Shown here: one piece after another, positions 1 through 60,710 of the stretch | Position numbering within the stretch: the stretch's first letter is position 1 | How the letters are laid out: each line of letters opens with the position of its first letter | NCBI GenBank assembly: GCA_017406565.1 | Contig: JAFQYG010000001.1 | Location: 1 to 60,710 of the forward strand | Origin: Candidatus Saccharimonadota bacterium | Lineage (GTDB): Bacteria; Patescibacteriota; Saccharimonadia; Saccharimonadales; Saccharimonadaceae | DNA: 60,710 nt | Direction of reading: 5' to 3' | The notes under the pieces: model-generated | Seen by the model: only the letters and a program-made list of their open reading frames with translations | What the model was told of the DNA's origin: nothing | Database searches by the model: none | Made by a program: the position numbers and the translations under genes

Positions 1-114
1 GCAATCCCCGGATCATTTCTCGCTGTCAGATCCCCGAGGCTTATCGCAGACTTCTACGGCCTTCATCGGTATTGATTGTCAAGGCATCCACTATCAGTGC
101 CCTTAATTACCTTT
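1..114 (-). rRNA. rrl: 23S ribosomal RNA, 5' end (partial)
   Basis: The minus strand reads as the 5' end of bacterial 23S rRNA: GTGGATGCC followed by the GATGAAGG and CTGCGATAAGC blocks of domain I. The gene runs off the left edge. The 5' end is placed near 110-114 by counting back from the GTGGATGCC block against the E. coli 23S start, so it is uncertain by a few bases. No 16S gene or spacer tRNA lies upstream; the next feature is a protein gene at 465. Confidence 0.93.
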
Positions 115-392
115 TTATGCATTGACTTAACTAGCAATCGACATTCGATTTCATCGAATGAGAAAATTGGGCGTCAGTTCGGAAATAAAAACAAGTTTTT
201 ATTTCACTCACTTCCTACAATTTTCGAAATCAATTACTCGTTCCGTCTTTAAAATCTTTATCGTTTCCAAATTGTTAATTGGAAAGTCTTTAAGAATGAT
301 TTTGAAGCCATCAAAGCGACCTCAAAAGATTCCCTCGCTTTCCTTTTTCTTTTTGTAGAGGTCGAAAATGTCGACTTGCTTAAACTTCCCCC
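115..392 (-). promoter_or_regulatory. Leader of the 23S rRNA transcript
   Basis: About 270 nt lie between the predicted transcription start near 386 and the 23S 5' end. I see no gene here. Two small hairpins are visible: 142-160 (8-bp arms CATTCGAT/ATCGAATG, 3-nt loop) and 361-375 (GTCGA/TCGAC). The stretch should contain the 5' strand of the 23S processing stem, but the 3' partner is outside the window. Confidence 0.6.
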
Positions 393-421
393 ATTATATC
401 GCACTTTGTCCCTAATGTCAA
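393..421 (-). promoter_or_regulatory. Consensus sigma-70-type promoter for 23S rRNA
   Basis: On the minus strand TTGACA (416-421) and TATAAT (393-398) are both perfect and separated by exactly 17 bp. It points at the 23S gene, so 23S is probably transcribed independently of any 16S gene. Confidence 0.85.
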
Positions 422-464
422 TACCTTTTTTAGACTTTTTTCAATAATCTTATTTCAAATATCC

Positions 465-2249
465 TTATTGAACGCCAGCGACGCAACGCGCCATCCACCC
501 GTAGTACTTGATGCTGTCGCCCGTGCCTGGGCGGACGTTGCTACTGCTGAAGTACAGATGGTAGGCGGAGTTACTATTGTATGCAGAGGACGACCAATAG
601 TACCCGTATGAACTGCGGTGGCCAACTGAAGAACCAGACACGTAGCCGGAATAGACAAAGTTGTTAGGATAGGATCTTAAAGCATTAGATACTGGAGTAG
701 CTTCTGTCCCTATGTAATATGGTTGTGTAGAGCTATCATAGTTAGCTGGATTAACCCCATTATTTAGTCCAGTAGTGATCAGTTGCCAGAATTCGTTGGT
801 GGACTCTTGGGATTTGTTACCGCCTTTTGGTAAGTGCCATCCAGCTGGACAGATATCTCCTGGAGCAACGTAACCGGAAGCATAACTAGAACCATACTTA
901 CCATGTCCTGCTGTAGCTGAGTACCAGTTGTAATAGTTACCATAACTGTATACGTTACTGGATGCATTGTAGCTTGATGCGGTGTTATTTGTGAAGAGAA
1001 TAGTATTATTGGTAGCTAGCATGGATTTATCTATACATGCGGAATTATAGTTCGTACACCAGGCAGTAGTAGTTGGATCTGTAGTAGCTGAGAGATGATT
1101 GGAAGTGGTTGGGTTAGTGGCATCATAGACATTAGTGATTGGAAGAGATGGATTATGGGTGTTGGTGGAGGATAATTCTGCGGAATCATCTAGTCTCAAG
1201 TTTTCTATCATCCAGCATTTATTGTCAGCTAGTTTAGCTACAGCATAAGTATCGTTGTCTCTATTGTCAGTTAAAGCAGTGACAGAGCCTTGAGCTAGAC
1301 TATTGCAACCATTCCAGTTTTGTAATGTACCAGCAGATGGTACCCAAACAGCATAAAGAGATAGACCATTAGTAGAAGTATTAGATGGAGTAGTGATAGT
1401 TTGATTAGGGCCATAGGTAGTACCAGAACCATCATAAGCTGTGTTCCAACCAGCAAAGCCATAGCCACTGCGTTTAAAGTTAGGAGCATATAAAGTTACA
1501 GATGCATTATTTCCTGCAGTTTGTTTACCCATCTGCCCCTCAACTAAAGCAGTGTTAGGGTTGTAGCAGATTCTACCTCCTTCACAGGCTACAGGTTGAG
1601 CAGGGACTTCGTTTTGAGGGTGGACTAAAGTAAACTTAACCTTACCAGTATAAGTACCAGCAGGTTGGGAAGTTGAAGCATAAATAGCATAGTTAGTAGT
1701 AAAGTTAGCCCCTAAAGCTCCTGTACCTATATCAGTTGCTGTAGTTCTATAGGCTACTTTAGTGTAGGTATCTGGGATTAATTCATAGTTAGTATAGTTA
1801 TAAGTAGAATCATTTCTAATAGTAGGAGCATATGTTCCTGAGACTGGAGTTAGTCTCATAGACCAAACCGAATTAGTAGTGGTGCCTGATACGTATTTAC
1901 CTGTGACTATGTCGTAAGATGAATCCAAAGTAGAACTATGCATCTTATTATTACCATCTTCTTCATTAGTGTAACCTATAGCATAGATAGCTAGACCATT
2001 AGTATCATTGCAAGTAGCTTTAATAGTAGCTGAACCTATGTCTGTTTTATACTGATTATTTTGAATATTGGTAGTATGAAGTAGATTAGTACCAGTGAGA
2101 GAACAGGAGACTGGGACAGTGATGTTGATTTGGTCTACGACGTCGTTACTGTCTGTGGCGAAGGTAATAGAAGAACTTAAAAAAGTAGCAATAAATGCTA
2201 CAAAAAACAATAAACCATTTACGATAAGATGCAGGCGATTAATGCTCAT
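465..2249 (-). CDS. Secreted FISUMP / InlB-repeat surface protein
   Basis: 594 residues with a signal peptide or N-terminal anchor (about 1-31). Three parts follow. Residues about 40-210 form a beta-rich domain ending in GTYTGKVKFTL. Residues about 226-302 look like an InlB/Listeria-Bacteroides repeat (GYGFAGWNT, LYAVW). Residues about 307-594 match the FISUMP domain (DNKCWMIENLRL, CPAGWHLP, YYWSSS, ARCV). The first domain recurs as the separate protein at 3994-4587, including its NGL/NGW block and last strand. FISUMP proteins are outer-surface proteins of unknown function, so host or surface contact is an inference. The ATG at 2249 sits 6 nt downstream of a perfect TATAAT, so the mRNA is probably leaderless. 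Confidence 0.85.
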   Translation of the reverse strand: MSINRLHLIVNGLLFFVAFIATFLSSSITFATDSNDVVDQINITVPVSCSLTGTNLLHTTNIQNNQYKTDIGSATIKATCNDTNGLAIYAIGYTNEEDGNNKMHSSTLDSSYDIVTGKYVSGTTTNSVWSMRLTPVSGTYAPTIRNDSTYNYTNYELIPDTYTKVAYRTTATDIGTGALGANFTTNYAIYASTSQPAGTYTGKVKFTLVHPQNEVPAQPVACEGGRICYNPNTALVEGQMGKQTAGNNASVTLYAPNFKRSGYGFAGWNTAYDGSGTTYGPNQTITTPSNTSTNGLSLYAVWVPSAGTLQNWNGCNSLAQGSVTALTDNRDNDTYAVAKLADNKCWMIENLRLDDSAELSSTNTHNPSLPITNVYDATNPTTSNHLSATTDPTTTAWCTNYNSACIDKSMLATNNTILFTNNTASSYNASSNVYSYGNYYNWYSATAGHGKYGSSYASGYVAPGDICPAGWHLPKGGNKSQESTNEFWQLITTGLNNGVNPANYDSSTQPYYIGTEATPVSNALRSYPNNFVYSGYVSGSSVGHRSSYGYYWSSSAYNSNSAYHLYFSSSNVRPGTGDSIKYYGWMARCVAGVQ

Positions 2250-2255
2250 ACTTAT

Positions 2256-2283
2256 ATTATATATAATATTTAAAACATATCAA
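2256..2283 (-). promoter_or_regulatory. Promoter of the FISUMP gene
   Basis: TTGATA (2278-2283), 16 bp, TATAAT (2256-2261), then 6 nt to the ATG at 2249. The start codon would be at or next to +1. Confidence 0.7.
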
Positions 2284-2299
2284 GCGTTATAAACATCAA

Positions 2300-2323
2300 A
2301 ATACCGCCCCAAAAGGCGGTATT
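2300..2323 (-). terminator. Terminator after the DUF916-like gene
   Basis: Hairpin with arms AATACCGCC/GGCGGTATT and a 6-nt loop, followed on the minus strand by a short T stretch. It separates the gene at 2335 from the FISUMP gene, which has its own promoter. Confidence 0.7.
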
Positions 2324-2334
2324 TCGGTATTATC

Positions 2335-3303
2335 TTAAGATTCGCTCGATTTACTCTGTTCTTTAGAGCGAGTTTTTCTCGATCGGCTCTTTGTAACCAA
2401 CCATATCACCAATGCGACAATCGCAAAGATAATAATAAACAGCAACCACAGCGGGCAAACCACCACCATTCTTTCAGCTACAGATGTTTCACCAAAAATC
2501 TTCACTGTCTGTTTAACTCTAAATATACCTATCATCGGCAAATTACACTCTTCTGCATTAATTCTTTCCGTTCCTGGCATTACTGTATGCTCAGTCGGTT
2601 TTTCTTCATTTGTACAAATCTCTTCATCACCAATTAATGGCCAAACTTGCAATACATAACTTGCTTTCGTATGCACGTTACCGGTATTCTGTACAGTTGA
2701 AGTAGCCGCTAATTTGTTATTAAACATAAAAGCTGGAATATTGTTTTCCAAAATCGCACCCTCATTACGTGTCTCACCTGCTACATTGGCAATAATACTA
2801 GCCGCAAAACGTACTACATTCTCAATAACTATATTTCCTTCTGCTCCACTGTCTTTCTCAGTATCATCTTGGACAATAATAGTAGCATATTGCCCTCCAG
2901 CTGGTGCGTCTTCTGGCACCGTAATAGTAAATGTTATCGTGTCAGTCGAATTTGGTGCCACCGAACCATGATCTTTATCTAATTTCATCCACTCCATTAT
3001 TTGGTTATACTCAGTAATAGTATCCACGTCAGTGCTATTATAGTCTGTATTGCCATTTTCATCTTTATCTAGTCCAAAAGAACCAATGGTAGCAGAATAC
3101 TTTAAATCTTTAGAAGCATTCGCAGAATTACTAACCAACAAAGTACCCTCGTATACCTCACCAGGGACTAAAACAATATCTTGCCTCGGAGGAGAAATAG
3201 TCATCACTACGCCACCATCCCCATCCACCGCTGACACATTCATAGCTCCAAAAAGCAATCCCACCATCACTACCACCAATCCTACCATTATTCTATGTTT
3301 CAC
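2335..3303 (-). CDS. DUF916-like membrane-anchored surface protein
   Basis: 322 residues: signal peptide (about 1-25), an immunoglobulin-like region opening with SPPRQDIVLVPGE and containing VPEDAPAGGQYATI, one C-terminal transmembrane segment (about 283-305), then a basic, Ser-rich cytoplasmic tail. This layout matches the DUF916 (WxL-protein peptidoglycan-binding) family of Firmicutes, which occurs beside WxL surface proteins. The start is a GTG at 3303, chosen because GGAGG lies about 6 nt upstream; the first in-frame ATG is five codons later. It lies between two genes sharing a WxL-like domain, which suggests it anchors or presents them. Family assignment is moderately sure; the role is inferred. 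Confidence 0.65.
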   Translation of the reverse strand: MKHRIMVGLVVVMVGLLFGAMNVSAVDGDGGVVMTISPPRQDIVLVPGEVYEGTLLVSNSANASKDLKYSATIGSFGLDKDENGNTDYNSTDVDTITEYNQIMEWMKLDKDHGSVAPNSTDTITFTITVPEDAPAGGQYATIIVQDDTEKDSGAEGNIVIENVVRFAASIIANVAGETRNEGAILENNIPAFMFNNKLAATSTVQNTGNVHTKASYVLQVWPLIGDEEICTNEEKPTEHTVMPGTERINAEECNLPMIGIFRVKQTVKIFGETSVAERMVVVCPLWLLFIIIFAIVALVIWLVTKSRSRKTRSKEQSKSSES

Positions 3304-3339
3304 TATTTACCTCCTTCTCTATTTTTATCCATTATATCA

Positions 3340-3900
3340 TCATTTAACAACATTGCATGAAAAACCCTTATCTTCATAATACTTTTCCATCTCCTCCATT
3401 GAGTATTTCTTCACTTTAGCAACATCATCCTTACCAATAAAGAAGAACACTGAAGTTGCTTCATTGATTTTATTAGGGCTATCAGCATATACACCAATAT
3501 GCAATTTATTATTCATCTCGTCATAGGCAACTGATAAATCATCCGACTTTTGACCTTGCTCATTCATATAATAATTATATTTAGCCTGAAACACCCCATC
3601 ATCTTGTTTCACTACTTCATTAGAACGATATGTCCCATTATAAGAATAATAAAGCTTATCGATCCCATCGTTATTATAGGTAATCTTCACTTCGTTCGTA
3701 ATCATATTTACTCTCTCTGAGCCAAAAAAAGCATTTTCCATTCCTTTAGCCGTACAATACACTGCCGAAATATGTTCGTTTTCTACCGATTCAGAAACAC
3801 GTGTTTCTTTACCATTTGCAAAAATTGCAACAATCACTGCTAAAACAATAAGTCCTATACCAACTAACACAAATGTTAATATTTTGTTATTTTTATTCAT
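3340..3900 (-). CDS. Membrane-anchored extracytoplasmic protein, unknown
   Basis: 186 residues from the ATG at 3900. One N-terminal transmembrane segment (about 8-29) is followed by an extracellular, Lys/Glu-rich domain of about 155 residues with two cysteines, near its start and near its C-terminus (GFSCNVVK). I do not recognise the fold; the length and single anchor recall small lipoprotein-like or YceI-like domains, but nothing diagnostic is visible. TATAAT is only 3 nt from this ATG, so leaderless use is unlikely; GAGG about 9 nt upstream could serve as ribosome binding site. Confidence 0.55.
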   Translation of the reverse strand: MNKNNKILTFVLVGIGLIVLAVIVAIFANGKETRVSESVENEHISAVYCTAKGMENAFFGSERVNMITNEVKITYNNDGIDKLYYSYNGTYRSNEVVKQDDGVFQAKYNYYMNEQGQKSDDLSVAYDEMNNKLHIGVYADSPNKINEATSVFFFIGKDDVAKVKKYSMEEMEKYYEDKGFSCNVVK

Positions 3901-3952
3901 TCTATTATACCTCACATTATCACTATCTATTCTACCATATTTTTCACAAAAA

Positions 3953-3978
3953 AATACAGCTCCGTTCGGAGCTGTATT
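3953..3978 (-). terminator. Strong intrinsic terminator
   Basis: Arms AATACAGCTCCG/CGGAGCTGTATT (12 bp) with a 2-nt loop, followed on the minus strand by a run of seven T. It ends the transcript of the gene at 3994-4587. Confidence 0.9.
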
Positions 3979-3993
3979 AAAAGCAATAAACTT

Positions 3994-4587
3994 TTAATTA
4001 GTACCTTCTGCTACGGTATAAGTTACCCTACCAGTATAAGTATCAGCTTGTTGAGTAGCACTTACCCATACTTGATAACCAGTATAAATTGTACCCTCAG
4101 AAATAGCACCTGAACCGCTAGCTACCTTAGTTGCAGCAGCAGGAACAGCAGCATAACTTGCATAGTCAGACTCTACCGCTACCGGACTACTACCAGCAAC
4201 CATAAATGCCCAGTTGGATGTAGCACCAGAAGTTGCCGTACCAGTCACGATAGGAGTACCGCTACCACTCGCTGCCATCGAAGTAACAGGAGTACCAGTA
4301 CTCGAACCTTGTGCTTTTACTTGCCAACCATTTGCATTGTTACAAGAAACCTTAAGCGTACCACCAGCAGTACCATTAGCAGCATATTGATATAGATGTT
4401 CGTTCACCGCATTTGACTCAGTAATCGTCTTACCGACAGTAGATCCAGAGCCCGATGCGCCACCAACAGAACAAGCGCCCTTAATTGTGAGCGTCACGGT
4501 ATCCGTCACATCCGCAAAAGCGCCAAACACAGGCATAGCCGCAAGAGCTACAGCCGCCGCGCCAGTTGCAATTATTGATTTTTTCAT
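3994..4587 (-). CDS. Small secreted protein with WxL-like beta domain
   Basis: 197 residues: a clear signal peptide (MKKSIIATGAAAVALAAMP, cleavage near 28-30), then one Ala/Ser/Thr/Gly-rich domain with two Cys. Its layout matches residues 40-210 of the FISUMP protein: a CSV/CSL Cys, a CNNANGW / CNDTNGL block, a central NWAF / VWSM strand, and a terminal TYTGRVTYTV strand. The last strand resembles the end of WxL domains. The start is the ATG at 4587, preceded by GGAGGAG; an upstream in-frame GTG would overlap that site. With a strong promoter and terminator of its own, it is probably an abundant surface protein. The WxL link is an inference. Confidence 0.65.
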   Translation of the reverse strand: MKKSIIATGAAAVALAAMPVFGAFADVTDTVTLTIKGACSVGGASGSGSTVGKTITESNAVNEHLYQYAANGTAGGTLKVSCNNANGWQVKAQGSSTGTPVTSMAASGSGTPIVTGTATSGATSNWAFMVAGSSPVAVESDYASYAAVPAAATKVASGSGAISEGTIYTGYQVWVSATQQADTYTGRVTYTVAEGTN

Positions 4588-4663
4588 ATTTTTCTCCTCC
4601 ACATTTGTGGAAATTAGTTTTGTTTTTGGTGTTAAACGATATGTATAACCTTTAACACTTTTA

Positions 4664-4692
4664 ATTTTACATAAGCATTAATTTGTTGTCAA
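4664..4692 (-). promoter_or_regulatory. Promoter for the small secreted protein
   Basis: TTGACA (4687-4692), 17 bp, TAAAAT (4664-4669) on the minus strand. It gives a leader of about 70 nt that includes a short CCACAAATGTGG palindrome (4601-4612) just before GGAGGAG. Confidence 0.75.
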
Positions 4693-4740
4693 GTAATTTA
4701 CTTATTTTTTTATTATTTTGTCGACTGAGTTTTCCACAAC

Positions 4741-5238
4741 CTACTCAAATAGCAGATGACCGTCCATCCATCCACGGAAAGCCCCGTAATCATTATACGG
4801 TTCAACATCTTCATCACTGTCCGCTCTCAAGAAAAATTTCACTACACCTTTATCTACAATTGCAACTGAAGGATAATATTTAACAAAATCATGCAAACTA
4901 GATTCTTTCGCCTCACTAAACATAATACGAAAAGCCATCACTCCATGTTCTTTCATGTAGTCGTTCATATACCCTCTCAACCTATCAGCAGTAGTACATT
5001 CATTTTGATCTACGAACACTATGAATGTCTTTTTTTCATCGATCAAAGCTTGGTATTCTTCTTTATTAATATCTTTTAATTCTGGCGCATCGGTACGGTA
5101 TTCTGCATCAATATTTACCTTTGGTTCATCAAACCAACCACTCACAGCCCCCACAAACAACAAACCACCAATTAGCGTAATCATTAGACATATAATCAGC
5201 CCCAATACCCCCATTTGTTTCTTTTTTTCTGCACTCAC
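4741..5238 (-). CDS. Membrane-anchored thioredoxin-like protein with one Cys
   Basis: 165 residues. One transmembrane segment (about 10-33) precedes an extracytoplasmic thioredoxin-like domain: strand TFIVFVDQ, then ECTTA where CxxC is expected, and a YPSVAIVDKG strand with the usual cis-Pro. Only one active-site-like Cys remains, so ordinary disulfide exchange is unlikely; it could form mixed disulfides or act as a holder. It begins one nucleotide after the rhodanese-like gene at 5240 and is almost certainly co-transcribed with it. Fold assignment is moderate. Confidence 0.6.
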   Translation of the reverse strand: MSAEKKKQMGVLGLIICLMITLIGGLLFVGAVSGWFDEPKVNIDAEYRTDAPELKDINKEEYQALIDEKKTFIVFVDQNECTTADRLRGYMNDYMKEHGVMAFRIMFSEAKESSLHDFVKYYPSVAIVDKGVVKFFLRADSDEDVEPYNDYGAFRGWMDGHLLFE

Positions 5239-5239
5239 C

Positions 5240-5923
5240 CTATTTCTCCGTCAGGCCCTCAAAATCTATCTCATGATATGGTACTTTATAAAAATCGTAT
5301 ACTGTCTCACCGTTATCTAGCACACGCTTCACTTCTACAGCATTATCTCCCTCATAAAACCAATACCCACCTACATCATAAATCTTACTTTCATCCCAGC
5401 CGAGCGCAACTAACATATTTTTCATCATACCAGAATAACCACCGCCACCACACATTAGGAAGATTACCTTATCTTTCGGGAATAAACCTTCAATAATATC
5501 CATTGATTCCGCATAGTTTTCTGTATAAGACCCATCTGAATGATGTCTAAATAACGTCGGTCCGGCATAAGTTCCACCCACTGCTTCAGGTAAACCCGTC
5601 ACATTTACAATATAAGGAAATGGTACCACCGAAAACCCATTCACGAATCCCGACAAATACGAATCTCCGCCAATTGCTTCATAATTCCCAGGGTCTTTCA
5701 ACATCCTAAGATCACGATACACCGCATCGCTGCGATTTAAGTATTCATCGATTGTCGATTCATTCACATTCTTATCAATTCCCAGCTCACCCCTCTGTCC
5801 TTCTGATAATTCTGGCGCTGGTAAATCTTTCAAAGTATTCGGGAAAGCAAACCTACCCAGCAAAAATGCTCCAATTATTAGTATCACCGCCCCTATAGAT
5901 AACCCCCACAATAATTTCTTCAT
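5240..5923 (-). CDS. Membrane-anchored rhodanese-like protein
   Basis: 227 residues with one N-terminal transmembrane segment (about 4-25). The C-terminal part reads as a rhodanese domain: VIFLMCGGGGYSG is a Cys-containing active-site loop after a hydrophobic strand, followed by the helix MMKNMLVALGW and YDVGGYWFYEG, the usual end of the fold. Rhodaneses carry sulfur as a Cys persulfide; here the domain is predicted outside the membrane. GGAG lies about 5 nt upstream of the ATG. The pairing with the thioredoxin-like gene suggests an extracytoplasmic sulfur or thiol function, which is inference. Confidence 0.75.
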   Translation of the reverse strand: MKKLLWGLSIGAVILIIGAFLLGRFAFPNTLKDLPAPELSEGQRGELGIDKNVNESTIDEYLNRSDAVYRDLRMLKDPGNYEAIGGDSYLSGFVNGFSVVPFPYIVNVTGLPEAVGGTYAGPTLFRHHSDGSYTENYAESMDIIEGLFPKDKVIFLMCGGGGYSGMMKNMLVALGWDESKIYDVGGYWFYEGDNAVEVKRVLDNGETVYDFYKVPYHEIDFEGLTEK

Positions 5924-5949
5924 ATTAACTCCACTTTACCTAAAACCTA

Positions 5950-6687
5950 TTATACACCAATTGCCGGTTCGTGGGGACATTTTTCCAAAATTCTCAAAAT
6001 TGCTTCTTTTTCCGCTTCAGTCACCCATAATCCATATTTATATTTTACTGATACTTGTCTCGCCACATATTGGCAACGAAATCTCTTATTCTTAGGTAAC
6101 CAGGTCGCTGCATCCCCATCAGATTTTTGTTCATTTGCTGGGCCATCTACTGCAAGCAAGTTTAATGGGTCAGTCGCAATTTTATATCTTGTTTCTTTAT
6201 CTTTATACTGTGCACCTTTCTGCCAAGCGTCTGAGAGTGCTACCACGTGATCAATCTGAATCTTCGCAATCTCAGTTTTATTCTCAAACACTCTATGCTC
6301 ACCCGTATACGGCTCATCAAATTCTCCTCCTATCACATTGCATTCATCCAACACTGCACTATCACCAAATTCTCTCCGAATTATCCTTTGCCTCAAAGAA
6401 CATCCATCCACTATCGGCCAACCATCATAAAATTCTTCTCTACTATATCCAGTTTTTGGCGCCCGACCTTTTACTTCCAATTTCTCCAATATATCCGTCG
6501 CTAATTTATCGCCTTCATTCGCTACAGTCACCGCTTCCGCATCAAAATCTCTAATTCCATTTTCCGCACCAGTGTTTTCTACTGGTGTGAATATTTCTTC
6601 ATAACTCGCTGGATTTACCACCAACCAAATCACCGCAACAAAAAGTGCTGCCAGCATCACTGATATTCTACGTGTCTTAAGCCGCAT
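5950..6687 (-). CDS. Secreted HNH nuclease, DUF1524 type
   Basis: 245 residues with an N-terminal signal or anchor (about 8-27). The DUF1524/HNH core is clear: IDHVVALSDAW supplies the general-base His, ATDPLNLLAVDGPANEQKS the metal-site Asn region, and WLP follows. This is the extracellular nuclease family common in Actinobacteria, whose members degrade DNA outside the cell. For a lineage that cannot make nucleotides de novo, nucleic-acid scavenging is a plausible role (inference). Its start overlaps the end of the acidic-protein gene at 6677 by 11 nt, so translation is probably coupled. Confidence 0.82.
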   Translation of the reverse strand: MRLKTRRISVMLAALFVAVIWLVVNPASYEEIFTPVENTGAENGIRDFDAEAVTVANEGDKLATDILEKLEVKGRAPKTGYSREEFYDGWPIVDGCSLRQRIIRREFGDSAVLDECNVIGGEFDEPYTGEHRVFENKTEIAKIQIDHVVALSDAWQKGAQYKDKETRYKIATDPLNLLAVDGPANEQKSDGDAATWLPKNKRFRCQYVARQVSVKYKYGLWVTEAEKEAILRILEKCPHEPAIGV

Positions 6688-7522
6688 TCCCGCGTATTAT
6701 CTCCGGATTAAGCCTTTCATTGTTTTGCGCTACCACATCCTGTTGTGTTACTTCCTGTGGCTCTTCTTGTTTTTCTTCAACCTCATTTTGTTGTTCTTTT
6801 TGTTCCCTCAACACCTGGAATAATTCTGGTAAACCCTGCACACCAAAACTACTCACTGCATATTCAAAATATCCCTTTCCAGCTGCCTTTGCTCCCTGCC
6901 TTAGTTCTTCATACACCGGGCTTGCTCCCTGCACTTCGCTGATTAATTCTTTCATGTCAGCAATTGCCGCCAACGTCCCCTCAACATCATGACTCTGTGA
7001 AGCCGGTTTTTCAGCTTCACGCGCAGAGTCATTCTCAGGCGCTCCATGCCTCGAAGTTTCTTCACTTTCAAAAGCCGTTCCAAGCCCCAAATTATAGTAC
7101 AAATCCCCAATCGGGTCAGTCGAACTACTTAAATCGCAATTATTTAACATCTGGACAGTTGATTCTATACCATATTTACTTACCGCATCAGCTAAAACAC
7201 CAGACAATGATTGAGCGTTTTCCATTCCTTCGTCAAATCTTTCACTTTCTTCATCTTTTGCTTCACCGTAAAAATTATTCTCTTCATTTGCATTGCCAAG
7301 AGTTTCGCTGATTTTATTTCCTACTTCCACTGCTTTTTCAATTGCTTTGCCAGGTTTAACCATTTCCCCAGTACCACCCAAAATCTTTGGGCCAGCAAAC
7401 TCCGGCACTCCTTCACTCATTGCGGCAGCCCATTCAGCTGATTTTTTGATTGCTTCACCAGAAACCTCACCCGTCTTCTTAAGAGTTTCACCTGGCGCTT
7501 TTTCAAACTCTGTTCCGTCCAT
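6677..7522 (-). CDS. Acidic soluble protein, unknown
   Basis: 281 residues, no signal peptide or membrane segment, rich in Glu, Ala, Gly and Gln, with a Gln/Glu-rich C-terminus (about 235-270). I do not recognise a domain. GGAGG sits about 5 nt upstream of the ATG at 7522. It lies between a membrane-anchored metalloprotease and a secreted nuclease and overlaps the latter by 11 nt, so it is part of the same transcription unit. It might be a cytoplasmic partner, an immunity-like factor or an exported effector; nothing in the sequence decides this. Confidence 0.6.
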   Translation of the reverse strand: MDGTEFEKAPGETLKKTGEVSGEAIKKSAEWAAAMSEGVPEFAGPKILGGTGEMVKPGKAIEKAVEVGNKISETLGNANEENNFYGEAKDEESERFDEGMENAQSLSGVLADAVSKYGIESTVQMLNNCDLSSSTDPIGDLYYNLGLGTAFESEETSRHGAPENDSAREAEKPASQSHDVEGTLAAIADMKELISEVQGASPVYEELRQGAKAAGKGYFEYAVSSFGVQGLPELFQVLREQKEQQNEVEEKQEEPQEVTQQDVVAQNNERLNPEIIRGNAA

Positions 7523-7530
7523 TTTACCTC

Positions 7531-8505
7531 CTATTTAATATCTTCTTTAGGTTTAACATTAGAATTCATCTTATCGGTCAATCTATTAGTTTCAATTACA
7601 TCACTATTGTATACTTCTACCTTTTTATTATACTCTGCTATCAGATTACTAATCTCGTCATACAACGCATCAAGTGCTATTTGTTCATTCACCAACACAT
7701 TCCGCCTCGTATCAAATTCCCACTGTGAGGTAAAACATCCTGGCGTATCTGCACAAGTATTAAATTGGTCCACATCCGCTTCATACTGCACAACTCTGTT
7801 CTTATATTCTGTGGTCATGTTATCAATTTTGGTGTTTAATTCGCTCATTTCTGCTTCCAAAGCCTTAAGTTCTGCTTTTAATCTCCTAAACACTGCAATA
7901 TAACTATCGTAATAGCTTACAACTTTATCTTGATTTGTGAAATACTTCGCATAGTGTTTTTCCAATACATCTGGCAAAGTTTTTACCTCCGTACCCGCTC
8001 TCACATATAACTCCTCGGATCGTTCAGACGAAGAATAGATTTTCAAATCATCTTCCAGTATTTCTTTATTATCCTTATAGACTTGCCTTAAAACACTCTC
8101 TAAATTATTTTTTTTCTCGTCACTCATTCTCGCATATACCGCATGTAATAATTCGTGCGCCGCAGTGAGCTCTTTTATCCCTTTCAGCTGTTCATCCTCT
8201 ATATTATATACATAGATATTCTCCATTACATAACATCCCAAAATCGCCGTTTCAGCATCTGTTGGCCGACAATTCTGATTAAATTCATCTCTTTCGCTCA
8301 ACGCCGGTTGAGATGCATTAAAGATAAACTCACCCTCCGAAGTTAAATCCAGACTATCTCGTATTTTCACCATTTCAGCTGAAGGTTTATAAGTAATCCC
8401 ACGATAGTAGTCATAAACTCTGTCACGCTGCAAAACCAAAACAATAACTACCACTAACAAACCCGCTAATATCAACCACTTTATTAGGCTAAGTTTTTTC
8501 AACAT
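7531..8505 (-). CDS. Membrane-anchored HExxH metalloprotease-like protein
   Basis: 324 residues: one transmembrane segment (about 8-27), then an extracytoplasmic domain with TAAHELLHAVY, a zinc-protease HExxH signature, and a downstream SEELYVRAGTE block that could supply the third ligand. The second half (about 205-320) is predicted coiled coil. Proteins with this layout are common in Saccharibacteria, but no substrate is known to me. It is the first gene of the run 8505-5950 and is transcribed divergently from the prolyl-tRNA editing gene at 8542. Confidence 0.65.
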   Translation of the reverse strand: MLKKLSLIKWLILAGLLVVVIVLVLQRDRVYDYYRGITYKPSAEMVKIRDSLDLTSEGEFIFNASQPALSERDEFNQNCRPTDAETAILGCYVMENIYVYNIEDEQLKGIKELTAAHELLHAVYARMSDEKKNNLESVLRQVYKDNKEILEDDLKIYSSSERSEELYVRAGTEVKTLPDVLEKHYAKYFTNQDKVVSYYDSYIAVFRRLKAELKALEAEMSELNTKIDNMTTEYKNRVVQYEADVDQFNTCADTPGCFTSQWEFDTRRNVLVNEQIALDALYDEISNLIAEYNKKVEVYNSDVIETNRLTDKMNSNVKPKEDIK

Positions 8506-8541
8506 ACTTCTAGTTTATCACACTATGTTATAATTACACCT

Positions 8542-9048
8542 ATGAACAAATCAGAAGTATACAATTATTTAGATGAAAAACATATCAAATATGAAGTTAC
8601 CGAACACGAAGCTGTTTACAATATGACTGAGCTTGGTCGCGTTGATGTTCCTTATCTAGGTCGCGATGCTAAAAACTTACTCGTTCGTGATGACAAAAAA
8701 CAAAATTACTATCTAATTACCGTTAAAGGCAACAAACGTGTCGATCTAAAACAATTTAAAAAAGATCATGGCACTCGCCATCTTAGTTTTGCTTCAGCTG
8801 ATGATTTAGAGAAATACATGCACCTCACCCCAGGAGCCGTTTCGCCACTCGGACTTCTCAACAACGATCCAGCTACAGTCCAATTTTTCCTTGACCAAGA
8901 TTTTCTAGATGACAAGAAAAAACAAAAAGGTGCCGGTATTATCGGTATTCATCCGTGCGACAACACCGCCACCGTTTGGGTTAAAACTACTGACTTAGTT
9001 AAACTCATCGAAGAGCACGGTAACCCTACCAATATTATTAAAATCTAA
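8542..9048 (+). CDS. Prolyl-tRNA editing deacylase (ProXp-ala/PrdX-like)
   Basis: 168 residues of the YbaK/EbsC fold. LLVRDDKKQNYYLITVKGNKRV carries the conserved Lys region, followed by LSFASADDLEKYM and the LTPGAVSPLGLLND-like loop, all typical of free-standing Ala-tRNA(Pro) deacylases. These hydrolyse Ala mischarged on tRNA-Pro in the cytoplasm. The ATG lies 7 nt after a perfect TATAAT (8529-8534, extended as TGTTATAAT), so the transcript is expected to be leaderless. It is a single gene facing the pgeF-like gene. Confidence 0.85.
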   Translation: MNKSEVYNYLDEKHIKYEVTEHEAVYNMTELGRVDVPYLGRDAKNLLVRDDKKQNYYLITVKGNKRVDLKQFKKDHGTRHLSFASADDLEKYMHLTPGAVSPLGLLNNDPATVQFFLDQDFLDDKKKQKGAGIIGIHPCDNTATVWVKTTDLVKLIEEHGNPTNIIKI

Positions 9049-9119
9049 TTTATTTATTTATTTACAAACTAATGTTAGCGTAAAGATATCGCCTTCATCC
9101 ATAGTTGGAGTAGTAAGTT

Positions 9120-9809
9120 TCAATGGTTCATCAACCGTACTACAACAGCAAATCTAGTTTTATAATCCCCATTCGAACACGAAGGATACTTATCATCGGT
9201 TACCGTATCAATTCCAGGATTATCGATATTCTCAGCCAGCACTCCCGCTTTTGTTAACTGCTCAAACACCGCATCCGACATTTTTTGATTATCAAGCGCA
9301 TGAATTTGGTAATTTTGCGCACATGGCGAAAAGAATACTTTTAAATTTACTGGGTCACATTCGTATTTGTCACATAAAAATTTAATAAATTTCTCTGGCC
9401 CATACTGTTCTACATTGTGTCTTCCCGCATGAAGTAATCCCAAAATATGCTTCTCCACATCATAAACCACCACTCCGACACAATCCGCCAACGGTAATAA
9501 TAACCCAACATCTTTTCTTTTAGTCACTAATCCATCAGAAATCAGAATCTTTGTTTCATTATTATTAATACTATATTCCGATATGTTATCACCGTTTACT
9601 TCGTCATAAAAAGTATACTCGTTTCTTCCCTCGTAAACTGTTCTAATTCGTGCGACATTTCCGCCTTCAAGCCCAATTAATTTACCTAAACTATTTTGAC
9701 GTTTTATTATTTCCGCCTCATTACCTTCCCCCAAAAATCTCATACTCCCGTCATGGACATCCGAAATACCAATTTCTGCCGCACCTTCAAATAATATCTG
9801 CTTTTTCAT
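9120..9809 (-). CDS. pgeF: PgeF/YfiH family purine nucleoside phosphorylase-like enzyme
   Basis: 229 residues matching the former multicopper polyphenol oxidase family. SDGLVT, LPLADCVGVVVYD and GLLHAGRHN carry the Cys and His of the metal/active site, and a C-terminal CSNGDYKTRFAVVV replaces the usual FFSYRR end. Characterised members cleave purine nucleosides or edit peptidoglycan precursors. Purine salvage would fit a nucleotide-dependent epibiont (inference). The C-terminus is slightly shorter than usual. No strong terminator is visible between it and the convergent gene ending at 9048. Confidence 0.78.
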   Translation of the reverse strand: MKKQILFEGAAEIGISDVHDGSMRFLGEGNEAEIIKRQNSLGKLIGLEGGNVARIRTVYEGRNEYTFYDEVNGDNISEYSINNNETKILISDGLVTKRKDVGLLLPLADCVGVVVYDVEKHILGLLHAGRHNVEQYGPEKFIKFLCDKYECDPVNLKVFFSPCAQNYQIHALDNQKMSDAVFEQLTKAGVLAENIDNPGIDTVTDDKYPSCSNGDYKTRFAVVVRLMNH

Positions 9810-10038
9810 TATAGTTACTGCTTATCTTTAAATAATTCTTGGGTAAACTTTTCGAGAAAATTCATCTCCTTCGTTCGAAAACATCGACACAGTTCTATTA
9901 AACTCATTATATCATTATTCTGCCCAAACAAAACTTTATAATACAATTATCATAAGCATAAAAAATGATATAATTAGCATAATATACTAAACAAACAGTT
10001 TTTATTATTGCTAAATGAAGAAAGGAACCAAGGAACAA

Positions 10039-10680
10039 ATGGATAATAACAATACACCAATCGCTGGCGGAACGCCAAATCCAAATCAACCAGTTGTTCA
10101 ACCAACACCCCAACCAGCAGCTCAACCAATCCCAGGTCAACCTATCGCTCAACCCATATCAGGTGCCCCAAATAAACCTAAAAATTCTAAGAAAAAGATG
10201 GGGATTATCATTGGTTGCTCCATAGGAGCCGTAGCCGTAATTGCAACAGCAGTGGTTTTATTAATCATGTTCTTAGGTCATGGTGGTGAAAAAACAGTCA
10301 GCTGTACTTTGACAAACGAATATATGGATATCGCTGTAACTGGCGAGACTAATGTCAAAATCAAAGATGGTGAAATTTCCGGTGGAGATATAACTATTAA
10401 CGTAGATCTAAAATCTCTACCAGATTATTATAAAGATTACGAAAGTGATTTAGTCGACGGAATGACCGAAGGCTACAAAGAGCACTGTAGTGAACATTGT
10501 ACCTTCGACTATAACTACATCGAAGGTGACAGTGTAAAATACACAATGCAGTATGACAAAGAAGGCGTCAGTGAAATTGTTAAAAGCTCCGATACAGAAG
10601 GCGCATCTGCTCAAGAAATCGCCGACGAAGTTCAGAAAACACTTGAAGAAGAAGCCAACGCAACTTGTACGCAACATTAA
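10039..10680 (+). CDS. Single-pass membrane protein with Pro/Gln-rich tail
   Basis: 213 residues from the ATG at 10039. This start is preferred to the in-frame ATG at 10015 because AAGGA lies just upstream and the resulting MDNNNTP start resembles MDNTNYP of the next gene. Layout: a Pro/Gln/Asn-rich cytoplasmic tail (about 1-52), one transmembrane segment (about 56-80), then an acidic extracellular domain with Cys pairs (CSEHC, ATCTQH). The ectodomain is not recognised. A TATAAT near 9970 gives a leader of roughly 60 nt. Confidence 0.6.
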   Translation: MDNNNTPIAGGTPNPNQPVVQPTPQPAAQPIPGQPIAQPISGAPNKPKNSKKKMGIIIGCSIGAVAVIATAVVLLIMFLGHGGEKTVSCTLTNEYMDIAVTGETNVKIKDGEISGGDITINVDLKSLPDYYKDYESDLVDGMTEGYKEHCSEHCTFDYNYIEGDSVKYTMQYDKEGVSEIVKSSDTEGASAQEIADEVQKTLEEEANATCTQH

Positions 10681-10794
10681 TTAAATCTACTAGTTGTCAA
10701 TTAGCCACAGTAAGTGAGTGTAATACTTTCTAATTCAAACTGGTAAAAGTAAGCCATTAATCACATTTCATTCCGCTTATAGTATAATAAAACT

Positions 10795-11829
10795 ATGGAC
10801 AATACAAACTATCCCATAAATCAACATCCATATATCAATCAAAATGCAACAGCTTCGAGAACGAAGAACCCGAATAAACCCTGTCTTATTATTCTTAGTA
10901 TTTTATCTTTTCTTATAGTAATTCTAGGAGCCACTAATGTTGTTATTTATTTAACTAGAAACAACGACGCAAACGTTGGTGCTAACACTCCAGAAGCCAA
11001 CAATAATGTAGATGGCATAGTATCGTCAACTGCTTTTGAAGATTTGACTAAAGAACAGGCTTTGGCTTTCTTGCGAGCACAAACCGATATTACCGGCACT
11101 CTACCAAAAAATTATGTTGGGGAAGAAATATCCAATGCCGTTATCACAAGCGGCACTACAATTATTAACGACATAGAATTAATTTATTCTTATGATACAA
11201 TAGATGATTTAAAAGAAATGGCCAATGAACGATATAGCGATCTAGATTTCTTTTCCTCAGATAACGCAGATGAGTATGATGAGAATAATTATGAAATAAA
11301 AGAATACGATTATTACGCGATCATCACACCCATACGCACGGAAAAATCAACACCATGTGATTATAACCATACTAGTGATTGCGATTCGCTCCTTTCTTTT
11401 AAACGAAGCTACCTAGATTACCATCAAGAAGAAACCACTCCAACCTCATTTAATGATGTATACTACCTTAATACTCAAAATCCAGACATAATTAATTATC
11501 TCCTGCGTGTTTATTCCTTCTTTTCTGGAGTTGGGCTTGGTAGTCATGGCAATATTTACAGTTATAAATTTGAAGAAGAGGATGATAAATATGTATTAAC
11601 TGTTAATAATGTCGGCGCCGGCATCAATTCAGAATTACTTAAAAATCCCGATAAATATACTAATGATTCAGAAATATATGGTATTAATTTATACTTCAGA
11701 CGCTTCGCAGCAGACAAATCAGATGGCCATGTTTATATAATTCCTACTGAAACTGGAGTTACAGAAGATGTAAAATCATTCCCAATTACCGAAGAAGAAT
11801 TACGTTCGCTACCATATTACAATGGTTAA
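10795..11829 (+). CDS. Single-pass membrane protein with large ectodomain
   Basis: 344 residues: an Asn-rich cytoplasmic tail (about 1-28), a transmembrane segment (about 30-54), then a Ser/Asp-rich ectodomain of about 290 residues with two Cys (CDYNHTSDC). The architecture repeats that of the preceding gene, although the ectodomains are not clearly similar. No known domain. TATAAT (10783-10788) lies 6 nt before the ATG, so the gene has its own leaderless-type promoter despite following the previous gene by only 114 nt. Confidence 0.6.
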   Translation: MDNTNYPINQHPYINQNATASRTKNPNKPCLIILSILSFLIVILGATNVVIYLTRNNDANVGANTPEANNNVDGIVSSTAFEDLTKEQALAFLRAQTDITGTLPKNYVGEEISNAVITSGTTIINDIELIYSYDTIDDLKEMANERYSDLDFFSSDNADEYDENNYEIKEYDYYAIITPIRTEKSTPCDYNHTSDCDSLLSFKRSYLDYHQEETTPTSFNDVYYLNTQNPDIINYLLRVYSFFSGVGLGSHGNIYSYKFEEEDDKYVLTVNNVGAGINSELLKNPDKYTNDSEIYGINLYFRRFAADKSDGHVYIIPTETGVTEDVKSFPITEEELRSLPYYNG

Positions 11830-11857
11830 ACCTCAATGATTTAATAATTCAATCTTA

Positions 11858-12241
11858 TTACAACATGTCGTCATAATATTCTTTTTTTTCGTAATTCCGA
11901 GTACTATTCTTAGCAGCTTTGCGTACTTTAGTGAAATCACTGCCAAGTTTTTTTCTCACCGAAAACGCCCTTATCCCAGAAATCAGAAAAACAAGAAAAC
12001 AAATAAACAAGATTGGCGCAAAGTAAATAAATCTGACCACACCCATATCTGCAACGACGTTCATACATGATCCGTCATAATCTAGCCCTGTACAGCGTGA
12101 TGGCGCAGATTTTTCCTGAGCTATCCAAGCAAACAAACTCATACAAAACAAAATTATAGATACAATAAAAATAACAAGACTCCTCTCAAATTTATAATAC
12201 AATTCTTTCTTTTCGCTTAATTTATTATTTCGCATAATCAT
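11858..12241 (-). CDS. Small two-span membrane protein, unknown
   Basis: 127 residues with two hydrophobic segments (about 20-42 and 70-92) joined by an extracellular loop containing two Cys, and a basic, charged C-terminus (KKEYYDDML). No recognised domain. Either ATG at 12241 or 12235 could start it; AAGGA just upstream fits the second better. It converges on the gene ending at 11829 with a 28-nt gap and no evident terminator. Confidence 0.5.
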   Translation of the reverse strand: MIMRNNKLSEKKELYYKFERSLVIFIVSIILFCMSLFAWIAQEKSAPSRCTGLDYDGSCMNVVADMGVVRFIYFAPILFICFLVFLISGIRAFSVRKKLGSDFTKVRKAAKNSTRNYEKKEYYDDML

Positions 12242-12326
12242 AATCCTTTATTCAAAAATACCCTACTATTATTATATACTAAATATGCTATAATTATATC
12301 TATAATAACAGATATACAGGTTGGTT

Positions 12327-13316
12327 ATGAATTTAAAGATCGGCATCGTCGGCTTACCTAACGTCGGCAAATCTACATTATTTAATGCCCTAACAAATGC
12401 TGGCGCACTTGCTGCCAACTATCCTTTTGCTACCATCGAACCAAATATCGGTATCGTCCCCGTCCCTGATGAAAGATTAGACGTCTTAGCTAAAATGTAT
12501 GAAACCAATAAAGTCGTGCCCGCTACCGTGGAGTTTGTCGATATCGCTGGTCTTGTCGCTGGTGCATCCAAAGGCGAAGGTCTTGGTAATAAATTCCTCG
12601 CTCATATCCGTGAGTGCCAAGCCATTTGCCATGTTGTTCGCGCCTTCAAAAACGATGATATCGTTCGCGCCGACAACAAAATCGAAGACGACATCGTAAG
12701 TCAAGCCAAAGACGACATAGATATTATTAATCTAGAACTTCAACTTGCTGACGAAGAAACCAAAGCTAAAGTTGAATCCAAACGCAAAAAAGATCCCGCC
12801 AACGAAAACATTCCTTATCTCACCGACAAACCAGTAATTTACATGTTTAACGTAGACGAATCTGGTTTAACCGATCAAGATTTACAAATTAAACTTAAAG
12901 ACCTAGTCAAACCAGCCGAAGTCATCTTTGTCAACGCCAAATTAGAGGAAGAAATGTCTGGCATGGATCGAAATGAACGTAAGGAATTTCTTGAATCCTA
13001 CAACGTCAAAGAAGACGCTCTTGGCGAATTAATCAAAGCCGCTTATAAAACTCTTGGGCTTCAGTCATTCCTTACTGCCGGTAAAAAAGAGTGCCGCGCC
13101 TGGACTATCAAAAAAGGTGCCACCGCACCCGAAGCCGCCGGCACTATCCATACTGATTTTGAACGTGGTTTCATCGCCGCTCAAATCTGTAATTACGATG
13201 ATCTTAAAGCGCTCGGTTCCGAACAAGCCGTAAAAGCTGCCGGCAAACTCCGCACTGAGGGCAAAACCTACGTCATGCAAGACGGCGACGTTGTAGAATT
13301 CAAATTCAACGTCTAA
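12327..13316 (+). CDS. ychF: YchF/Obg-like ATPase
   Basis: 330 residues, shorter than the usual 360 or so. GLPNVGKSTLFNALTNAG is the P-loop, DIAGLVAGASKGEGLGNKFL the G3 region with its glycine-rich YchF extension, and the C-terminal TGS domain ends with KTYVMQDGDVVEFKFNV. YchF binds ATP in preference to GTP and associates with ribosomes. The ATG at 12327 is preferred to an in-frame TTG two codons upstream because it gives MNLKIGIVG, the family start. Two TATAAT-like boxes lie 30-40 nt upstream. The loss of about 30 residues probably lies in the helical domain. Confidence 0.93.
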   Translation: MNLKIGIVGLPNVGKSTLFNALTNAGALAANYPFATIEPNIGIVPVPDERLDVLAKMYETNKVVPATVEFVDIAGLVAGASKGEGLGNKFLAHIRECQAICHVVRAFKNDDIVRADNKIEDDIVSQAKDDIDIINLELQLADEETKAKVESKRKKDPANENIPYLTDKPVIYMFNVDESGLTDQDLQIKLKDLVKPAEVIFVNAKLEEEMSGMDRNERKEFLESYNVKEDALGELIKAAYKTLGLQSFLTAGKKECRAWTIKKGATAPEAAGTIHTDFERGFIAAQICNYDDLKALGSEQAVKAAGKLRTEGKTYVMQDGDVVEFKFNV

Positions 13317-13320
13317 ACTC

Positions 13321-13349
13321 TTGAAATTTCCCCTAAGGTATGTTAAAAT
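13321..13349 (+). promoter_or_regulatory. Promoter upstream of rplS
   Basis: TTGAAA (13321-13326), 17 bp, TAAAAT (13344-13349), giving a leader of about 25 nt to the ATG at 13382. A second TATAAT directly abutting the ATG is too close to act as its -10 box. Confidence 0.6.
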
Positions 13350-13381
13350 AACAGGTAATTGTCTAATAATAAAGGTATAAT

Positions 13382-13855
13382 ATGAGTTTTTCAGTTTTAA
13401 AAGAAATTGGTGACGCGCAAAAAAAGAAGGCCGTAGTCGATGTTCGCCCCGGCGACACTGTTCGTGTCACTCAAAAAATCAAAGAAGGTAACAAATTCCG
13501 TTCTCAGACTTTTGAGGGTGTAGTTATCCGTGTTGACCGCAAGGAATCACACACCGCTCGCATCGTAGTACGCAAAGTAACTTCCGGTGTCGGCGTCGAA
13601 AAATCTTATCTCATCCATTCTCCACTTGTCGAGAAAATCATTGTTACTAAGCGTTCCAAAGTACGTCGCAACAACTTAAGCTATCTCCGCAAACGTTCTG
13701 GTAAATCTGCGCGTCTTACCGGCAAGGATTTCGATCGCGTAGCCGTTAACGATGTCACAGTTCCAGAAGAAGCTCCAGCCGAAGAAGCAGCTCCTGAAGT
13801 AGAAGTTGTCGAAGCCCCAGCCGAAGAAAAAAAGGAAGAAACCAAAGAGGCCTAA
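13382..13855 (+). CDS. rplS: Ribosomal protein L19 with acidic C-terminal tail
   Basis: 157 residues. The first 115 or so are standard L19 (RPGDTVRV, FEGVVIRV, KVRRNNLSYLRKRSGKSARL), a 50S protein at the subunit interface. About 35 further residues are almost entirely Glu, Ala, Pro, Val and Lys, an acidic tail absent from E. coli L19 and of unknown role. The stop codon is directly followed by the GTG start of the RNase HII fusion gene, so the two are one translation-coupled operon. Confidence 0.95.
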   Translation: MSFSVLKEIGDAQKKKAVVDVRPGDTVRVTQKIKEGNKFRSQTFEGVVIRVDRKESHTARIVVRKVTSGVGVEKSYLIHSPLVEKIIVTKRSKVRRNNLSYLRKRSGKSARLTGKDFDRVAVNDVTVPEEAPAEEAAPEVEVVEAPAEEKKEETKEA

Positions 13856-14809
13856 GTGGCAATTCTAGGAATCGATGAAGTTGGACGCGGACCCCTAGCG
13901 GGTCCGCTTGTTATTGGTGCAGTTATTTTACCAGAAGAAGAACGTCCTTGGTTTTCCGAACTTAAAGATTCCAAAAAACTCACCGCTAAAAAACGTGAAA
14001 CATTAAACGAACTTATATTAGCTGAGTCCACCATTGGCCTCGGTTGGGTTGCAGCAGAAGAACTCGACCAATTCGGCATCACCGAATCATTAAGGCTTGC
14101 TACACGTCGCGCTGTGAAGCAAATAAAGTCGCTTCACACTCCCTTTTCCCAAATTATAATTGATGGTAATCTTAATTTTCTAGCTGACACTCCTCTAGAA
14201 AAATATACCTCTACCTGCATCAAAGGCGATACCAAAATCCGCGAAATTTCCGCTGCCTCTATTATTGCTAAAGTTGCTCGTGACCACTATATGATTGAAC
14301 TCGCTACCAAATATCCAGAGTATAGTTTTGAAAAACATGTCGGCTACGGCACCAAAGCCCACCGAGATGCTATTTATAAACACGGGCTCACTCCAGAACA
14401 CCGCCGTTCTTTTGAACCATGCAAATCTATTTCTGGATTCACCACACCCACCAAAACCACTAAAAACACTACCAAGACCGGCCAAAAAGCCGAATCTGTC
14501 GTAGCAGAATATCTCAAATCCAAAGGTCATACTATTATTGAACAAAATCACAAAACTCCATATTATGAAATCGATATCGTCTCGACCAAAGAAGGAAAAA
14601 TCTATTTCACAGAAGTTAAATACCGCAAAAACTCCATCCATGGTAACGGTTTAGACGCTATTACCATCACCAAACTTCGCCAAATGCATTTTGCCGCCGA
14701 ATCTTATCTCAAATTTAATGCCTCAAAGTTTAAAAACTACCAACCCCTTCTCGCCGTCGCCTCCGTCACTAATGACTACCAAATTCAAATTTGGTTCCCC
14801 ATTACCTAA
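13856..14809 (+). CDS. rnhB: RNase HII fused to YraN/UPF0102 nuclease-like domain
   Basis: 317 residues from a GTG at 13856, immediately after the rplS stop. Residues about 1-200 are RNase HII, which removes ribonucleotides from DNA-RNA hybrids: GIDEVGRGPLAGP with the first catalytic Asp/Glu, IIIDGN, and ISAASIIAKVARD. After a Thr/Lys linker, residues about 210-317 are a complete YraN (UPF0102) domain: GQKAESVVAEYL, EIDIVS and FTEVKYRK, the PD-(D/E)xK-like set. In many bacteria rplS, rnhB and yraN are neighbours; here the last two are one reading frame. Confidence 0.92.
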   Translation: MAILGIDEVGRGPLAGPLVIGAVILPEEERPWFSELKDSKKLTAKKRETLNELILAESTIGLGWVAAEELDQFGITESLRLATRRAVKQIKSLHTPFSQIIIDGNLNFLADTPLEKYTSTCIKGDTKIREISAASIIAKVARDHYMIELATKYPEYSFEKHVGYGTKAHRDAIYKHGLTPEHRRSFEPCKSISGFTTPTKTTKNTTKTGQKAESVVAEYLKSKGHTIIEQNHKTPYYEIDIVSTKEGKIYFTEVKYRKNSIHGNGLDAITITKLRQMHFAAESYLKFNASKFKNYQPLLAVASVTNDYQIQIWFPIT

Positions 14810-14811
14810 AC

Positions 14812-15393
14812 TTATTTCTTCAACGCCAATTTTACCCGTTCTTCTACTGGCAATGCTTTATCTATTTTACTCAAAGCTAGCGTCGCTTCTTTTAGCGTAA
14901 ATCCAAGTGCCATTAATGCATCCAATGCTTCATCCGTTTCATTCTCTACCGCACCAATCTTCGTAATTTCCGTCGCACCATATCTCGATGGAATACCAAC
15001 TTTATCCTTCAAATCTACAATTACGCGCTCCGCCGATTTTTTACCTACACCAGATGCTTTTGATATAAACGCGATGTCACCATTCGCAATTGCATTTCTT
15101 ACTTCTTCTGCCTCAGCAAGTGACATAATTGCAATCCCCGCTTTCGGCCCCACACCTTGTACTGAAATCAATAATTCAAACAACTTTTTTGCCATTAAAC
15201 TCGAGAACCCATATAATTCTTCCGCATTTTCTCTAACCTGATGATAAGTATAGTATTTTCCTTTTTCACCTAAATTCACACCTTCAAAATCTAACGCTGG
15301 TACCATCATTTCATATCCAACCCCACCTACATCTACAATCAAACCATTAATTCCAAATTTTTCTTCCACCACACCCTTAATATGCGAAATCAT
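14812..15393 (-). CDS. ruvA: Holliday junction helicase subunit RuvA
   Basis: 193 residues, normal length. The N-terminal OB domain is followed by two helix-hairpin-helix motifs (LLISVQGVGPKAGIAIM and ISKASGVGKKSAERVIVDLKDK) and a short C-terminal domain (ALMALGFTLKEATLALSKI) that in relatives contacts RuvB. RuvA tetramers hold Holliday junctions. The start overlaps the ruvC stop by 4 nt. ruvB is not in the window. The gene ends 3 nt from the convergent RNase HII fusion gene. Confidence 0.96.
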   Translation of the reverse strand: MISHIKGVVEEKFGINGLIVDVGGVGYEMMVPALDFEGVNLGEKGKYYTYHQVRENAEELYGFSSLMAKKLFELLISVQGVGPKAGIAIMSLAEAEEVRNAIANGDIAFISKASGVGKKSAERVIVDLKDKVGIPSRYGATEITKIGAVENETDEALDALMALGFTLKEATLALSKIDKALPVEERVKLALKK

Positions 15394-15905
15394 TTTTTCC
15401 TCCTATTATTTGAAAACTCATATTTATTACCTTGTCCCATTTTATACAAAAAGCTACACGTAATCGCCACCGCTAATGCATCCGCTGCATCATCTGGCTT
15501 TGGTTTTTTCTCAAGCCCAAGATGCACACGTACCATTTCTTCTATCTGTGTTTTAGTTGCCGCACCATATCCAGTCAAAGATTTCTTAATTTCATTTGGT
15601 GTATATTCATATACAGGCAAACCTTTTTGTTCCGCCACCAAAAGCACTATCCCGCGCGCCTCCGCTACCGCAATACCTGTTGTAATATTTTTTGCAAAAA
15701 ATAACTTTTCTACTGCCACCATTTCTGGTTTACACTCATCAAAAACTTCCTTTAATGAATCATACAATTCTAAAAGACGTGATGGCAAAGGTGCATCAAC
15801 TGTTGTGGTTACAACTCCATAATCCAAAGCCTTCGTTGCAGAGCCTGTTTCAATTAACCCAAATCCACATCTACCAAGTCCCGGATCAATTCCTAAAATT
15901 TTCAT
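15390..15905 (-). CDS. ruvC: Holliday junction resolvase RuvC
   Basis: 171 residues. MKILGIDPGLGRCGFG carries the first catalytic Asp, AVEKLFF the Glu, and DDAADALAVA the final Asp pair of the RNase H-like active site. It cuts the junctions bound by RuvAB. It overlaps radA by 4 nt upstream and ruvA by 4 nt downstream, making a compact radA-ruvC-ruvA repair operon. Confidence 0.96.
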   Translation of the reverse strand: MKILGIDPGLGRCGFGLIETGSATKALDYGVVTTTVDAPLPSRLLELYDSLKEVFDECKPEMVAVEKLFFAKNITTGIAVAEARGIVLLVAEQKGLPVYEYTPNEIKKSLTGYGAATKTQIEEMVRVHLGLEKKPKPDDAADALAVAITCSFLYKMGQGNKYEFSNNRRKK

Positions 15906-17254
15906 TTTACATACCTAATTAATGTTTCACGTAAATCTTTTACTGGGACTACAAATTTATCACGAATCGTCGCTGGACCAATCGCGTGTTTAAATCCAAG
16001 TTTCTTTGCCTCTGCAATTCGTTGATCTGCTCTAAACGCCGAACGTATTTCTCCACCTAATCCCACTTCACCAAACACCACATATCCTTCATCCAGTTTA
16101 CGGCCAGCCACCGCTGAAGCAATCGCCATACATACTGCAAGATCTGCTGCCGAATCAGATAATTTCATTCCGCCAACTACATTTACAAAAATGTCCTTAT
16201 CTGATAGTTTTAATTTTGTCCTTCTCTCTAATACCGCAATTAATAGATTCAACCGGTTAAGGTCAAAACCAGAAGCAGTCCTTTTTGGATATCCATAATT
16301 AGATTTCGTCGCCAATGCTTGTATTTCTACCAAAATCGGTCGATTCCCCTCTAATGTTGCTAATATAATTGATCCATCCGTATTAGTTCTTTCTGCCAAA
16401 AGCGCCGCTGATGGATTTTGCACTTCAGATAAACCAGAATTAAGCATCTCAAATATTGCCACCTCATTAGTTGAACCAAAACGATTTTTTACCGCTCGCA
16501 CAGTTTTAAATCCACCATATCTATCACCTTCAAAATTTAGTACTACATCCACCAAGTGTTCTAATACTTTCGGCCCCGCTAAAGTACCCTCTTTTGTGAC
16601 ATGCCCAACTATCACTACAGCTGTATCAGTAGCTTTTGCCGCTCTAATAATCAGATTACCACAATTAGTTACTTGTGATACCGTCCCAGGTGCCGAAGAA
16701 ATTTCATCCATTGCTAATGTTTGTATAGAATCCACTATTACCAAATCAAAATCACCCGACTCAATAGTCTTTGCGATGTCATTCGCAGACGTTGATGCTG
16801 CAAAGGATAATTTGTCTGACTCTGCGCCAAGTCTCACTGCCCTTAGTTTTACTTGCCCAGCTGATTCTTCTCCCGATACATATAAAACATTATGCTTCTT
16901 AGCTACCGTTGCACAAATTTGCATAAGAAGCGTAGATTTTCCAATGCCTGGCTGTCCAGCTAGTAATGACACCGAGCCCATCAAGATTCCACCACCAAGC
17001 ACAATATTTAAATCATTAAACTCAGTTAAAAGCCTCGCTTTCGCATCAGACGGAATAATTGTTGAAATCTTCTCAAACTTTAGTTTTTTCCCAGAAGCCT
17101 GACCTTTAGCAATCGCTGATTTGGCCCCAGCACTTCCATCTGTTACGACTTGTTCAACTAGCGAGTTCCACGCTGAACAATTCGTACACTGACCTACCCA
17201 TTTTACATAGGCAGTTCCACATTGTTGACAAACAAACCTCGTCTTAACCTTCAT
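15902..17254 (-). CDS. radA: DNA repair protein RadA/Sms
   Basis: 450 residues. An N-terminal zinc finger (CQQCGTAYVKWVGQCTNC) is followed by the RecA-like ATPase (Walker A GQPGIGKST), the RadA-specific KNRFGS motif, and the C-terminal Lon-protease-like domain. RadA drives branch migration in recombination. The ATG is 7 nt after a TATAAT with an extended TGG (17262-17267), so radA-ruvC-ruvA probably starts as a leaderless mRNA; AAGGGGG between the box and the ATG could alternatively act as a ribosome site. Confidence 0.96.
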   Translation of the reverse strand: MKVKTRFVCQQCGTAYVKWVGQCTNCSAWNSLVEQVVTDGSAGAKSAIAKGQASGKKLKFEKISTIIPSDAKARLLTEFNDLNIVLGGGILMGSVSLLAGQPGIGKSTLLMQICATVAKKHNVLYVSGEESAGQVKLRAVRLGAESDKLSFAASTSANDIAKTIESGDFDLVIVDSIQTLAMDEISSAPGTVSQVTNCGNLIIRAAKATDTAVVIVGHVTKEGTLAGPKVLEHLVDVVLNFEGDRYGGFKTVRAVKNRFGSTNEVAIFEMLNSGLSEVQNPSAALLAERTNTDGSIILATLEGNRPILVEIQALATKSNYGYPKRTASGFDLNRLNLLIAVLERRTKLKLSDKDIFVNVVGGMKLSDSAADLAVCMAIASAVAGRKLDEGYVVFGEVGLGGEIRSAFRADQRIAEAKKLGFKHAIGPATIRDKFVVPVKDLRETLIRYVK

Positions 17255-17274
17255 CCCCCTTATTATACCACGCC

Positions 17275-20200
17275 TTATTTCCTAGGCGCTAGCTCTCTCA
17301 ACATAGTGATTTTAAGGTCACCATCACTGCCTTCTTCATTACCAAGACCACCCCACATATAAAGAGTAGGATCAAAGTTAATGATTTCAGCAGGAACAAT
17401 AGAGTTAGCACCAGTAGCAGCACCATAAGTACGGTTAGCAATGAGAGTCTTAGCAACAACTGCACCGTTGATCTTTAGTTGTTGTGAGTTAGCTGCATCA
17501 TTGATATGATTGGATATATTATTTTTAAGGTTTACTTCTGTGTTGTTGATATTAATGCCTTCATAGTTATTGCACGTTACAACTTTCTCATCAGCAATAA
17601 TAAGGGCATCAATCCTAGTCACGTTACAGTCTATTACTACATTCTTACCATATAGTACTAGTTTAGGTAATTCTGAGTATTTCTTATATGTATCGCCATA
17701 TACTATATTGCCTCTTACGTATACTGTGTTATCAGAATGCACCATTTGAATAGTGGAGCTAGCTACACTAACTTCAGTAGCATTATTACCTACTTCTAAG
17801 TCATTATCACTATAATAATAGTAAGTACCATCAGCTTGGGCTTTATTACGATCATTTAATACTACATGTGAATCAGTGTTAGGACTATCTAGTTCTTTGA
17901 TAAATTTACCTAAGATATTGTTTTTGTCTTCTTCTAAGTTAGTGGTGGTTGAGGTTTTGCCCAACCGTCCTACAACTTCACGACGTGGATAATTAGCAAA
18001 CGTTAGTTGGCTAAGTCTATTTATGTCGTTAGTTGAGCCACCACCAGGAAGCGGTGCATTAGAAGCATTATTAACGGCAAACGGATTAGGCATTAATACG
18101 CCATTTATATTATTCCCGTACCCAGTACTTGCTCCACTTGCTAATCCAGTGACTTCACCACTCGCAATTAAACCAAGTTCACCAAAGGAACCAAAGACAT
18201 GAATGCCATTATCACTTTCTATTTGATATTTATTAATCTCATACCCCAATAAATTACGTTTAGCACTATTAGATGTTGCGATCTTACCACGCGAAAAGAT
18301 ATTACCACCCCAAACTTGCAAACTTGGTCTTTTCGCAACGGTAAAGCATACTTCTGGCGAATACGACCAAGAATTTGCATTATTAACATCATATGCATTC
18401 TTTTTTATGTTACCATCACTATAGCTATCTTTTGGATAAACTGCCGAACTTACGCAAATCGTCGTACCAGCCGCAACATCCGGAATATTAATCGTATTTT
18501 CGTTCTTAACTGTCTTTTTACTATACATTTCGCTATCACTGACAATATAATCATCGTTGCTAGGTTTATGTATAGATGTCCAATAAGAGTCACCTCCTAC
18601 TACTCGTAGTTTTATCTTCCACTGTGGGTCACCAATACTTGTAATATATGGTGTACTTGGGCTCGTAAGAGTATTAGTTTTAGGATTAATAATATAATTA
18701 TGCGTAACCTTAAGCGTCTCTCCAGCAAAGACTACTTTATTCTTATTTGTAATTTCTGCGGTATTTCTATAATTATACGGTACCAACGCACTAGCCGTCC
18801 TTGATGGAGCAGAAGCAACCTTTACATTTGCCACCGAAACACTGTCCGATCCATTAGCCTTACTGAATTCAACTTGCCACGGCGTTGTTTTGTTATCATT
18901 GGAGCCACCACTTCTTGTTTGCACTATACCATTATTTAAAGCAATCGTCTCGTCTAAAGAATGCCCCACGTTCGAACTCTCCACAACATAATAGTCACCC
19001 CCTGTCCCTGGTATTTCTTCCGTTTTAAACGCAATGTCACCGGGATTGTTATTAACGCTGTGCTGTAAATTCCTATCAGAATCAGCAAAGGTACTACCAA
19101 TTGCATAATCATTGTTCCAGCCTGGACTCCTGTATGCGCCAAATAATGTGCCCAAAGCTGTACCATTACCATTAATTGACCCCGCCCCGTCAATCTTCAT
19201 TTGCATTCTGCCAACAGTTGTTTTAAGTTTATAGGTATACTGCAATCTCGGATTGTATACTGCGCGATATTTTATTTTATCCGTTGGTTTTGCATAAACT
19301 GTTCGCATATATTTCTTATAGGCAGTAATAGAATCATTCCTAACTTTAATATTTACAAAAGAAGAATCTCCGGACGGAACATTTGGATCTTCTGGTGTAT
19401 CCGATGGTGGATCGTTAGGCTGTGCCTTACCTAATGCCGAAGCACAAACTTCAGAATAAACATCTTGTGAACCCGGCACATTAAATGACTTATAAGTAAT
19501 CCTTTCGCATACAATCATACCAGGATACAAAGTAAAAGTACTAGTGTTGACATTCTTTTCCGATCCATCATCATTTGAATACCCACTAGCTACATTACTA
19601 TTTGCATCAACCCCTTTTGCAGAATCATCACTCCTAGTTAAATTAGAAGTGCGACTTACGGTATATGCAGTAGTCCCCGAACCTTTCACACGCTTAATTT
19701 TATGATTGAATGTCACCTGACATCCACTCACCGGATCACAATTATTAATAAAACCAGTTTTTGAAACCGTTGCATTAGAATACCCCGCTGTAGCGCTTGC
19801 ATCGCCCGACAAAACAGATTGAGCTTGCCATTCATTTTTTTCATAATATGCATACACATTATGGTTGTCATCCATTACAACATTACATTTATGTCCCTGA
19901 TTTGCACATTTACCTTGACTACCCCACTTTTTCCAAGTCCAACCAACAGGTGCGTATCTATTACTATCCACCGACGCTGTTCGTCCTAAATACACCGTTT
20001 GAGTATCAATTGCATGACCACTATTCATCGAATCATATGTCCCATCAGATTTCTGTGGTAATGCCCTCGCATAGGCAGTCAAAGTAACACGGGGTGGTGT
20101 ATAACAAAACCATCCCGTTCCAGCTGGAATCTCTGCCGCTGCGTTCCCTGAATACATTCGATAAAGCTGTGTAGCTTCAGTAGATTGCCATGTGTTATTA

Positions 20201-20784
20201 GAAGCAGATTTATAGCCATCAGTTGGGTATTCACCCGAAATACGCACACCATTCGCCAAAGAACCAGCGATCCAAGCATTAGTAATTTGGGCAGCACTAT
20301 AACCACCAGCCTTGTGATAAATCGGAGTATGAGCCACGCCACTATCATTAGTCTGTTGATATGTTTTCCACGCAAGCGGACCATAAAAGAAAAGTGTTTT
20401 AGAGCCCCAGTTAGCTCCTGCACCATACCAACCATCATATACGAAAGCAATATAGTAACCAGAATCACAAGCACTTATAGCCCCTTCATTCCAACCGCCA
20501 GCCAAACTCGCAGTAAGTATAGGTCTATCGGCATAACTCGGCGCATTCGTATCTACAATCGGTTTCTTAGCAGTAGAAAACACATGCCAACTCGCTCCAC
20601 CATGATTACTACTACACGTCTGCACGTTCTGCCAACGCACAGCGGAATCACAACCTTTAAACTCAGCATTCGACGATGAAGTTCCATCTCCGTAAATAAC
20701 ATCAGCGAAAGCACTTCCGGAACAACATAAAACAACTCCAATTAGCATCGTTAACGAAACAATTAGTTTAAATCTAATCTTCAT
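17275..20784 (-). CDS. Giant secreted surface protein, 1169 residues
   Basis: A signal peptide (about 1-27) is followed by a long Ser/Thr/Asn/Gly-rich extracellular protein with no internal membrane segment. A middle region is beta-rich with paired Cys (KGCDSAVRWQNVQTC, CDPVSGC). The C-terminal 200 residues contain VRGNIVYGD, LVLYGKNVVIDCNVTRIDALIIAD and NGAVVAKTLIANRTYG, a beta-helix-like stretch. Similar large proteins ending in NRTYGA and EIINFDP blocks occur in Saccharibacteria as I recall, without known function. Its start overlaps the 181-residue membrane protein gene by 11 nt. Adhesion or a polymer role is speculation. Confidence 0.7.
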   Translation of the reverse strand: MKIRFKLIVSLTMLIGVVLCCSGSAFADVIYGDGTSSSNAEFKGCDSAVRWQNVQTCSSNHGGASWHVFSTAKKPIVDTNAPSYADRPILTASLAGGWNEGAISACDSGYYIAFVYDGWYGAGANWGSKTLFFYGPLAWKTYQQTNDSGVAHTPIYHKAGGYSAAQITNAWIAGSLANGVRISGEYPTDGYKSASNNTWQSTEATQLYRMYSGNAAAEIPAGTGWFCYTPPRVTLTAYARALPQKSDGTYDSMNSGHAIDTQTVYLGRTASVDSNRYAPVGWTWKKWGSQGKCANQGHKCNVVMDDNHNVYAYYEKNEWQAQSVLSGDASATAGYSNATVSKTGFINNCDPVSGCQVTFNHKIKRVKGSGTTAYTVSRTSNLTRSDDSAKGVDANSNVASGYSNDDGSEKNVNTSTFTLYPGMIVCERITYKSFNVPGSQDVYSEVCASALGKAQPNDPPSDTPEDPNVPSGDSSFVNIKVRNDSITAYKKYMRTVYAKPTDKIKYRAVYNPRLQYTYKLKTTVGRMQMKIDGAGSINGNGTALGTLFGAYRSPGWNNDYAIGSTFADSDRNLQHSVNNNPGDIAFKTEEIPGTGGDYYVVESSNVGHSLDETIALNNGIVQTRSGGSNDNKTTPWQVEFSKANGSDSVSVANVKVASAPSRTASALVPYNYRNTAEITNKNKVVFAGETLKVTHNYIINPKTNTLTSPSTPYITSIGDPQWKIKLRVVGGDSYWTSIHKPSNDDYIVSDSEMYSKKTVKNENTINIPDVAAGTTICVSSAVYPKDSYSDGNIKKNAYDVNNANSWSYSPEVCFTVAKRPSLQVWGGNIFSRGKIATSNSAKRNLLGYEINKYQIESDNGIHVFGSFGELGLIASGEVTGLASGASTGYGNNINGVLMPNPFAVNNASNAPLPGGGSTNDINRLSQLTFANYPRREVVGRLGKTSTTTNLEEDKNNILGKFIKELDSPNTDSHVVLNDRNKAQADGTYYYYSDNDLEVGNNATEVSVASSTIQMVHSDNTVYVRGNIVYGDTYKKYSELPKLVLYGKNVVIDCNVTRIDALIIADEKVVTCNNYEGININNTEVNLKNNISNHINDAANSQQLKINGAVVAKTLIANRTYGAATGANSIVPAEIINFDPTLYMWGGLGNEEGSDGDLKITMLRELAPRK

Positions 20785-21319
20785 CAGCTAATGCCCTCCA
20801 ATATGTTTCACGTTCAGTATCACCACACCTAGTAGCATCATTAATGGCAACATCATAGATTACTCCACGATGTTCCTTTGGAATCATATCAATCTTAACC
20901 TTATCATATTGAGCCATCAATTCTTCACAAGTACCATCTAAAATCAGCATCGTACTTCTAGCCGTTACTAATTGATTATATAAATCGTAGTTTTCTTCTT
21001 CTAAGGCTTTATTCAATTCTTCATCGTACATTTTTAGTGCACGTTCTTTATCCCCCTCATTATAAATAGTTGATATTTCTAAACTAATTTGATATGATTT
21101 ATCGTTATCGATCAAACTCTGACGATATTCCTGTTCAATCTCTTCAACAGTCATTGGTCTATCATCCTCTCCTCTAAGCTGCCCAACCGAATTAATAATA
21201 ATCCAAACTACAAGCCCCACAATCGCGATCAATAACACCAAAAACAGTATATTTAATCCCCACAATTTTTTTTCACCTCTCAAATTCTTCTTTTTAGTGT
21301 TAGAACCACCACGCATCAT
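20774..21319 (-). CDS. Single-pass membrane protein with charged helical ectodomain
   Basis: 181 residues: a short basic cytoplasmic end, one transmembrane segment (about 20-43), then an acidic, Tyr-rich, probably helical ectodomain with two Cys (GTCEELM, TRCGDTE). TPR-like helical pairs are possible (EGDKERALKMYDEELNKALEE) but not certain. It overlaps the giant secreted protein gene by 11 nt, so the two are probably made together and it may help export or anchor it (inference). A TATGAT lies 3 nt upstream of the ATG. Confidence 0.6.
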   Translation of the reverse strand: MMRGGSNTKKKNLRGEKKLWGLNILFLVLLIAIVGLVVWIIINSVGQLRGEDDRPMTVEEIEQEYRQSLIDNDKSYQISLEISTIYNEGDKERALKMYDEELNKALEEENYDLYNQLVTARSTMLILDGTCEELMAQYDKVKIDMIPKEHRGVIYDVAINDATRCGDTERETYWRALADED

Positions 21320-21349
21320 ACTATCATATTAACATAAACATTTTAATAG

Positions 21350-22588
21350 TCAACCAACATTTAGACCAGCAAACTTTTTCCGCCACCACCCATCTGCTGG
21401 TCCAGCCGTTAATAAAACTATCAAATAATCATCGTCAAGATAATTTCTTAACTTATCGGCTAATTCATCATTAAGCTCTGCAACTTCCGCATCAACATCC
21501 TCTAAATCGGCTAAAAACTCTTCTGGACTTATTACTTTTAATTCAGGATTTTCTCTCGTTAAATATGTCGGAAGCCAAAATAATTTATCTGCACCAACAA
21601 AAGCTCGCTTATACTCATCTTTTACTTCATGTTGTCTAGTGTTTTGATGTGGCTGGTATACCACTACCACACCCTTTTTATTTCGTAGTTTCGCCTCATC
21701 TCGTGCAACATCAATTGTTGCCACAATTTCTTCCGGATGATGTGCATAATCCGTATATACCCCATCGGCAATTCTTTCAAATCGTCGACCTACTCCAGGA
21801 AAACTATTCAAAATTTTACGAACATCATTCAAATCTTCAGTTTTGTTTTCGTTTTTAATTATTTCTAAAACCGCCACTGCAGCCAAACCAGCATCTTTTC
21901 TTCGTACTTCACCAGCTAATTCAAATTCTTTTTCATCTACTCCTTCAAAAATTACCTTTTCCGATTGGCCTTCAAATTGCAAAAATGCTTTTTCATAATC
22001 TTCTCTAGTTGGATAAATATCTGGATGATCATATGAAACCGCCGGAATCACTGCTAGCCAAGGATGATATTTCAAAAAATTCCTATCGTATTCATCTGCT
22101 TCATAAACAAAATATTTGTCTCCAGTTTTGTAAGCAGCTGAAGAAGCAAACCCTAAAGTCGTCCCCACGATATAAGCAACTGGCAAATTCAACTTTAATG
22201 CAGTCCACACAATCATTGCAGTAGTTGTCGTTTTACCATGAGTTCCTGCAACCGCAATCATTTTTAGTCCTAATTCTTCAACTAAATATGCCGTTAGATC
22301 ATCGCGTTTCGTGCATTTAATACCTTTAGAGCGCGCCATCACAAGCTCAGCATGATCTTCTGGCAAAGCCGAAGTATACACAAACCAGTCCAAACCACTT
22401 TCAATGATATCCTTTAAATAAGTTCCATCTTGAGAGCCAATCTCAACTTCAATTCCTGCCCTCACTAATTCATCATAAATCGCACCTTTATTTAAATCAG
22501 AGCCACAAACTTCAATCCCTGCATTTTTCGCCATCAATGCAAGCGGTCCCATACCAGTTCCTGATATTCCAGAAATATATATTTTCAT
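21350..22588 (-). CDS. murC: UDP-N-acetylmuramate-L-alanine ligase (MurC/Mpl family)
   Basis: 412 residues. The N-terminal Rossmann-like domain (ISGISGTGMGPLA, CGSD), the ATP loop GTHGKTTTTAMI, central YEADEYDRNFL, and the C-terminal TDYAHHPEEI and YQPHQNTR blocks are all MurC-like. MurC adds the first amino acid to UDP-MurNAc. At 412 residues it is shorter than E. coli MurC (491), and the related recycling enzyme Mpl cannot be fully excluded. Its start overlaps the tsaE stop by 4 nt. Confidence 0.85.
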   Translation of the reverse strand: MKIYISGISGTGMGPLALMAKNAGIEVCGSDLNKGAIYDELVRAGIEVEIGSQDGTYLKDIIESGLDWFVYTSALPEDHAELVMARSKGIKCTKRDDLTAYLVEELGLKMIAVAGTHGKTTTTAMIVWTALKLNLPVAYIVGTTLGFASSAAYKTGDKYFVYEADEYDRNFLKYHPWLAVIPAVSYDHPDIYPTREDYEKAFLQFEGQSEKVIFEGVDEKEFELAGEVRRKDAGLAAVAVLEIIKNENKTEDLNDVRKILNSFPGVGRRFERIADGVYTDYAHHPEEIVATIDVARDEAKLRNKKGVVVVYQPHQNTRQHEVKDEYKRAFVGADKLFWLPTYLTRENPELKVISPEEFLADLEDVDAEVAELNDELADKLRNYLDDDYLIVLLTAGPADGWWRKKFAGLNVG

Positions 22589-22983
22589 TTTACCTCTCTC
22601 CCTTCTTCACCATATTCTATCTCAATTTTAACATGGTTTTCTGGCAACAAATCCGCTACTAATTCTCCCCACTCAATTACTACAATATTCCGCGAATCGC
22701 TTATTTTTTCCATCAAATCATCTACCATTAATCCAGGTTCAGGTAAACGATAAAAATCATAATGTACCAAACTCCCGCCACCCGGTAATGCATATTCTTT
22801 CGAAATCGTAAAACTCGGGCTCGTTATAGGTTCTTTTATACCTAATCCCTTTGCTAAACCTCGTACAAAAGTAGTTTTACCTACACCTACATCTCCTACT
22901 AATTCAATCACAGCAGGAGCCAGAGTTTTTTCAGCAAAACCCTGTCCATACTCTAACATCGCTTGTTCAGATTTGATATTCAT
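22585..22983 (-). CDS. tsaE: tRNA threonylcarbamoyladenosine protein TsaE
   Basis: 132 residues. GDVGVGKTTFVRGLAKGLGI is the P-loop, SPSFTISKEY the switch-like region and HYDFYRL the following strand, all diagnostic. TsaE is the ATPase of the t6A-37 complex with TsaB and TsaD. It is transcribed divergently from tsaB with only 18 nt between start codons, so the two promoters must overlap. Confidence 0.93.
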   Translation of the reverse strand: MNIKSEQAMLEYGQGFAEKTLAPAVIELVGDVGVGKTTFVRGLAKGLGIKEPITSPSFTISKEYALPGGGSLVHYDFYRLPEPGLMVDDLMEKISDSRNIVVIEWGELVADLLPENHVKIEIEYGEEGREVK

Positions 22984-23001
22984 TGTATAATATATTATAA
23001 C

Positions 23002-23334
23002 ATGAAATTATATCTAGATACATCCACCCCCGAAACCATTCTCAAATTAAACGAAAAAGAATATAAGTATGTTTTTGCAAACGATCTCGCTGAAAAACTT
23101 CTTGAATATATTAAGAATAAACTTGAAGAAAACCACAAAACTTGGCAAGACATCACCGAAATCACTTTTATGTCTGGGCCTGGTTCTTTTACCGGGCTAC
23201 GTATCGGAGCAACCATAGTCAATACCCTCGCACACGAGTTAAACATTCCATTAAAAGACCATCATGGTAAAACTCATAAAATCATCGTCCCAGAATACGG
23301 TCACCCCGCCAATATTAGTAAACCACGTAAATAA
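23002..23334 (+). CDS. tsaB: TsaB, half-length
   Basis: 110 residues from the ATG at 23002. MKLYLDTST is the ASKHA phosphate-1 start and SGPGSFTGLRIG is the TsaB signature. TsaB is normally about 220-230 residues; here the second lobe is missing and the protein ends in a basic tail. TsaB scaffolds TsaD and TsaE in t6A synthesis. The -10 region lies within the 18-nt gap to tsaE, so the mRNA must be leaderless or nearly so. It ends directly against the convergent gene at 23335. Confidence 0.85.
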   Translation: MKLYLDTSTPETILKLNEKEYKYVFANDLAEKLLEYIKNKLEENHKTWQDITEITFMSGPGSFTGLRIGATIVNTLAHELNIPLKDHHGKTHKIIVPEYGHPANISKPRK

Positions 23335-24489
23335 TTATTTGTTCTGTGCTTCTGCAACTTTTCTTCGTACCATACCACGAATTGAGAATGCTAATAGTAT
23401 AGCAAATACAAGCACCATGATGCCCTCAACCGTCACAAGCAAGATAAATCCTTTAGTATTATCAGGCTTCACAACTGATGTCTCACCTAAAGGTGCTACA
23501 TAAGTCGGATCAGTTGGGTCATAAGCAATCTGCAAACCTTCATCTTCCCTGTCTGCTAATTTAGCATCAGTCACACTAAGATTCATACCAGTGAATCGAA
23601 TCTTAAACACGGAATCTTCTGAGTCTCTATCGGCATGAAAAATCCGCACAATCGAACCACTATTAGCATCAACTGTAATACCAGTATAGGCCATATCCTG
23701 CAAACCAACTCCAGCATACACTTCGCCCTTTTCATTGATTGAAAAACGCCCAGGCATTTCACTATGAATACCACCAAGGTCAATCGCAAGTTTATCACCA
23801 ACATATACAAAAGTGTCGTCATCGGCAACTATTTCAAATCTTTCTTGTCCACTTAATAGAGGCGTAAATGGTACAGCAAAATTCATTGTAAACAAATGAT
23901 TGTGCCTATCCTTGTTCGCAACGTCACCATTACTAAATTCTACTTCGTCTAAAGGATAAAATTCGTCCTTATAGAATGAAAATTCCGCAATATCTGAGCG
24001 ATAATCAAGCTTCAAATTTCCAGTATAACTTGCACTTTTGCCGTCAACTGCATTAAACCACCTATTCATATCTTTTAAACCACGATTTGAAGTCAAATTA
24101 CCACCCTTAGCTACCGGCAAATATTCATCATTCAATTGATAAGACACCATTCCCTGTTCTAAGCCTTTATTATAATACCCACATTCTGTCCATTCAAACT
24201 GACGCCCTTCTGCAGCTTTCCAGGAATTATCATCATATAAATCGATGCATTCATCTGCTTTTTGATCAAAATATGCTACCGATAGAAACACATTCTTGTC
24301 TTCTGAAACCCCCGCACTCGCTAATATTGCATCAGGTGTTTTCGCTATAGCGGCTTTGTCAATGTCAGAAACAGTTTTTGACATTCCAAAAATCGCAAAT
24401 CCGAGCGCCACAAAAAGTGTCGCCATCGAAAAGATTTCAAAGATTTGTATTTTCGTATGGTTATTCTTTTTACTCTGCTGTTTTTTCAT
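23335..24489 (-). CDS. Fibro-slime domain surface protein
   Basis: 384 residues from the ATG at 24489, chosen because GGAG lies 6 nt upstream; an in-frame ATG at 24501 would overlap that site. One transmembrane segment lies near each end. Between them the extracellular part matches the fibro-slime domain: RFEIVADDDTFVYVGDKLAIDLGGIHSEMPG, then GIVRIFHADRD-like and VFKIRFTGM strands. This PA14-like beta-sandwich was named in Fibrobacter and Dictyostelium surface proteins. It follows two small secreted or anchored proteins in one operon. Carbohydrate binding is a family-based guess. Confidence 0.75.
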   Translation of the reverse strand: MKKQQSKKNNHTKIQIFEIFSMATLFVALGFAIFGMSKTVSDIDKAAIAKTPDAILASAGVSEDKNVFLSVAYFDQKADECIDLYDDNSWKAAEGRQFEWTECGYYNKGLEQGMVSYQLNDEYLPVAKGGNLTSNRGLKDMNRWFNAVDGKSASYTGNLKLDYRSDIAEFSFYKDEFYPLDEVEFSNGDVANKDRHNHLFTMNFAVPFTPLLSGQERFEIVADDDTFVYVGDKLAIDLGGIHSEMPGRFSINEKGEVYAGVGLQDMAYTGITVDANSGSIVRIFHADRDSEDSVFKIRFTGMNLSVTDAKLADREDEGLQIAYDPTDPTYVAPLGETSVVKPDNTKGFILLVTVEGIMVLVFAILLAFSIRGMVRRKVAEAQNK

Positions 24490-24530
24490 ATTACTCTCCA
24501 TTATTAGTATAAGCTTTTTCTAACTAAAAA

Positions 24531-24911
24531 TCAAGATTCCCCCTCTTCTGCTGGCGGAATACCTAATTTTTCATCCGATAACACACTTGAATCAAAAGGT
24601 TTTTTATAGCCATCAATAGCTTTCGTTTCAATATCCAACTTTTCTAAATATTCTCGCAAAACATCAGCAGTCAATGTTCCGCTCTTCTGAAAACTATAAT
24701 CATCTTCTTTTTCGTCCTCATCTTCCTTTACTTCTTCCTCATCCGGCAAAAATCCAGGTCTTGATCTATCAATATATATATCTCCTGAATTATGATAAAC
24801 AGCTAAACTTATACTTGTTGTAACCAAAGCAATCAGTATCGAGCCTAATCCAAGTAATACCAAATTCCGCCCACCACGATGCAATTTCTTTTTTTCCTTC
24901 ACTTCCTCCAT
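24531..24911 (-). CDS. Small anchored acidic protein, unknown
   Basis: 126 residues: a basic N-terminus, one transmembrane segment (about 17-40), then an extracytoplasmic tail with a very acidic stretch (DEEEVKEDEDEKEDD). No known domain. It overlaps the preceding secreted-protein gene by one nucleotide and precedes the fibro-slime gene by about 40 nt, so the three genes form one operon. Confidence 0.55.
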   Translation of the reverse strand: MEEVKEKKKLHRGGRNLVLLGLGSILIALVTTSISLAVYHNSGDIYIDRSRPGFLPDEEEVKEDEDEKEDDYSFQKSGTLTADVLREYLEKLDIETKAIDGYKKPFDSSVLSDEKLGIPPAEEGES

Positions 24912-25408
24912 TATTTCACCTTACTCATCAAATTATTTACTGCATTTATCTGCTTTGTAATTAACGTTCTCATTTTCATCACATCCTGTTCCATTGTTTT
25001 ACGTTTTTGTCGCACTTTCACCAACTTTTCATAAAACTCTGCCGGCTGATTTTTGCAATCCATTGCTACCAATTCTTCTAAATTCTGTTGATATTCAATA
25101 TAGTCATTAGTAAAAACTACTTTTGTATCAGCAAAATCATTCTGATTTTCCACTAAATCTGCGCTTGGCAAATTATTTTCTACCAATCTCACATTCAAAG
25201 GCACTAAAAATCTGCTTAAAATCGTCTCATAACGACCACCTAAATGCACCCTAGCCTTTGCGTCATTTTTTTGAATTGTTTTTAGACTATTTCGAATTGA
25301 TTCGCAGTGATCCGAAATTGCTTCTTCTTGATTCTTGGCAATCGCACTCACTGGTAAAGTCATTAAACTCACCACCAAAATCGCAAATACCACCAAAAAT
25401 CTTCTCAT
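24911..25408 (-). CDS. Small secreted helical protein, unknown
   Basis: 165 residues from the ATG at 25408. A signal peptide (MRRFLVVFAILVVSLMTLP, cleavage near 24-27) is followed by a helical, Lys/Gln/Glu-rich protein with two Cys (HCESIRNS, MDCKNQ). A perfect TATAAT preceded by TGC (25415-25420) lies 6 nt before the ATG, inside the last bases of lepA, so this operon has its own leaderless-type promoter. Function unknown. Confidence 0.6.
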   Translation of the reverse strand: MRRFLVVFAILVVSLMTLPVSAIAKNQEEAISDHCESIRNSLKTIQKNDAKARVHLGGRYETILSRFLVPLNVRLVENNLPSADLVENQNDFADTKVVFTNDYIEYQQNLEELVAMDCKNQPAEFYEKLVKVRQKRKTMEQDVMKMRTLITKQINAVNNLMSKVK

Positions 25409-25425
25409 ACTAAAATTATAGCACA

Positions 25426-27285
25426 CTAATCTCGTTTCAACATCACCGTAAAGGCTTCCGATGGGATATCGATTTTTCCAAATCTTTTCATACGCGCTTT
25501 ACCACGCTTTTGTTTTTGTAAAAGTTTTGCTTTTCTATCTCTATCACCCGTGTGAATTTTTACTGTCACATCTTTACGATAAGCGCCGATTGTTTCACGC
25601 GCAATTATTCGCGCACCAATTGCCGCTTGTAACGCCACTTCATAATTCTGTCTTGGTATTACTTCTTTGAGTTTCTTTGTCACTTCTCGTCCAATTCCAT
25701 CTGCCTCAGAACGATGCGCCATCACCGAAAGAGCATCCATCTTGTGTCCCCCAACCAAGAAATCGACTCTCACTAAATCTTCCGTTTTATATCCATTCAA
25801 CTCATAATTAAACGACGCGTATCCCGAAGTTGCTGATTTTAATTGATCATAAAAATCCGTCAAAAGATTCGCCATTGGTGCTTCAAAATCAATCACCGCC
25901 CTATCTTCAATGTAAGACAAATTCGTTTGATGACCACGTTTTGCATTTATTAAATTCAACACTCCACCAATCATATCCTTTGGCAAAATAATTTCACCCT
26001 TTACCCATGGTTCACGTATTTCTTTGATTTCACTCGCATCTGGCAAATCGCTCGCCGACTTTATTTCAATTACCTCACCATTATTCATCACTACTTCATA
26101 ATTTGTCGATGGATTAGTCACAATCAGATCTAATCCGAACTCACGTTCCAATCGTTCTCGAATGATATCCATATGTAAAAGACCTAAAAATCCAATTCTA
26201 AGACCAAATCCCAGAACTGGCGAATTTTCCGGTTCAAATCGAAGTGCTGAATCAGACAATGACAGTTTTTCAATTGCTTCTTTCAAATCTTTGTATTGAT
26301 CATTTGATACTGGGAAAAATCCCGCATATACAAAGGGCAAGACATTCTTATAGCCAGGCAAGGCTTCCGTTGCTGGGTTTTTCGCAATAGTCACTGTATC
26401 ACCTACTTTAGCTTCACGTGTCGTTTTAAGATTCGTCACGATATAGCCAATCTCACCTGTTTGTAGAGAATTACGCGGTGTCATTTTTGGCGTCAACACT
26501 CCCACTTCGAGTGCTAATCCTTTCGTTTCTGCAGCCATCATTAGTATTTCAGCGTTCTTGTCGATTTCTCCCTCAAATACTCTCACATAAAGCACCACCC
26601 CTCGATAATCATCAAAATAAGAATCAAAAATCAAAGCTTTCGTTTGGTCCAAATCGAGCATTGTCTCGGGGGACGGGTCGCTCGCGCCCGTCTTCACGGG
26701 GCGAGCGCCCTCACTCTCGGCAGCAGCCTCCGAAAGCCCCCTCAACAAGCTCGGTCTTGGACCAATCTTAATCACTGCATCCAAAATCTCACTAATTCCT
26801 ACTCCAGTTTTTCCCGACGCTTCAATTATTTCCTCTCGTTTACATCCAAGTAAGTTTATAATCTGTGCAGAAACTTTTTCAACATCTGCCGCTGGTAAAT
26901 CTACCTTATTAATCACCGGAATTATTGTTAAATCCTGCTCTAATGCCAAATACACATTTGCCAAAGTCTGAGCCTGGATTCCTTGCGTTGCATCCACCAC
27001 CAATACTGCCGTTTCCACCGCCTGCAAAGATCTCGAAACCTCGTAAGAAAAATCCACATGACCCGGCGTATCAATCAAATTCAAAGTGTATCCCTTCCAA
27101 GACATCGTCACCGGCGCCAGTTTAATTGTAATTCCTTTCTCCTGTTCAAGTTCCATCGAATCGAGCAACTGGGAATGCATCTCACGCTTCGATACCGTGT
27201 CAGTCAATTCCATCATCCTATCTGCAATGGTCGATTTACCATGATCGATATGCGCAATAATACAAAAATTCCGAATCTTATCCAT
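25426..27285 (-). CDS. lepA: Elongation factor 4 (LepA) carrying an in-frame insertion
   Basis: 619 residues against about 600 for the family. GTPase motifs AHIDHGKST, DTPGHVDF and NKVD are intact, and the C-terminus (KQKRGKARMKRFGKIDIP) is typical. LepA is a ribosome-associated GTPase acting on stalled or initiating ribosomes. Between KIGPRP and DQTKALIFDS the protein carries about 33 extra residues encoded by a GC-rich palindromic segment (26644-26765); ordinary LepA has only a short linker there. It follows pnp by 13 nt in the same orientation. Confidence 0.96.
   Translation of the reverse strand: MDKIRNFCIIAHIDHGKSTIADRMMELTDTVSKREMHSQLLDSMELEQEKGITIKLAPVTMSWKGYTLNLIDTPGHVDFSYEVSRSLQAVETAVLVVDATQGIQAQTLANVYLALEQDLTIIPVINKVDLPAADVEKVSAQIINLLGCKREEIIEASGKTGVGISEILDAVIKIGPRPSLLRGLSEAAAESEGARPVKTGASDPSPETMLDLDQTKALIFDSYFDDYRGVVLYVRVFEGEIDKNAEILMMAAETKGLALEVGVLTPKMTPRNSLQTGEIGYIVTNLKTTREAKVGDTVTIAKNPATEALPGYKNVLPFVYAGFFPVSNDQYKDLKEAIEKLSLSDSALRFEPENSPVLGFGLRIGFLGLLHMDIIRERLEREFGLDLIVTNPSTNYEVVMNNGEVIEIKSASDLPDASEIKEIREPWVKGEIILPKDMIGGVLNLINAKRGHQTNLSYIEDRAVIDFEAPMANLLTDFYDQLKSATSGYASFNYELNGYKTEDLVRVDFLVGGHKMDALSVMAHRSEADGIGREVTKKLKEVIPRQNYEVALQAAIGARIIARETIGAYRKDVTVKIHTGDRDRKAKLLQKQKRGKARMKRFGKIDIPSEAFTVMLKRD
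26644..26765. repeat. GC-rich palindromic element inside lepA
   Basis: A 122-bp segment, far more GC-rich than its surroundings, bounded by imperfect inverted repeats: 26644-26672 (beginning TTGGTCCAA) and 26737-26765 (ending TTGGACCAA), with CGAGC, TTGT and GGGGG blocks in common. Internal smaller palindromes are present (ACGGG/CCCGT). The frame stays open. The minus strand contains GCCCCGT, 3 nt, GACGGGCGCGA, which also occurs in the element in recX. Confidence 0.7.
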
Positions 27286-27298
27286 AAACTCTAATTAA

Positions 27299-29473
27299 TT
27301 ATTTAATTCCAATCATCGAAAGACTTAGTTTTCCATGATCAATTGCCACCAATCGCACTTTCACTCTATCACCAACTTTCAATACCTCATCAACTGACTT
27401 CAATCTCTTACCTTCTCGAATCTGTGAAATATGAAGCATACCGTCAATTCCAGGCAAAATATTCACAAACGCACCAAAATCTTTAATCGATACTACAGTT
27501 CCTTCATAAATCTTACCCACTTCTGGTTCTTCAGTCAACGATTTCACCCATTCAAGCGCCTTAGCGATTTTTTCAGGGTCATTACCAGAAATAGTCACCA
27601 AACCAGAATCTTCAATATCTACCTCAGCGCCAGTTTCAGTCGTAATTTTATTAATCATTTCACCACCCTTACCGATTACAGCACCAATCTTTTCTGGATT
27701 AATCATCAATTTCTCAATCTGTGGAGCATATTTCGAAATCTCTGCTCGAGGCTCTGGCAAAATACTAGTCAAATGTTTCAAAATAAACATTCGTCCATCG
27801 TGTGATTGTTTCAACGCTTTTTCCATAATTTCTACCGGCAAACCATGTACTTTCATATCCATCTGAAGTGCCGTCACACCTTCTGTTGTACCAGTTACTT
27901 TAAAGTCCATATCACCAGCAAAATCTTCCGCATCCATCAAATCTGTCAACACATATGCCTTATCGATATCTTTTGCCTCAATTGGTGTACCCTTTGGCAC
28001 ATCCACCATCAATCCCATCGCTACACCTGATACTGGTCGTTTCAAAGGCACACCCGCATCCATCAATGCCAAACACGAAGAACATGTCGCTGCCATTGAA
28101 GTCGAACCATTTTGCGACATAATCTCAGTCACCGAACGAATTGCATAAGGAAAATCTTCCTCCGAAGGCAAGACTGGTATGAGCGCCCTTTCAGCCAAAT
28201 ATCCATGACCAATCTCACGTCGCCCAGGAGAACCAATTCTTCCAGGTTCACCTACTGTATAAGAAGGCGCATTATAATGATGCATATAACGACGCTTACC
28301 ATCAGTCACCTCCATCGTATCAACATCTTGCGAATAAGACAAAGGTGCAAGCGTTACAATATTCATCGCCTGTGTCACCCCACGCGTAAACAAAGATGAA
28401 CCATGAGTACGCGGTAAAATTCCTACTTGCGAACTAAGTGGTCGCACTTCATCCAACTTTCGTCCATCTGGCCTTACCCCTTCTTCAACAATGCCTCTTC
28501 GTACTTCCTTAAACAAAGCTAATTCAAACGCCTGATCATAAACATCACGCAAGTTTTCATCATACCACGCTACTTTTTCATTGTCAGTCTCACCCTGACC
28601 TTTAGAAAGTGCAAACTCATCATGCATCGCGTATTTAATATCATCTAAAATTTGAGCTCGCTCCATTACGTTGCCACGCACTTTCGAGCCAAATTTACCA
28701 TCAGTCCATTCTTCAACCTCTTTAATTACTGCTTCATCCGGCAAAACCAGCTCGTATTCTCTCTCTGGTGTGGCAACCTTTTCAGCCAACTCACGTTGCA
28801 AATCTAACACTGGTTGCACATTTTTCACTGCCCAATGCATTGCATCAATGATAGTTTCTTCAGATACTTCTTTCATACCTGCTTCTACCATCATCACTTT
28901 GCCGTCTTTACAGGCAACAACGAGATCCATCGGTGAAGCATCTCTCTCCTCTGACGATAGGAATCCCTTGAATTCACCATCGACTAGCCCAATCCGTATT
29001 CCCGCTACTGGCCCGTCGAACGGCAAACCAGCATTCATCAAAGCCGAAGATGCTGCAATCATTGCCACACAATCTGGCCTAAATGTCGGGTCCATCGATA
29101 ACACTGTACATACTACCTGTACTTCTTGGCGATAACCCTTAGGGAATAACGGACGAATCGGACGATCAATCAAACGTCCTACTAGTACTGCTTCATCAGC
29201 TGGCTTCCCCTCTCTTTTAATGAATCGTGAACCAGAAATTTTCCCAGCAGCATACCACTTTTCTTCATAATCAATCGAAAGTGGGAAAAAATCTTGCACT
29301 ACGGGTTTTGTCCCTACTACTACTGAACCTAGTACTACAGTTTCACCATAAGTTACTAATACTGAAGAAGTCGACCGAAAACCAACTCTATTCACTTCTA
29401 GAGTCAATTTACGCCCTAACCACTCTGTAGAAACCTGTAAAGTTTTCTTGCCATTAGGGTTTATAATGTCCAT
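27299..29473 (-). CDS. pnp: Polynucleotide phosphorylase
   Basis: 724 residues, full length: two RNase PH domains with a helical linker, then KH (KIGAVIGKGGEMINKI) and S1 (GKIYEGTVVSIKDFGAFV) domains. It degrades RNA 3' to 5' with phosphate. The second PH domain has the active-site blocks TRGVTQAM, SMAATCSSCLALMDAGVP and MDAEDFAGDMDFKVTGT. The gene has a leader of about 77 nt with a hairpin, and lepA follows 13 nt after its stop. Confidence 0.97.
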   Translation of the reverse strand: MDIINPNGKKTLQVSTEWLGRKLTLEVNRVGFRSTSSVLVTYGETVVLGSVVVGTKPVVQDFFPLSIDYEEKWYAAGKISGSRFIKREGKPADEAVLVGRLIDRPIRPLFPKGYRQEVQVVCTVLSMDPTFRPDCVAMIAASSALMNAGLPFDGPVAGIRIGLVDGEFKGFLSSEERDASPMDLVVACKDGKVMMVEAGMKEVSEETIIDAMHWAVKNVQPVLDLQRELAEKVATPEREYELVLPDEAVIKEVEEWTDGKFGSKVRGNVMERAQILDDIKYAMHDEFALSKGQGETDNEKVAWYDENLRDVYDQAFELALFKEVRRGIVEEGVRPDGRKLDEVRPLSSQVGILPRTHGSSLFTRGVTQAMNIVTLAPLSYSQDVDTMEVTDGKRRYMHHYNAPSYTVGEPGRIGSPGRREIGHGYLAERALIPVLPSEEDFPYAIRSVTEIMSQNGSTSMAATCSSCLALMDAGVPLKRPVSGVAMGLMVDVPKGTPIEAKDIDKAYVLTDLMDAEDFAGDMDFKVTGTTEGVTALQMDMKVHGLPVEIMEKALKQSHDGRMFILKHLTSILPEPRAEISKYAPQIEKLMINPEKIGAVIGKGGEMINKITTETGAEVDIEDSGLVTISGNDPEKIAKALEWVKSLTEEPEVGKIYEGTVVSIKDFGAFVNILPGIDGMLHISQIREGKRLKSVDEVLKVGDRVKVRLVAIDHGKLSLSMIGIK

Positions 29474-29500
29474 AAAAATATTCCTTTCTCGGGAAAACCT

Positions 29501-29527
29501 CAGATATAGGCCCCTCCCCTGTATCTG
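29501..29527 (-). promoter_or_regulatory. Hairpin in the pnp leader
   Basis: Inverted repeat with arms CAGATATAGG/CCTGTATCTG around a 7-nt loop, in the transcript between the promoter and the pnp start. E. coli pnp is autoregulated through a leader hairpin cut by RNase III; a similar role here is inference. Confidence 0.5.
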
Positions 29528-29556
29528 CCGTCTTCCCTGATATTAATGTTACTATA

Positions 29557-29562
29557 ATTATA
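29557..29562 (-). promoter_or_regulatory. -10 box of pnp
   Basis: TATAAT extended by TGG on the minus strand, giving a leader of about 77 nt. Unlike many promoters here it is far from the start codon. Confidence 0.6.
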
Positions 29563-29586
29563 CCAAATCTTGCTTTTTTCGGCAAA

Positions 29587-29608
29587 ATATGCTATAATTA
29601 AAGCATAT
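29587..29608 (+). promoter_or_regulatory. Palindrome overlapping the promoter of the 104-residue gene
   Basis: ATATGCT, 8 nt, AGCATAT: perfect 7-bp arms centred on the TATAAT at 29593-29598. It could be a repressor site or a 5' hairpin. Confidence 0.5.
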
Positions 29609-29635
29609 CGTATTGCACCTTAAAGGAGGGTTATA

Positions 29636-29950
29636 ATGATCAACATAGTAAACTGTGTAATCCGCTTTAACGATAAGCGGGAAATCACTGGAATTGAGTT
29701 AAAACTCAAAGCTATTCCAGAAGAAAAAGAGAACGAAGAAAAGCATCATTTAGTTGCGAGAGCATCAGCAGCTTTTTATGCTACTACACTCTTTGGGGAC
29801 ACAGGCAAATCACTCAGAACAACGCTAAATCCAAGAAGAAACGATGTAGTAGACTTACGTGTATCATTGAAAGAAAATGAATTATCTTTAAGCGACGTAG
29901 CAAGATTTGTAGAAGCGTATCAGCGTGAACTTGACGAAGCCCCATTCTAA
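29636..29950 (+). CDS. Small protein, unknown, between pnp and rpsO
   Basis: 104 residues, soluble, charged, no signal. No recognised domain. Evidence that it is real: AAAGGAGGG upstream of the ATG, an extended TATAAT promoter, and an intrinsic terminator 11 nt after the stop. It sits on the opposite strand between rpsO and pnp, genes that are usually adjacent and co-directional. Its ELKLKAIPEEKE stretch resembles the end of a 23-residue ORF upstream of recA (35146-35217), which has the same ribosome site. Function unknown. Confidence 0.65.
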   Translation: MINIVNCVIRFNDKREITGIELKLKAIPEEKENEEKHHLVARASAAFYATTLFGDTGKSLRTTLNPRRNDVVDLRVSLKENELSLSDVARFVEAYQRELDEAPF

Positions 29951-29960
29951 CCATCCAAAA

Positions 29961-29990
29961 ACCCGCCAGATTTATTTGGCGGGTCTTTCT
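29961..29990 (+). terminator. Terminator of the 104-residue gene
   Basis: Arms ACCCGCCA/TGGCGGGT around a short AT loop, followed by TCTTTCT. The minus strand also gives a T-rich tail after the hairpin, so it may serve rpsO as well. Confidence 0.85.
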
Positions 29991-29998
29991 ATGCTAAT

Positions 29999-30265
29999 TT
30001 ATTTCCTGAGGCCTAATTTCTTAACGGTTTTCTTATATAGCTCAAAATCAGTCTCTTCCAGATATCTTAGCAATTTTTTACGCTTGCCTACCATCTGCAT
30101 TAAACCTCTTTTGGCCATAAAGTCATGTTTGTTATTCTTCACATGCTCGGTCACTTCTTTGATCCGCTCAGTGAGAATCGAAACTTGAACTTCAGGAGAA
30201 CCAACGTCAGCCTTATTTCGGGCAACCTTGGCAATAGCCTTATCTTTATTCTCTTTTGTTATCAT
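29999..30265 (-). CDS. rpsO: Ribosomal protein S15
   Basis: 88 residues, normal length (LTERIKEVTEHVKNNKHDF, GLMQMVGKRKKLLRYL). S15 binds the 16S central domain and nucleates platform assembly. The ATG at 30265 lies 7 nt after a TATAAT extended by TGG (30273-30278), predicting a leaderless mRNA; the in-frame ATG three codons upstream overlaps the promoter and is unlikely. With almost no leader, the classical S15 feedback site in the mRNA cannot exist here in its usual form. Confidence 0.96.
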   Translation of the reverse strand: MITKENKDKAIAKVARNKADVGSPEVQVSILTERIKEVTEHVKNNKHDFMAKRGLMQMVGKRKKLLRYLEETDFELYKKTVKKLGLRK

Positions 30266-30312
30266 GCACCCCATTATACCACAAAAAACTCTATCTGTGA
30301 ACCCCTATTAGA

Positions 30313-31458
30313 TTAATCCCCTACATAGCGAAAAATCGTATATGCACTATCATTAGCATAATCTTTTTTTGTGCTAACCTTACCATAATACTGGCAAAGA
30401 CTAGCCTGAACAGCTACAATTTTACCGCTTGCATTTTTTATATATGTCAATACATGCCCAGGACCGTTTGATGTTAATGGTTTTACCGCAATATCACCAG
30501 GCCTGACCTTATTGTCAATTTTTCTAATGTCTTTCCACTTAGACGAATTTTTCAAATGGTTGTAAATAGCAGCCGTACTGTAGCCATTATAGTTTGGACC
30601 TCCTGGAAAATAAGGGTCAACTCCAGAAGCTAACACGACAACATCAATAAAAGCCGCACAAGACTTTCCCGACGGCGAGCAATGGTCACCGTTGCCACTA
30701 AAATGAGTTTGGTTCAATGCATAGTTGAATTTTGTTGTCGCTTTATTATATGAATAACCAGCTTGACTTACCGGCCAAGCTAATAATTTAGCCGTCTTAG
30801 CAATCTTTTCAGCACCAGTTTCTAATTTACAAATATCATTCCTCACTACTCTTGCAGCTCTCTCCATACACTTTTTATAAGCCTTATTCTTTTGTTGTTG
30901 TTCTTGTTTTTGCTTTTTAGTTGTTTTCTTGTTTTTCTTATTTTGTTGCTCGGCTTGTTGCTTCTTCGTCTCTTCTTCTTCTTTCTTCTTTTCGTCTTCT
31001 TTCATCTGGGCTAGTTTTTCATCAGAAATACTTTTGCAACTATTATTCATTAATCCACCAGGTAATAACCATTGAACTCCAGCAAATAAGGCGGCATACG
31101 CCACTAATCCTATCACAATTTCTAACATCCTATTCTTAGCTTTCCTAGTTTTTTCTTCGCTATCTTTTGCTGTCATATACTGTATACCTACTAGCGTTAC
31201 TCCTATTACACCAGTAATAGCTATACCAATAGAAAGAATGTCAATAATCATATTGAGAATCATATACACTCCACACCCTTCACCATCGTCTGTATAGTTA
31301 CCAAAGAAATTAGTTTCTACTACCTCATCTGAAGTGGTGGCGAAGGCGGAATTGCCAGTATAAACACCAAAAATAATCGCCGAAAAGCAAACAATCAACG
31401 TCAAAAGTATTACCCAGCCAAAACGTTTATTGTTAAAAATCCTTCTGCGATTACGCAT
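30313..31458 (-). CDS. T4SS pilin-like domain fused to NlpC/P60-like hydrolase
   Basis: 381 residues. A signal or anchor (about 14-35) precedes a VirB2/TrbC-type two-helix membrane region (about 64-132) containing the CPR pilin pattern GIQYMTAKDSEEKTRKAKNR. A Lys/Glu/Gln coiled coil follows (about 143-195), then a C-terminal NlpC/P60 or CHAP-like domain: SCAAFIDVVV with the nucleophile Cys267, and GPGHVLTYI with His335. It would be a membrane-tethered wall hydrolase built onto a secretion-pilin scaffold. TATAAT lies 6 nt before the ATG. Domain calls are good; the joint function is inferred. Confidence 0.75.
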   Translation of the reverse strand: MRNRRRIFNNKRFGWVILLTLIVCFSAIIFGVYTGNSAFATTSDEVVETNFFGNYTDDGEGCGVYMILNMIIDILSIGIAITGVIGVTLVGIQYMTAKDSEEKTRKAKNRMLEIVIGLVAYAALFAGVQWLLPGGLMNNSCKSISDEKLAQMKEDEKKKEEEETKKQQAEQQNKKNKKTTKKQKQEQQQKNKAYKKCMERAARVVRNDICKLETGAEKIAKTAKLLAWPVSQAGYSYNKATTKFNYALNQTHFSGNGDHCSPSGKSCAAFIDVVVLASGVDPYFPGGPNYNGYSTAAIYNHLKNSSKWKDIRKIDNKVRPGDIAVKPLTSNGPGHVLTYIKNASGKIVAVQASLCQYYGKVSTKKDYANDSAYTIFRYVGD

Positions 31459-31465
31459 ATTCTTA

Positions 31466-32119
31466 TTATATCAAATAATCATCAAGTGTTTTAGCTTTTT
31501 CAACACTATATTCACCAATTCTAGTACGTCGAAGTGCTGTCAAATAGGCTCCAACACCTAGTTTCATTCCAATATCTTCTGCCAAAGTCCGAATATAAGT
31601 CCCTGAACTCACCTGGCAACGTATTACAAGTCTAGGATATTCATATTCCAAAACATCTATATTGTAAATCTTTACCTTTCGTACCGGCATTTCAAAATCT
31701 ACTCCCTTTCGTACCATTTTATAAGCTCGTTGTCCATTTATTTTGATAGCTGAATACTTTGGCGGAGTTTGTTCAATCTCGCCAATAAATGTATGCAAAA
31801 TTCTGTCTATCTCCTCAGCATCAGGGATGCGATCGTTTACTTTCTCAATCTCGCCCTCAGGATCACCTGTCGAAGATTTAAATCCTAATTTCAATTCTGC
31901 TACATATTCTTTGTCTAATTTCAAAAATTCATTCGATTTTTTTGTCATTTTACCAGAGAGCAAAATCAATAACCCTGTCGCAAAAGGATCCAGCGTACCA
32001 GTATGACCAACCTTAACTTTATGACCAAATTTATTTCTTAAAAAACCTCTTACTTTTGCTACTACACCAAAACTCGAAATCCCCGCTGGCTTATCCATCA
32101 AAATAACTTCATCTTCCAT
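31466..32119 (-). CDS. truB: tRNA pseudouridine-55 synthase TruB
   Basis: 217 residues from the ATG at 32119. KPAGISSFGVV, HTGTLDPFATGLL (catalytic Asp), YVAELKLG and SSGTYIRTLAEDIG are the four family motifs. It makes Psi55 in the T loop of tRNAs. The PUA domain is absent, leaving a short enzyme. TATAAT lies 7 nt before this ATG; a longer reading from an upstream GTG would run through the promoter. Confidence 0.95.
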   Translation of the reverse strand: MEDEVILMDKPAGISSFGVVAKVRGFLRNKFGHKVKVGHTGTLDPFATGLLILLSGKMTKKSNEFLKLDKEYVAELKLGFKSSTGDPEGEIEKVNDRIPDAEEIDRILHTFIGEIEQTPPKYSAIKINGQRAYKMVRKGVDFEMPVRKVKIYNIDVLEYEYPRLVIRCQVSSGTYIRTLAEDIGMKLGVGAYLTALRRTRIGEYSVEKAKTLDDYLI

Positions 32120-32198
32120 AACATTAATTATACACTGGATTATTACCACACAGCGAAAACACAGTGTAATAATATGCTACAATATAATTATGCTAGTC

Positions 32199-32783
32199 AT
32201 GAACTCACGTATTATTGGTACACCTATTCTAAGTGTCCAAGCCGGCGGCCCTATTGCAACCATTAAAAGTGCCATCATCGATCCTAATGACCTCAAAATT
32301 CTTGGTTTTCATCTTGAAGGACCTCTAGTCAACCGCGCTGAAGCTCGCATCCTTGACGTTCGTTCTATCCGCGAATATTCACAACTGGGCATGGTTATCG
32401 ATAATATAGAAGAACTCGTTGCTCCTGATGACGTCATCAAAATCCAAAATGTTCTTGAGCTCAATTTCGATCTTATTAATCTCAAAGTTAGGACCAAAAA
32501 AGGCACCAAACTTGGCCATATCATTGATTATACTCTCACTTCCGAAGATTTCATTGTTCAACAAATCATTGTCAGACGTCCTCTTGTCAAATCCCTTGTC
32601 GACCCCGAGCTCACCATCTCCCGCAAAGAAATCGTTGAAATCACCGATTACGAAGTAATCATTAAAGACGAAGAAAAAGTCTTAAAAGCTCGCGCCGAAA
32701 AAGAAGATTTCGTACCGAATTTCGTCAATCCTTTCCGTGAACAAGGTTTCGCTCCAGCTAAAACTGACGATAAAAAAGATTAA
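32199..32783 (+). CDS. PRC-barrel domain protein
   Basis: 194 residues from the ATG at 32199 (an ATG at 32190 is also in frame but only 3 nt from the -10 box). Two PRC-barrel-like halves are visible: GTPILSVQAGGPIATIKSAI and VRTKKGTKLGHIIDYTL, each followed by a linker of similar length. PRC barrels occur in RNA-processing (RimM) and regulatory proteins, with no specific partner evident here. It ends with a 4-nt overlap onto the convergent recX gene. Confidence 0.75.
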   Translation: MNSRIIGTPILSVQAGGPIATIKSAIIDPNDLKILGFHLEGPLVNRAEARILDVRSIREYSQLGMVIDNIEELVAPDDVIKIQNVLELNFDLINLKVRTKKGTKLGHIIDYTLTSEDFIVQQIIVRRPLVKSLVDPELTISRKEIVEITDYEVIIKDEEKVLKARAEKEDFVPNFVNPFREQGFAPAKTDDKKD

Positions 32784-33478
32784 TTTTGCTCTTCAAATAA
32801 TATCCGTCGTACTAAATCGTACGAAAAACCCTGACGCATTAAATATCCCATCAATTTTTCATCATCATATTTAGCCCGCTTTTTAGCAATCATTTTACGA
32901 ATCTCTTCTTCATCATCTCGACCATCAATCACTTCATCGATAATCTCCCGTGCTACACCCTTTTTTATTAATTCCATCTTCAAGCGTTTTTTTGAGATTC
33001 CTTTTTTCACAAATCTATTCTCTACATAATATTCTGCAAATTTGTAATCATCTATATACCCTTTATCAAGTAATCTCTGTATTATGCTATCAGAAAGCTC
33101 AGAAACATCCTCTGAGGACTGTACGCGACCAACGGGGAGCGGAACAAGCGACTGAGCCCCGTAACGACGGGCGCGAAGGAGCGAGTCCGAAGAGGATGTT
33201 TTGAGCTTTTTAGACAAATAGTCCCGGGTCTCTCGAACCGAACGAGGTCTCATCAACACCCATTCCAAAGTTCTCTGGTATAGTTTACCGTATTCTGAAG
33301 CTTTTTTAAGTTCTGTTAATTCTTCCTCTGAAATTTCTAACCCAACTTTAATATTTAAATCCACTACCTGCGCCACGTCTAAAGATAACGCATATTTAGA
33401 GTTCACAAAAACGTTTACCCTATTCGGATTTTTCACACCTTGTTTTAGATTCGTAATAACGTATTTAGACTTCTCCAT
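32780..33478 (-). CDS. recX: RecX with an in-frame GC-rich insertion
   Basis: 232 residues. The helical repeats are clear: SEYGKLYQRTLEWVLMRPRS-type first repeat, RETRDYLSKKLK, LLDKGYIDDYKFAEYYVENR and MGYLMRQGFSYDLVRRIL. RecX restrains RecA filaments. Between DYLSKKLK and SIIQRLLDKGYIDD about 30 extra residues are encoded by a palindromic GC-rich element (33094-33209). The gene closes the recA-Nudix-recX operon and overlaps the Nudix gene by 14 nt. Confidence 0.9.
   Translation of the reverse strand: MEKSKYVITNLKQGVKNPNRVNVFVNSKYALSLDVAQVVDLNIKVGLEISEEELTELKKASEYGKLYQRTLEWVLMRPRSVRETRDYLSKKLKTSSSDSLLRARRYGAQSLVPLPVGRVQSSEDVSELSDSIIQRLLDKGYIDDYKFAEYYVENRFVKKGISKKRLKMELIKKGVAREIIDEVIDGRDDEEEIRKMIAKKRAKYDDEKLMGYLMRQGFSYDLVRRILFEEQN
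33094..33209. repeat. GC-rich palindromic element inside recX
   Basis: A 116-bp segment with inverted arms 33094-33120 and 33184-33209. They share AAAGCTCA, AAACATCCTCT and GACT blocks in reverse complement, with one extra base and a 3-base mismatch. The plus strand carries GCCCCGT, 3 nt, GACGGGCGCGA, the same core found on the minus strand in the lepA element, so relative to the host genes the two copies are in opposite orientations. The reading frame is preserved. Confidence 0.7.
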
Positions 33479-34019
33479 GCATTTTTAGCCAATCACTCAA
33501 ATTTGCAAATACTAAATCATCTCGCGCAAGTGGCGGCTTAGCGAACTTTTTACGAAAATCTTCCATTTCAGTAAATGGCACCCATTTGACCTCTGATACT
33601 TCTTTATCGTCAAAATGAAAATCATCCGATTTACCAGTCCAATTCACCATAAAAATCCACGCAAAACGGTTTTTATTAAAAGATTTAGTAAAAGCAAATT
33701 GTAAATCGTCTGCAGAAACCGTCGCGCCAATCTCTTCAGCGGTTTCACGAATTGCCCCTTCCATTATCGTCTCACCAAGATTAATGTGCCCGCCAGCCGA
33801 AATATCATAATACCCAGGATATCTATCTATGCCATCAGCTCGTTTTTGCCACAACAATTCTAATCCAGTTTCACTGTGTCGGTACAAGAACACCACCGCC
33901 ACACCCACAATTTCTTCTGCACCCGACACTTCAGGATTATCTAAAGCCGAATCCCAACCCTTACCTTCAATTGGTTCACCATTCGGCGCATAAACCTGCC
34001 AAAGCTCATCTTTATGCAT
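33465..34019 (-). CDS. Nudix hydrolase (isopentenyl-diphosphate isomerase-like/YfcD type)
   Basis: 184 residues from the ATG at 34019. The Nudix box [22 protein letters not shown] is intact (G, E, REtaEEiG). The opening [14 protein letters not shown] resembles YfcD and type I IDI proteins. The substrate is unknown. The start overlaps the recA stop by 8 nt; ten more in-frame codons upstream would overlap recA further and are unlikely to be used. Its place between recA and recX is not a standard arrangement. Confidence 0.85.
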
Positions 34020-35043
34020 TAGCAGCCTTTGCACGAACTTTTTCTTCAATTTCTGCCATTAATTCAGGCTTCTCACGGAATAGCTTTTTCACCGCTTCAC
34101 GTCCTTGTCCCAAAGTTTCACCATTATACTTAATGAATGCACCTGCTTTTTCTAGTACTCCATAAGTAACTCCAAGGTCCAAAACATCACCAGCCTTCGA
34201 AATCCCTTCATTATACATAATGTCAAATTCCGCTGTTCTAAACGGTGCTGCGATCTTATTCTTTACTACCTTAATCTTAGTTCGGTTCCCCGAAATATTA
34301 TCACCTTCTTTAATCTGACCAATTCGCCTAATATCCACACGCACCGAGGCATAAAACTTTAAAGCGTTACCACCAGTCGTCGTTTCAGGATTACCAAACA
34401 TCACACCTATTTTCATGCGAATCTGATTAATGAATATTACCGTTGCACGTGACTTTGAAATAATACCAGTTAATTTGCGCATCGCTTGAGACATTAATCT
34501 TGCCTGCAACCCCATCTGCGCATCACCCATATCACCGTCAATCTCTGCCTGTGGTACCAATGCTGCTACCGAGTCCACCACAATCAAATCAACCGCGTTA
34601 GATCTGACTAATGTTTCACATATTTCCAAAGCTTGTTCACCATTATCTGGTTGCGAAATCAATAAGTCAGCCGTATTCACACCAATCTTTTTCGCGTAAG
34701 CCGGATCAAGTGCATGCTCCGCATCAATAAACGCTGCCTGTCCACCCTGTTTTTGTATTTCAGCAATCGCGTGAAGCGCCAAAGTCGTCTTACCAGAAGA
34801 TTCTGGACCATAAATTTCAATAATTCGCCCCTTCGGCCAACCTCCACCTAAAGCCAAATCCAACGAAAGCGACCCCGAAGGCAACAGTTCCACGTCCATT
34901 TTAGGAGTTTCACCGAGCTTCATAATCGAACCATCCCCAAATTGTTTCGTAATCTGAGCAATCGCTAATTTTAAAGCTTCTGATTTCCCATCTTGAGCTT
35001 CCGTTTTAGCATTTTTCTTATCCACCGCTTCCTTTTTTCCCAT
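34012..35043 (-). CDS. recA: Recombinase RecA
   Basis: 343 residues, full length: [17 protein letters not shown] (Walker A), [12 protein letters not shown] (Walker B), the L1/L2 loops and [20 protein letters not shown]. The C-terminal tail is short. AAAGG lies upstream of the ATG and a TATAAT is about 30 nt upstream; I see no obvious LexA-type box. It is the first gene of recA-Nudix-recX. Confidence 0.97.
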
Positions 35044-35145
35044 AATAGTATTACCTTTCTTTTAATGATTATATAATATTTCTCAAATAGAAGATAGAGT
35101 TGATTTCCACATTCATGTATGATAGAATCAAATCAGGTTTTTGTT

Positions 35146-35217
35146 TTATTCCTGCTTCTTAGCAGGAATAATTTTTAGTCTAATCGTCATTTTTGTATTA
35201 TCGACTTCAACTTTCAT
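35146..35217 (-). CDS. Possible 23-residue ORF upstream of recA
   Basis: ATG at 35217, stop at 35146-35148, with AAAGGAGGG ending 2-3 nt before the ATG, an unusually strong ribosome site for this window. The peptide contains TIRLKIIPAKKQE, similar to part of the 104-residue protein at 29636 (ELKLKAIPEEKE). A hairpin (ATTCCTGCT/AGCAGGAAT) covers the last codons. It could be a recA leader peptide, a free small protein or a degraded relative of the 104-residue gene. Confidence 0.4.
   Translation of the reverse strand: MKVEVDNTKMTIRLKIIPAKKQE
35150..35177 (+). terminator. Hairpin with plus-strand T tail
   Basis: ATTCCTGCT, 4 nt, AGCAGGAAT, then AATTTTT on the plus strand. No plus-strand gene ends here, so it may end antisense transcription from recA or be incidental. 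Confidence 0.4.
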
Positions 35218-35333
35218 AACCCTCCTTTCTCCTTGCCATGTTTTAAAACTACACCAACCCTATCTTCTGCGACTGCTTGTATCATGAGCAAAACACTTTT
35301 ACAACCCCCCGCATTCAGTGTTATAATTACTCT

Positions 35334-36344
35334 ATGAGAGTAAATGAAAATATTTTGATTTCAAGTTTAACTACTATGCGCCTAGGCGGCCCAGCTCGCT
35401 ATGTCTTAGAAGTCACAAGTCCACAAGAAGTTGCCGACGCTTATGGCTTTGCCGAACAATTTCGCCTTCGAACTTTTCCGCTCGGTTACGGTGCCAATAC
35501 ACTAGGCCACGATGAAGGATTCAACGGAGCCATCATTATTAACCGCATGCAAGGCATTGCTGATGATTTTACCGCCGATGGCGCCAGGCTTAAAGTCATG
35601 GGTGGAGAATATTGGGATAATGTTGTCGCTCACGCCTGCGAAAAAGGTCTCACTGGCATTGAAGCACTCAGCAAAATTCCAGGACTCGCTGGTTCTGCTC
35701 CAGTTCAGAACATCGGTGCTTACGGCCAACAACTTTCTGATACGCTTGAATCAGTTGACGTCTACGATACCGCCAGCAGGACATTTCGCACTCTCACCAA
35801 AGAAAATTTACATTTTGACTATCGACAAAGTATTTTCAACACTACCGAACGCGGTCGTTATTTTATCATTTCAATTACCCTCAAACTAACTCCTGGCGAA
35901 ATGCCTCGTCCATTCTATAATTCACTTGAACGCTATATCGACGATCACAGTGTTACCGACTTCAGCCCTCAATCAATTCGCCAAATCGTCTCGGCTATTC
36001 GTGATACCAAGCTACCCGACCCACTCAAAGTCGCCAGTGCAGGTTCATTCTTCCACAATATCTACATTTCAGATGAAGAAGCAGAGAAAGCCATCGAAAA
36101 AGGTTATCCTATGCATCGTGGCAAAGACGGCAATAAAATCAGCGCTGCTTGGCTAATTGAACAAGCTGGTTTCAAAGGTAAACTTCTCCACGGCATTAGA
36201 GTAAGTGATAAAGCCCCACTCGTTCTTATTAACGAGTCAGCCAAATCCTACAATGACCTCGAAAAAGCCCGCGAAGAAATCGTCGGTCACGTTTACGATA
36301 AATTCGGTTGGTGGTTAGAACAGGAGCCAGTAGAACTACAATGA
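35334..36344 (+). CDS. murB: UDP-N-acetylenolpyruvoylglucosamine reductase MurB
   Basis: 336 residues from the ATG at 35334. FAD-binding blocks (LTTMRLGGPARYV, LGYGANTL, IEALSKIPGLAGSAPVQNIGAYGQ) and the C-terminal SAGSFFHN and AWLIEQAGFKG motifs are typical of the longer (E. coli-type) MurB. It reduces enolpyruvyl-UDP-GlcNAc to UDP-MurNAc. TATAAT extended by TGT (35322-35327) lies 6 nt before this ATG, with TTTACA 18 bp further upstream, so the mRNA is predicted leaderless. Confidence 0.95.
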   Translation: MRVNENILISSLTTMRLGGPARYVLEVTSPQEVADAYGFAEQFRLRTFPLGYGANTLGHDEGFNGAIIINRMQGIADDFTADGARLKVMGGEYWDNVVAHACEKGLTGIEALSKIPGLAGSAPVQNIGAYGQQLSDTLESVDVYDTASRTFRTLTKENLHFDYRQSIFNTTERGRYFIISITLKLTPGEMPRPFYNSLERYIDDHSVTDFSPQSIRQIVSAIRDTKLPDPLKVASAGSFFHNIYISDEEAEKAIEKGYPMHRGKDGNKISAAWLIEQAGFKGKLLHGIRVSDKAPLVLINESAKSYNDLEKAREEIVGHVYDKFGWWLEQEPVELQ

Positions 36345-37117
36345 AATTATTAAATGGTAAAGAATTAGCTGGCTTCATCAAAGAACGTCAAGCCCATCAA
36401 ATCGCTAGCATGAAAAATAAGCCAAAACTTCTCATCATTCGTGATAGTGACAACCCTGTTATCACCAAGTATGTCCAATTAAAAATTAAATACGGTGAAG
36501 ACATTGGTATCAAGGTAGAAGACTTTCGCGCAAATAACATAGGAGAAATTGAAAGCAAGATTAAAGAAGCAAACGAGGATTCCACGATAAATGGTATTAT
36601 TATCCAATTACCTATTACCGACAAATCAAAAACCAATGAACTGTGCAATCTAATTGCACCAGAAAAAGACGTCGACGGATTAGGCGAAAATGCCAAATTT
36701 GATTCAGCTACCGCAACTGCAATTTTATGGTTACTCTCTGGTTATGATATCAAACTGGATAATCAAAAAATCGCTATCGTCGGTCGAGGCAAATTAGTTG
36801 GTATGCCACTATTCAAAATGTTTACCGATTCTAATTATAACGTTTCCCTCTTCCACCGTGGTGATGACTTGACAAAACTTAAGCAATATGATATAATTAT
36901 TACCGCCACGGGCATTCCGGGGTTAATTGTTAATTCTATGATCAAACCCGGTGCCATTCTTGTCGATGCTGGCACAGCTAGCGAAGATGGTGTTCTAAAA
37001 GGCGACCTCGCCGAAGAAATTCGTAAACGTACTGATTTATCTGCCATTACTCCAATTACCGGCGGAGTCGGCCCGCTCACCGTCACCTGCCTTTTTGATC
37101 ACGTTATACAAAAATAA
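36341..37117 (+). CDS. folD: Methylene-THF dehydrogenase/cyclohydrolase FolD
   Basis: 258 residues from the ATG at 36341, which overlaps the murB stop by 4 nt. YVQLKIKYGEDIGI carries the catalytic Tyr/Lys, EKDVDGLG the substrate loop, VGRGKLVGMPLFKMF the NADP site and TPITGGVGPLTVTCL the C-terminal motif. It interconverts methylene- and formyl-THF; formyl-THF is used for initiator tRNA. At 258 residues it is slightly short. Confidence 0.95.
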   Translation: MKLLNGKELAGFIKERQAHQIASMKNKPKLLIIRDSDNPVITKYVQLKIKYGEDIGIKVEDFRANNIGEIESKIKEANEDSTINGIIIQLPITDKSKTNELCNLIAPEKDVDGLGENAKFDSATATAILWLLSGYDIKLDNQKIAIVGRGKLVGMPLFKMFTDSNYNVSLFHRGDDLTKLKQYDIIITATGIPGLIVNSMIKPGAILVDAGTASEDGVLKGDLAEEIRKRTDLSAITPITGGVGPLTVTCLFDHVIQK

Positions 37118-37154
37118 TACTATTCATATCAATACCTGTATCAAACTTAACTAT

Positions 37155-39737
37155 CTAGTGATTAATGTGCAAAGTGTCAGTCTGTTGATTACGACCATTT
37201 GCATCTCTTAGTCTAACATCTTCTATCACTACGCTTTCAGCAGAACGTCTCGTGTATGATTGAACTTTTTCTTGTGAAACACGTCTCGGCATTGTAGAAT
37301 TAGAATCATTAGACAAAAGCCCTTGCGCTTCACTTTTCGAAAGTACAATATTATCGTTACCATGTGCTCCAAGCTGCAACCTAGTAGCATCGTCCATATT
37401 AGCATTCGAAGCCCAAATACGTTGTGATTGAGCAGAACTAATAATGCCTTGTGACATAAGATTTGCTCTTTGTTCCGTACTAAGAGCAAGTACATCTTCA
37501 TCCTTCAAATCATCCACATTAAGGTTGTTCTCCGCATACCCATCAAGATTTTGAAAGGCAACATTACCACTGGCATCTCTGCCAACACCGCCACTCATCA
37601 TGTATCTCTTTTGTTCGAAATCTTTCGTCAAGAAACCGTTGCCGTACTGTTTACCAACTTCTTCAAGCGTATTTCTACGATCTGCATCCGACATATTACC
37701 AAAATTAGCTCTATTACCCAAAACACTCCTCGTAATATCAGCCTTTCTGGAATCTTGCAGATTAGAGCCATTCATTTGTGCTAAAGCCGTCATTATATCT
37801 TTTTGGCTACCTCTGCCAGCAGCGGCTGCTAATTGCCTCCTATAATAGTCTTCTTCCTGAAGAGTCGGATCTTGCATTTTCTCCCGTTGGAAAGCTAAAT
37901 CACCGAGATACGCCCCCTGTTTAATTTCGTTATTTAGATTTTCCTTAGCTGTAGCAACTCTAGCACTTTGTAAAGATTGATATCCCAAAGCTCTACCCAA
38001 GCTAGACCCAGCAATTCCAGCCTTTATGGCGCCTATCCTCGTAGGACGACCATCTTTATCAAGACCAGCATTGATACGTGTTTTTCTAGCATAACCAGCC
38101 CTTTGTAAAGACTTATACCCCTCTGTATTCCTCATAGCTCTAGTAGTTCCCGAACTCATCCTATTACCCAATCCTGCAATCTTCCCACCTATATCACCAA
38201 GTGCTGTGAACGAATTCTTAAGTAGCGTTGGAATAAAGAATATCGGTACGATTCCCGCAATCATTGCCGTAAACGCCGAGAAAAACCCTTCTTGAGCAAA
38301 TCCAGCAGTCAAAAGAAGCTTCGCCACATAATTTCCGCCCCCCACCATCAATCCACAAATTGGATACACCAACAATAGACCTTGAAACCCTTTTAGCCAC
38401 CTATCAAAATATTTTTTAGCATTTGGTAACATATAGCACACCATTGCAACCGGCGAAATTACAATCAACACCACCACTGCAGCCTCTCTTACTGCTAGCA
38501 TCAAGAATAAGAAGACAATCGAAATAAATACGCCTACTGCCGACACCAACAAAGATAGAACAATCGCTGGATTCTTCCACATCATACCACCAGCTACTAC
38601 CGCTGCTCCTAATACGCCTACACTTACCAATACTCCTTCCGCACTCGAACCTGATATAGTAGATTTTTCAGCAATGTTTATGTTTTCTGGAGAAGGCAAT
38701 GTATCACCTAACCCATTGAATAAAGCTTGGAAACTATTGCCTAAGATATTTGAAATATCTACGGCTAAAACGCAGATTACAAATGATAGATTAATCAACA
38801 CAGCCACAACTATTAGCTTTGGTAGAATCTTTTTAATACCATAATTATCAATACCTACGCCAGTTAATTGTGAGAAGATTACTATCAATAGTAAAATCAC
38901 AAACAAAATATTCGCAATATCACGGAAAGTTTCCCATCCATGCCTAACGCTTTCATTATCGTCGGAGAATAGTTTCGGATTCACCGTCAAAGCAGGCTCA
39001 ACATACTCCGCATAAATATCCTCAGATGCATCTCCTAATAGTTCCATTATCGGACATACAATCCACCCTAAAGACTGTGCACCACCTTGGTTAGCACAAG
39101 TTTCTTTTATACTACTCCCGCCACCTTCATCATCATCTTTCCCTCCATCAACATCCATTGCTTCAGCTTCCTCTTTCGCACTAGTCTTGGTAGCATTCTC
39201 TTTAAGGTTATCAATCCTTTTTTGGTTGCCATATGTTGCAGGCGCAGCGCTGAGAACGGATTGCGCAAACGCCTCAAAAGTACTATCATTTACTTTGAAT
39301 GTCTTCTTTGTAACCGCCTTACCACTATCACACGCATATCCAGACTTTGAACAACTAGATATTGTTAATTCATTTCCGTCGCTATTAATAGACATACTAA
39401 GCTTCGAATCATTTATCGGAATCTTCGTAGTATCAGATGGCCAATCCTGGAACTGAATTTTCCCTGTTACTTTTCCATTACTATCTACATAAGCACAGAT
39501 TTTTTTAGTAGAAGATTGCTGCGCAACCGTTCTCTCTGTTTCACCAGTGTCTTGAGCCGTCTTCCCATTATTCTCATACTTATTCACATACTTATACTGT
39601 ATCGCAAAACATTGTATTTTTTTACCATTCTTATCCTTCTCGCCCCACCATGCTGAAACTTGGTCTTTCGGAAAAAGCCCACACACAACCGAAAGCAATA
39701 TCAATACTATGATAAATATCGATTTCCTTTTCATCAT
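37155..39737 (-). CDS. VirB6/TrbL-like T4SS membrane protein
   Basis: 860 residues. A signal peptide (about 1-28) and an extracytoplasmic N-terminal domain (to about 215) precede a core of six or so membrane segments (about 270-530), including FRDIANILFVILLLIVIFSQ, a pattern typical of CPR TrbL/VirB6 proteins. A long hydrophilic cytoplasmic tail of about 320 residues is rich in Arg, Gln, Asn and Ala. VirB6 forms the inner-membrane channel of type IV secretion systems. It overlaps the preceding gene by 4 nt. No VirB4 or VirD4 lies in the window. Confidence 0.75.
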   Translation of the reverse strand: MMKRKSIFIIVLILLSVVCGLFPKDQVSAWWGEKDKNGKKIQCFAIQYKYVNKYENNGKTAQDTGETERTVAQQSSTKKICAYVDSNGKVTGKIQFQDWPSDTTKIPINDSKLSMSINSDGNELTISSCSKSGYACDSGKAVTKKTFKVNDSTFEAFAQSVLSAAPATYGNQKRIDNLKENATKTSAKEEAEAMDVDGGKDDDEGGGSSIKETCANQGGAQSLGWIVCPIMELLGDASEDIYAEYVEPALTVNPKLFSDDNESVRHGWETFRDIANILFVILLLIVIFSQLTGVGIDNYGIKKILPKLIVVAVLINLSFVICVLAVDISNILGNSFQALFNGLGDTLPSPENINIAEKSTISGSSAEGVLVSVGVLGAAVVAGGMMWKNPAIVLSLLVSAVGVFISIVFLFLMLAVREAAVVVLIVISPVAMVCYMLPNAKKYFDRWLKGFQGLLLVYPICGLMVGGGNYVAKLLLTAGFAQEGFFSAFTAMIAGIVPIFFIPTLLKNSFTALGDIGGKIAGLGNRMSSGTTRAMRNTEGYKSLQRAGYARKTRINAGLDKDGRPTRIGAIKAGIAGSSLGRALGYQSLQSARVATAKENLNNEIKQGAYLGDLAFQREKMQDPTLQEEDYYRRQLAAAAGRGSQKDIMTALAQMNGSNLQDSRKADITRSVLGNRANFGNMSDADRRNTLEEVGKQYGNGFLTKDFEQKRYMMSGGVGRDASGNVAFQNLDGYAENNLNVDDLKDEDVLALSTEQRANLMSQGIISSAQSQRIWASNANMDDATRLQLGAHGNDNIVLSKSEAQGLLSNDSNSTMPRRVSQEKVQSYTRRSAESVVIEDVRLRDANGRNQQTDTLHINH

Positions 39738-40624
39738 TTACCCCCCTCATTTTTATCATATTTGCCATTCAACATTTGCGAAATCGTAAAACAACCTTCA
39801 ACCAAATGCTGAGACGACACGCTCTGGGTATCATCCAATTGATAACGTAAATCATATAACTCACTTTCTAATTCAACATTATCGGAATCTTCACATTCAA
39901 GAAATTCATTCTGCGCATTAATGCATCCCTCTGCTCTAAGATTAGTCAATAACTCTGCATATAATTCATAATACTTAACACCATTTTCACCGAATTCTTT
40001 TATTGATTGATAGCTCGATTCCGTAAAATCAGAAAATCTTTTATCAATCCATTTATCTAAACCACTCTCATCAAGACTAAAATATTGACCCATAAACTCA
40101 GTATCATTTAAAACTGAAGAAGTATTAATCATCTTTGTCAATAGAAAATCCTCTTTATATTGAGAAAATTCATCAAGAAAAGTTTTATCATTGACATTCT
40201 CCAAATTCTTTTCGAACTCATCCAAATAATTCTCTGCGGTCAATAAGAAAGCTTTTCTTTTGCTATCACTCATCTCGTCTAAACCATTCATCGCATAATA
40301 AGTATCCTCATCAAATTCCCCTTGCAAAGCTTCTGTGGAATCCTCTTCATAAAGTGCATAATTTGCATACTTATAGAAGCTTTCCTTGCCAGATCCAGAA
40401 AGGTTCACTCCTCTTCCATTAATTAACCACAGCACAAACCCAATTAAAGCCAGTACAGCTAACGCCACTACAACAATGATTATTATCTTTTGCTTCGATT
40501 TATTTTGCGGAGAGGCCAATACAATATCATCACTAGCACTCATTATCGGCGACGAAGAAAACCCGCCCGGTCCTACCCCACCCGAACTAAAGCTTCCAAA
40601 AGGATTATTCTGTGATGAATCCAT
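39734..40624 (-). CDS. Single-pass membrane protein, T4SS-associated
   Basis: 296 residues from the ATG at 40624: a Gly/Ser/Pro-rich cytoplasmic tail (about 1-45), a transmembrane segment (about 50-70), then an acidic helical ectodomain with three Cys near the C-terminus. No recognised domain. The ATG at 40624 lies 9 nt after a TATAAT extended by TGC. It overlaps the VirB6-like gene by 4 nt, which suggests a joint complex (inference). Confidence 0.6.
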   Translation of the reverse strand: MDSSQNNPFGSFSSGGVGPGGFSSSPIMSASDDIVLASPQNKSKQKIIIIVVVALAVLALIGFVLWLINGRGVNLSGSGKESFYKYANYALYEEDSTEALQGEFDEDTYYAMNGLDEMSDSKRKAFLLTAENYLDEFEKNLENVNDKTFLDEFSQYKEDFLLTKMINTSSVLNDTEFMGQYFSLDESGLDKWIDKRFSDFTESSYQSIKEFGENGVKYYELYAELLTNLRAEGCINAQNEFLECEDSDNVELESELYDLRYQLDDTQSVSSQHLVEGCFTISQMLNGKYDKNEGGK

Positions 40625-40682
40625 ATACCAATAATTATAGCATAAACATTTTAAATCAAGAAAAAATGTTTTAAAACCAAAC

Positions 40683-40708
40683 AAAAATGGGCCTTTCGAC
40701 CCATTTTT
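40683..40708 (-). terminator. Terminator after the DUF11 gene
   Basis: AAAAATGGG/CCCATTTTT arms around an 8-nt loop, giving T5 on the minus strand. A second hairpin (AAGTT/AACTT with CCGC/GCGG) lies between it and the stop codon at 40738. Confidence 0.85.
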
Positions 40709-40737
40709 GTTAAGTTCCCGCCCGTGAAGCGGTCAAC

Positions 40738-42015
40738 TTACATTAACTTTTTACGGCTAGCAAGATAGTAACCAAGTGTAGTTACTACTGAACCTGCGCC
40801 AATTGCACCAGTCACAATTGTACCTGCACCCGTATTTACAATTGTAGTTGGAGTGTCAGGAGTTGGGGTTGGTGTTGGAGTAGGAGTAGGTGTAGGTGTT
40901 GGAGTAGGAGTTGGTTCATCACATTCCTTATCAACCATCACCGAAGCGTCATCCTTATAAACAGCGTCTTTCACAGAAGAGCTATTTACAGTAGCACTTG
41001 CCCAGTTTACCAATTGGTTAGAACCACAAGCCATGTTTTTGTCCACGACTTTACCGGTAAAGCGAACATAAGCATTACCCTTTGCATTGTAATCGCCAAT
41101 GTTGATGCCAGAAGTGGTTACACTATCATCAGAAAGCTTAACACCATCTTGATGATTTGAATTATAAAGCACAGTAGAGTTCTTTACATATTCAACGTTG
41201 GTAGGAAGCACATCACGAATCATCACATTCTTGACTTGCTCAGCAAGTAAGTTGACGTATTCGATCTGATATTCAACTTCGTCACCAACTTTAGCATTGA
41301 CAGATTCGCTCCAGTCCTTAGTACCTTTGATACGAACTTTCTTATAGACTCTCGCAGCAACAGAACTATGAACTTTCACGTTAATAGTTACAACACCAGA
41401 GTATTCAAAACAACCAGGAATTTCACCATTCATAGAAGTGTACCCAAGGGTAGCACCGCTAGTAATGACTTCATTAGGAAGTTTGAAATCACCTTTGTTG
41501 TTATTAAAGTTAGCCGAACCATCTACATACTCAAGATAGATGTTTTCGTCAGCGACCAAGGTCACTTCATCCCAAACACGCTTTGGGGATGCATTTGAAG
41601 AATCAAGGTAACCCACAATCGTTTGAGATTTAGCTACATTGGTTGGGATTGAGAAAGATGCTTTCACATTCTTCGCAATCGCTTGCATGCCACGTGGGCT
41701 ATTATTGTGAACGAACAAACGAATTGTATAAGTTTCGCCGTCTTTCACCTTAATTTCATTAGCATTCCAAGTGCTGACATTTGCACCAGCTACTTTAGCG
41801 CCAACGAAGTTCTTTTCATCACCAATCTTACCATTGGAGATTGAGTTAAAGGTAATCTTGTCACCAAGTTCACCATTATTAATCTGATCAAGTGTATAGC
41901 TTGGACGACCATTATCTGAATCACCCCAAGCATTCACAATCACAGGAGCAATAGTGGCTGCAGCTACAACTGCCGCTGCAGAAACACTAAGAATAGATTT
42001 ATAAACCTTATTCAT
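40738..42015 (-). CDS. Secreted DUF11 surface protein with NTG-type C-terminal anchor
   Basis: 425 residues. A signal peptide (about 1-29) is followed by a CPR-type beta domain (IGDEKNFVGAKVAG, YTIRLFVHNNSPRGMQAIAKNV, EIPGCFEYSGVVTINVKV), a DUF11-like domain (GDEVEYQIEYVNL, IRDVLPTNVEYV), and a spacer of about ten Thr-Pro pairs. The end is a sorting-signal-like TTIVNTGAG, hydrophobic stretch and RKKLM. Variants of this protein are common and probably abundant in Saccharibacteria. GAAAGGA lies before the ATG. Whether the NTG motif is a sortase substrate is inferred; no sortase is present here. Confidence 0.8.
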   Translation of the reverse strand: MNKVYKSILSVSAAAVVAAATIAPVIVNAWGDSDNGRPSYTLDQINNGELGDKITFNSISNGKIGDEKNFVGAKVAGANVSTWNANEIKVKDGETYTIRLFVHNNSPRGMQAIAKNVKASFSIPTNVAKSQTIVGYLDSSNASPKRVWDEVTLVADENIYLEYVDGSANFNNNKGDFKLPNEVITSGATLGYTSMNGEIPGCFEYSGVVTINVKVHSSVAARVYKKVRIKGTKDWSESVNAKVGDEVEYQIEYVNLLAEQVKNVMIRDVLPTNVEYVKNSTVLYNSNHQDGVKLSDDSVTTSGINIGDYNAKGNAYVRFTGKVVDKNMACGSNQLVNWASATVNSSSVKDAVYKDDASVMVDKECDEPTPTPTPTPTPTPTPTPTPDTPTTIVNTGAGTIVTGAIGAGSVVTTLGYYLASRKKLM

Positions 42016-42086
42016 AATAATCCTTTCATTAAATAATTAATAAACTCTGTTTTTGTGCTAACCGTAAATTGTTAATTTTCGTCTGC

Positions 42087-42102
42087 ACAACCAAATCATC
42101 TC
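42087..42102 (-). repeat. 16-bp inverted repeat, copy 1
   Basis: On the minus strand GAGATGATTTGGTTGT, in the leader of the DUF11 gene. It is a perfect reverse complement of the copy in the leader of the next gene upstream (43978-43993). Confidence 0.8.
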
Positions 42103-42111
42103 AAACTTCAT

Positions 42112-42178
42112 GGATGAGACCCGGCGACCAAGTCGCCGGGACCATTAATAATGTACTAGGCTCCCCCTAGCCTCATCC
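42112..42178 (-). promoter_or_regulatory. Three-way-junction RNA between two surface genes
   Basis: On the minus strand an outer helix GGATGA/TCATCC (42173-42178 with 42112-42117) encloses two hairpins: GGCT/AGCC with a 6-nt loop and a 9-bp CCCGGCGAC/GTCGCCGGG stem with a 3-nt loop (42120-42140). There is no T tract, so it is not a standard terminator. It starts about 20 nt after the stop of the gene at 42197. Confidence 0.55.
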
Positions 42179-42196
42179 TTTTACTACCCATCTATA

Positions 42197-43870
42197 TTAG
42201 TCCGACGGTCCTCCCCAGGCTTCGCCGGCACTATCATTTTTAATTTCATCCGATTTGGCTTTTTCAGGAGTCTTCGAATTGATTTTATCGCCATTATTAT
42301 CTACCTTCGTATCCTGCTTTGGTGCTGGAGTCGAAGGCTGATTCGAATCGGACCCAGTCTTCTGGTCCTTATTCGTTTCCTTGTCCTTCTTTGTCGAGTC
42401 ATTTCCGGACGAAGAAGAATCCTTAGTATCCTTCGTCGAATGCTGAGGATCGGATGGATTATTAGTATTCTCTCCCGGTCCTTTATCATCATTCGGCTCA
42501 GTGTTTTTCTTAGGAGCCTTGCTTGGGTCCTTCTTATACTTCGGCTTATCAGGGTTGTCAGGCTTGTCAGGCTTTGATGGTTTGTCAGGCTTGTCAGGCT
42601 TTGACGGTTTGTCAGGCTTGTCAGGCTCTGACGGTTTGTCCTGAGGAGTAATCTTCATTATTTCCTCAACATTCGTCGGCTGATAACCACACTCAGTCCT
42701 GTAAGATACTTCGACTACACCAGTCCCCTTAATCGTAAATACATACGTCAAGAATGTGCCAGTGTGGTCAGGTGTCTCCATCACGATAACATCAGGAACT
42801 CCATCGACTGTATATGGATTCATATACATCTGGTCATCCAAGTTATTACCGTCAGTTACTTTAACATCAGCAGAATCCAACATCTTGAAAAATGCATTCA
42901 AAGTCTCTGTGTAAAGCTCTGGGTCCTTCCTAAATATTTCTTTCGAAGCATTTATGGTCTTCGCCCAGTCACCTTTGCAAGACTCATAGAATTCTCCAAG
43001 ATAGCGTGTACCAAGATTAGCATCAGCCCAAGCCATAGCCGCAGCACCAAGTGCCGGGTCATTTCTAAGTCTTTCACGGAAATCCGCATCATACTCAGTA
43101 GCTGTCAAATCCCCTGGATTTGGTCCAAAGTTAAAATCATTGGATTCATCCTGGTCATTTTGAAGCTCAGAGTTATAGAAATGCCAAGTTGACATATCCT
43201 CATCAGAAACAACATCGGCATTAGCTTCCGCTCCTTCATCTGAGGCCTCAGCTACTAGGCTATTTTTTGCCGCAAGAAGTCCGTCACCAGTCATTGCCCA
43301 GTCTACCTGAGTAGCAAGTGCAGTTGTTAACAGTATTGCTAAAACAGCTACAGCAAGCCAACCAAGACCTTTGTGTCTTTTTCTTTCACTATCTGTATCA
43401 TCTATCTCTACGTAAAGGAAATTCAAATAGTTATAAACCATCAAGAATATCGCAATGATACCAGCAAACAATGGAGTCGTTGACACCAAAGATGCTACAA
43501 ACGGTATTCCGATGATTGTCGAAAAAGCATAAGCAGGGACCTTCATCACTACGCAAAAAAGAACTGTTAGGGCGATAAAAGGTATCATCTCTTTAAAGCT
43601 TCCACCTTCAAAGTTCCACCATTTTACTAACCATACTAAAAGGGCTATCATAACCGCCATAAAAATCGGCGCCAAGATAATTGACCCTTCTCCTAATTTA
43701 GGAGTAACATAGTTGATTATTCCAGCTATCAATCCGATAGCCACTCCAGAAACAACATACTTATCGCTAAGCCCTAGCTCTGAGAAATCCTCATCACCTA
43801 AGACTAGCCTCTTAGCAGTAACGACTAAAGCCGCAATTACCACGGCCAATACTAAACTAAGTAGTAGCAT
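42197..43870 (-). CDS. Multi-span membrane protein with KPD-repeat C-terminal tail
   Basis: 557 residues from the ATG at 43870, chosen because AAGGAGG lies 10 nt upstream; a longer reading from a TTG would translate that site. Five or so membrane segments (about 1-170) are followed by an extracellular domain with two Cys (about 190-400), then a Pro/Lys/Asp repeat tail (KPDKPSKPDKPD type) and a Ser/Thr/Asn/Lys-rich end. No recognised domain; the repeats recall wall-spanning stalks. It has a strong promoter and a leader of about 170 nt. Confidence 0.6.
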   Translation of the reverse strand: MLLLSLVLAVVIAALVVTAKRLVLGDEDFSELGLSDKYVVSGVAIGLIAGIINYVTPKLGEGSIILAPIFMAVMIALLVWLVKWWNFEGGSFKEMIPFIALTVLFCVVMKVPAYAFSTIIGIPFVASLVSTTPLFAGIIAIFLMVYNYLNFLYVEIDDTDSERKRHKGLGWLAVAVLAILLTTALATQVDWAMTGDGLLAAKNSLVAEASDEGAEANADVVSDEDMSTWHFYNSELQNDQDESNDFNFGPNPGDLTATEYDADFRERLRNDPALGAAAMAWADANLGTRYLGEFYESCKGDWAKTINASKEIFRKDPELYTETLNAFFKMLDSADVKVTDGNNLDDQMYMNPYTVDGVPDVIVMETPDHTGTFLTYVFTIKGTGVVEVSYRTECGYQPTNVEEIMKITPQDKPSEPDKPDKPSKPDKPDKPSKPDKPDNPDKPKYKKDPSKAPKKNTEPNDDKGPGENTNNPSDPQHSTKDTKDSSSSGNDSTKKDKETNKDQKTGSDSNQPSTPAPKQDTKVDNNGDKINSKTPEKAKSDEIKNDSAGEAWGGPSD

Positions 43871-44040
43871 AGGGCATATCCTCCTTTTCAAAAGATTTTT
43901 ATTTTAGATCCGGAGGACAACGCCCCCGGTTGTTATGGGGAGTTGTGCGGGTAGCACTCAGATTCCATCTGAAATCTGAGATGATTTGGTTGTTAAATTT
44001 CGTCGTTGTTTTATAAAAACACACCCTAAAACTCAGACTA
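43871..44040 (-). promoter_or_regulatory. Long structured leader
   Basis: About 170 nt of transcribed leader without a gene. It contains CTCAGATT/AATCTGAG (8-bp arms) next to the 16-nt inverted-repeat copy, a GC-rich CCGG...CCGG hairpin nearer the start codon, and AAGGAGG. I do not recognise a known riboswitch class. Confidence 0.5.
43978..43993 (-). repeat. 16-bp inverted repeat, copy 2
   Basis: On the minus strand ACAACCAAATCATCTC, exactly complementary to copy 1 at 42087-42102. It abuts the CTCAGATT hairpin of this leader. Confidence 0.8.
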
Positions 44041-44045
44041 TCTAC

Positions 44046-44074
44046 ATTGTATCACACTTTAGCTTTTTTGTCAA
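44046..44074 (-). promoter_or_regulatory. Promoter of the KPD-repeat membrane protein
   Basis: TTGACA (44069-44074), 17 bp, TACAAT (44046-44051) on the minus strand. Near consensus; the start is predicted around 44039. Confidence 0.8.
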
Positions 44075-44137
44075 TACTTATACCCCCATTCTTCACAATA
44101 ATCAAGTTTATGGTTATTCATTATTTTTGGCAGCAAA

Positions 44138-44159
44138 AACCCAGCGTTTACGCTGGGTT
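44138..44159 (-). terminator. Terminator after the PEPQ-repeat gene
   Basis: AACCCAGCG, 4 nt, CGCTGGGTT, followed by TTTG on the minus strand. Confidence 0.85.
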
Positions 44160-44176
44160 GCGATTATTACAGCATA

Positions 44177-44869
44177 TTAGAACAGTCCAGCATTAGCTAA
44201 CTCTTCTTCCGTCAGGACGTGATTGATCTGTCCATCGATATATTCAACGAAAATCTTTTTGAATATACCGCCAGAAGCCTGGTCAGCTGCGGTTTTACTC
44301 GGTGTAATACCAATTCTACCGTTGGATCTACGGAACTTATAGGCATAGCCTACTCCGTTAAAACCACTTGGCTTCACATCCGGTTTTGAAACATTTGTCT
44401 GAATAGGATCAGGAGCAGGTTCAGGCTGTGGTTCAGGCTGTGGTTCAGGAGTAGGTTCAGGCTGTGGTTCAGGTTTCTGTTCAGATTCCTTTTCGGTCTT
44501 CTGTTCAGAGCCCTCTACCTCAACGTTGACATTTATGTCCTCATTGACAGGAGCTGCGTTTGGTCCAAACACTGCTTCCTCCAGCTTGACTATCCTGTCT
44601 TCGTGATCACGAAGATCTTCCTTACACTCCTTAGCTGCTTCCGCCAAAGTATGGCAGATATCCGTCAATTTAGCGACGGTCATTCTTTCCGGCTTCTGCT
44701 CTTTCTTAGCTTCAGTCACTGGAGTCGCCTCCTTCTTAACCTCAACTTTCTTAGATTCAGCCGCCTCTACTTTCACTTCTCCAACATTAACTTCTTCAGA
44801 TTTTACTGCTTCAACTCCTGCTGCTTTCTTTTCAGCTGCTTTTGCTTTTCTACGTGCATCTTTACTCAT
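44177..44869 (-). CDS. Cytoplasmic Ala/Glu/Lys protein with Pro-Glu-Gln repeats
   Basis: 230 residues, no signal or membrane segment. The N-terminal half is a charged Lys/Glu/Ala/Val-rich helix with a Cys pair (LTDICHTLAEAAKECKEDL). A PEPQPEP-type repeat linker (about 138-158) follows, then a globular C-terminus of about 70 residues (GVGYAYKFRRSNGRIGITPS). Not recognised. It has its own strong promoter, a leader of about 80 nt and a terminator, suggesting it is well expressed. Confidence 0.6.
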   Translation of the reverse strand: MSKDARRKAKAAEKKAAGVEAVKSEEVNVGEVKVEAAESKKVEVKKEATPVTEAKKEQKPERMTVAKLTDICHTLAEAAKECKEDLRDHEDRIVKLEEAVFGPNAAPVNEDINVNVEVEGSEQKTEKESEQKPEPQPEPTPEPQPEPQPEPAPDPIQTNVSKPDVKPSGFNGVGYAYKFRRSNGRIGITPSKTAADQASGGIFKKIFVEYIDGQINHVLTEEELANAGLF

Positions 44870-44948
44870 TATTCTGTCACCTCACTATACACATCGTAGA
44901 TTTAACGAACAACCTAGAACAAACAATGTTTGTCACTAAATCCCCTTT

Positions 44949-44977
44949 ATTATAGCATACTTATTCAAAAAAGTCAA
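44949..44977 (-). promoter_or_regulatory. Promoter of the PEPQ-repeat gene
   Basis: TTGACT (44972-44977), 17 bp, TATAAT extended by TGC (44949-44954). The leader contains the small palindrome ACAAACATTGTTTGT. Confidence 0.8.
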
Positions 44978-44997
44978 TACTTATAACATCTAACAAG

Positions 44998-45019
44998 AAA
45001 AAATACTCCAACTGGAGTA
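44998..45019 (-). terminator. Terminator after tRNA-Gly
   Basis: TACTCC, 4 nt, GGAGTA, then six T on the minus strand. Confidence 0.85.
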
Positions 45020-45023
45020 AATA

Positions 45024-45098
45024 TGGTGCGGGTGAGGGTAGTCGAAACCCTATCTCAAGTTTGGAAAACTTGCATACTAACCGCTGTACTACACCCGC
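45024..45098 (-). tRNA. tRNA-Gly(UCC)
   Basis: Acceptor arms GCGGGTG/CACCCGC pair fully, the anticodon stem CAAGT/ACTTG encloses TTTCCAA (anticodon TCC), the T loop is TTCGACT, and CCA is encoded. It lies 6 nt downstream of tRNA-His in one transcript. Confidence 0.95.
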
Positions 45099-45104
45099 AG
45101 CGTA

Positions 45105-45182
45105 TGGGGTGGGATATCGGGATCGAACCGACGACCTTCTGGACCACAATCAGACGCTCTAACCATCTGAGCTAATCCCACC
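45105..45182 (-). tRNA. tRNA-His(GUG)
   Basis: Acceptor GTGGGAT/ATCCCAC with an extra 5' G (-1) opposite C73, the tRNA-His hallmark. The anticodon loop is TTGTGGT and CCA is encoded. The last pair of the anticodon stem (31-39) is A-C rather than a Watson-Crick pair. A TATAAT extended by TGT lies about 9 nt upstream. Confidence 0.95.
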
Positions 45183-45204
45183 ATAACAACAATTATAACA
45201 TAAT

Positions 45205-45600
45205 CTATCTTGAAATACCAGGATTTTTCCGTGCAGGCATTTGCGCTGGGCCACTTTTTGTAGGAGTATTACCTCCTTTAGCTCCAGTTTCAGAGTCCTT
45301 CGAATTTAACCTCCCCCTTAATCCACTATTAGATGAGGTATTATTTTCATTACTATCCCCACCAAATTGTGCCGCATCTCTCCGTGCTTGCCAAGATGTT
45401 CTACCCCCCTCCGCAACCACCTTAGAATCCCCATATTTCCTAATTACGCTACGATTCTGGTCAATATTCCTACGCTGGTTAAAAGATTGCGCCGAAACAG
45501 CACCAATACCACCCCGATTTTGCGCCTCCGCGTAAGCCGAAGAATGAACTACGTCCTCCTTCTTTTCTTTCATCAATCTTTTTAACAAATCCCCATTCAT
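45205..45600 (-). CDS. Small hydrophilic Asn/Ser/Gly/Arg-rich protein, unknown
   Basis: 131 residues with no signal, no membrane segment and low-complexity, probably disordered composition. No known domain. It follows the Pro/Lys-rich anchored protein by 6 nt and belongs to the tpiA operon; the tRNA-His promoter overlaps its downstream flank. Confidence 0.5.
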   Translation of the reverse strand: MNGDLLKRLMKEKKEDVVHSSAYAEAQNRGGIGAVSAQSFNQRRNIDQNRSVIRKYGDSKVVAEGGRTSWQARRDAAQFGGDSNENNTSSNSGLRGRLNSKDSETGAKGGNTPTKSGPAQMPARKNPGISR

Positions 45601-45606
45601 AATCTT

Positions 45607-46332
45607 TTACTTAGGTAATAGTAAGAATGCTACTGTCCCAGCAGTTGCCCCTAATATTATCGTCATAATAATTGTCACAATAATGCCAACATGGGAGTCC
45701 TTCTCTGGCTTCGTGATAATTGTCACTGGCCCCTTTGGTTCCTCTTTCGGAACTGCAATCTTCTTTTGATAAACATTCTTCGATAAAGGACGTTTTTCTA
45801 CTCTAGACTGGTTAATAAACGGTGATTTTGGAGTATTATAAGTCGCATTCGTTTTATTAACCACAGGCTTAGTAGAGACACTCTTAGTTTTCGGTGTGCC
45901 TCTCAGTAATTTTTCTGCTTTAACTTTCTTAGCTTTTGCTTCGCTCGCGGATGCCACTGGACCATGATTTAGAGGTCGTTTTGGTAATTCTGTATTAGAT
46001 TTAGTACCATGTAAATCCTCTACCACACCAAGTGAAGGCGCAGTTTTAGCAACTGGCTGCTTATACTCAGTCCTAGTATTCGCCACCACCCGACCACTCG
46101 ACTTAGCAACTGGCCTTGGGGCTGGTTTTGGTTGTATCACTCTATTAGCAGACGTTACAGCTCTCTTTGGAGCTACGTTATTTGAAACAGCTACAGGTGC
46201 CCTGCGCACTGGCTTCTGGGCAACTGGTCGTTTTGGTAATTCAGCATGCACTACTCTCGGCGCAGCCTGACCACGCTTAGTAGTATTAGTTTTAGATTTA
46301 GTCGGTACAAAATCTATGTATCTCTTATTCAT
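45607..46332 (-). CDS. Basic Pro-rich protein with C-terminal membrane anchor
   Basis: 241 residues. About 210 residues are basic and Pro/Lys/Ala/Arg-rich, with recurring LPKRP and RPVA motifs, and a single transmembrane segment lies at the C-terminus (about 218-238). This tail-anchored layout leaves a positively charged, probably disordered cytoplasmic domain, which could contact nucleic acids or the membrane (speculation). Its start overlaps the tpiA stop by 4 nt. Confidence 0.55.
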   Translation of the reverse strand: MNKRYIDFVPTKSKTNTTKRGQAAPRVVHAELPKRPVAQKPVRRAPVAVSNNVAPKRAVTSANRVIQPKPAPRPVAKSSGRVVANTRTEYKQPVAKTAPSLGVVEDLHGTKSNTELPKRPLNHGPVASASEAKAKKVKAEKLLRGTPKTKSVSTKPVVNKTNATYNTPKSPFINQSRVEKRPLSKNVYQKKIAVPKEEPKGPVTIITKPEKDSHVGIIVTIIMTIILGATAGTVAFLLLPK

Positions 46333-47099
46333 GCTCTCACTCTTTTAGCTGTTTCTATTATATCAGTAAATTCACTCAAAATCAAACTTGCTCCCCCAAT
46401 CAAAAGACCGTTCACCCCTGGTACTGTTAAATACGCCCCAGCATTAGATGGGTTTACACTCCCACCAAATAATACTGGCACCTGTTCAGAATGCTTCTCA
46501 CCATACGTATCCGCTAAATTTTTACGAATTAATTTCACCACTTCCGCAATCTCATCTGGAGTCGCTATTTTTGCTGCTTTTGTTGAAGAAATCGCCCAAA
46601 CTGGCTCATACGCAACAATAACTTTATCTAAATCGTCATCTGATACTTCCGATAATCCTCCAATTAACTGATCCCGAATCACGTCTGCAGTCTCCCCAAA
46701 AGCTCTTTCTGATTCCGTTTCACCAATACATAAAATTGGCGTAATCTTATTTCGAATCGCTGCCGCCACCTTCTTGGCTACCATCTTGTCATCTTCTCTA
46801 AAAATATATCTTCTCTCCGAATGTCCAATTATCGCATAATCCGCCAATCCCCGCAATTGTGAAAAAGAAGTTTCACCAGTAAATGCACCATAATCTCTGT
46901 AAAATGCATTCTGTACCGCTAGTTTCATCTTATGACGATCTACTTGCAAAGACAAAGGCTGCAATGCAATCGTCGACGGTGCCACTACTACCTCAGTATC
47001 ACGATAGTTTGGCAAAGCTTTTAAGAGTTTATGAAGATAGATAGAAGCCTCACCCACAGTGAAATTTAGCTTCCAGTTGCCCACAATATAAGTTTTCAT
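46329..47099 (-). CDS. tpiA: Triosephosphate isomerase
   Basis: 256 residues from the ATG at 47099. GNWKLN (catalytic Lys), IGHSERR (His), VAYEPVWAI (Glu) and GGSVNPSNAG are all present. It interconverts DHAP and GAP. TATAAT (47106-47111) lies 6 nt upstream; an ATG at 47105 is in frame but touches the -10 box. It directly follows the PfkB-aldolase fusion gene, so its substrate is that enzyme's product. Confidence 0.96.
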   Translation of the reverse strand: MKTYIVGNWKLNFTVGEASIYLHKLLKALPNYRDTEVVVAPSTIALQPLSLQVDRHKMKLAVQNAFYRDYGAFTGETSFSQLRGLADYAIIGHSERRYIFREDDKMVAKKVAAAIRNKITPILCIGETESERAFGETADVIRDQLIGGLSEVSDDDLDKVIVAYEPVWAISSTKAAKIATPDEIAEVVKLIRKNLADTYGEKHSEQVPVLFGGSVNPSNAGAYLTVPGVNGLLIGGASLILSEFTDIIETAKRVRA

Positions 47100-47146
47100 A
47101 ACCATATTATATCACATCGAATCTTATAATCAAAAACCGTCATAAA

Positions 47147-48976
47147 TCACTGTAATGCATCTGTATTTGCAATCAATCGCGCCTTGAATGCTTCCTTTGC
47201 TGCCTCAACATTTGTATTATCGCCCTTCCAGGTGAACAAAGCCGGATCCTGCAATGCCCTTGCAAAAGAAAACGTCACTGGAAAATTAAAAGGTCCATTT
47301 TTTATTACTGCCGCAAGATTATCTGTTGCTTGTTCAACCGTCTGCCCACCAGATAAGAACACCACACCTGCTAGCTCACTCGGCACATGCTCTTTTAATA
47401 CCTTAGCGGTAGCTTCACCCACCTCATCAGGGGTAGAATTACTATGTCGTTTCCCACCTATCACCATATTGCATTTCAACACACAAGCCTTCAAATTCAC
47501 TTCAAAATCTGCCAATGTCGCAAATAATTTATCCAAAATCTTTGCAGTCACCTCCGCCGATTTATCAATACCATAATACCCATCATAAACTACCTCTGGT
47601 TCTACAATAGGCACCAACCCAGCCGATTGACACTCTTTTGCATATTCAGCCAAAATTCGACAGTTTTCATCTATCGCCATCGCCGATGGAGTGATAACTT
47701 CTCCAGCTTCATTTAAATGTATCTCAAAAGCTGCTCGCCATTTTGCAAACCTGAGTCCCATTCGATAATACTCTCGCAGTCTAAGAGCCAAACCATCTAA
47801 CCCCTTCGTATATGTTTCTACCGACTTCTCAAATTTTTCTAACCCTTGATCCACCTTAATCCCAGGTATAATTCGCTGCGAAATCAAATAATCCACAAAG
47901 CTTTGCCCATTATCAGCCTGTTGTCTAGCTGTTTCATCAAACAAAATCACGCCATTCACATACTTATCTAAATCAGGAGTACTAAGGAATATATTACGAT
48001 AATCCCTTCGATTCTCTGCTGTGTCTTCGATATTAAGCTGAGCAAACTTCTTCTTAATCGAACCACCCGACTCATCCGCCGCTAAAATACCCTTAGGCTT
48101 ATACACCAAACTTGCCGCAAGAAGTTCTAAATCTTCAGTAGGATCCATATTCTTAGTTATGTCTTCTAATTCCTCTAGATTAAGCACCGAATCCAATTTA
48201 GAATTCTCCATATTCACTCTAGCCATCCTCAGACTATCCTCAACCGATTTGCCCAAAATAAAACCACCCAAAATCGTCGCCGCAGCAATCGAATATGCCG
48301 AAAGGTGTGTCAAAACATCTATTCTACCCACTGCAACATTCTCAGAAACACCACCATACGATAAATTCCCTTCCGAGACATAAACCAATTTACTATTATC
48401 CAATTGAAGCGCCTGTACTTCTTCCGAATCACCTCTGTTATTCTCTACGAATACTAAATTCGCTCTCGGAATCAACTGATTCAGTGTTACATCAAGCATA
48501 GTTCTTAAATAAATCACCAATTTTGTGTTCTGTGACAAATCTAAATACGACTCAATCTGTTTAACCGTTTCCGGCTCCAACTTCGCCGAACGATCAATAA
48601 ATACATAATCATAAAAATCACCAGGTGCTTCAAAATGTGTAGTTTTGTATTCAGTTGGAACCAAATAGCTTGGTCTACCATCAGATACCATAATGTACCT
48701 ATACACATTAGCCGTATCATCAGCTACTAACCCACCATCTTCCAGCTTCAATTTTGAACCAGTCACAGTAGTAGCAAGCCCCATTTTAGACAACACTTCT
48801 AAAGTAACCGCCGCTCCACCAAGGCTAGATTTTCGACTAAAAAAATGGTGTTCGCTTGCGTTGAACCCAAAATCCAACCACTTTACACCATTTTTATCAA
48901 CTTCAAATCCCTCTGTTCTGCTATCCAGATTCAGATATACATCCTTCAAAATATTGCCCACTACCAATATATTCAT
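47147..48976 (-). CDS. PfkB-like domain fused to class I fructose-bisphosphate aldolase
   Basis: 609 residues. Residues about 1-270 fold-match PfkB sugar kinases (MNILVVGNIL, GGAAVTLEVLSKMG at 53-66), but where DTTGAGDAF is expected the protein reads DVLTHLSAY (220-228), so the anion hole and catalytic Asp are missing. Residues about 280-609 are a complete class I aldolase: GILAADES (297-304), GIKVDQG (Lys374), FAKWR (Lys412), VPIVEPEV (455-462) and Schiff-base Lys501 in LKCNMV. It should split fructose-1,6-bisphosphate; the N-terminal domain may be a sensor or inactive kinase. TATAAT lies 6 nt before the ATG. Confidence 0.85.
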   Translation of the reverse strand: MNILVVGNILKDVYLNLDSRTEGFEVDKNGVKWLDFGFNASEHHFFSRKSSLGGAAVTLEVLSKMGLATTVTGSKLKLEDGGLVADDTANVYRYIMVSDGRPSYLVPTEYKTTHFEAPGDFYDYVFIDRSAKLEPETVKQIESYLDLSQNTKLVIYLRTMLDVTLNQLIPRANLVFVENNRGDSEEVQALQLDNSKLVYVSEGNLSYGGVSENVAVGRIDVLTHLSAYSIAAATILGGFILGKSVEDSLRMARVNMENSKLDSVLNLEELEDITKNMDPTEDLELLAASLVYKPKGILAADESGGSIKKKFAQLNIEDTAENRRDYRNIFLSTPDLDKYVNGVILFDETARQQADNGQSFVDYLISQRIIPGIKVDQGLEKFEKSVETYTKGLDGLALRLREYYRMGLRFAKWRAAFEIHLNEAGEVITPSAMAIDENCRILAEYAKECQSAGLVPIVEPEVVYDGYYGIDKSAEVTAKILDKLFATLADFEVNLKACVLKCNMVIGGKRHSNSTPDEVGEATAKVLKEHVPSELAGVVFLSGGQTVEQATDNLAAVIKNGPFNFPVTFSFARALQDPALFTWKGDNTNVEAAKEAFKARLIANTDALQ

Positions 48977-48999
48977 AAGCTCATTATATCACAAGTTAA

Positions 49000-49764
49000 C
49001 TACAATACGCCCAAAATTCCTTGCAACGCATACCCAGTATCTTCATGATTACGTACTGTAATCGTATCGATTCCCATCTCTACGACTGGATAATCATTTC
49101 CACCAGGCTGCGTCATATCACCAAAGTATAAAATATCTTTCTTCTCTACCTCTAATTCTTCCAGAAGATGCGTCATACCAAATACTTTATTCATCCCAGG
49201 AGTAATCGCGTTAATAGATGTAGTGCCACCTATCTCGTAGTCAAACTCCGGCGCCAACTCTTTACAACGCGCTACAATTTTTTCGCGTTTCTTACAATCA
49301 GGATCCCAAGCATATTTTTCTTCAGTTCCAGCCTTTTGTCCAAGTGCCGAAAATGTCACTTGCGACAAACGGTTTTCAATAATCTCATCGCCAGGTTTCA
49401 GTTTATCTTCTTCCCAATATCCCAATTCTTTTGCCGCTTTTTCAATCGTTTCACTAATTTTAGCCACCTGTTCATCTGTTAGTGGGTAATTGTAAACTTG
49501 TTCCCAATCTTTTTTCTCTACATTATAACGATAATATTGCGTCCCTTGCGCCACGAACAAATGCAAATGTGACAATTGTTCTGGCGTTGGATTTGGTAAT
49601 TGATCCACAATTTGAATCAAAAATTGATCAAATTTCTGTCCAGAAATTGGACATATTTCAAAATGATCGAGACATTTCACTAGCAATTCAGCGATGTCTT
49701 TAGTAATTGGCGTCTTCGCCACATTTAATGTTTGGTCTATGTCAAATGCAAGTACTCTTTTCAT
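49000..49764 (-). CDS. HAD-IIB hydrolase, phosphomannomutase-like
   Basis: 254 residues. AFDIDQTLN is the HAD nucleophile motif, ICPISGQKFDQF the second motif, and FGDMTQPGGNDYPVVEMG the Mg site. The combination with RLSQVTFSALGQ most resembles the eukaryotic-type phosphomannomutase branch, though phosphatase activity is equally possible. TATAAT extended by TGG lies 6 nt before the ATG. It is upstream of the PfkB-aldolase gene, which has its own promoter. Confidence 0.75.
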   Translation of the reverse strand: MKRVLAFDIDQTLNVAKTPITKDIAELLVKCLDHFEICPISGQKFDQFLIQIVDQLPNPTPEQLSHLHLFVAQGTQYYRYNVEKKDWEQVYNYPLTDEQVAKISETIEKAAKELGYWEEDKLKPGDEIIENRLSQVTFSALGQKAGTEEKYAWDPDCKKREKIVARCKELAPEFDYEIGGTTSINAITPGMNKVFGMTHLLEELEVEKKDILYFGDMTQPGGNDYPVVEMGIDTITVRNHEDTGYALQGILGVL

Positions 49765-49816
49765 ACTTACATTATACCATCAAAAACCAAATCTCCACCC
49801 AAGTTAATCTATTGAA

Positions 49817-50509
49817 TTATTCTGCTGATTCTTCAGGTTTTGTTTCTTCAGAGGATTCAGCTTCTGCAACTTCACCTTCAGCACCCTCAGCCGTTTCAGC
49901 TGCCTCTGCAGCTTCTTCAGCTGCACGTTTCTCAGCTTCTGCTGCTGGATCATATAGTGACACTACTGCTTGAGCAAGATCAATCTCTTTATCAACAAAT
50001 TCTACATTTTCCGGCAATTTAATATCGGCGAGCGTCAATTTGTCCTCAATCCCCACCATCCTAGAAGCATCAATTGTAAGTTCCTTTGGCAAATCAGCTG
50101 GCTTAGCCTTTACATCAATCTCATCAATCGATTGATTCATCGCAAAATGATAAGTCTTCGAAGCTTCAGACTCCTCAAAATTCACAATTACTACTGGTGT
50201 AGTTGCTACCACAGCTTCTTTCGCTGAAATTGCACGGAACTCTATATTCATAATCTTACGAGACACAGGATCAATATCCACGTTCTCAACAATGGCTAGT
50301 CTCTTTTTGCCATCTACAGTCAAATCAATTGGTGAATGATAGCCAGCCCCAAGCAGTACCTTTTCCGTAGCTACATACTCTGAAGCCATCAAAAACGGTT
50401 CTTTACCTCCACCAAAAATCACTGATGGAATCAAACCTTTTTCACGTAAACCTTTTAGTTTTTTACCTGTCACTTCACGCTTCTCAAGCGTCAATTTGTA
50501 TTCAGCCAT
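49817..50509 (-). CDS. rplY: Ribosomal protein L25 (CTC/TL5 type)
   Basis: 230 residues. An N-terminal 5S-rRNA-binding domain (LTLEKREVTGKKLKGLREKGLIPSV pattern, PIDLTVDGKKRL) is followed by the TL5/CTC beta domain and an acidic Ala/Glu-rich tail (about 190-230). It binds 5S rRNA in the 50S subunit. GAAAGGAA lies before the ATG. It sits where dnaK usually follows grpE. Confidence 0.94.
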   Translation of the reverse strand: MAEYKLTLEKREVTGKKLKGLREKGLIPSVIFGGGKEPFLMASEYVATEKVLLGAGYHSPIDLTVDGKKRLAIVENVDIDPVSRKIMNIEFRAISAKEAVVATTPVVIVNFEESEASKTYHFAMNQSIDEIDVKAKPADLPKELTIDASRMVGIEDKLTLADIKLPENVEFVDKEIDLAQAVVSLYDPAAEAEKRAAEEAAEAAETAEGAEGEVAEAESSEETKPEESAE

Positions 50510-50540
50510 AAATAATTCCTTTCAACTATTTTATATTATA

Positions 50541-50969
50541 TCATACTTTTTGCACTTTGACCATAGCTGGACGTAATACCTCCCCCTCATAATAGTATCC
50601 AGGTCTCAAAGTTTCAGCAATCACTTCTTTTTCACCTTCGCCCTCTACCATTACCGCCTCATGTAAATCCGGATTAAATTCCGTCCCTTTATCAGAGATA
50701 ACTCGCCCTAAGCCAAGCTCCTTCATAGTTTTCTCTAAAGTTTTTTCTAGAGGAGTCAGTTCTTCAAAAGTCGCAATAGCTCGGCTCATATCGTCAATCA
50801 ACGGTAATATCTTATAAACAGTAGCAAACTTTACCGATTTCTTCTCCTGTTCTTTTTGTATTTCTACTTGTTTTCGAAAATTTTCAAAATCTGCTCGCGT
50901 TCTTTGTAAATCGCCTGTTAACTCTGCAATTTTTGCATCATTTTCTTCATTTTTTTCTACTTTTTTCAT
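50541..50969 (-). CDS. grpE: GrpE nucleotide-exchange factor
   Basis: 142 residues, shorter than most GrpE. A dimerising coiled coil (LTGDLQRTRADFENFRKQVE) and the C-terminal beta domain (GTEFNPDLHEAVM, EVLRPAMVKVQK) are present. It releases ADP from DnaK. The N-terminal disordered region is nearly absent. It overlaps hrcA by 4 nt; dnaK and dnaJ are not in the window. Confidence 0.95.
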   Translation of the reverse strand: MKKVEKNEENDAKIAELTGDLQRTRADFENFRKQVEIQKEQEKKSVKFATVYKILPLIDDMSRAIATFEELTPLEKTLEKTMKELGLGRVISDKGTEFNPDLHEAVMVEGEGEKEVIAETLRPGYYYEGEVLRPAMVKVQKV

Positions 50970-51709
50970 AATATTTCCTCCAACATATTACCAGTTCTTC
51001 TAACTAACGCCATTACGCGTGAATAATTCTGTCTCGTCGGCCCCAAAACGCCTATATAGCTTTTGTCCGAAAATGGCGATCTAAATTTTGAGATTATCAA
51101 AGACACCTCAGAATTTCTCCCTATCGGATTTTCTTGACCAATAAATATATTAAGTGGTTCACCTGGTGCCGCTTCTCTGAGCCATGGCTCCAAATTATCT
51201 AACAATCTTGCTACAGCCTGCACTCGTCTAGTATCTACAAATTCCGGTTGTGTAAACAAACGTGAAATCCCTGCCAAATATAACTGCCCACCAATCGTTG
51301 CTAACCCCAAATTACCAGTTAACTCTACCAATGTGTCCACCGCTCCACGAATCGCCGCATCAGCTTGTGATTGTGAAGATACTCTTCGCACCAAAGCATG
51401 CATTCCACGCTCTAAGCTCACATCGACAGAAGCCTCTCTTTCGAACACTGTACTATTTTTAGCTACTCGTTCATCCTCTAAATTATTTACATAGAATCGA
51501 TATCCAGCATCAGTTGGCACTCTACCCGCCGAAGTATGCGGCTGAGCAATCAACCCTAAAGCTTCCAATTTCGCCATTTCAGCTCTAATAGTCGCTGGCG
51601 ATACCCCAAAAAGCTTCGCCATCGTCACGCTTCCCACCGGAGATGCCGTTTCTGCATATTCCTCTATAATTTGACAGAGAATCTGCTTCTGTCGCTCTGT
51701 TATTTCCAT
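50966..51709 (-). CDS. hrcA: Heat-inducible transcription repressor HrcA
   Basis: 247 residues, shorter than the usual 340 or so. The winged-helix domain (QKQILCQIIEEYAETASPVGS, GVSPATIRAEMAKLEALGLI) and the HTSAGRVPTDAGYRFYV motif are clear, and the effector domain is trimmed. It represses chaperone genes through CIRCE. TATAAT (51716-51721) lies 6 nt before the ATG, and a CIRCE element overlaps its -35 region, showing autoregulation. Confidence 0.95.
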   Translation of the reverse strand: MEITERQKQILCQIIEEYAETASPVGSVTMAKLFGVSPATIRAEMAKLEALGLIAQPHTSAGRVPTDAGYRFYVNNLEDERVAKNSTVFEREASVDVSLERGMHALVRRVSSQSQADAAIRGAVDTLVELTGNLGLATIGGQLYLAGISRLFTQPEFVDTRRVQAVARLLDNLEPWLREAAPGEPLNIFIGQENPIGRNSEVSLIISKFRSPFSDKSYIGVLGPTRQNYSRVMALVRRTGNMLEEIL

Positions 51710-51715
51710 ACTCTA

Positions 51716-51744
51716 ATTATACAAAATTAGCACTGAAATGTAAA
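51716..51744 (-). promoter_or_regulatory. hrcA promoter
   Basis: TTTACA (51739-51744), 17 bp, TATAAT (51716-51721), 6 nt to the ATG. The -35 box is inside the CIRCE spacer. Confidence 0.85.
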
Positions 51745-51753
51745 GAGTGCTAA
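51727..51753 (-). promoter_or_regulatory. CIRCE operator
   Basis: TTAGCACTG, 9 nt, GAGTGCTAA: one mismatch to the HrcA-binding consensus. It covers the -35 box and spacer of hrcA. Confidence 0.92.
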
Positions 51754-51796
51754 TTTATTGTTTTCTCAAAATTCTACATTTTTTAAAAAAATATGT

Positions 51797-51840
51797 TACA
51801 ATAAAAAAACCTCGCGTAAAAGGGCCAGTATTTTACGCGA
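51797..51840 (+). promoter_or_regulatory. Promoter and leader hairpin of the 71-residue gene
   Basis: TACAAT extended by TGT (51797-51802), then a leader hairpin with perfect 10-bp arms TCGCGTAAAA/TTTTACGCGA (51812-51840). A 12-bp palindrome AACTAGCTAGTT (51844-51855) follows before the ribosome site. Confidence 0.6.
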
Positions 51841-51883
51841 ATAAACTAGCTAGTTGACTGGTGTACATTAAAGGAGGGTAAAA

Positions 51884-52099
51884 ATGGCTAATAATGGCAA
51901 AAAAAGCAAGTGCTTCACATTGACAGAAAATGGCACTACCTACACAGGAACCATTAAAAGCGGGAAAATCAGAGTTACCACAGCTCGTACCGCTCCGGGT
52001 CAGAATATGACCGTAGGAGTATTCGATATCGCCAGCAGAACATGGCACAACGATTCACTCCCTAAGAATGTCAAGAAAAAATTCGAAGCCGCCTTCTAA
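51884..52099 (+). CDS. Small basic protein, 71 residues, unknown
   Basis: A Lys/Thr-rich soluble protein (TLTENGTTYTGTIKSGKIRV, then VGVFDIASRTWHND). The beta-strand pattern suggests a small barrel, but I do not recognise it. AAAGGAGGG (51870-51878) is a near-perfect Shine-Dalgarno, and the gene has its own promoter, leader hairpin and terminator, so it is probably well expressed. It is one of three tiny ORFs in the window with this ribosome site. Confidence 0.65.
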   Translation: MANNGKKSKCFTLTENGTTYTGTIKSGKIRVTTARTAPGQNMTVGVFDIASRTWHNDSLPKNVKKKFEAAF

Positions 52100-52115
52100 C
52101 CTTTTTATCCAGGTT

Positions 52116-52145
52116 CCCCAGTCGTTGACTGGGGCTTTTCCTTTT
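52116..52145 (+). terminator. Terminator of the 71-residue gene
   Basis: CCCCAGTC, 3 nt, GACTGGGG, then CTTTTCCTTTT. Confidence 0.9.
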
Positions 52146-52168
52146 ATAAAACATGTTATAATAATCTT

Positions 52169-52792
52169 ATGGAAGAAAAGATTGAAACTATCAAAGAATG
52201 GCTCGGCACTGGCAGTATTAATATTTTCGGTCTGCCTATGTCTGGCAAAGACACCCAAGGTATTAAGCTAGCCGAAACTCTAGGCGCAAAATTCCTCTCA
52301 TCAGGATTAATCATTCGCGCCATGGAAAAAGAAACCAAAAACAATTTTTCTAAAACTGGTGCCCTCATCCCAACCAATCTTTTCTACGAGTGGGTTCTTC
52401 CCTATTTTGAAAGACCAGATTTATTCAAATATCCACTCATCCTTTCTTCCATTGGTCGCTGGCATGGCGAAGAAGACCAAGTTATGTCTATCGCTGCTGG
52501 CGCAGGCCACGAAATCAAAGCAGCTATTATCCTCAATATTAGCGAAGCAGACGTCGAACGTCGTTTTGACCAAGCCAAAATCCTAGACGACCGCGGCACG
52601 CGTGAGGATGACAAAAACCTCGAAATCTTCAAAACTCGTATTCAAGAATTCCACGATAAAACACTTCCAGTCATCCAACATTACAATTCATTAGGCCTAC
52701 TTATCGATGTAAATGGTGACCAATCCCGCGAAGCAGTTTTTAATGAGATCGTCGAAAAACTTTACCAAAAAGCTTTAAAATCTCATGTCTAA
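52169..52792 (+). CDS. Adenylate kinase-family nucleotide kinase
   Basis: 207 residues. NIFGLPMSGKDTQGIKLAE is a P-loop in the adenylate kinase position, followed by an NMP-binding-like FLSSGLIIRA, and the lid segment ERRFDQAKILDDRGTREDD is short. Some NMP-binding residues differ from classical Adk (IGRWHGEEDQ instead of GFPR...Q), so substrate specificity is uncertain. TATAAT extended by TGT (52157-52162) is 6 nt before the ATG. Its last 53 nt overlap the convergent lamin-tail gene. Confidence 0.8.
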   Translation: MEEKIETIKEWLGTGSINIFGLPMSGKDTQGIKLAETLGAKFLSSGLIIRAMEKETKNNFSKTGALIPTNLFYEWVLPYFERPDLFKYPLILSSIGRWHGEEDQVMSIAAGAGHEIKAAIILNISEADVERRFDQAKILDDRGTREDDKNLEIFKTRIQEFHDKTLPVIQHYNSLGLLIDVNGDQSREAVFNEIVEKLYQKALKSHV

Positions 52793-54131
52793 ACTCATAT
52801 ATTATATATATTAAACCTATTAATACTACACCAAGCACCGCATATAATGCCACGAAAGTCGAACTCTCTTCATAACTTTCTGGTTCCAGACTATAATCTG
52901 CACCATTATTCTCCTTAATCCTTTTACATCTCCCAGTCTCTGGATTTAAATAATAGCCTTCCTTACAAGTTTTTTCCTTTTTGGTTTCAATCTTTTTGCA
53001 TCTTCCCGTCAAAGGGTTTAAAAAATAGCCGGCCTTACAAACTTTCGGTTTCACACTAGTCACTTTTACACAATTTCCTGTCGCCTCATTTATAACTTTA
53101 CCCTCTTCACATGTCCTAAATTCTTGGAAATTATTTGGTGCCCCAGGCGTCGGTGCATAAGTTGTCCTCCAAATCTCCTTCCCATTATTATCATAACCAA
53201 TAAAAGCATACGCAGTCCCTTTTCTTTGGCCATTTGGATATATTAGTTTATCAATCACCGCCCCGTCTGTGTCAATTAGCTCCAGTATATTTGAATTAGT
53301 GGGATTTTTCGTCAAACTAAATCCTTCTGGATAATATACAAAATATCCTTCGGGTTTGACTAGTCCCTTCAATAAATAATCCTTATTCTTATAACGTATT
53401 TTACATCCATCTAATAACACCTGTTCTGAACCTGTATTATATAATTCTATAAACTGTTCCGCTTTAATTGTTTCATAATAGCTCAGAATTTCCGAAAACT
53501 GTATTTTTTTACATTGACTAGGCATCCTCCCATAACCTTCCTCTTCTTTAGATTGATCAATATAATAACTCGTCTCGTCATATTGCGGCTCGTATTCTTC
53601 TAAGTGCTCAAATAATCCAGTTTCAAGATTTCGCACCAAAACCGTTGGCTGAGCCGATTTAAAAGCCCTGTAACAATCTTCTTTGCCGGTCCAACAAACT
53701 TCATCTACAATCTCATTATCAATCTTCAATTGAATTGACCCAGCGAATGCCAATGTCTTTTTGTAATTCACAGCAGCTAGCTCACTTTCAGGTGAGCTAG
53801 CCAAACGAAGGAGGATGGTCTCGCCGGTCATCCAGCTGTTCTCGGGAAATTCGAATATTATCGAATTGTTCCCGCTTGAATTAGTATAGCTTACTGCTGT
53901 TCCAGCGAGCGAAATCGGAGCGTCGGAGTTTTTTCGGGAAATTTCAATCATTTCTCCAACATTACTTTTCCCTTCAATTGTATATCCAGGATTAACTGCC
54001 CGAATATACAATTCTGGGATATCATCATTTATTATTCGTTCATCATCTACCGCATTAGCACTACAAAAAGTAGCAAACCCTTCACCAATCACACCTATAA
54101 TTATTGATAAAAATAATAAAAATTTCTTCAT
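52740..54131 (-). CDS. Lamin-tail-domain surface protein with Cys repeats
   Basis: 463 residues: signal peptide (about 1-28), a beta-sandwich (about 40-150), a lamin-tail domain (about 205-335: QFIELYNTGSEQVLLDGCKIRY, GYFVYYPEGFSL, TPGAPN), then three repeats of the form C-x5-G-x-x-x-N-x-x-T-G-x-C (about 338-410), and a C-terminal transmembrane segment. Lamin-tail domains in bacteria are extracellular and often linked to nuclease or wall proteins. The gene converges on and overlaps the nucleotide kinase gene. Confidence 0.75.
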   Translation of the reverse strand: MKKFLLFLSIIIGVIGEGFATFCSANAVDDERIINDDIPELYIRAVNPGYTIEGKSNVGEMIEISRKNSDAPISLAGTAVSYTNSSGNNSIIFEFPENSWMTGETILLRLASSPESELAAVNYKKTLAFAGSIQLKIDNEIVDEVCWTGKEDCYRAFKSAQPTVLVRNLETGLFEHLEEYEPQYDETSYYIDQSKEEEGYGRMPSQCKKIQFSEILSYYETIKAEQFIELYNTGSEQVLLDGCKIRYKNKDYLLKGLVKPEGYFVYYPEGFSLTKNPTNSNILELIDTDGAVIDKLIYPNGQRKGTAYAFIGYDNNGKEIWRTTYAPTPGAPNNFQEFRTCEEGKVINEATGNCVKVTSVKPKVCKAGYFLNPLTGRCKKIETKKEKTCKEGYYLNPETGRCKRIKENNGADYSLEPESYEESSTFVALYAVLGVVLIGLIYIIYEFRHEILKLFGKVFRRSH

Positions 54132-54191
54132 GCCAAGAAAGCTAGCATGGTGAAACTAGAAATACAACCCCCAACGTGATATAATCTAACC

Positions 54192-54899
54192 ATGAGCGTT
54201 TTCATATCTATTGGATTATTAATTCTTTCTATGCTTATTCTGATTTTTTTACAACTTTCTCCAGGTATTTTTGCCTTAACTTATCATTACGCTCTTGGTA
54301 AATACTCTAAGAATCAAGCTTCTTTCCTAACACTATTTTTCATTATTGGCGTCGAGATAATCTCCGCTTGTATTTTCCTCTCAACCTATTTTTTAGTTTC
54401 AACCTTATTCTTTGTTGGATTTAGACCCGAAACAAGTGTCTTAACCTGGATCTTAGCCGGCATACTAATAGCTCTCGGATTTTTAGCCTTCTTTCATTAC
54501 TTTCGTCCAGGAGCCGGCACCAAACTATTTATCTCTCAAAAATACTCCAAAGGTTTTAAATATAGTGCCAAAACCATCAAAACAAAATCGGATGCTTTCG
54601 TTCTCGGCGTAATGTCTAGTGTTTCAGAATTTATCTATACTTTTCCACTTTACGTCTTAGCATCTGCAGAAATCGTTCACCTTAGTCTCTATGGCATTTC
54701 AATTAACCTCTTTGCAATTCTATTTGTCCTAACACCATTATTGCCACTCTTCATAATCAGATATAAATACCAAGCTGGGTACAATTTAGCCGACATTATC
54801 AAAACCCGTACTAAAAACAAACCATTCACTCGTTTTATCTTGAGCTTTAATTACTTAATTATCGCAATATTAATATTATGCTTTAGGACAATTCTCTAA
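54192..54899 (+). CDS. Six-span membrane protein, unknown
   Basis: 235 residues with six predicted membrane helices and a cytoplasmic loop (about 115-140). No transport signature that I recognise; the layout recalls LysE or CcdA-like six-helix proteins but the diagnostic residues are not visible, and no Cys pair is present. TATAAT extended by TGA (54180-54185) lies 6 nt before the ATG. The stop overlaps the start of the 79-residue gene by 1 nt, starting a three-gene operon with a flavoprotein. Confidence 0.6.
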   Translation: MSVFISIGLLILSMLILIFLQLSPGIFALTYHYALGKYSKNQASFLTLFFIIGVEIISACIFLSTYFLVSTLFFVGFRPETSVLTWILAGILIALGFLAFFHYFRPGAGTKLFISQKYSKGFKYSAKTIKTKSDAFVLGVMSSVSEFIYTFPLYVLASAEIVHLSLYGISINLFAILFVLTPLLPLFIIRYKYQAGYNLADIIKTRTKNKPFTRFILSFNYLIIAILILCFRTIL

Positions 54900-55138
54900 T
54901 GAAAGAATACGACGAAAACGAAATCAAAAAAGACCTCAAAATCGATGCACATGCACTTGGTATCCCAGAGGGTGCTGCCGAAACTTTTATCAATCGTACA
55001 TTAAAAGATGCCAAAAAACATCTCAAAAACAAGTCCATCATTACCGAAAAAGATTTAGAACGTGCTATATGTAAAGAATTAAAAAAATATCACGCTGATT
55101 TAGCTTATGTTTATCAAAATCGTGATACAATAATATAG
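54899..55138 (+). CDS. Small helical protein, unknown
   Basis: 79 residues, charged and helical, no signal. The C-terminal pattern IITEKDLERAICKELKKY followed by DLAYVYQNRD faintly recalls the end of ATP-cone domains, but the protein is too short for a confident call. It lies between a membrane protein and a flavoprotein with 1-nt and 2-nt junctions, so it is made with both. Confidence 0.5.
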   Translation: MKEYDENEIKKDLKIDAHALGIPEGAAETFINRTLKDAKKHLKNKSIITEKDLERAICKELKKYHADLAYVYQNRDTII

Positions 55139-55140
55139 AG

Positions 55141-56511
55141 ATGGGTAAGAAATACGATTTTAAATATATAGTCATAGGTAGTGGGCCTGCTGGCTCAGCC
55201 GCCGCCTTAACACTTGTTAAATCAAAAAAACGCGTTGCTTTAATTGAAAACCGTTATTTTGGGGGCACCAATTTAAACACACGTGATATCCCCTACAAAG
55301 TTGCACTCGATTTTTCACATACATACCACAAGCTCAGCCTATATCCTGAATTCAAAAATCAAGATTTAACTTTCAATTTCCCGACCATTGCTGCACGTGA
55401 ATTAAATACGATTATGAAAACTGGCGGCAATGACAAGAAAGTATTCGAAAACGCTGGTGTCGTTTGTCTTGATGGCTACGCCAATCTTCTTGATCAGCAC
55501 ACTATTGCCATCGGTCAACAAAGAATTACAGCTGAATATTTCGTTTTGGCAACTGGTTCTAAACTCAAAACTGGCGGTATTTCTGGCATCGATCGCGTCG
55601 ATTATCTTACGCCTAATACCGCTGTAAAAATTCGACGTCTACCAAAAGTCGTCACAATCATAGGTGGCGGCTCAACTGGCTGCGAGATCGCCGAATACTA
55701 TGCCGAACTAGGAGTCAAAGTTCTTCTTCTTGAAATGTCCGATCTGCTCTTACCCCGCGAAGATAGAGAGGTTGGTGAAACAATTACAGATTATTTCACT
55801 CGACGTCTAGGCATTTCTGTACTTACTGGTTGCAAAGTTGTAGCCTTAGAAGAAGATAATTTCAGTAAATACATCGTCTTCCAAACAAACGGTGTCGAAA
55901 AAATGATTCGTACCGACTATATCGTTTTAGCAACCGGTAGTGAACCAATCCTAGATTACGGATTAGAGAATGCTGGTGTTAAGTTTAAAAACTCTGGCAT
56001 CAACGTTGATAAATTATTCCAAACTTCCGCCAAAAATATCTACGCAATTGGTGACTGCCTAGGTAACGAATCTTCAACTGAACGCGCCGAAAAAGAAGGC
56101 CTCACCGTTGCCATGAATCTAGTCAATAAAACCAAAATTACCGTAGATTATAAAGGAATGCCTCGTATCGTCAATTTATATCCAGAAATAGCTACCACCG
56201 GTTTTAACGAAAGCGATCTCATACGTCGTGATCGTGATTACAAAAAGTCTATTGTTAAACTCGATGAAATCACCGCTAGCAAAATATACGGCATTGAACA
56301 CGGTTTTGTGAAGCTACTCTCTGATAAAAATAGCCACATCATCGGCGCAACTATTGTTGCACCCAATGCTAGCCTAATGATTAGTGAATTATCTATTGCT
56401 GTTCGTCATAATCTCACTGCACTAGAACTCGCTAGCACTCCACACGTTTGTAATTCATTCAACGAAGCTATCAAACTTGCTGCCAAAAAACTTCTCCCTA
56501 AAAAACGCTAA
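55141..56511 (+). CDS. Flavoprotein of the disulfide-reductase family lacking the redox Cys pair
   Basis: 456 residues: FAD motif IGSGPAGSAAA (about 12-22), NAD(P) motif TIIGGGSTGCEIAEYYAELG, second FAD motif IYAIGDCLG, and the dimerisation domain. At residues 41-53 the family's GGTCLNxGCIPSK loop reads GGTNLNTRDIPYK, with both catalytic Cys gone (N44, D49). The C-terminal HPT region is also altered (HVCNSFNE). It is therefore not a lipoamide, glutathione or mercuric reductase; an NADH oxidase- or transhydrogenase-like role (soluble transhydrogenase SthA also lacks a full pair) is possible. It ends the operon with the six-span protein. Confidence 0.8.
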   Translation: MGKKYDFKYIVIGSGPAGSAAALTLVKSKKRVALIENRYFGGTNLNTRDIPYKVALDFSHTYHKLSLYPEFKNQDLTFNFPTIAARELNTIMKTGGNDKKVFENAGVVCLDGYANLLDQHTIAIGQQRITAEYFVLATGSKLKTGGISGIDRVDYLTPNTAVKIRRLPKVVTIIGGGSTGCEIAEYYAELGVKVLLLEMSDLLLPREDREVGETITDYFTRRLGISVLTGCKVVALEEDNFSKYIVFQTNGVEKMIRTDYIVLATGSEPILDYGLENAGVKFKNSGINVDKLFQTSAKNIYAIGDCLGNESSTERAEKEGLTVAMNLVNKTKITVDYKGMPRIVNLYPEIATTGFNESDLIRRDRDYKKSIVKLDEITASKIYGIEHGFVKLLSDKNSHIIGATIVAPNASLMISELSIAVRHNLTALELASTPHVCNSFNEAIKLAAKKLLPKKR

Positions 56512-56528
56512 CAGATAAGTCTGTCGCA

Positions 56529-56556
56529 TTGACTTATTTCGTTTTTTTGGTATAAT
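56529..56556 (+). promoter_or_regulatory. Promoter of the tRNA-fMet locus
   Basis: TTGACT (56529-56534), 16 bp, TATAAT (56551-56556). Transcription should begin around 56563, a few bases before the broken tRNA copy. Confidence 0.8.
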
Positions 56557-56566
56557 TAATGTATAT

Positions 56567-56640
56567 CGCGGGGTAGAGTAGCCTGGTAGCTCCCCCGTTG
56601 TGACGGCTCAAAGCCAAACGAGCCAGGATTTTAACAAAAT
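56567..56640 (+). pseudogene. Broken partial copy of tRNA-fMet
   Basis: 56567-56592 repeats the first 26 or so bases of the tRNA-fMet gene with one internal mismatch (GAGT for GAGC). The sequence then diverges, and about 56605-56628 is the reverse complement of tRNA positions roughly 15-36 (AGCCAAACGAGCC matches GGCTCGTTTGGCT). No 3' acceptor strand is present, so it cannot fold as a tRNA. Confidence 0.7.
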
Positions 56641-56642
56641 GT

Positions 56643-56719
56643 CGCGGGGTAGAGCAGCCTGGTAGCTCGTTTGGCTCATAACCAAAAGGTCGTTGGTTCA
56701 AATCCAACCCCCGCAACCA
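56643..56719 (+). tRNA. Initiator tRNA-fMet(CAU)
   Basis: 77 nt with CCA encoded. C1-A72 mismatch, the AGCCTGGTAGCTC D arm, anticodon loop CTCATAA and TTCAAAT T loop identify the bacterial initiator. The anticodon stem is TTTGG/CCAAA, so only two of the three conserved G:C pairs (30-40, 31-39) remain; pair 29-41 is T-A. Confidence 0.96.
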
Positions 56720-56740
56720 CAACAATTCGATTTTATCCAG

Positions 56741-56765
56741 GTAAGCGATAAAGGCTTACTTTTTT
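56741..56765 (+). terminator. Terminator of the tRNA-fMet transcript
   Basis: GTAAGC, 7 nt, GCTTAC, then six T. Confidence 0.85.
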
Positions 56766-56775
56766 AATGCAAACA

Positions 56776-56804
56776 AAATGACTCTTGTTTCACAAGAGTC
56801 ATTT
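56776..56804 (-). terminator. Terminator of the pilin-like operon
   Basis: AAATGACTCTTG/CAAGAGTCATTT (12 bp) with a 5-nt loop, followed by TTG on the minus strand. Usable from both directions. Confidence 0.8.
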
Positions 56805-56821
56805 CATATGACTACAATATT

Positions 56822-58141
56822 CTATGGGAAGAAGTTGTATTCTTGAAGAACAGTATAATCTTTTACTAGAGACTCATTGCTCCCATCGTTTAAGAGTTCA
56901 AGTGGTCCTAAAAGCGAAAGTGAATAATCTTGTCTATTATCCATTCTCACTGAAATTCTTCTATAAAGATCATTTGCCCTACCAGTTGAATCAACCTCCA
57001 ACTGTACACCTTTCAAATTGACTGAACTACCAGAGGAAATTTCTGTACAATCAGGATCACTTGCTGAACAAGATTTGCATGTCGTCCCATCCTTACATAG
57101 GAATTCCAACAAGAAACTAGTCTGTGGTTTACCATATGGTAATCCCACTACAAAGATAAATGTATCATCATTACGGACAACGTGACCGTCTGGGGCTTCA
57201 GCACCTACAGGATCCGGCAATTCAATCGTTACAGAACATGCATAATCCGCTGTATCTTCATTACAATCGACAGTAAAAGGTAAATTTGTAGGTTTCTTGT
57301 CATTTGATTTAGCAAATTGCGCTTTAGTAATATTGTTACCTGTTGCTGATATGTGATTACCCGTCTTCCCAGCCGAACCATTTTGAGTAGGTACCAAATA
57401 GACCATCGCACGATTAGTCCTATTACCTACTGAAGTATCGAACTCATTTATATTGAAATCATTGGCAGTTTGGACCATTGCAAGCGAAAGTGTTGGTGGG
57501 GTAGATACTGCCGCACTGATCGTATCTGGGAATATTACACTACTGCTTAAGCTATCATAATTACTGTATATCTTATTCCCTACTGAATCGCTATCAGAAA
57601 ACCAGCTCAATCTAACCTTGCCAATCTTATCAGCACCAATACCATCATCAAATTTCGCTTTAATAACCCTAATTAAATCCGACTGAGATAGGGTAGATTC
57701 ATATCCATTCAAAGAATCCGTCATAGTCACACACGTATAGGCCTGCTGCATATTATTGCCAACATTTTTTGACTCATCAATTACCACAGAACCATTATCG
57801 CGGCCGATTATCTTCGCTACCATATCACAATCATCAGTTTTACTTTCAAAGTAGTGGAATATTTCATTACAACCATATTTATTCATTGCTTCTTCTGAAC
57901 TACCATTCTGCTTTTGAATCAAACAGTTTTGATAATTATAATATGCCAACTTTGCATCTTCCACCCCAGCCATTGCTGAATCATATGCCGACTGAGCAAG
58001 ATCATCATTTGAAGTTCTTGTTACTTCAGAAATGATAATCGCAGCAAAACTCGTAGCGATAATCATCAATATTAAAGTCGAAAAAGCTACTACGTAAAAC
58101 GACGCTGCTCCTTTTTTCGTTTTTTTGTTAGTCTTTTTCAT
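56822..58141 (-). CDS. PilX-like pilus-associated protein
   Basis: 439 residues. The N-terminal segment KKGAASFYVVAFSTLILMIIATSFAAIII is a pilin-like membrane helix with the Gly-Ala-Ala-Ser start of PilX-N proteins, followed by SEVTRTSNDDLAQSAYDSAMAGVEDAKLAYYNY. The long C-terminal ectodomain is Ser/Asp/Asn-rich with a Cys cluster (CKDGTTCKSC, DPDC). It is the last gene of a pilin-like operon and follows the prepilin gene by 3 nt. Probably a minor component of a type IV-like pilus. Confidence 0.7.
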   Translation of the reverse strand: MKKTNKKTKKGAASFYVVAFSTLILMIIATSFAAIIISEVTRTSNDDLAQSAYDSAMAGVEDAKLAYYNYQNCLIQKQNGSSEEAMNKYGCNEIFHYFESKTDDCDMVAKIIGRDNGSVVIDESKNVGNNMQQAYTCVTMTDSLNGYESTLSQSDLIRVIKAKFDDGIGADKIGKVRLSWFSDSDSVGNKIYSNYDSLSSSVIFPDTISAAVSTPPTLSLAMVQTANDFNINEFDTSVGNRTNRAMVYLVPTQNGSAGKTGNHISATGNNITKAQFAKSNDKKPTNLPFTVDCNEDTADYACSVTIELPDPVGAEAPDGHVVRNDDTFIFVVGLPYGKPQTSFLLEFLCKDGTTCKSCSASDPDCTEISSGSSVNLKGVQLEVDSTGRANDLYRRISVRMDNRQDYSLSLLGPLELLNDGSNESLVKDYTVLQEYNFFP

Positions 58142-58144
58142 TAT

Positions 58145-59059
58145 CTATCCTCCATTTGCCTCCGCGGCGAAATTAAATTTATTAATTGCACAATAATTAA
58201 AGTTTTCTAAGCCACTATCTACATCACCAGGTGGGGTACAAAAATCACCGCTCGACATCACATTGATACCGCCAGTTGATGTCCCTAGAATAAATGAAAC
58301 TGTGTAAAACATACTGTCAATTATTGCATTTGCCGCAGGAGTATCAGTACTAAGATTATAAATCGTCAACCCAGCATTATTGCCTAATAAATCATAAGGA
58401 GTTTCATCGAGAACGCCACCCAATTCTGTTTTCGTTATGTCAAAATTATTATCAGCATTACCAGCGCCCGTAACATAATCAGCCCCTGCTGCTACAATAC
58501 AAACCTGCCTATCTTCATCATGGATTTTAAGCAGTTTACCTTCAATATCAGTTGGTTCAGTAATGCCAGCATCAGTACGCAACTTGTAATGCAATTTAGC
58601 CTTTCCCGCCACCCCTTCGACCGTAGCATCACTGCCACTATAAAAATACCCAGAATTCCAAATGTATGAATAACTCCCCGTGCAAAATGCACCATATACT
58701 GGCACTGAATTTAGCTGCTTCTTCCCTAATTTCACATTAGCTCTCTTCGTCACAACCACAAAATTCTTCCCGTTATTATCCTCACATGCCTTTAAAACAG
58801 TAGAAGATGCAGATTCTTCATAAATATTACCACATTCATTCTTAACAGGATGAGCTGAAGCATTTTGAATTGCAGCCCTCATATCATCAACTATTTCCAT
58901 CCCCGTTGTATTAATTTGATTCAAAACAACACCACGGTGATAGGATGAAATTGAATTTGTAATAATGATCGCCACCGCCACCGAAAGAACTGCGATAAAC
59001 ACAACCGACAAAGACAACTCAACTAAAGTGAACCCTTCCTTTGCTTTTCTTTTATGCAT
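58145..59059 (-). CDS. Type IV prepilin-like protein
   Basis: 304 residues from the ATG at 59059. KEGFTLVELSLSVVF is a prepilin peptidase site (Gly-Phe-Thr-Leu-Val-Glu, with Glu5) followed by the hydrophobic helix. The ectodomain of about 270 residues has several Cys and is longer than ordinary pilins, as in minor pilins. TATAAT extended by TGT (59066-59071) lies 6 nt before this ATG; an in-frame GTG eight codons upstream would lie across the promoter. Confidence 0.85.
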   Translation of the reverse strand: MHKRKAKEGFTLVELSLSVVFIAVLSVAVAIIITNSISSYHRGVVLNQINTTGMEIVDDMRAAIQNASAHPVKNECGNIYEESASSTVLKACEDNNGKNFVVVTKRANVKLGKKQLNSVPVYGAFCTGSYSYIWNSGYFYSGSDATVEGVAGKAKLHYKLRTDAGITEPTDIEGKLLKIHDEDRQVCIVAAGADYVTGAGNADNNFDITKTELGGVLDETPYDLLGNNAGLTIYNLSTDTPAANAIIDSMFYTVSFILGTSTGGINVMSSGDFCTPPGDVDSGLENFNYCAINKFNFAAEANGG

Positions 59060-59098
59060 ATGCTTATTATAACACACTTTCACTGCTATTTTAACTTA

Positions 59099-59890
59099 TT
59101 ATTTACATTTATTATCACCCACATCATTGATTATTTCTATACCTGATGAATTACGTGAATTTCCCTTAATCCTTACATCGGCTCTACTGTCATATTTCAC
59201 CTCACCCATCGGATTAACGCAAAAATCAATTGGGTCAGGTTTAAAATTACTTTCAGTCAAATAACTCTTCAAAATACTGTTCACGGTAGCAGGCGTTTTC
59301 ATTGTCGCATTAACAGGAATCGCACTATTCGCCATTACATATGTATAAACTGTTCCAGATCTCGGATGCCGCACAATCAATAAAGTTGCCTTTATTGGTT
59401 TCAGACAATCAGCTGCATTACAAGCTGGCTGTATCCTAGCTGACCATTTTGGTTTATAACTCTCAACGATCCCAGCCAATCTTGCCACTTTCCCTTCTTC
59501 CTTAATAATCACATCCGCATTCGCATCACTTAGAGCTTTCAAAATACCACCACCCCCACCGCCAACATCACTAGTAGCATCCCCCACCACATCATATACA
59601 AAAGCTTCTTCCCCATTCACTTTATCTCCGGTAAAATTATATTCCTCCCCAAACGTCACTAATTTACCAAAAATCGCCTGTTTTGAACGACCAGAATCTG
59701 CATTCTGCACATTCATAGTTTCTGCATAAATATTTCTCAAAAACTCAGAAAAATTTTGCACTGAGTCATTAAATCGCTGCCTGAATACTGAACTTTGAAC
59801 GCCAAACGTCACCCCAAGAAACAAAAGCCCAGTAATCGCCAAAAACAAAGTTACTTCAATTATCGTAAAACCATTATGAACCTTTTTCAT
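59099..59890 (-). CDS. Type IV prepilin-like protein (FimT/GspH-like)
   Basis: 263 residues. HNGFTIIEVTLFLAITGLLFLG is a prepilin cleavage site and helix. The ectodomain includes QRFNDSVQNFSEFLRNIYAE, a FimT/GspH-like helical start, and two Cys near CNAADC. TATAAT extended by TGC (59897-59902) lies 6 nt before the ATG. It precedes the next prepilin gene by 39 nt; pilin assembly and peptidase genes are elsewhere. Confidence 0.8.
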   Translation of the reverse strand: MKKVHNGFTIIEVTLFLAITGLLFLGVTFGVQSSVFRQRFNDSVQNFSEFLRNIYAETMNVQNADSGRSKQAIFGKLVTFGEEYNFTGDKVNGEEAFVYDVVGDATSDVGGGGGGILKALSDANADVIIKEEGKVARLAGIVESYKPKWSARIQPACNAADCLKPIKATLLIVRHPRSGTVYTYVMANSAIPVNATMKTPATVNSILKSYLTESNFKPDPIDFCVNPMGEVKYDSRADVRIKGNSRNSSGIEIINDVGDNKCK

Positions 59891-59928
59891 ACTACCATTA
59901 TAGCATAAGCTTCATTTTTTAAAAAAAA

Positions 59929-60360
59929 TTAATGACTTGGGAATAAATACATCATCCATTTCTCTAAATTAGAGTAATCTCTCTCCTCTTTTTCATCAAT
60001 CGTAACTGTTTTATGCTTATTCTTTGCTTCTTCTGAATTCGCTGGCATCACTACCATCTTTTCACCAGGCAATTGTTTGTCTAATACTTTTCGAGCTAAC
60101 AGTTCTTGATATTCATCAGATTTATAATATTCATTTTCAAGTTCCGCTGTTTCCACTTCAACGTTCAACAACTCTAACGACTTCTTCTCAGCGGTCAATC
60201 TTTCAGTCAAGCTCCAATTTCGCGACATTGCCGTAATCGATTGATAGGTCCACATCAAACAAAGAAAAACCGCCAACATCAACACTACATTTTCTACTGA
60301 AAAATAATCATGTTTCAACTTATAAATCAACCGCCTATACTTAGTTTTAATCCCGTTCAT
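59929..60360 (-). CDS. FtsB/DivIC-like septum protein
   Basis: 143 residues from the ATG at 60360. One membrane segment (about 22-41) is followed by a coiled coil (LTAEKKSLELLNVEVETAELE) and the family's YYKSDEYQELLARKVLDKQLPGE block. FtsB/DivIC link the divisome to septal wall synthesis. TATAAT extended by TGT (60368-60373) lies 7 nt before this ATG, and another in-frame ATG overlaps the box. Confidence 0.8.
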   Translation of the reverse strand: MNGIKTKYRRLIYKLKHDYFSVENVVLMLAVFLCLMWTYQSITAMSRNWSLTERLTAEKKSLELLNVEVETAELENEYYKSDEYQELLARKVLDKQLPGEKMVVMPANSEEAKNKHKTVTIDEKEERDYSNLEKWMMYLFPSH

Positions 60361-60398
60361 GCTTATCATTATAACATTTTATGATAAAATAGAGTAGC

Positions 60399-60475
60399 GG
60401 GGGTATAGCTCAGCTGGTCAGAGCATGCGTCTTATACACGCAGTGTCCTTGGTTCGAGTCCAAGTACCCCCACCA
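60399..60475 (+). tRNA. tRNA-Ile(UAU)
   Basis: 77 nt with CCA encoded. Acceptor arms GGGGGTA/TACCCCC pair fully; the anticodon stem TGCGT/ACGCA encloses CTTATAC, giving anticodon TAT. Position 33 is T and position 37 is A, as in other A-ending readers. It would read AUA directly. Confidence 0.9.
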
Positions 60476-60512
60476 TAAGACTGCAAGTACTGGAGAGTCA
60501 TTCCAGGCCAAG

Positions 60513-60540
60513 AATACCCCATTTTACAGGGGTATTTTTG
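60513..60540 (+). terminator. Terminator after tRNA-Ile
   Basis: AATACCCC, 8 nt, GGGGTATT, then TTT. Nothing recognisable follows to the end of the window. Confidence 0.85.
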
Positions 60541-60710
60541 GTATTTCATTTTTTATGCGATCAAAATATGCTCATAAATAACGCTAGCTTTTATTACTTT
60601 TTTTGTAAGATCCGCCAACTAGTACGAAAAAACTGTGCAATAGACCAGCGACCGGACAGCCCAAAATGGCACTTTTTTATTTGCGTTACATTTCTTATCC
60701 ATTTTGCTAT

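Follow-up and report, generated by a model that had tools for sequence, protein, structure and literature searches.

What does a sugar kinase do when its catalytic motif is gone and it is still joined to an aldolase with its catalytic residues in place? The question is raised by one gene in a stretch of 60,710 nucleotides (the window) from a member of the Saccharibacteria, which are tiny episymbiotic bacteria. A first-pass annotation of this DNA had described the product as a PfkB-like half without its catalytic motif followed by a class I aldolase, and had offered two options for it, a reworked kinase feeding the aldolase or a ligand-sensing pseudokinase controlling it.

The fused gene and its aldolase

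The features of the locus are collected in Table 1. The C-terminal half is matched by PF00274 (E 2.7e-101, above the curated cut-off) and by NF033379 (377.9 bits against a cut-off of 250). Nine catalytic positions, D301, K374, K412, R414, E459, E461, K501 (the Schiff-base lysine), S542 and R573, are all present in it and are nearly invariant among 103 aligned aldolase halves; the first-pass statement that this half keeps every aldolase catalytic residue thus holds at the nine positions checked. With its catalytic residues complete, the fused protein looks like a working class I FBP aldolase.

The fusion architecture is conserved in the window's genus and in other genera of Saccharimonadaceae, over dozens of species, and because of this conservation and a dN/dS of about 0.06 we do not regard it as a product of chance. 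A frameshift or an assembly artefact was likewise ruled out, as the fusion recurs in dozens of independent genomes. When the same architecture was sought in other CPR genomes, as had been proposed at the outset, it was found and was confined to the window's family: among 286 sampled genomes of the phylum, frames of more than 600 aa occur only there, and elsewhere the aldolase frame is about 295 to 384 aa long.

Table 1. Features of the locus, with positions in the window
Feature	Position	Strand	Basis or remark
Complete pseudokinase-aldolase fusion ORF	47147..48976	-	609 aa plus stop, ATG start; architecture recurs within the genus of the window and in further genera of Saccharimonadaceae
PfkB/ribokinase-fold pseudokinase domain, residues 1-278 (end approximate)	48143..48976	-	AlphaFold2, Foldseek, VIA, hhalign
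Asp12, equivalent of the PfkB sugar-binding Asp	48941..48943	-	Kept in 92/93 homologues
Gly53-Gly54, N-terminal glycine pair of PfkB proteins	48815..48820	-	Next motif residue, Asn, lost
THLSAYS, residues 223-229, in place of DRTGAGD	48290..48310	-	Ser229 at the catalytic Asp position
Class I fructose-bisphosphate aldolase domain, residues 283-607	47156..48130	-	PF00274, NF033379; catalytic residues kept
Lys501, Schiff-base lysine of the aldolase	47474..47476	-	Motif alignment, 102/103
HAD-IIB phosphatase-like gene	49000..49764	-	23 bases upstream of the fusion
Triosephosphate isomerase, next pathway enzyme	46329..47105	-	41 bases downstream; PF00121, E 4.5e-74

A ribokinase fold without a catalytic site

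Residues 1-278 have no sequence match in Pfam (PF00294 included), NCBIfam or the PDB. Searches of the PDB with the single sequence or with an 88-row profile gave chance-level matches only, and Pfam recognised PfkB in just 1 of 88 homologues of the domain (E 0.058), so that the fold is demonstrable solely through structure prediction and through intermediate profiles from sister genera. The AlphaFold2 model of the domain, built with 11 homologues, has a pTM of 0.83 and a mean pLDDT of 79.6. Foldseek places it with ribokinases, ketohexokinases, HldA and PfkB-type phosphofructokinases (best E 2e-11), and VIA-align matches it to ribokinase-family structures with Z of 18 to 20 over about 250 residues, the best match having a Z of 20.1 over 250 residues with an rmsd of 3.7. 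The profile of window-type domains aligns by hhalign with that of intact PfkB proteins over 269 columns (probability 99.1, E 1.2e-18). A ribokinase-like fold, as seen in the model and in the Foldseek and VIA comparisons, spans the whole domain; the original suggestion of a PfkB-like half is therefore supported, including by the structure prediction that had been named as the means to overturn it.

Within this fold little of the active site remains. Asp12 lies at the position of the sugar-binding Asp of PfkB kinases, and it belongs, with the glycine pair and N255, to the retained features. The glycine pair (G53 in 81 and G54 in all of 93 homologues) corresponds to the N-terminal motif described for PfkB proteins (PMC5864856). 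A broader measure is given by the 122 columns with an invariance of 90% or more in intact kinases: the pseudokinases keep 16 of them and lose 78, among the latter the N..E, TDGP.G and GAGD motifs that make up the nucleotide site, the anion hole and the catalytic Asp. Both MAFFT, run with 41 intact relatives, and hhalign pair T223-H-L-S-A-Y-S229 with D-R-T-G-A-G-D, and since they agree on this register, we assign the catalytic Asp position to Ser229. The first-pass annotation, which had read DVLTHLSAY in place of DTTGAGDAF, was right about the loss of the motif and three residues off in its register, which pointed to Ser226 instead. Across 93 homologues the segment has the consensus T-H-L-S/T-x-Y-S, with T223 in 89, H224 in 85, L225 in 87 and S229 in 87; position 226 is nearly always Ser or Thr and position 229 nearly always Ser, and in no homologue does either hold Asp, so that an alternative catalytic Asp, the other outcome that would have spoken against a dead kinase, is found in neither register.

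These losses bear on the possibility that the domain is a rearranged kinase, with D220 or H224, for example, acting as the base, that makes FBP for the fused aldolase. D220 is indeed conserved in 80 of 90 homologues, and a canonical phosphofructokinase is absent. Against this stand the loss of the N..E, TDGP.G and GAGD columns and the model, in which residues 221-240 form a single helix that crosses the former anion-hole loop, as well as the presence of an intact PfkB elsewhere in the genome and the persistence of the domain without an aldolase (both below). We consider a rearranged kinase very improbable, and the reworked kinase of the first-pass annotation is unlikely because of the column counts given above. 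The domain is very likely non-catalytic, and kinase activity from a site of this composition appears very unlikely; of the two original options, the pseudokinase is the one borne out, in the sense that catalysis is lost, with the catalytic Asp, the anion hole and the nucleotide-site residues gone throughout the homologues.

The domain has also gained conserved residues of its own, namely K11, Y14, W33, F38, R93, D128-R-S, T223-H-L-S, S229 and E257. Judged from motif positions, these would lie where PfkB kinases have the segments of their sugar pocket and catalytic center.

Is the domain, then, a decaying relic without function? Its sequence is very divergent, the locus decays in certain lineages, and a few members of the window's genus have neither the domain nor the aldolase. 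However, estimates of dN/dS, which come from few pairs by a simple counting method, several other pairs being not computable because synonymous sites are saturated, contradict such a reading. Between the window and L031, omega is 0.061 for the N-terminal half and 0.037 for the aldolase half; between L271 and L272, where the aldolase is degenerate, it is 0.075 for the N-terminal domain; and between L090 and L091, which have no aldolase, pN of the domain is 0.074 against a saturated pS of 0.752. The N-terminal domain is under strong purifying selection, with and without the aldolase. Its new motif is conserved, and the half that decays is the aldolase, which leaves a functionless relic hardly credible.

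Descent from an active kinase

A profile search of the order with the N-terminal domain yielded, from sister genera within the family, proteins of about 336, 505 and 670 to 708 aa. These are PfkB proteins with an intact DRTGAGDAF motif, some standing alone and others joined to an aldolase of the same clade, and the fusions of an intact PfkB to a class I aldolase come from four genomes of one genus and one genome of another (L183, L190-L192, L186). Because sister genera carry intact PfkB proteins in both forms, the most fitting interpretation of the gene is a kinase-aldolase fusion in which the kinase later turned into a pseudokinase. The sister-genus subfamily (about 336 or 505 aa, and the L183 and L186 fusions) shares its fold and fusion order with the window protein but keeps GAGD and the nucleotide-site residues, both of which the window domain has lost; the latter is also shorter, with no counterpart of the G-D-D..G segment. 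The fusion in L223 (G536), which reads TGAGY and has thus kept the glycines and lost the Asp alone, is an apparent intermediate of kinase inactivation, as judged from a sequence whose N terminus is cut by the contig end.

The fused aldolases group together (99/94) whether their kinase is intact or dead, and the unfused class I aldolases of other Patescibacteria lie outside this clade. In the kinase tree, the intact fusions are mixed with unfused kinases and the pseudokinases lie outside that group, a layout that could mean separate fusions, although long branches make the placement unsure, and the AU test does not reject a tree in which intact-fused and dead kinases are grouped as one clade (p 0.17). 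We also considered a separate joining of kinase and aldolase in each lineage, which the aldolase tree does not require and with which the kinase tree is compatible.

Several other forms of these proteins were seen in the family. In many intact sister-genus PfkB proteins (L169, L188, L194 and similar) an extra N-terminal stretch of about 170 aa (MSKFL...GVDTRLIADI) precedes the kinase; in some genomes this stretch is a separate ORF (L173, L087). L181 (G416) encodes a protein of 587 aa in which both the kinase and the aldolase halves look degenerate, and G394 has, besides an intact fusion, a second class I aldolase copy with six stop codons (G394:C7:99729-100703).

Persistence without the aldolase

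An intact aldolase follows 95 of the sampled N-terminal domains, and others are followed by none or by a remnant without the Schiff-base lysine motif. The aldolase is absent in L088, L089, L090, L091, L178, L179, L274 and L275 and degenerate in L084, L085, L086, L247, L271 and L272. These 14 loci, counted as at least 13 genomes, remain after exclusion of L083 (aldolase intact, 5' end cut), L082 (possible frameshift) and L095 (very divergent). Rows that touch the 3' end of a sequence stretch had been set aside, and with this precaution we reject contig ends as the origin of the losses. Two of the domains have changed motifs, TGLTTDS in L178 and, as a slight variant, TRLSFYS in L275. By parsimony on a quick tree the losses amount to about ten changes, of which well-supported branches force only three or four. 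The degenerate remnant of L271 and L272, which has an Ala/Ser-rich tail at its end, still shows an omega of about 0.12 and for that reason may retain some non-catalytic function.

In G376 (L277:5513-7352), the stop codon of a solo dead kinase overlaps the beginning of the gene for a class II FBA (NF005481, E 3.4e-192), which looks as though the class I half had been replaced in situ by an unrelated class II enzyme. The reverse arrangement, a class I aldolase without the N-terminal domain, was not found in the window's genus, contig-edge cases aside. Its retention in species whose aldolase has become degenerate, gone missing or given way to an unrelated one makes an independent role for the dead kinase very probable. 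Control of the fused aldolase, the role that had been ascribed to a pseudokinase at first, is too narrow for the same reason: the domain is still present in genomes that have no class I aldolase, have only a decayed one or use a class II enzyme in its stead.

It is possible to see the domain instead as a structural appendage that stabilizes or oligomerizes the aldolase and binds nothing. In intact fusions it always lies N-terminal to the aldolase, and the PfkB lid commonly mediates dimer contacts. The full-length model would suit such an arrangement in that it is confident within each half, while its overall pTM is only 0.64, so that the relative orientation of the halves is not fixed. Yet the domain survives in at least 13 genomes that have no intact aldolase, two pairs of which were tested and gave low dN/dS; the partner in G376 is a class II enzyme encoded by a separate gene, and the segments of the old active-site motifs are strongly conserved, all of which makes a purely structural part unlikely.

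The source of fructose bisphosphate

To our knowledge, most Patescibacteria have no recognizable phosphofructokinase. Genome content was assessed here family by family: this genome has no PF00365 phosphofructokinase, and any match at all was seen in just 3 of 150 relatives. The first-pass remark that phosphofructokinase is often missing in Patescibacteria therefore holds, for the canonical enzyme, in this genome, which does have a second PfkB (L098, with DTTGAGDAF), the only intact one in it. L098 adjoins rpe-like and rpiB-like genes and an enolase fragment (names read from sequence); in sister genera, the L098-type PfkB stands next to an intact relative of the N-terminal domain, and L222 has the gene order transketolase, PfkB, class II FBA, PfkB. 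FBP in this genome is more likely made by L098.

Class II FBA occurs in 125 of 337 genomes of the family, in none of the window's genus and, within genus g62, in G376 only; the class I fusion therefore stands in for it in these lineages. Triosephosphate isomerase adjoins the fusion in many relatives, usually divergently, and the HAD-IIB protein, which matches the eukaryotic phosphomannomutase family PF03332 (E 2.5e-11), adjoins it in many genomes; in several genomes that have lost the aldolase, this gene was not found next to the dead kinase.

In some genomes of the window's genus the second PfkB has changed as well. In L241, L242 and L245 (G282, G349, G480), where the aldolase is lost or degraded, it too is without the catalytic Asp (TGAGS, NGAGV), and between G282 and G349 the amino-acid sequence of the dead copy differs little, with synonymous sites saturated. 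No second PfkB was found in G004 and G064. Such genomes lend some weight to a role that has nothing to do with sugar, for instance in gene expression or another complex, as in plant FLN1/FLN2, with the fusion as a historical relic. Retention of the domain after loss or decay of the aldolase fits this as well, and so do the second PfkB proteins that are dead (G282, G349) or were not found (G004, G064), while the plant proteins provide the precedent. On the other hand, most genomes keep the fusion to a catalytically complete aldolase, often near the triosephosphate isomerase and HAD genes, and the sugar-side Asp12 is kept, which renders a sugar-independent role rather unlikely.

A proposed function

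Our results lead us to favor a non-catalytic, sugar-phosphate-binding module, because catalysis has been lost while the fold, Asp12 and the new conserved residues are kept. Building on the fold, the descent, the motif loss, the conservation, the selection and the persistence without aldolase, all computed here, we propose that the protein goes back to an ancestor in which a class I FBP aldolase had been joined to a sugar kinase of the PfkB type, plausibly this family's phosphofructokinase. In the window's lineage the kinase half would then have become a pseudokinase that very probably lost the use of ATP, retained the fold, the sugar-side Asp12 and the glycine pair, and acquired a new conserved set of residues in the motif segments near the former active site. 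It would most likely bind a sugar phosphate (F6P or FBP) without turnover and use it to regulate or scaffold the triose/hexose-phosphate step, and the fused aldolase would cleave FBP normally, supplied by the other PfkB of the genome.

Taken as a whole, from former kinase to regulator or scaffold with a working aldolase and FBP from the other PfkB, we give this account an even chance of being right. That the domain acts as a sugar-phosphate-sensing regulator or scaffold, which presupposes both ligand binding and regulation, we would place just short of that. More tentative still is the idea that this function is separable from the aldolase, having arisen in the fusion, outlived the enzyme in many lineages and once been re-paired with an unrelated class II aldolase.

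The genomes of this family offer a graded natural series, from intact PfkB through intact fusion, pseudokinase-aldolase fusion, decayed aldolase and pseudokinase alone to pairing with a class II enzyme, and the function of a bacterial sugar pseudokinase therefore becomes directly testable. The series bears on the upper half of glycolysis in Patescibacteria, and PfkB-aldolase fusions in these genomes should not be annotated as phosphofructokinases before their GAGD motif has been checked.

Relation to known fusions and pseudoenzymes

A PfkB encoded in an operon with FBP aldolase has been proposed as the phosphofructokinase of TM7x (PMC12815258). This protein, TM7x_02415 of Nanosynbacter lyticus, is genetically tied to FBP aldolase just as the window protein is, but it is a separate gene whose predicted kinase is presumed active, whereas the window protein is a fused dead kinase. 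NF047869 (bifunctional 5-dehydro-2-deoxygluconokinase/aldolase) and NF041633 (KHG/KDPG aldolase-sugar kinase) are also PfkB-aldolase fusions; they involve other aldolase families and substrates and are annotated as multifunctional enzymes, and the window protein matches neither (NF047869 is absent among its NCBIfam matches at E up to 1). PfkB-aldolase fusions of this kind and PfkB pseudoenzymes such as FLN1/FLN2 are each already known; for a PfkB-aldolase fusion of Saccharibacteria, or a dead form of it, we found no description in the open-access literature.

Plant FLN1/FLN2 are, like the window domain, dead PfkB proteins, which have the fold without fructokinase activity and belong to a non-metabolic complex, the traits described for them being a place in a transcription complex and a thioredoxin partner. 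In contrast to the window domain they keep the Asp, in GSGD or A/QSGD, and have long N-terminal extensions and no aldolase, and the likeness is one of analogy only. Yeast Gal3p is a galactokinase-like protein, a dead sugar kinase that serves as a ligand sensor (PMC3409070); it belongs to another kinase superfamily than PfkB and still binds ATP and galactose. If our proposal is true, the separable sensor or scaffold of Saccharibacteria would be a bacterial counterpart of the repurposed sugar kinases of the Gal3p or FLN type.
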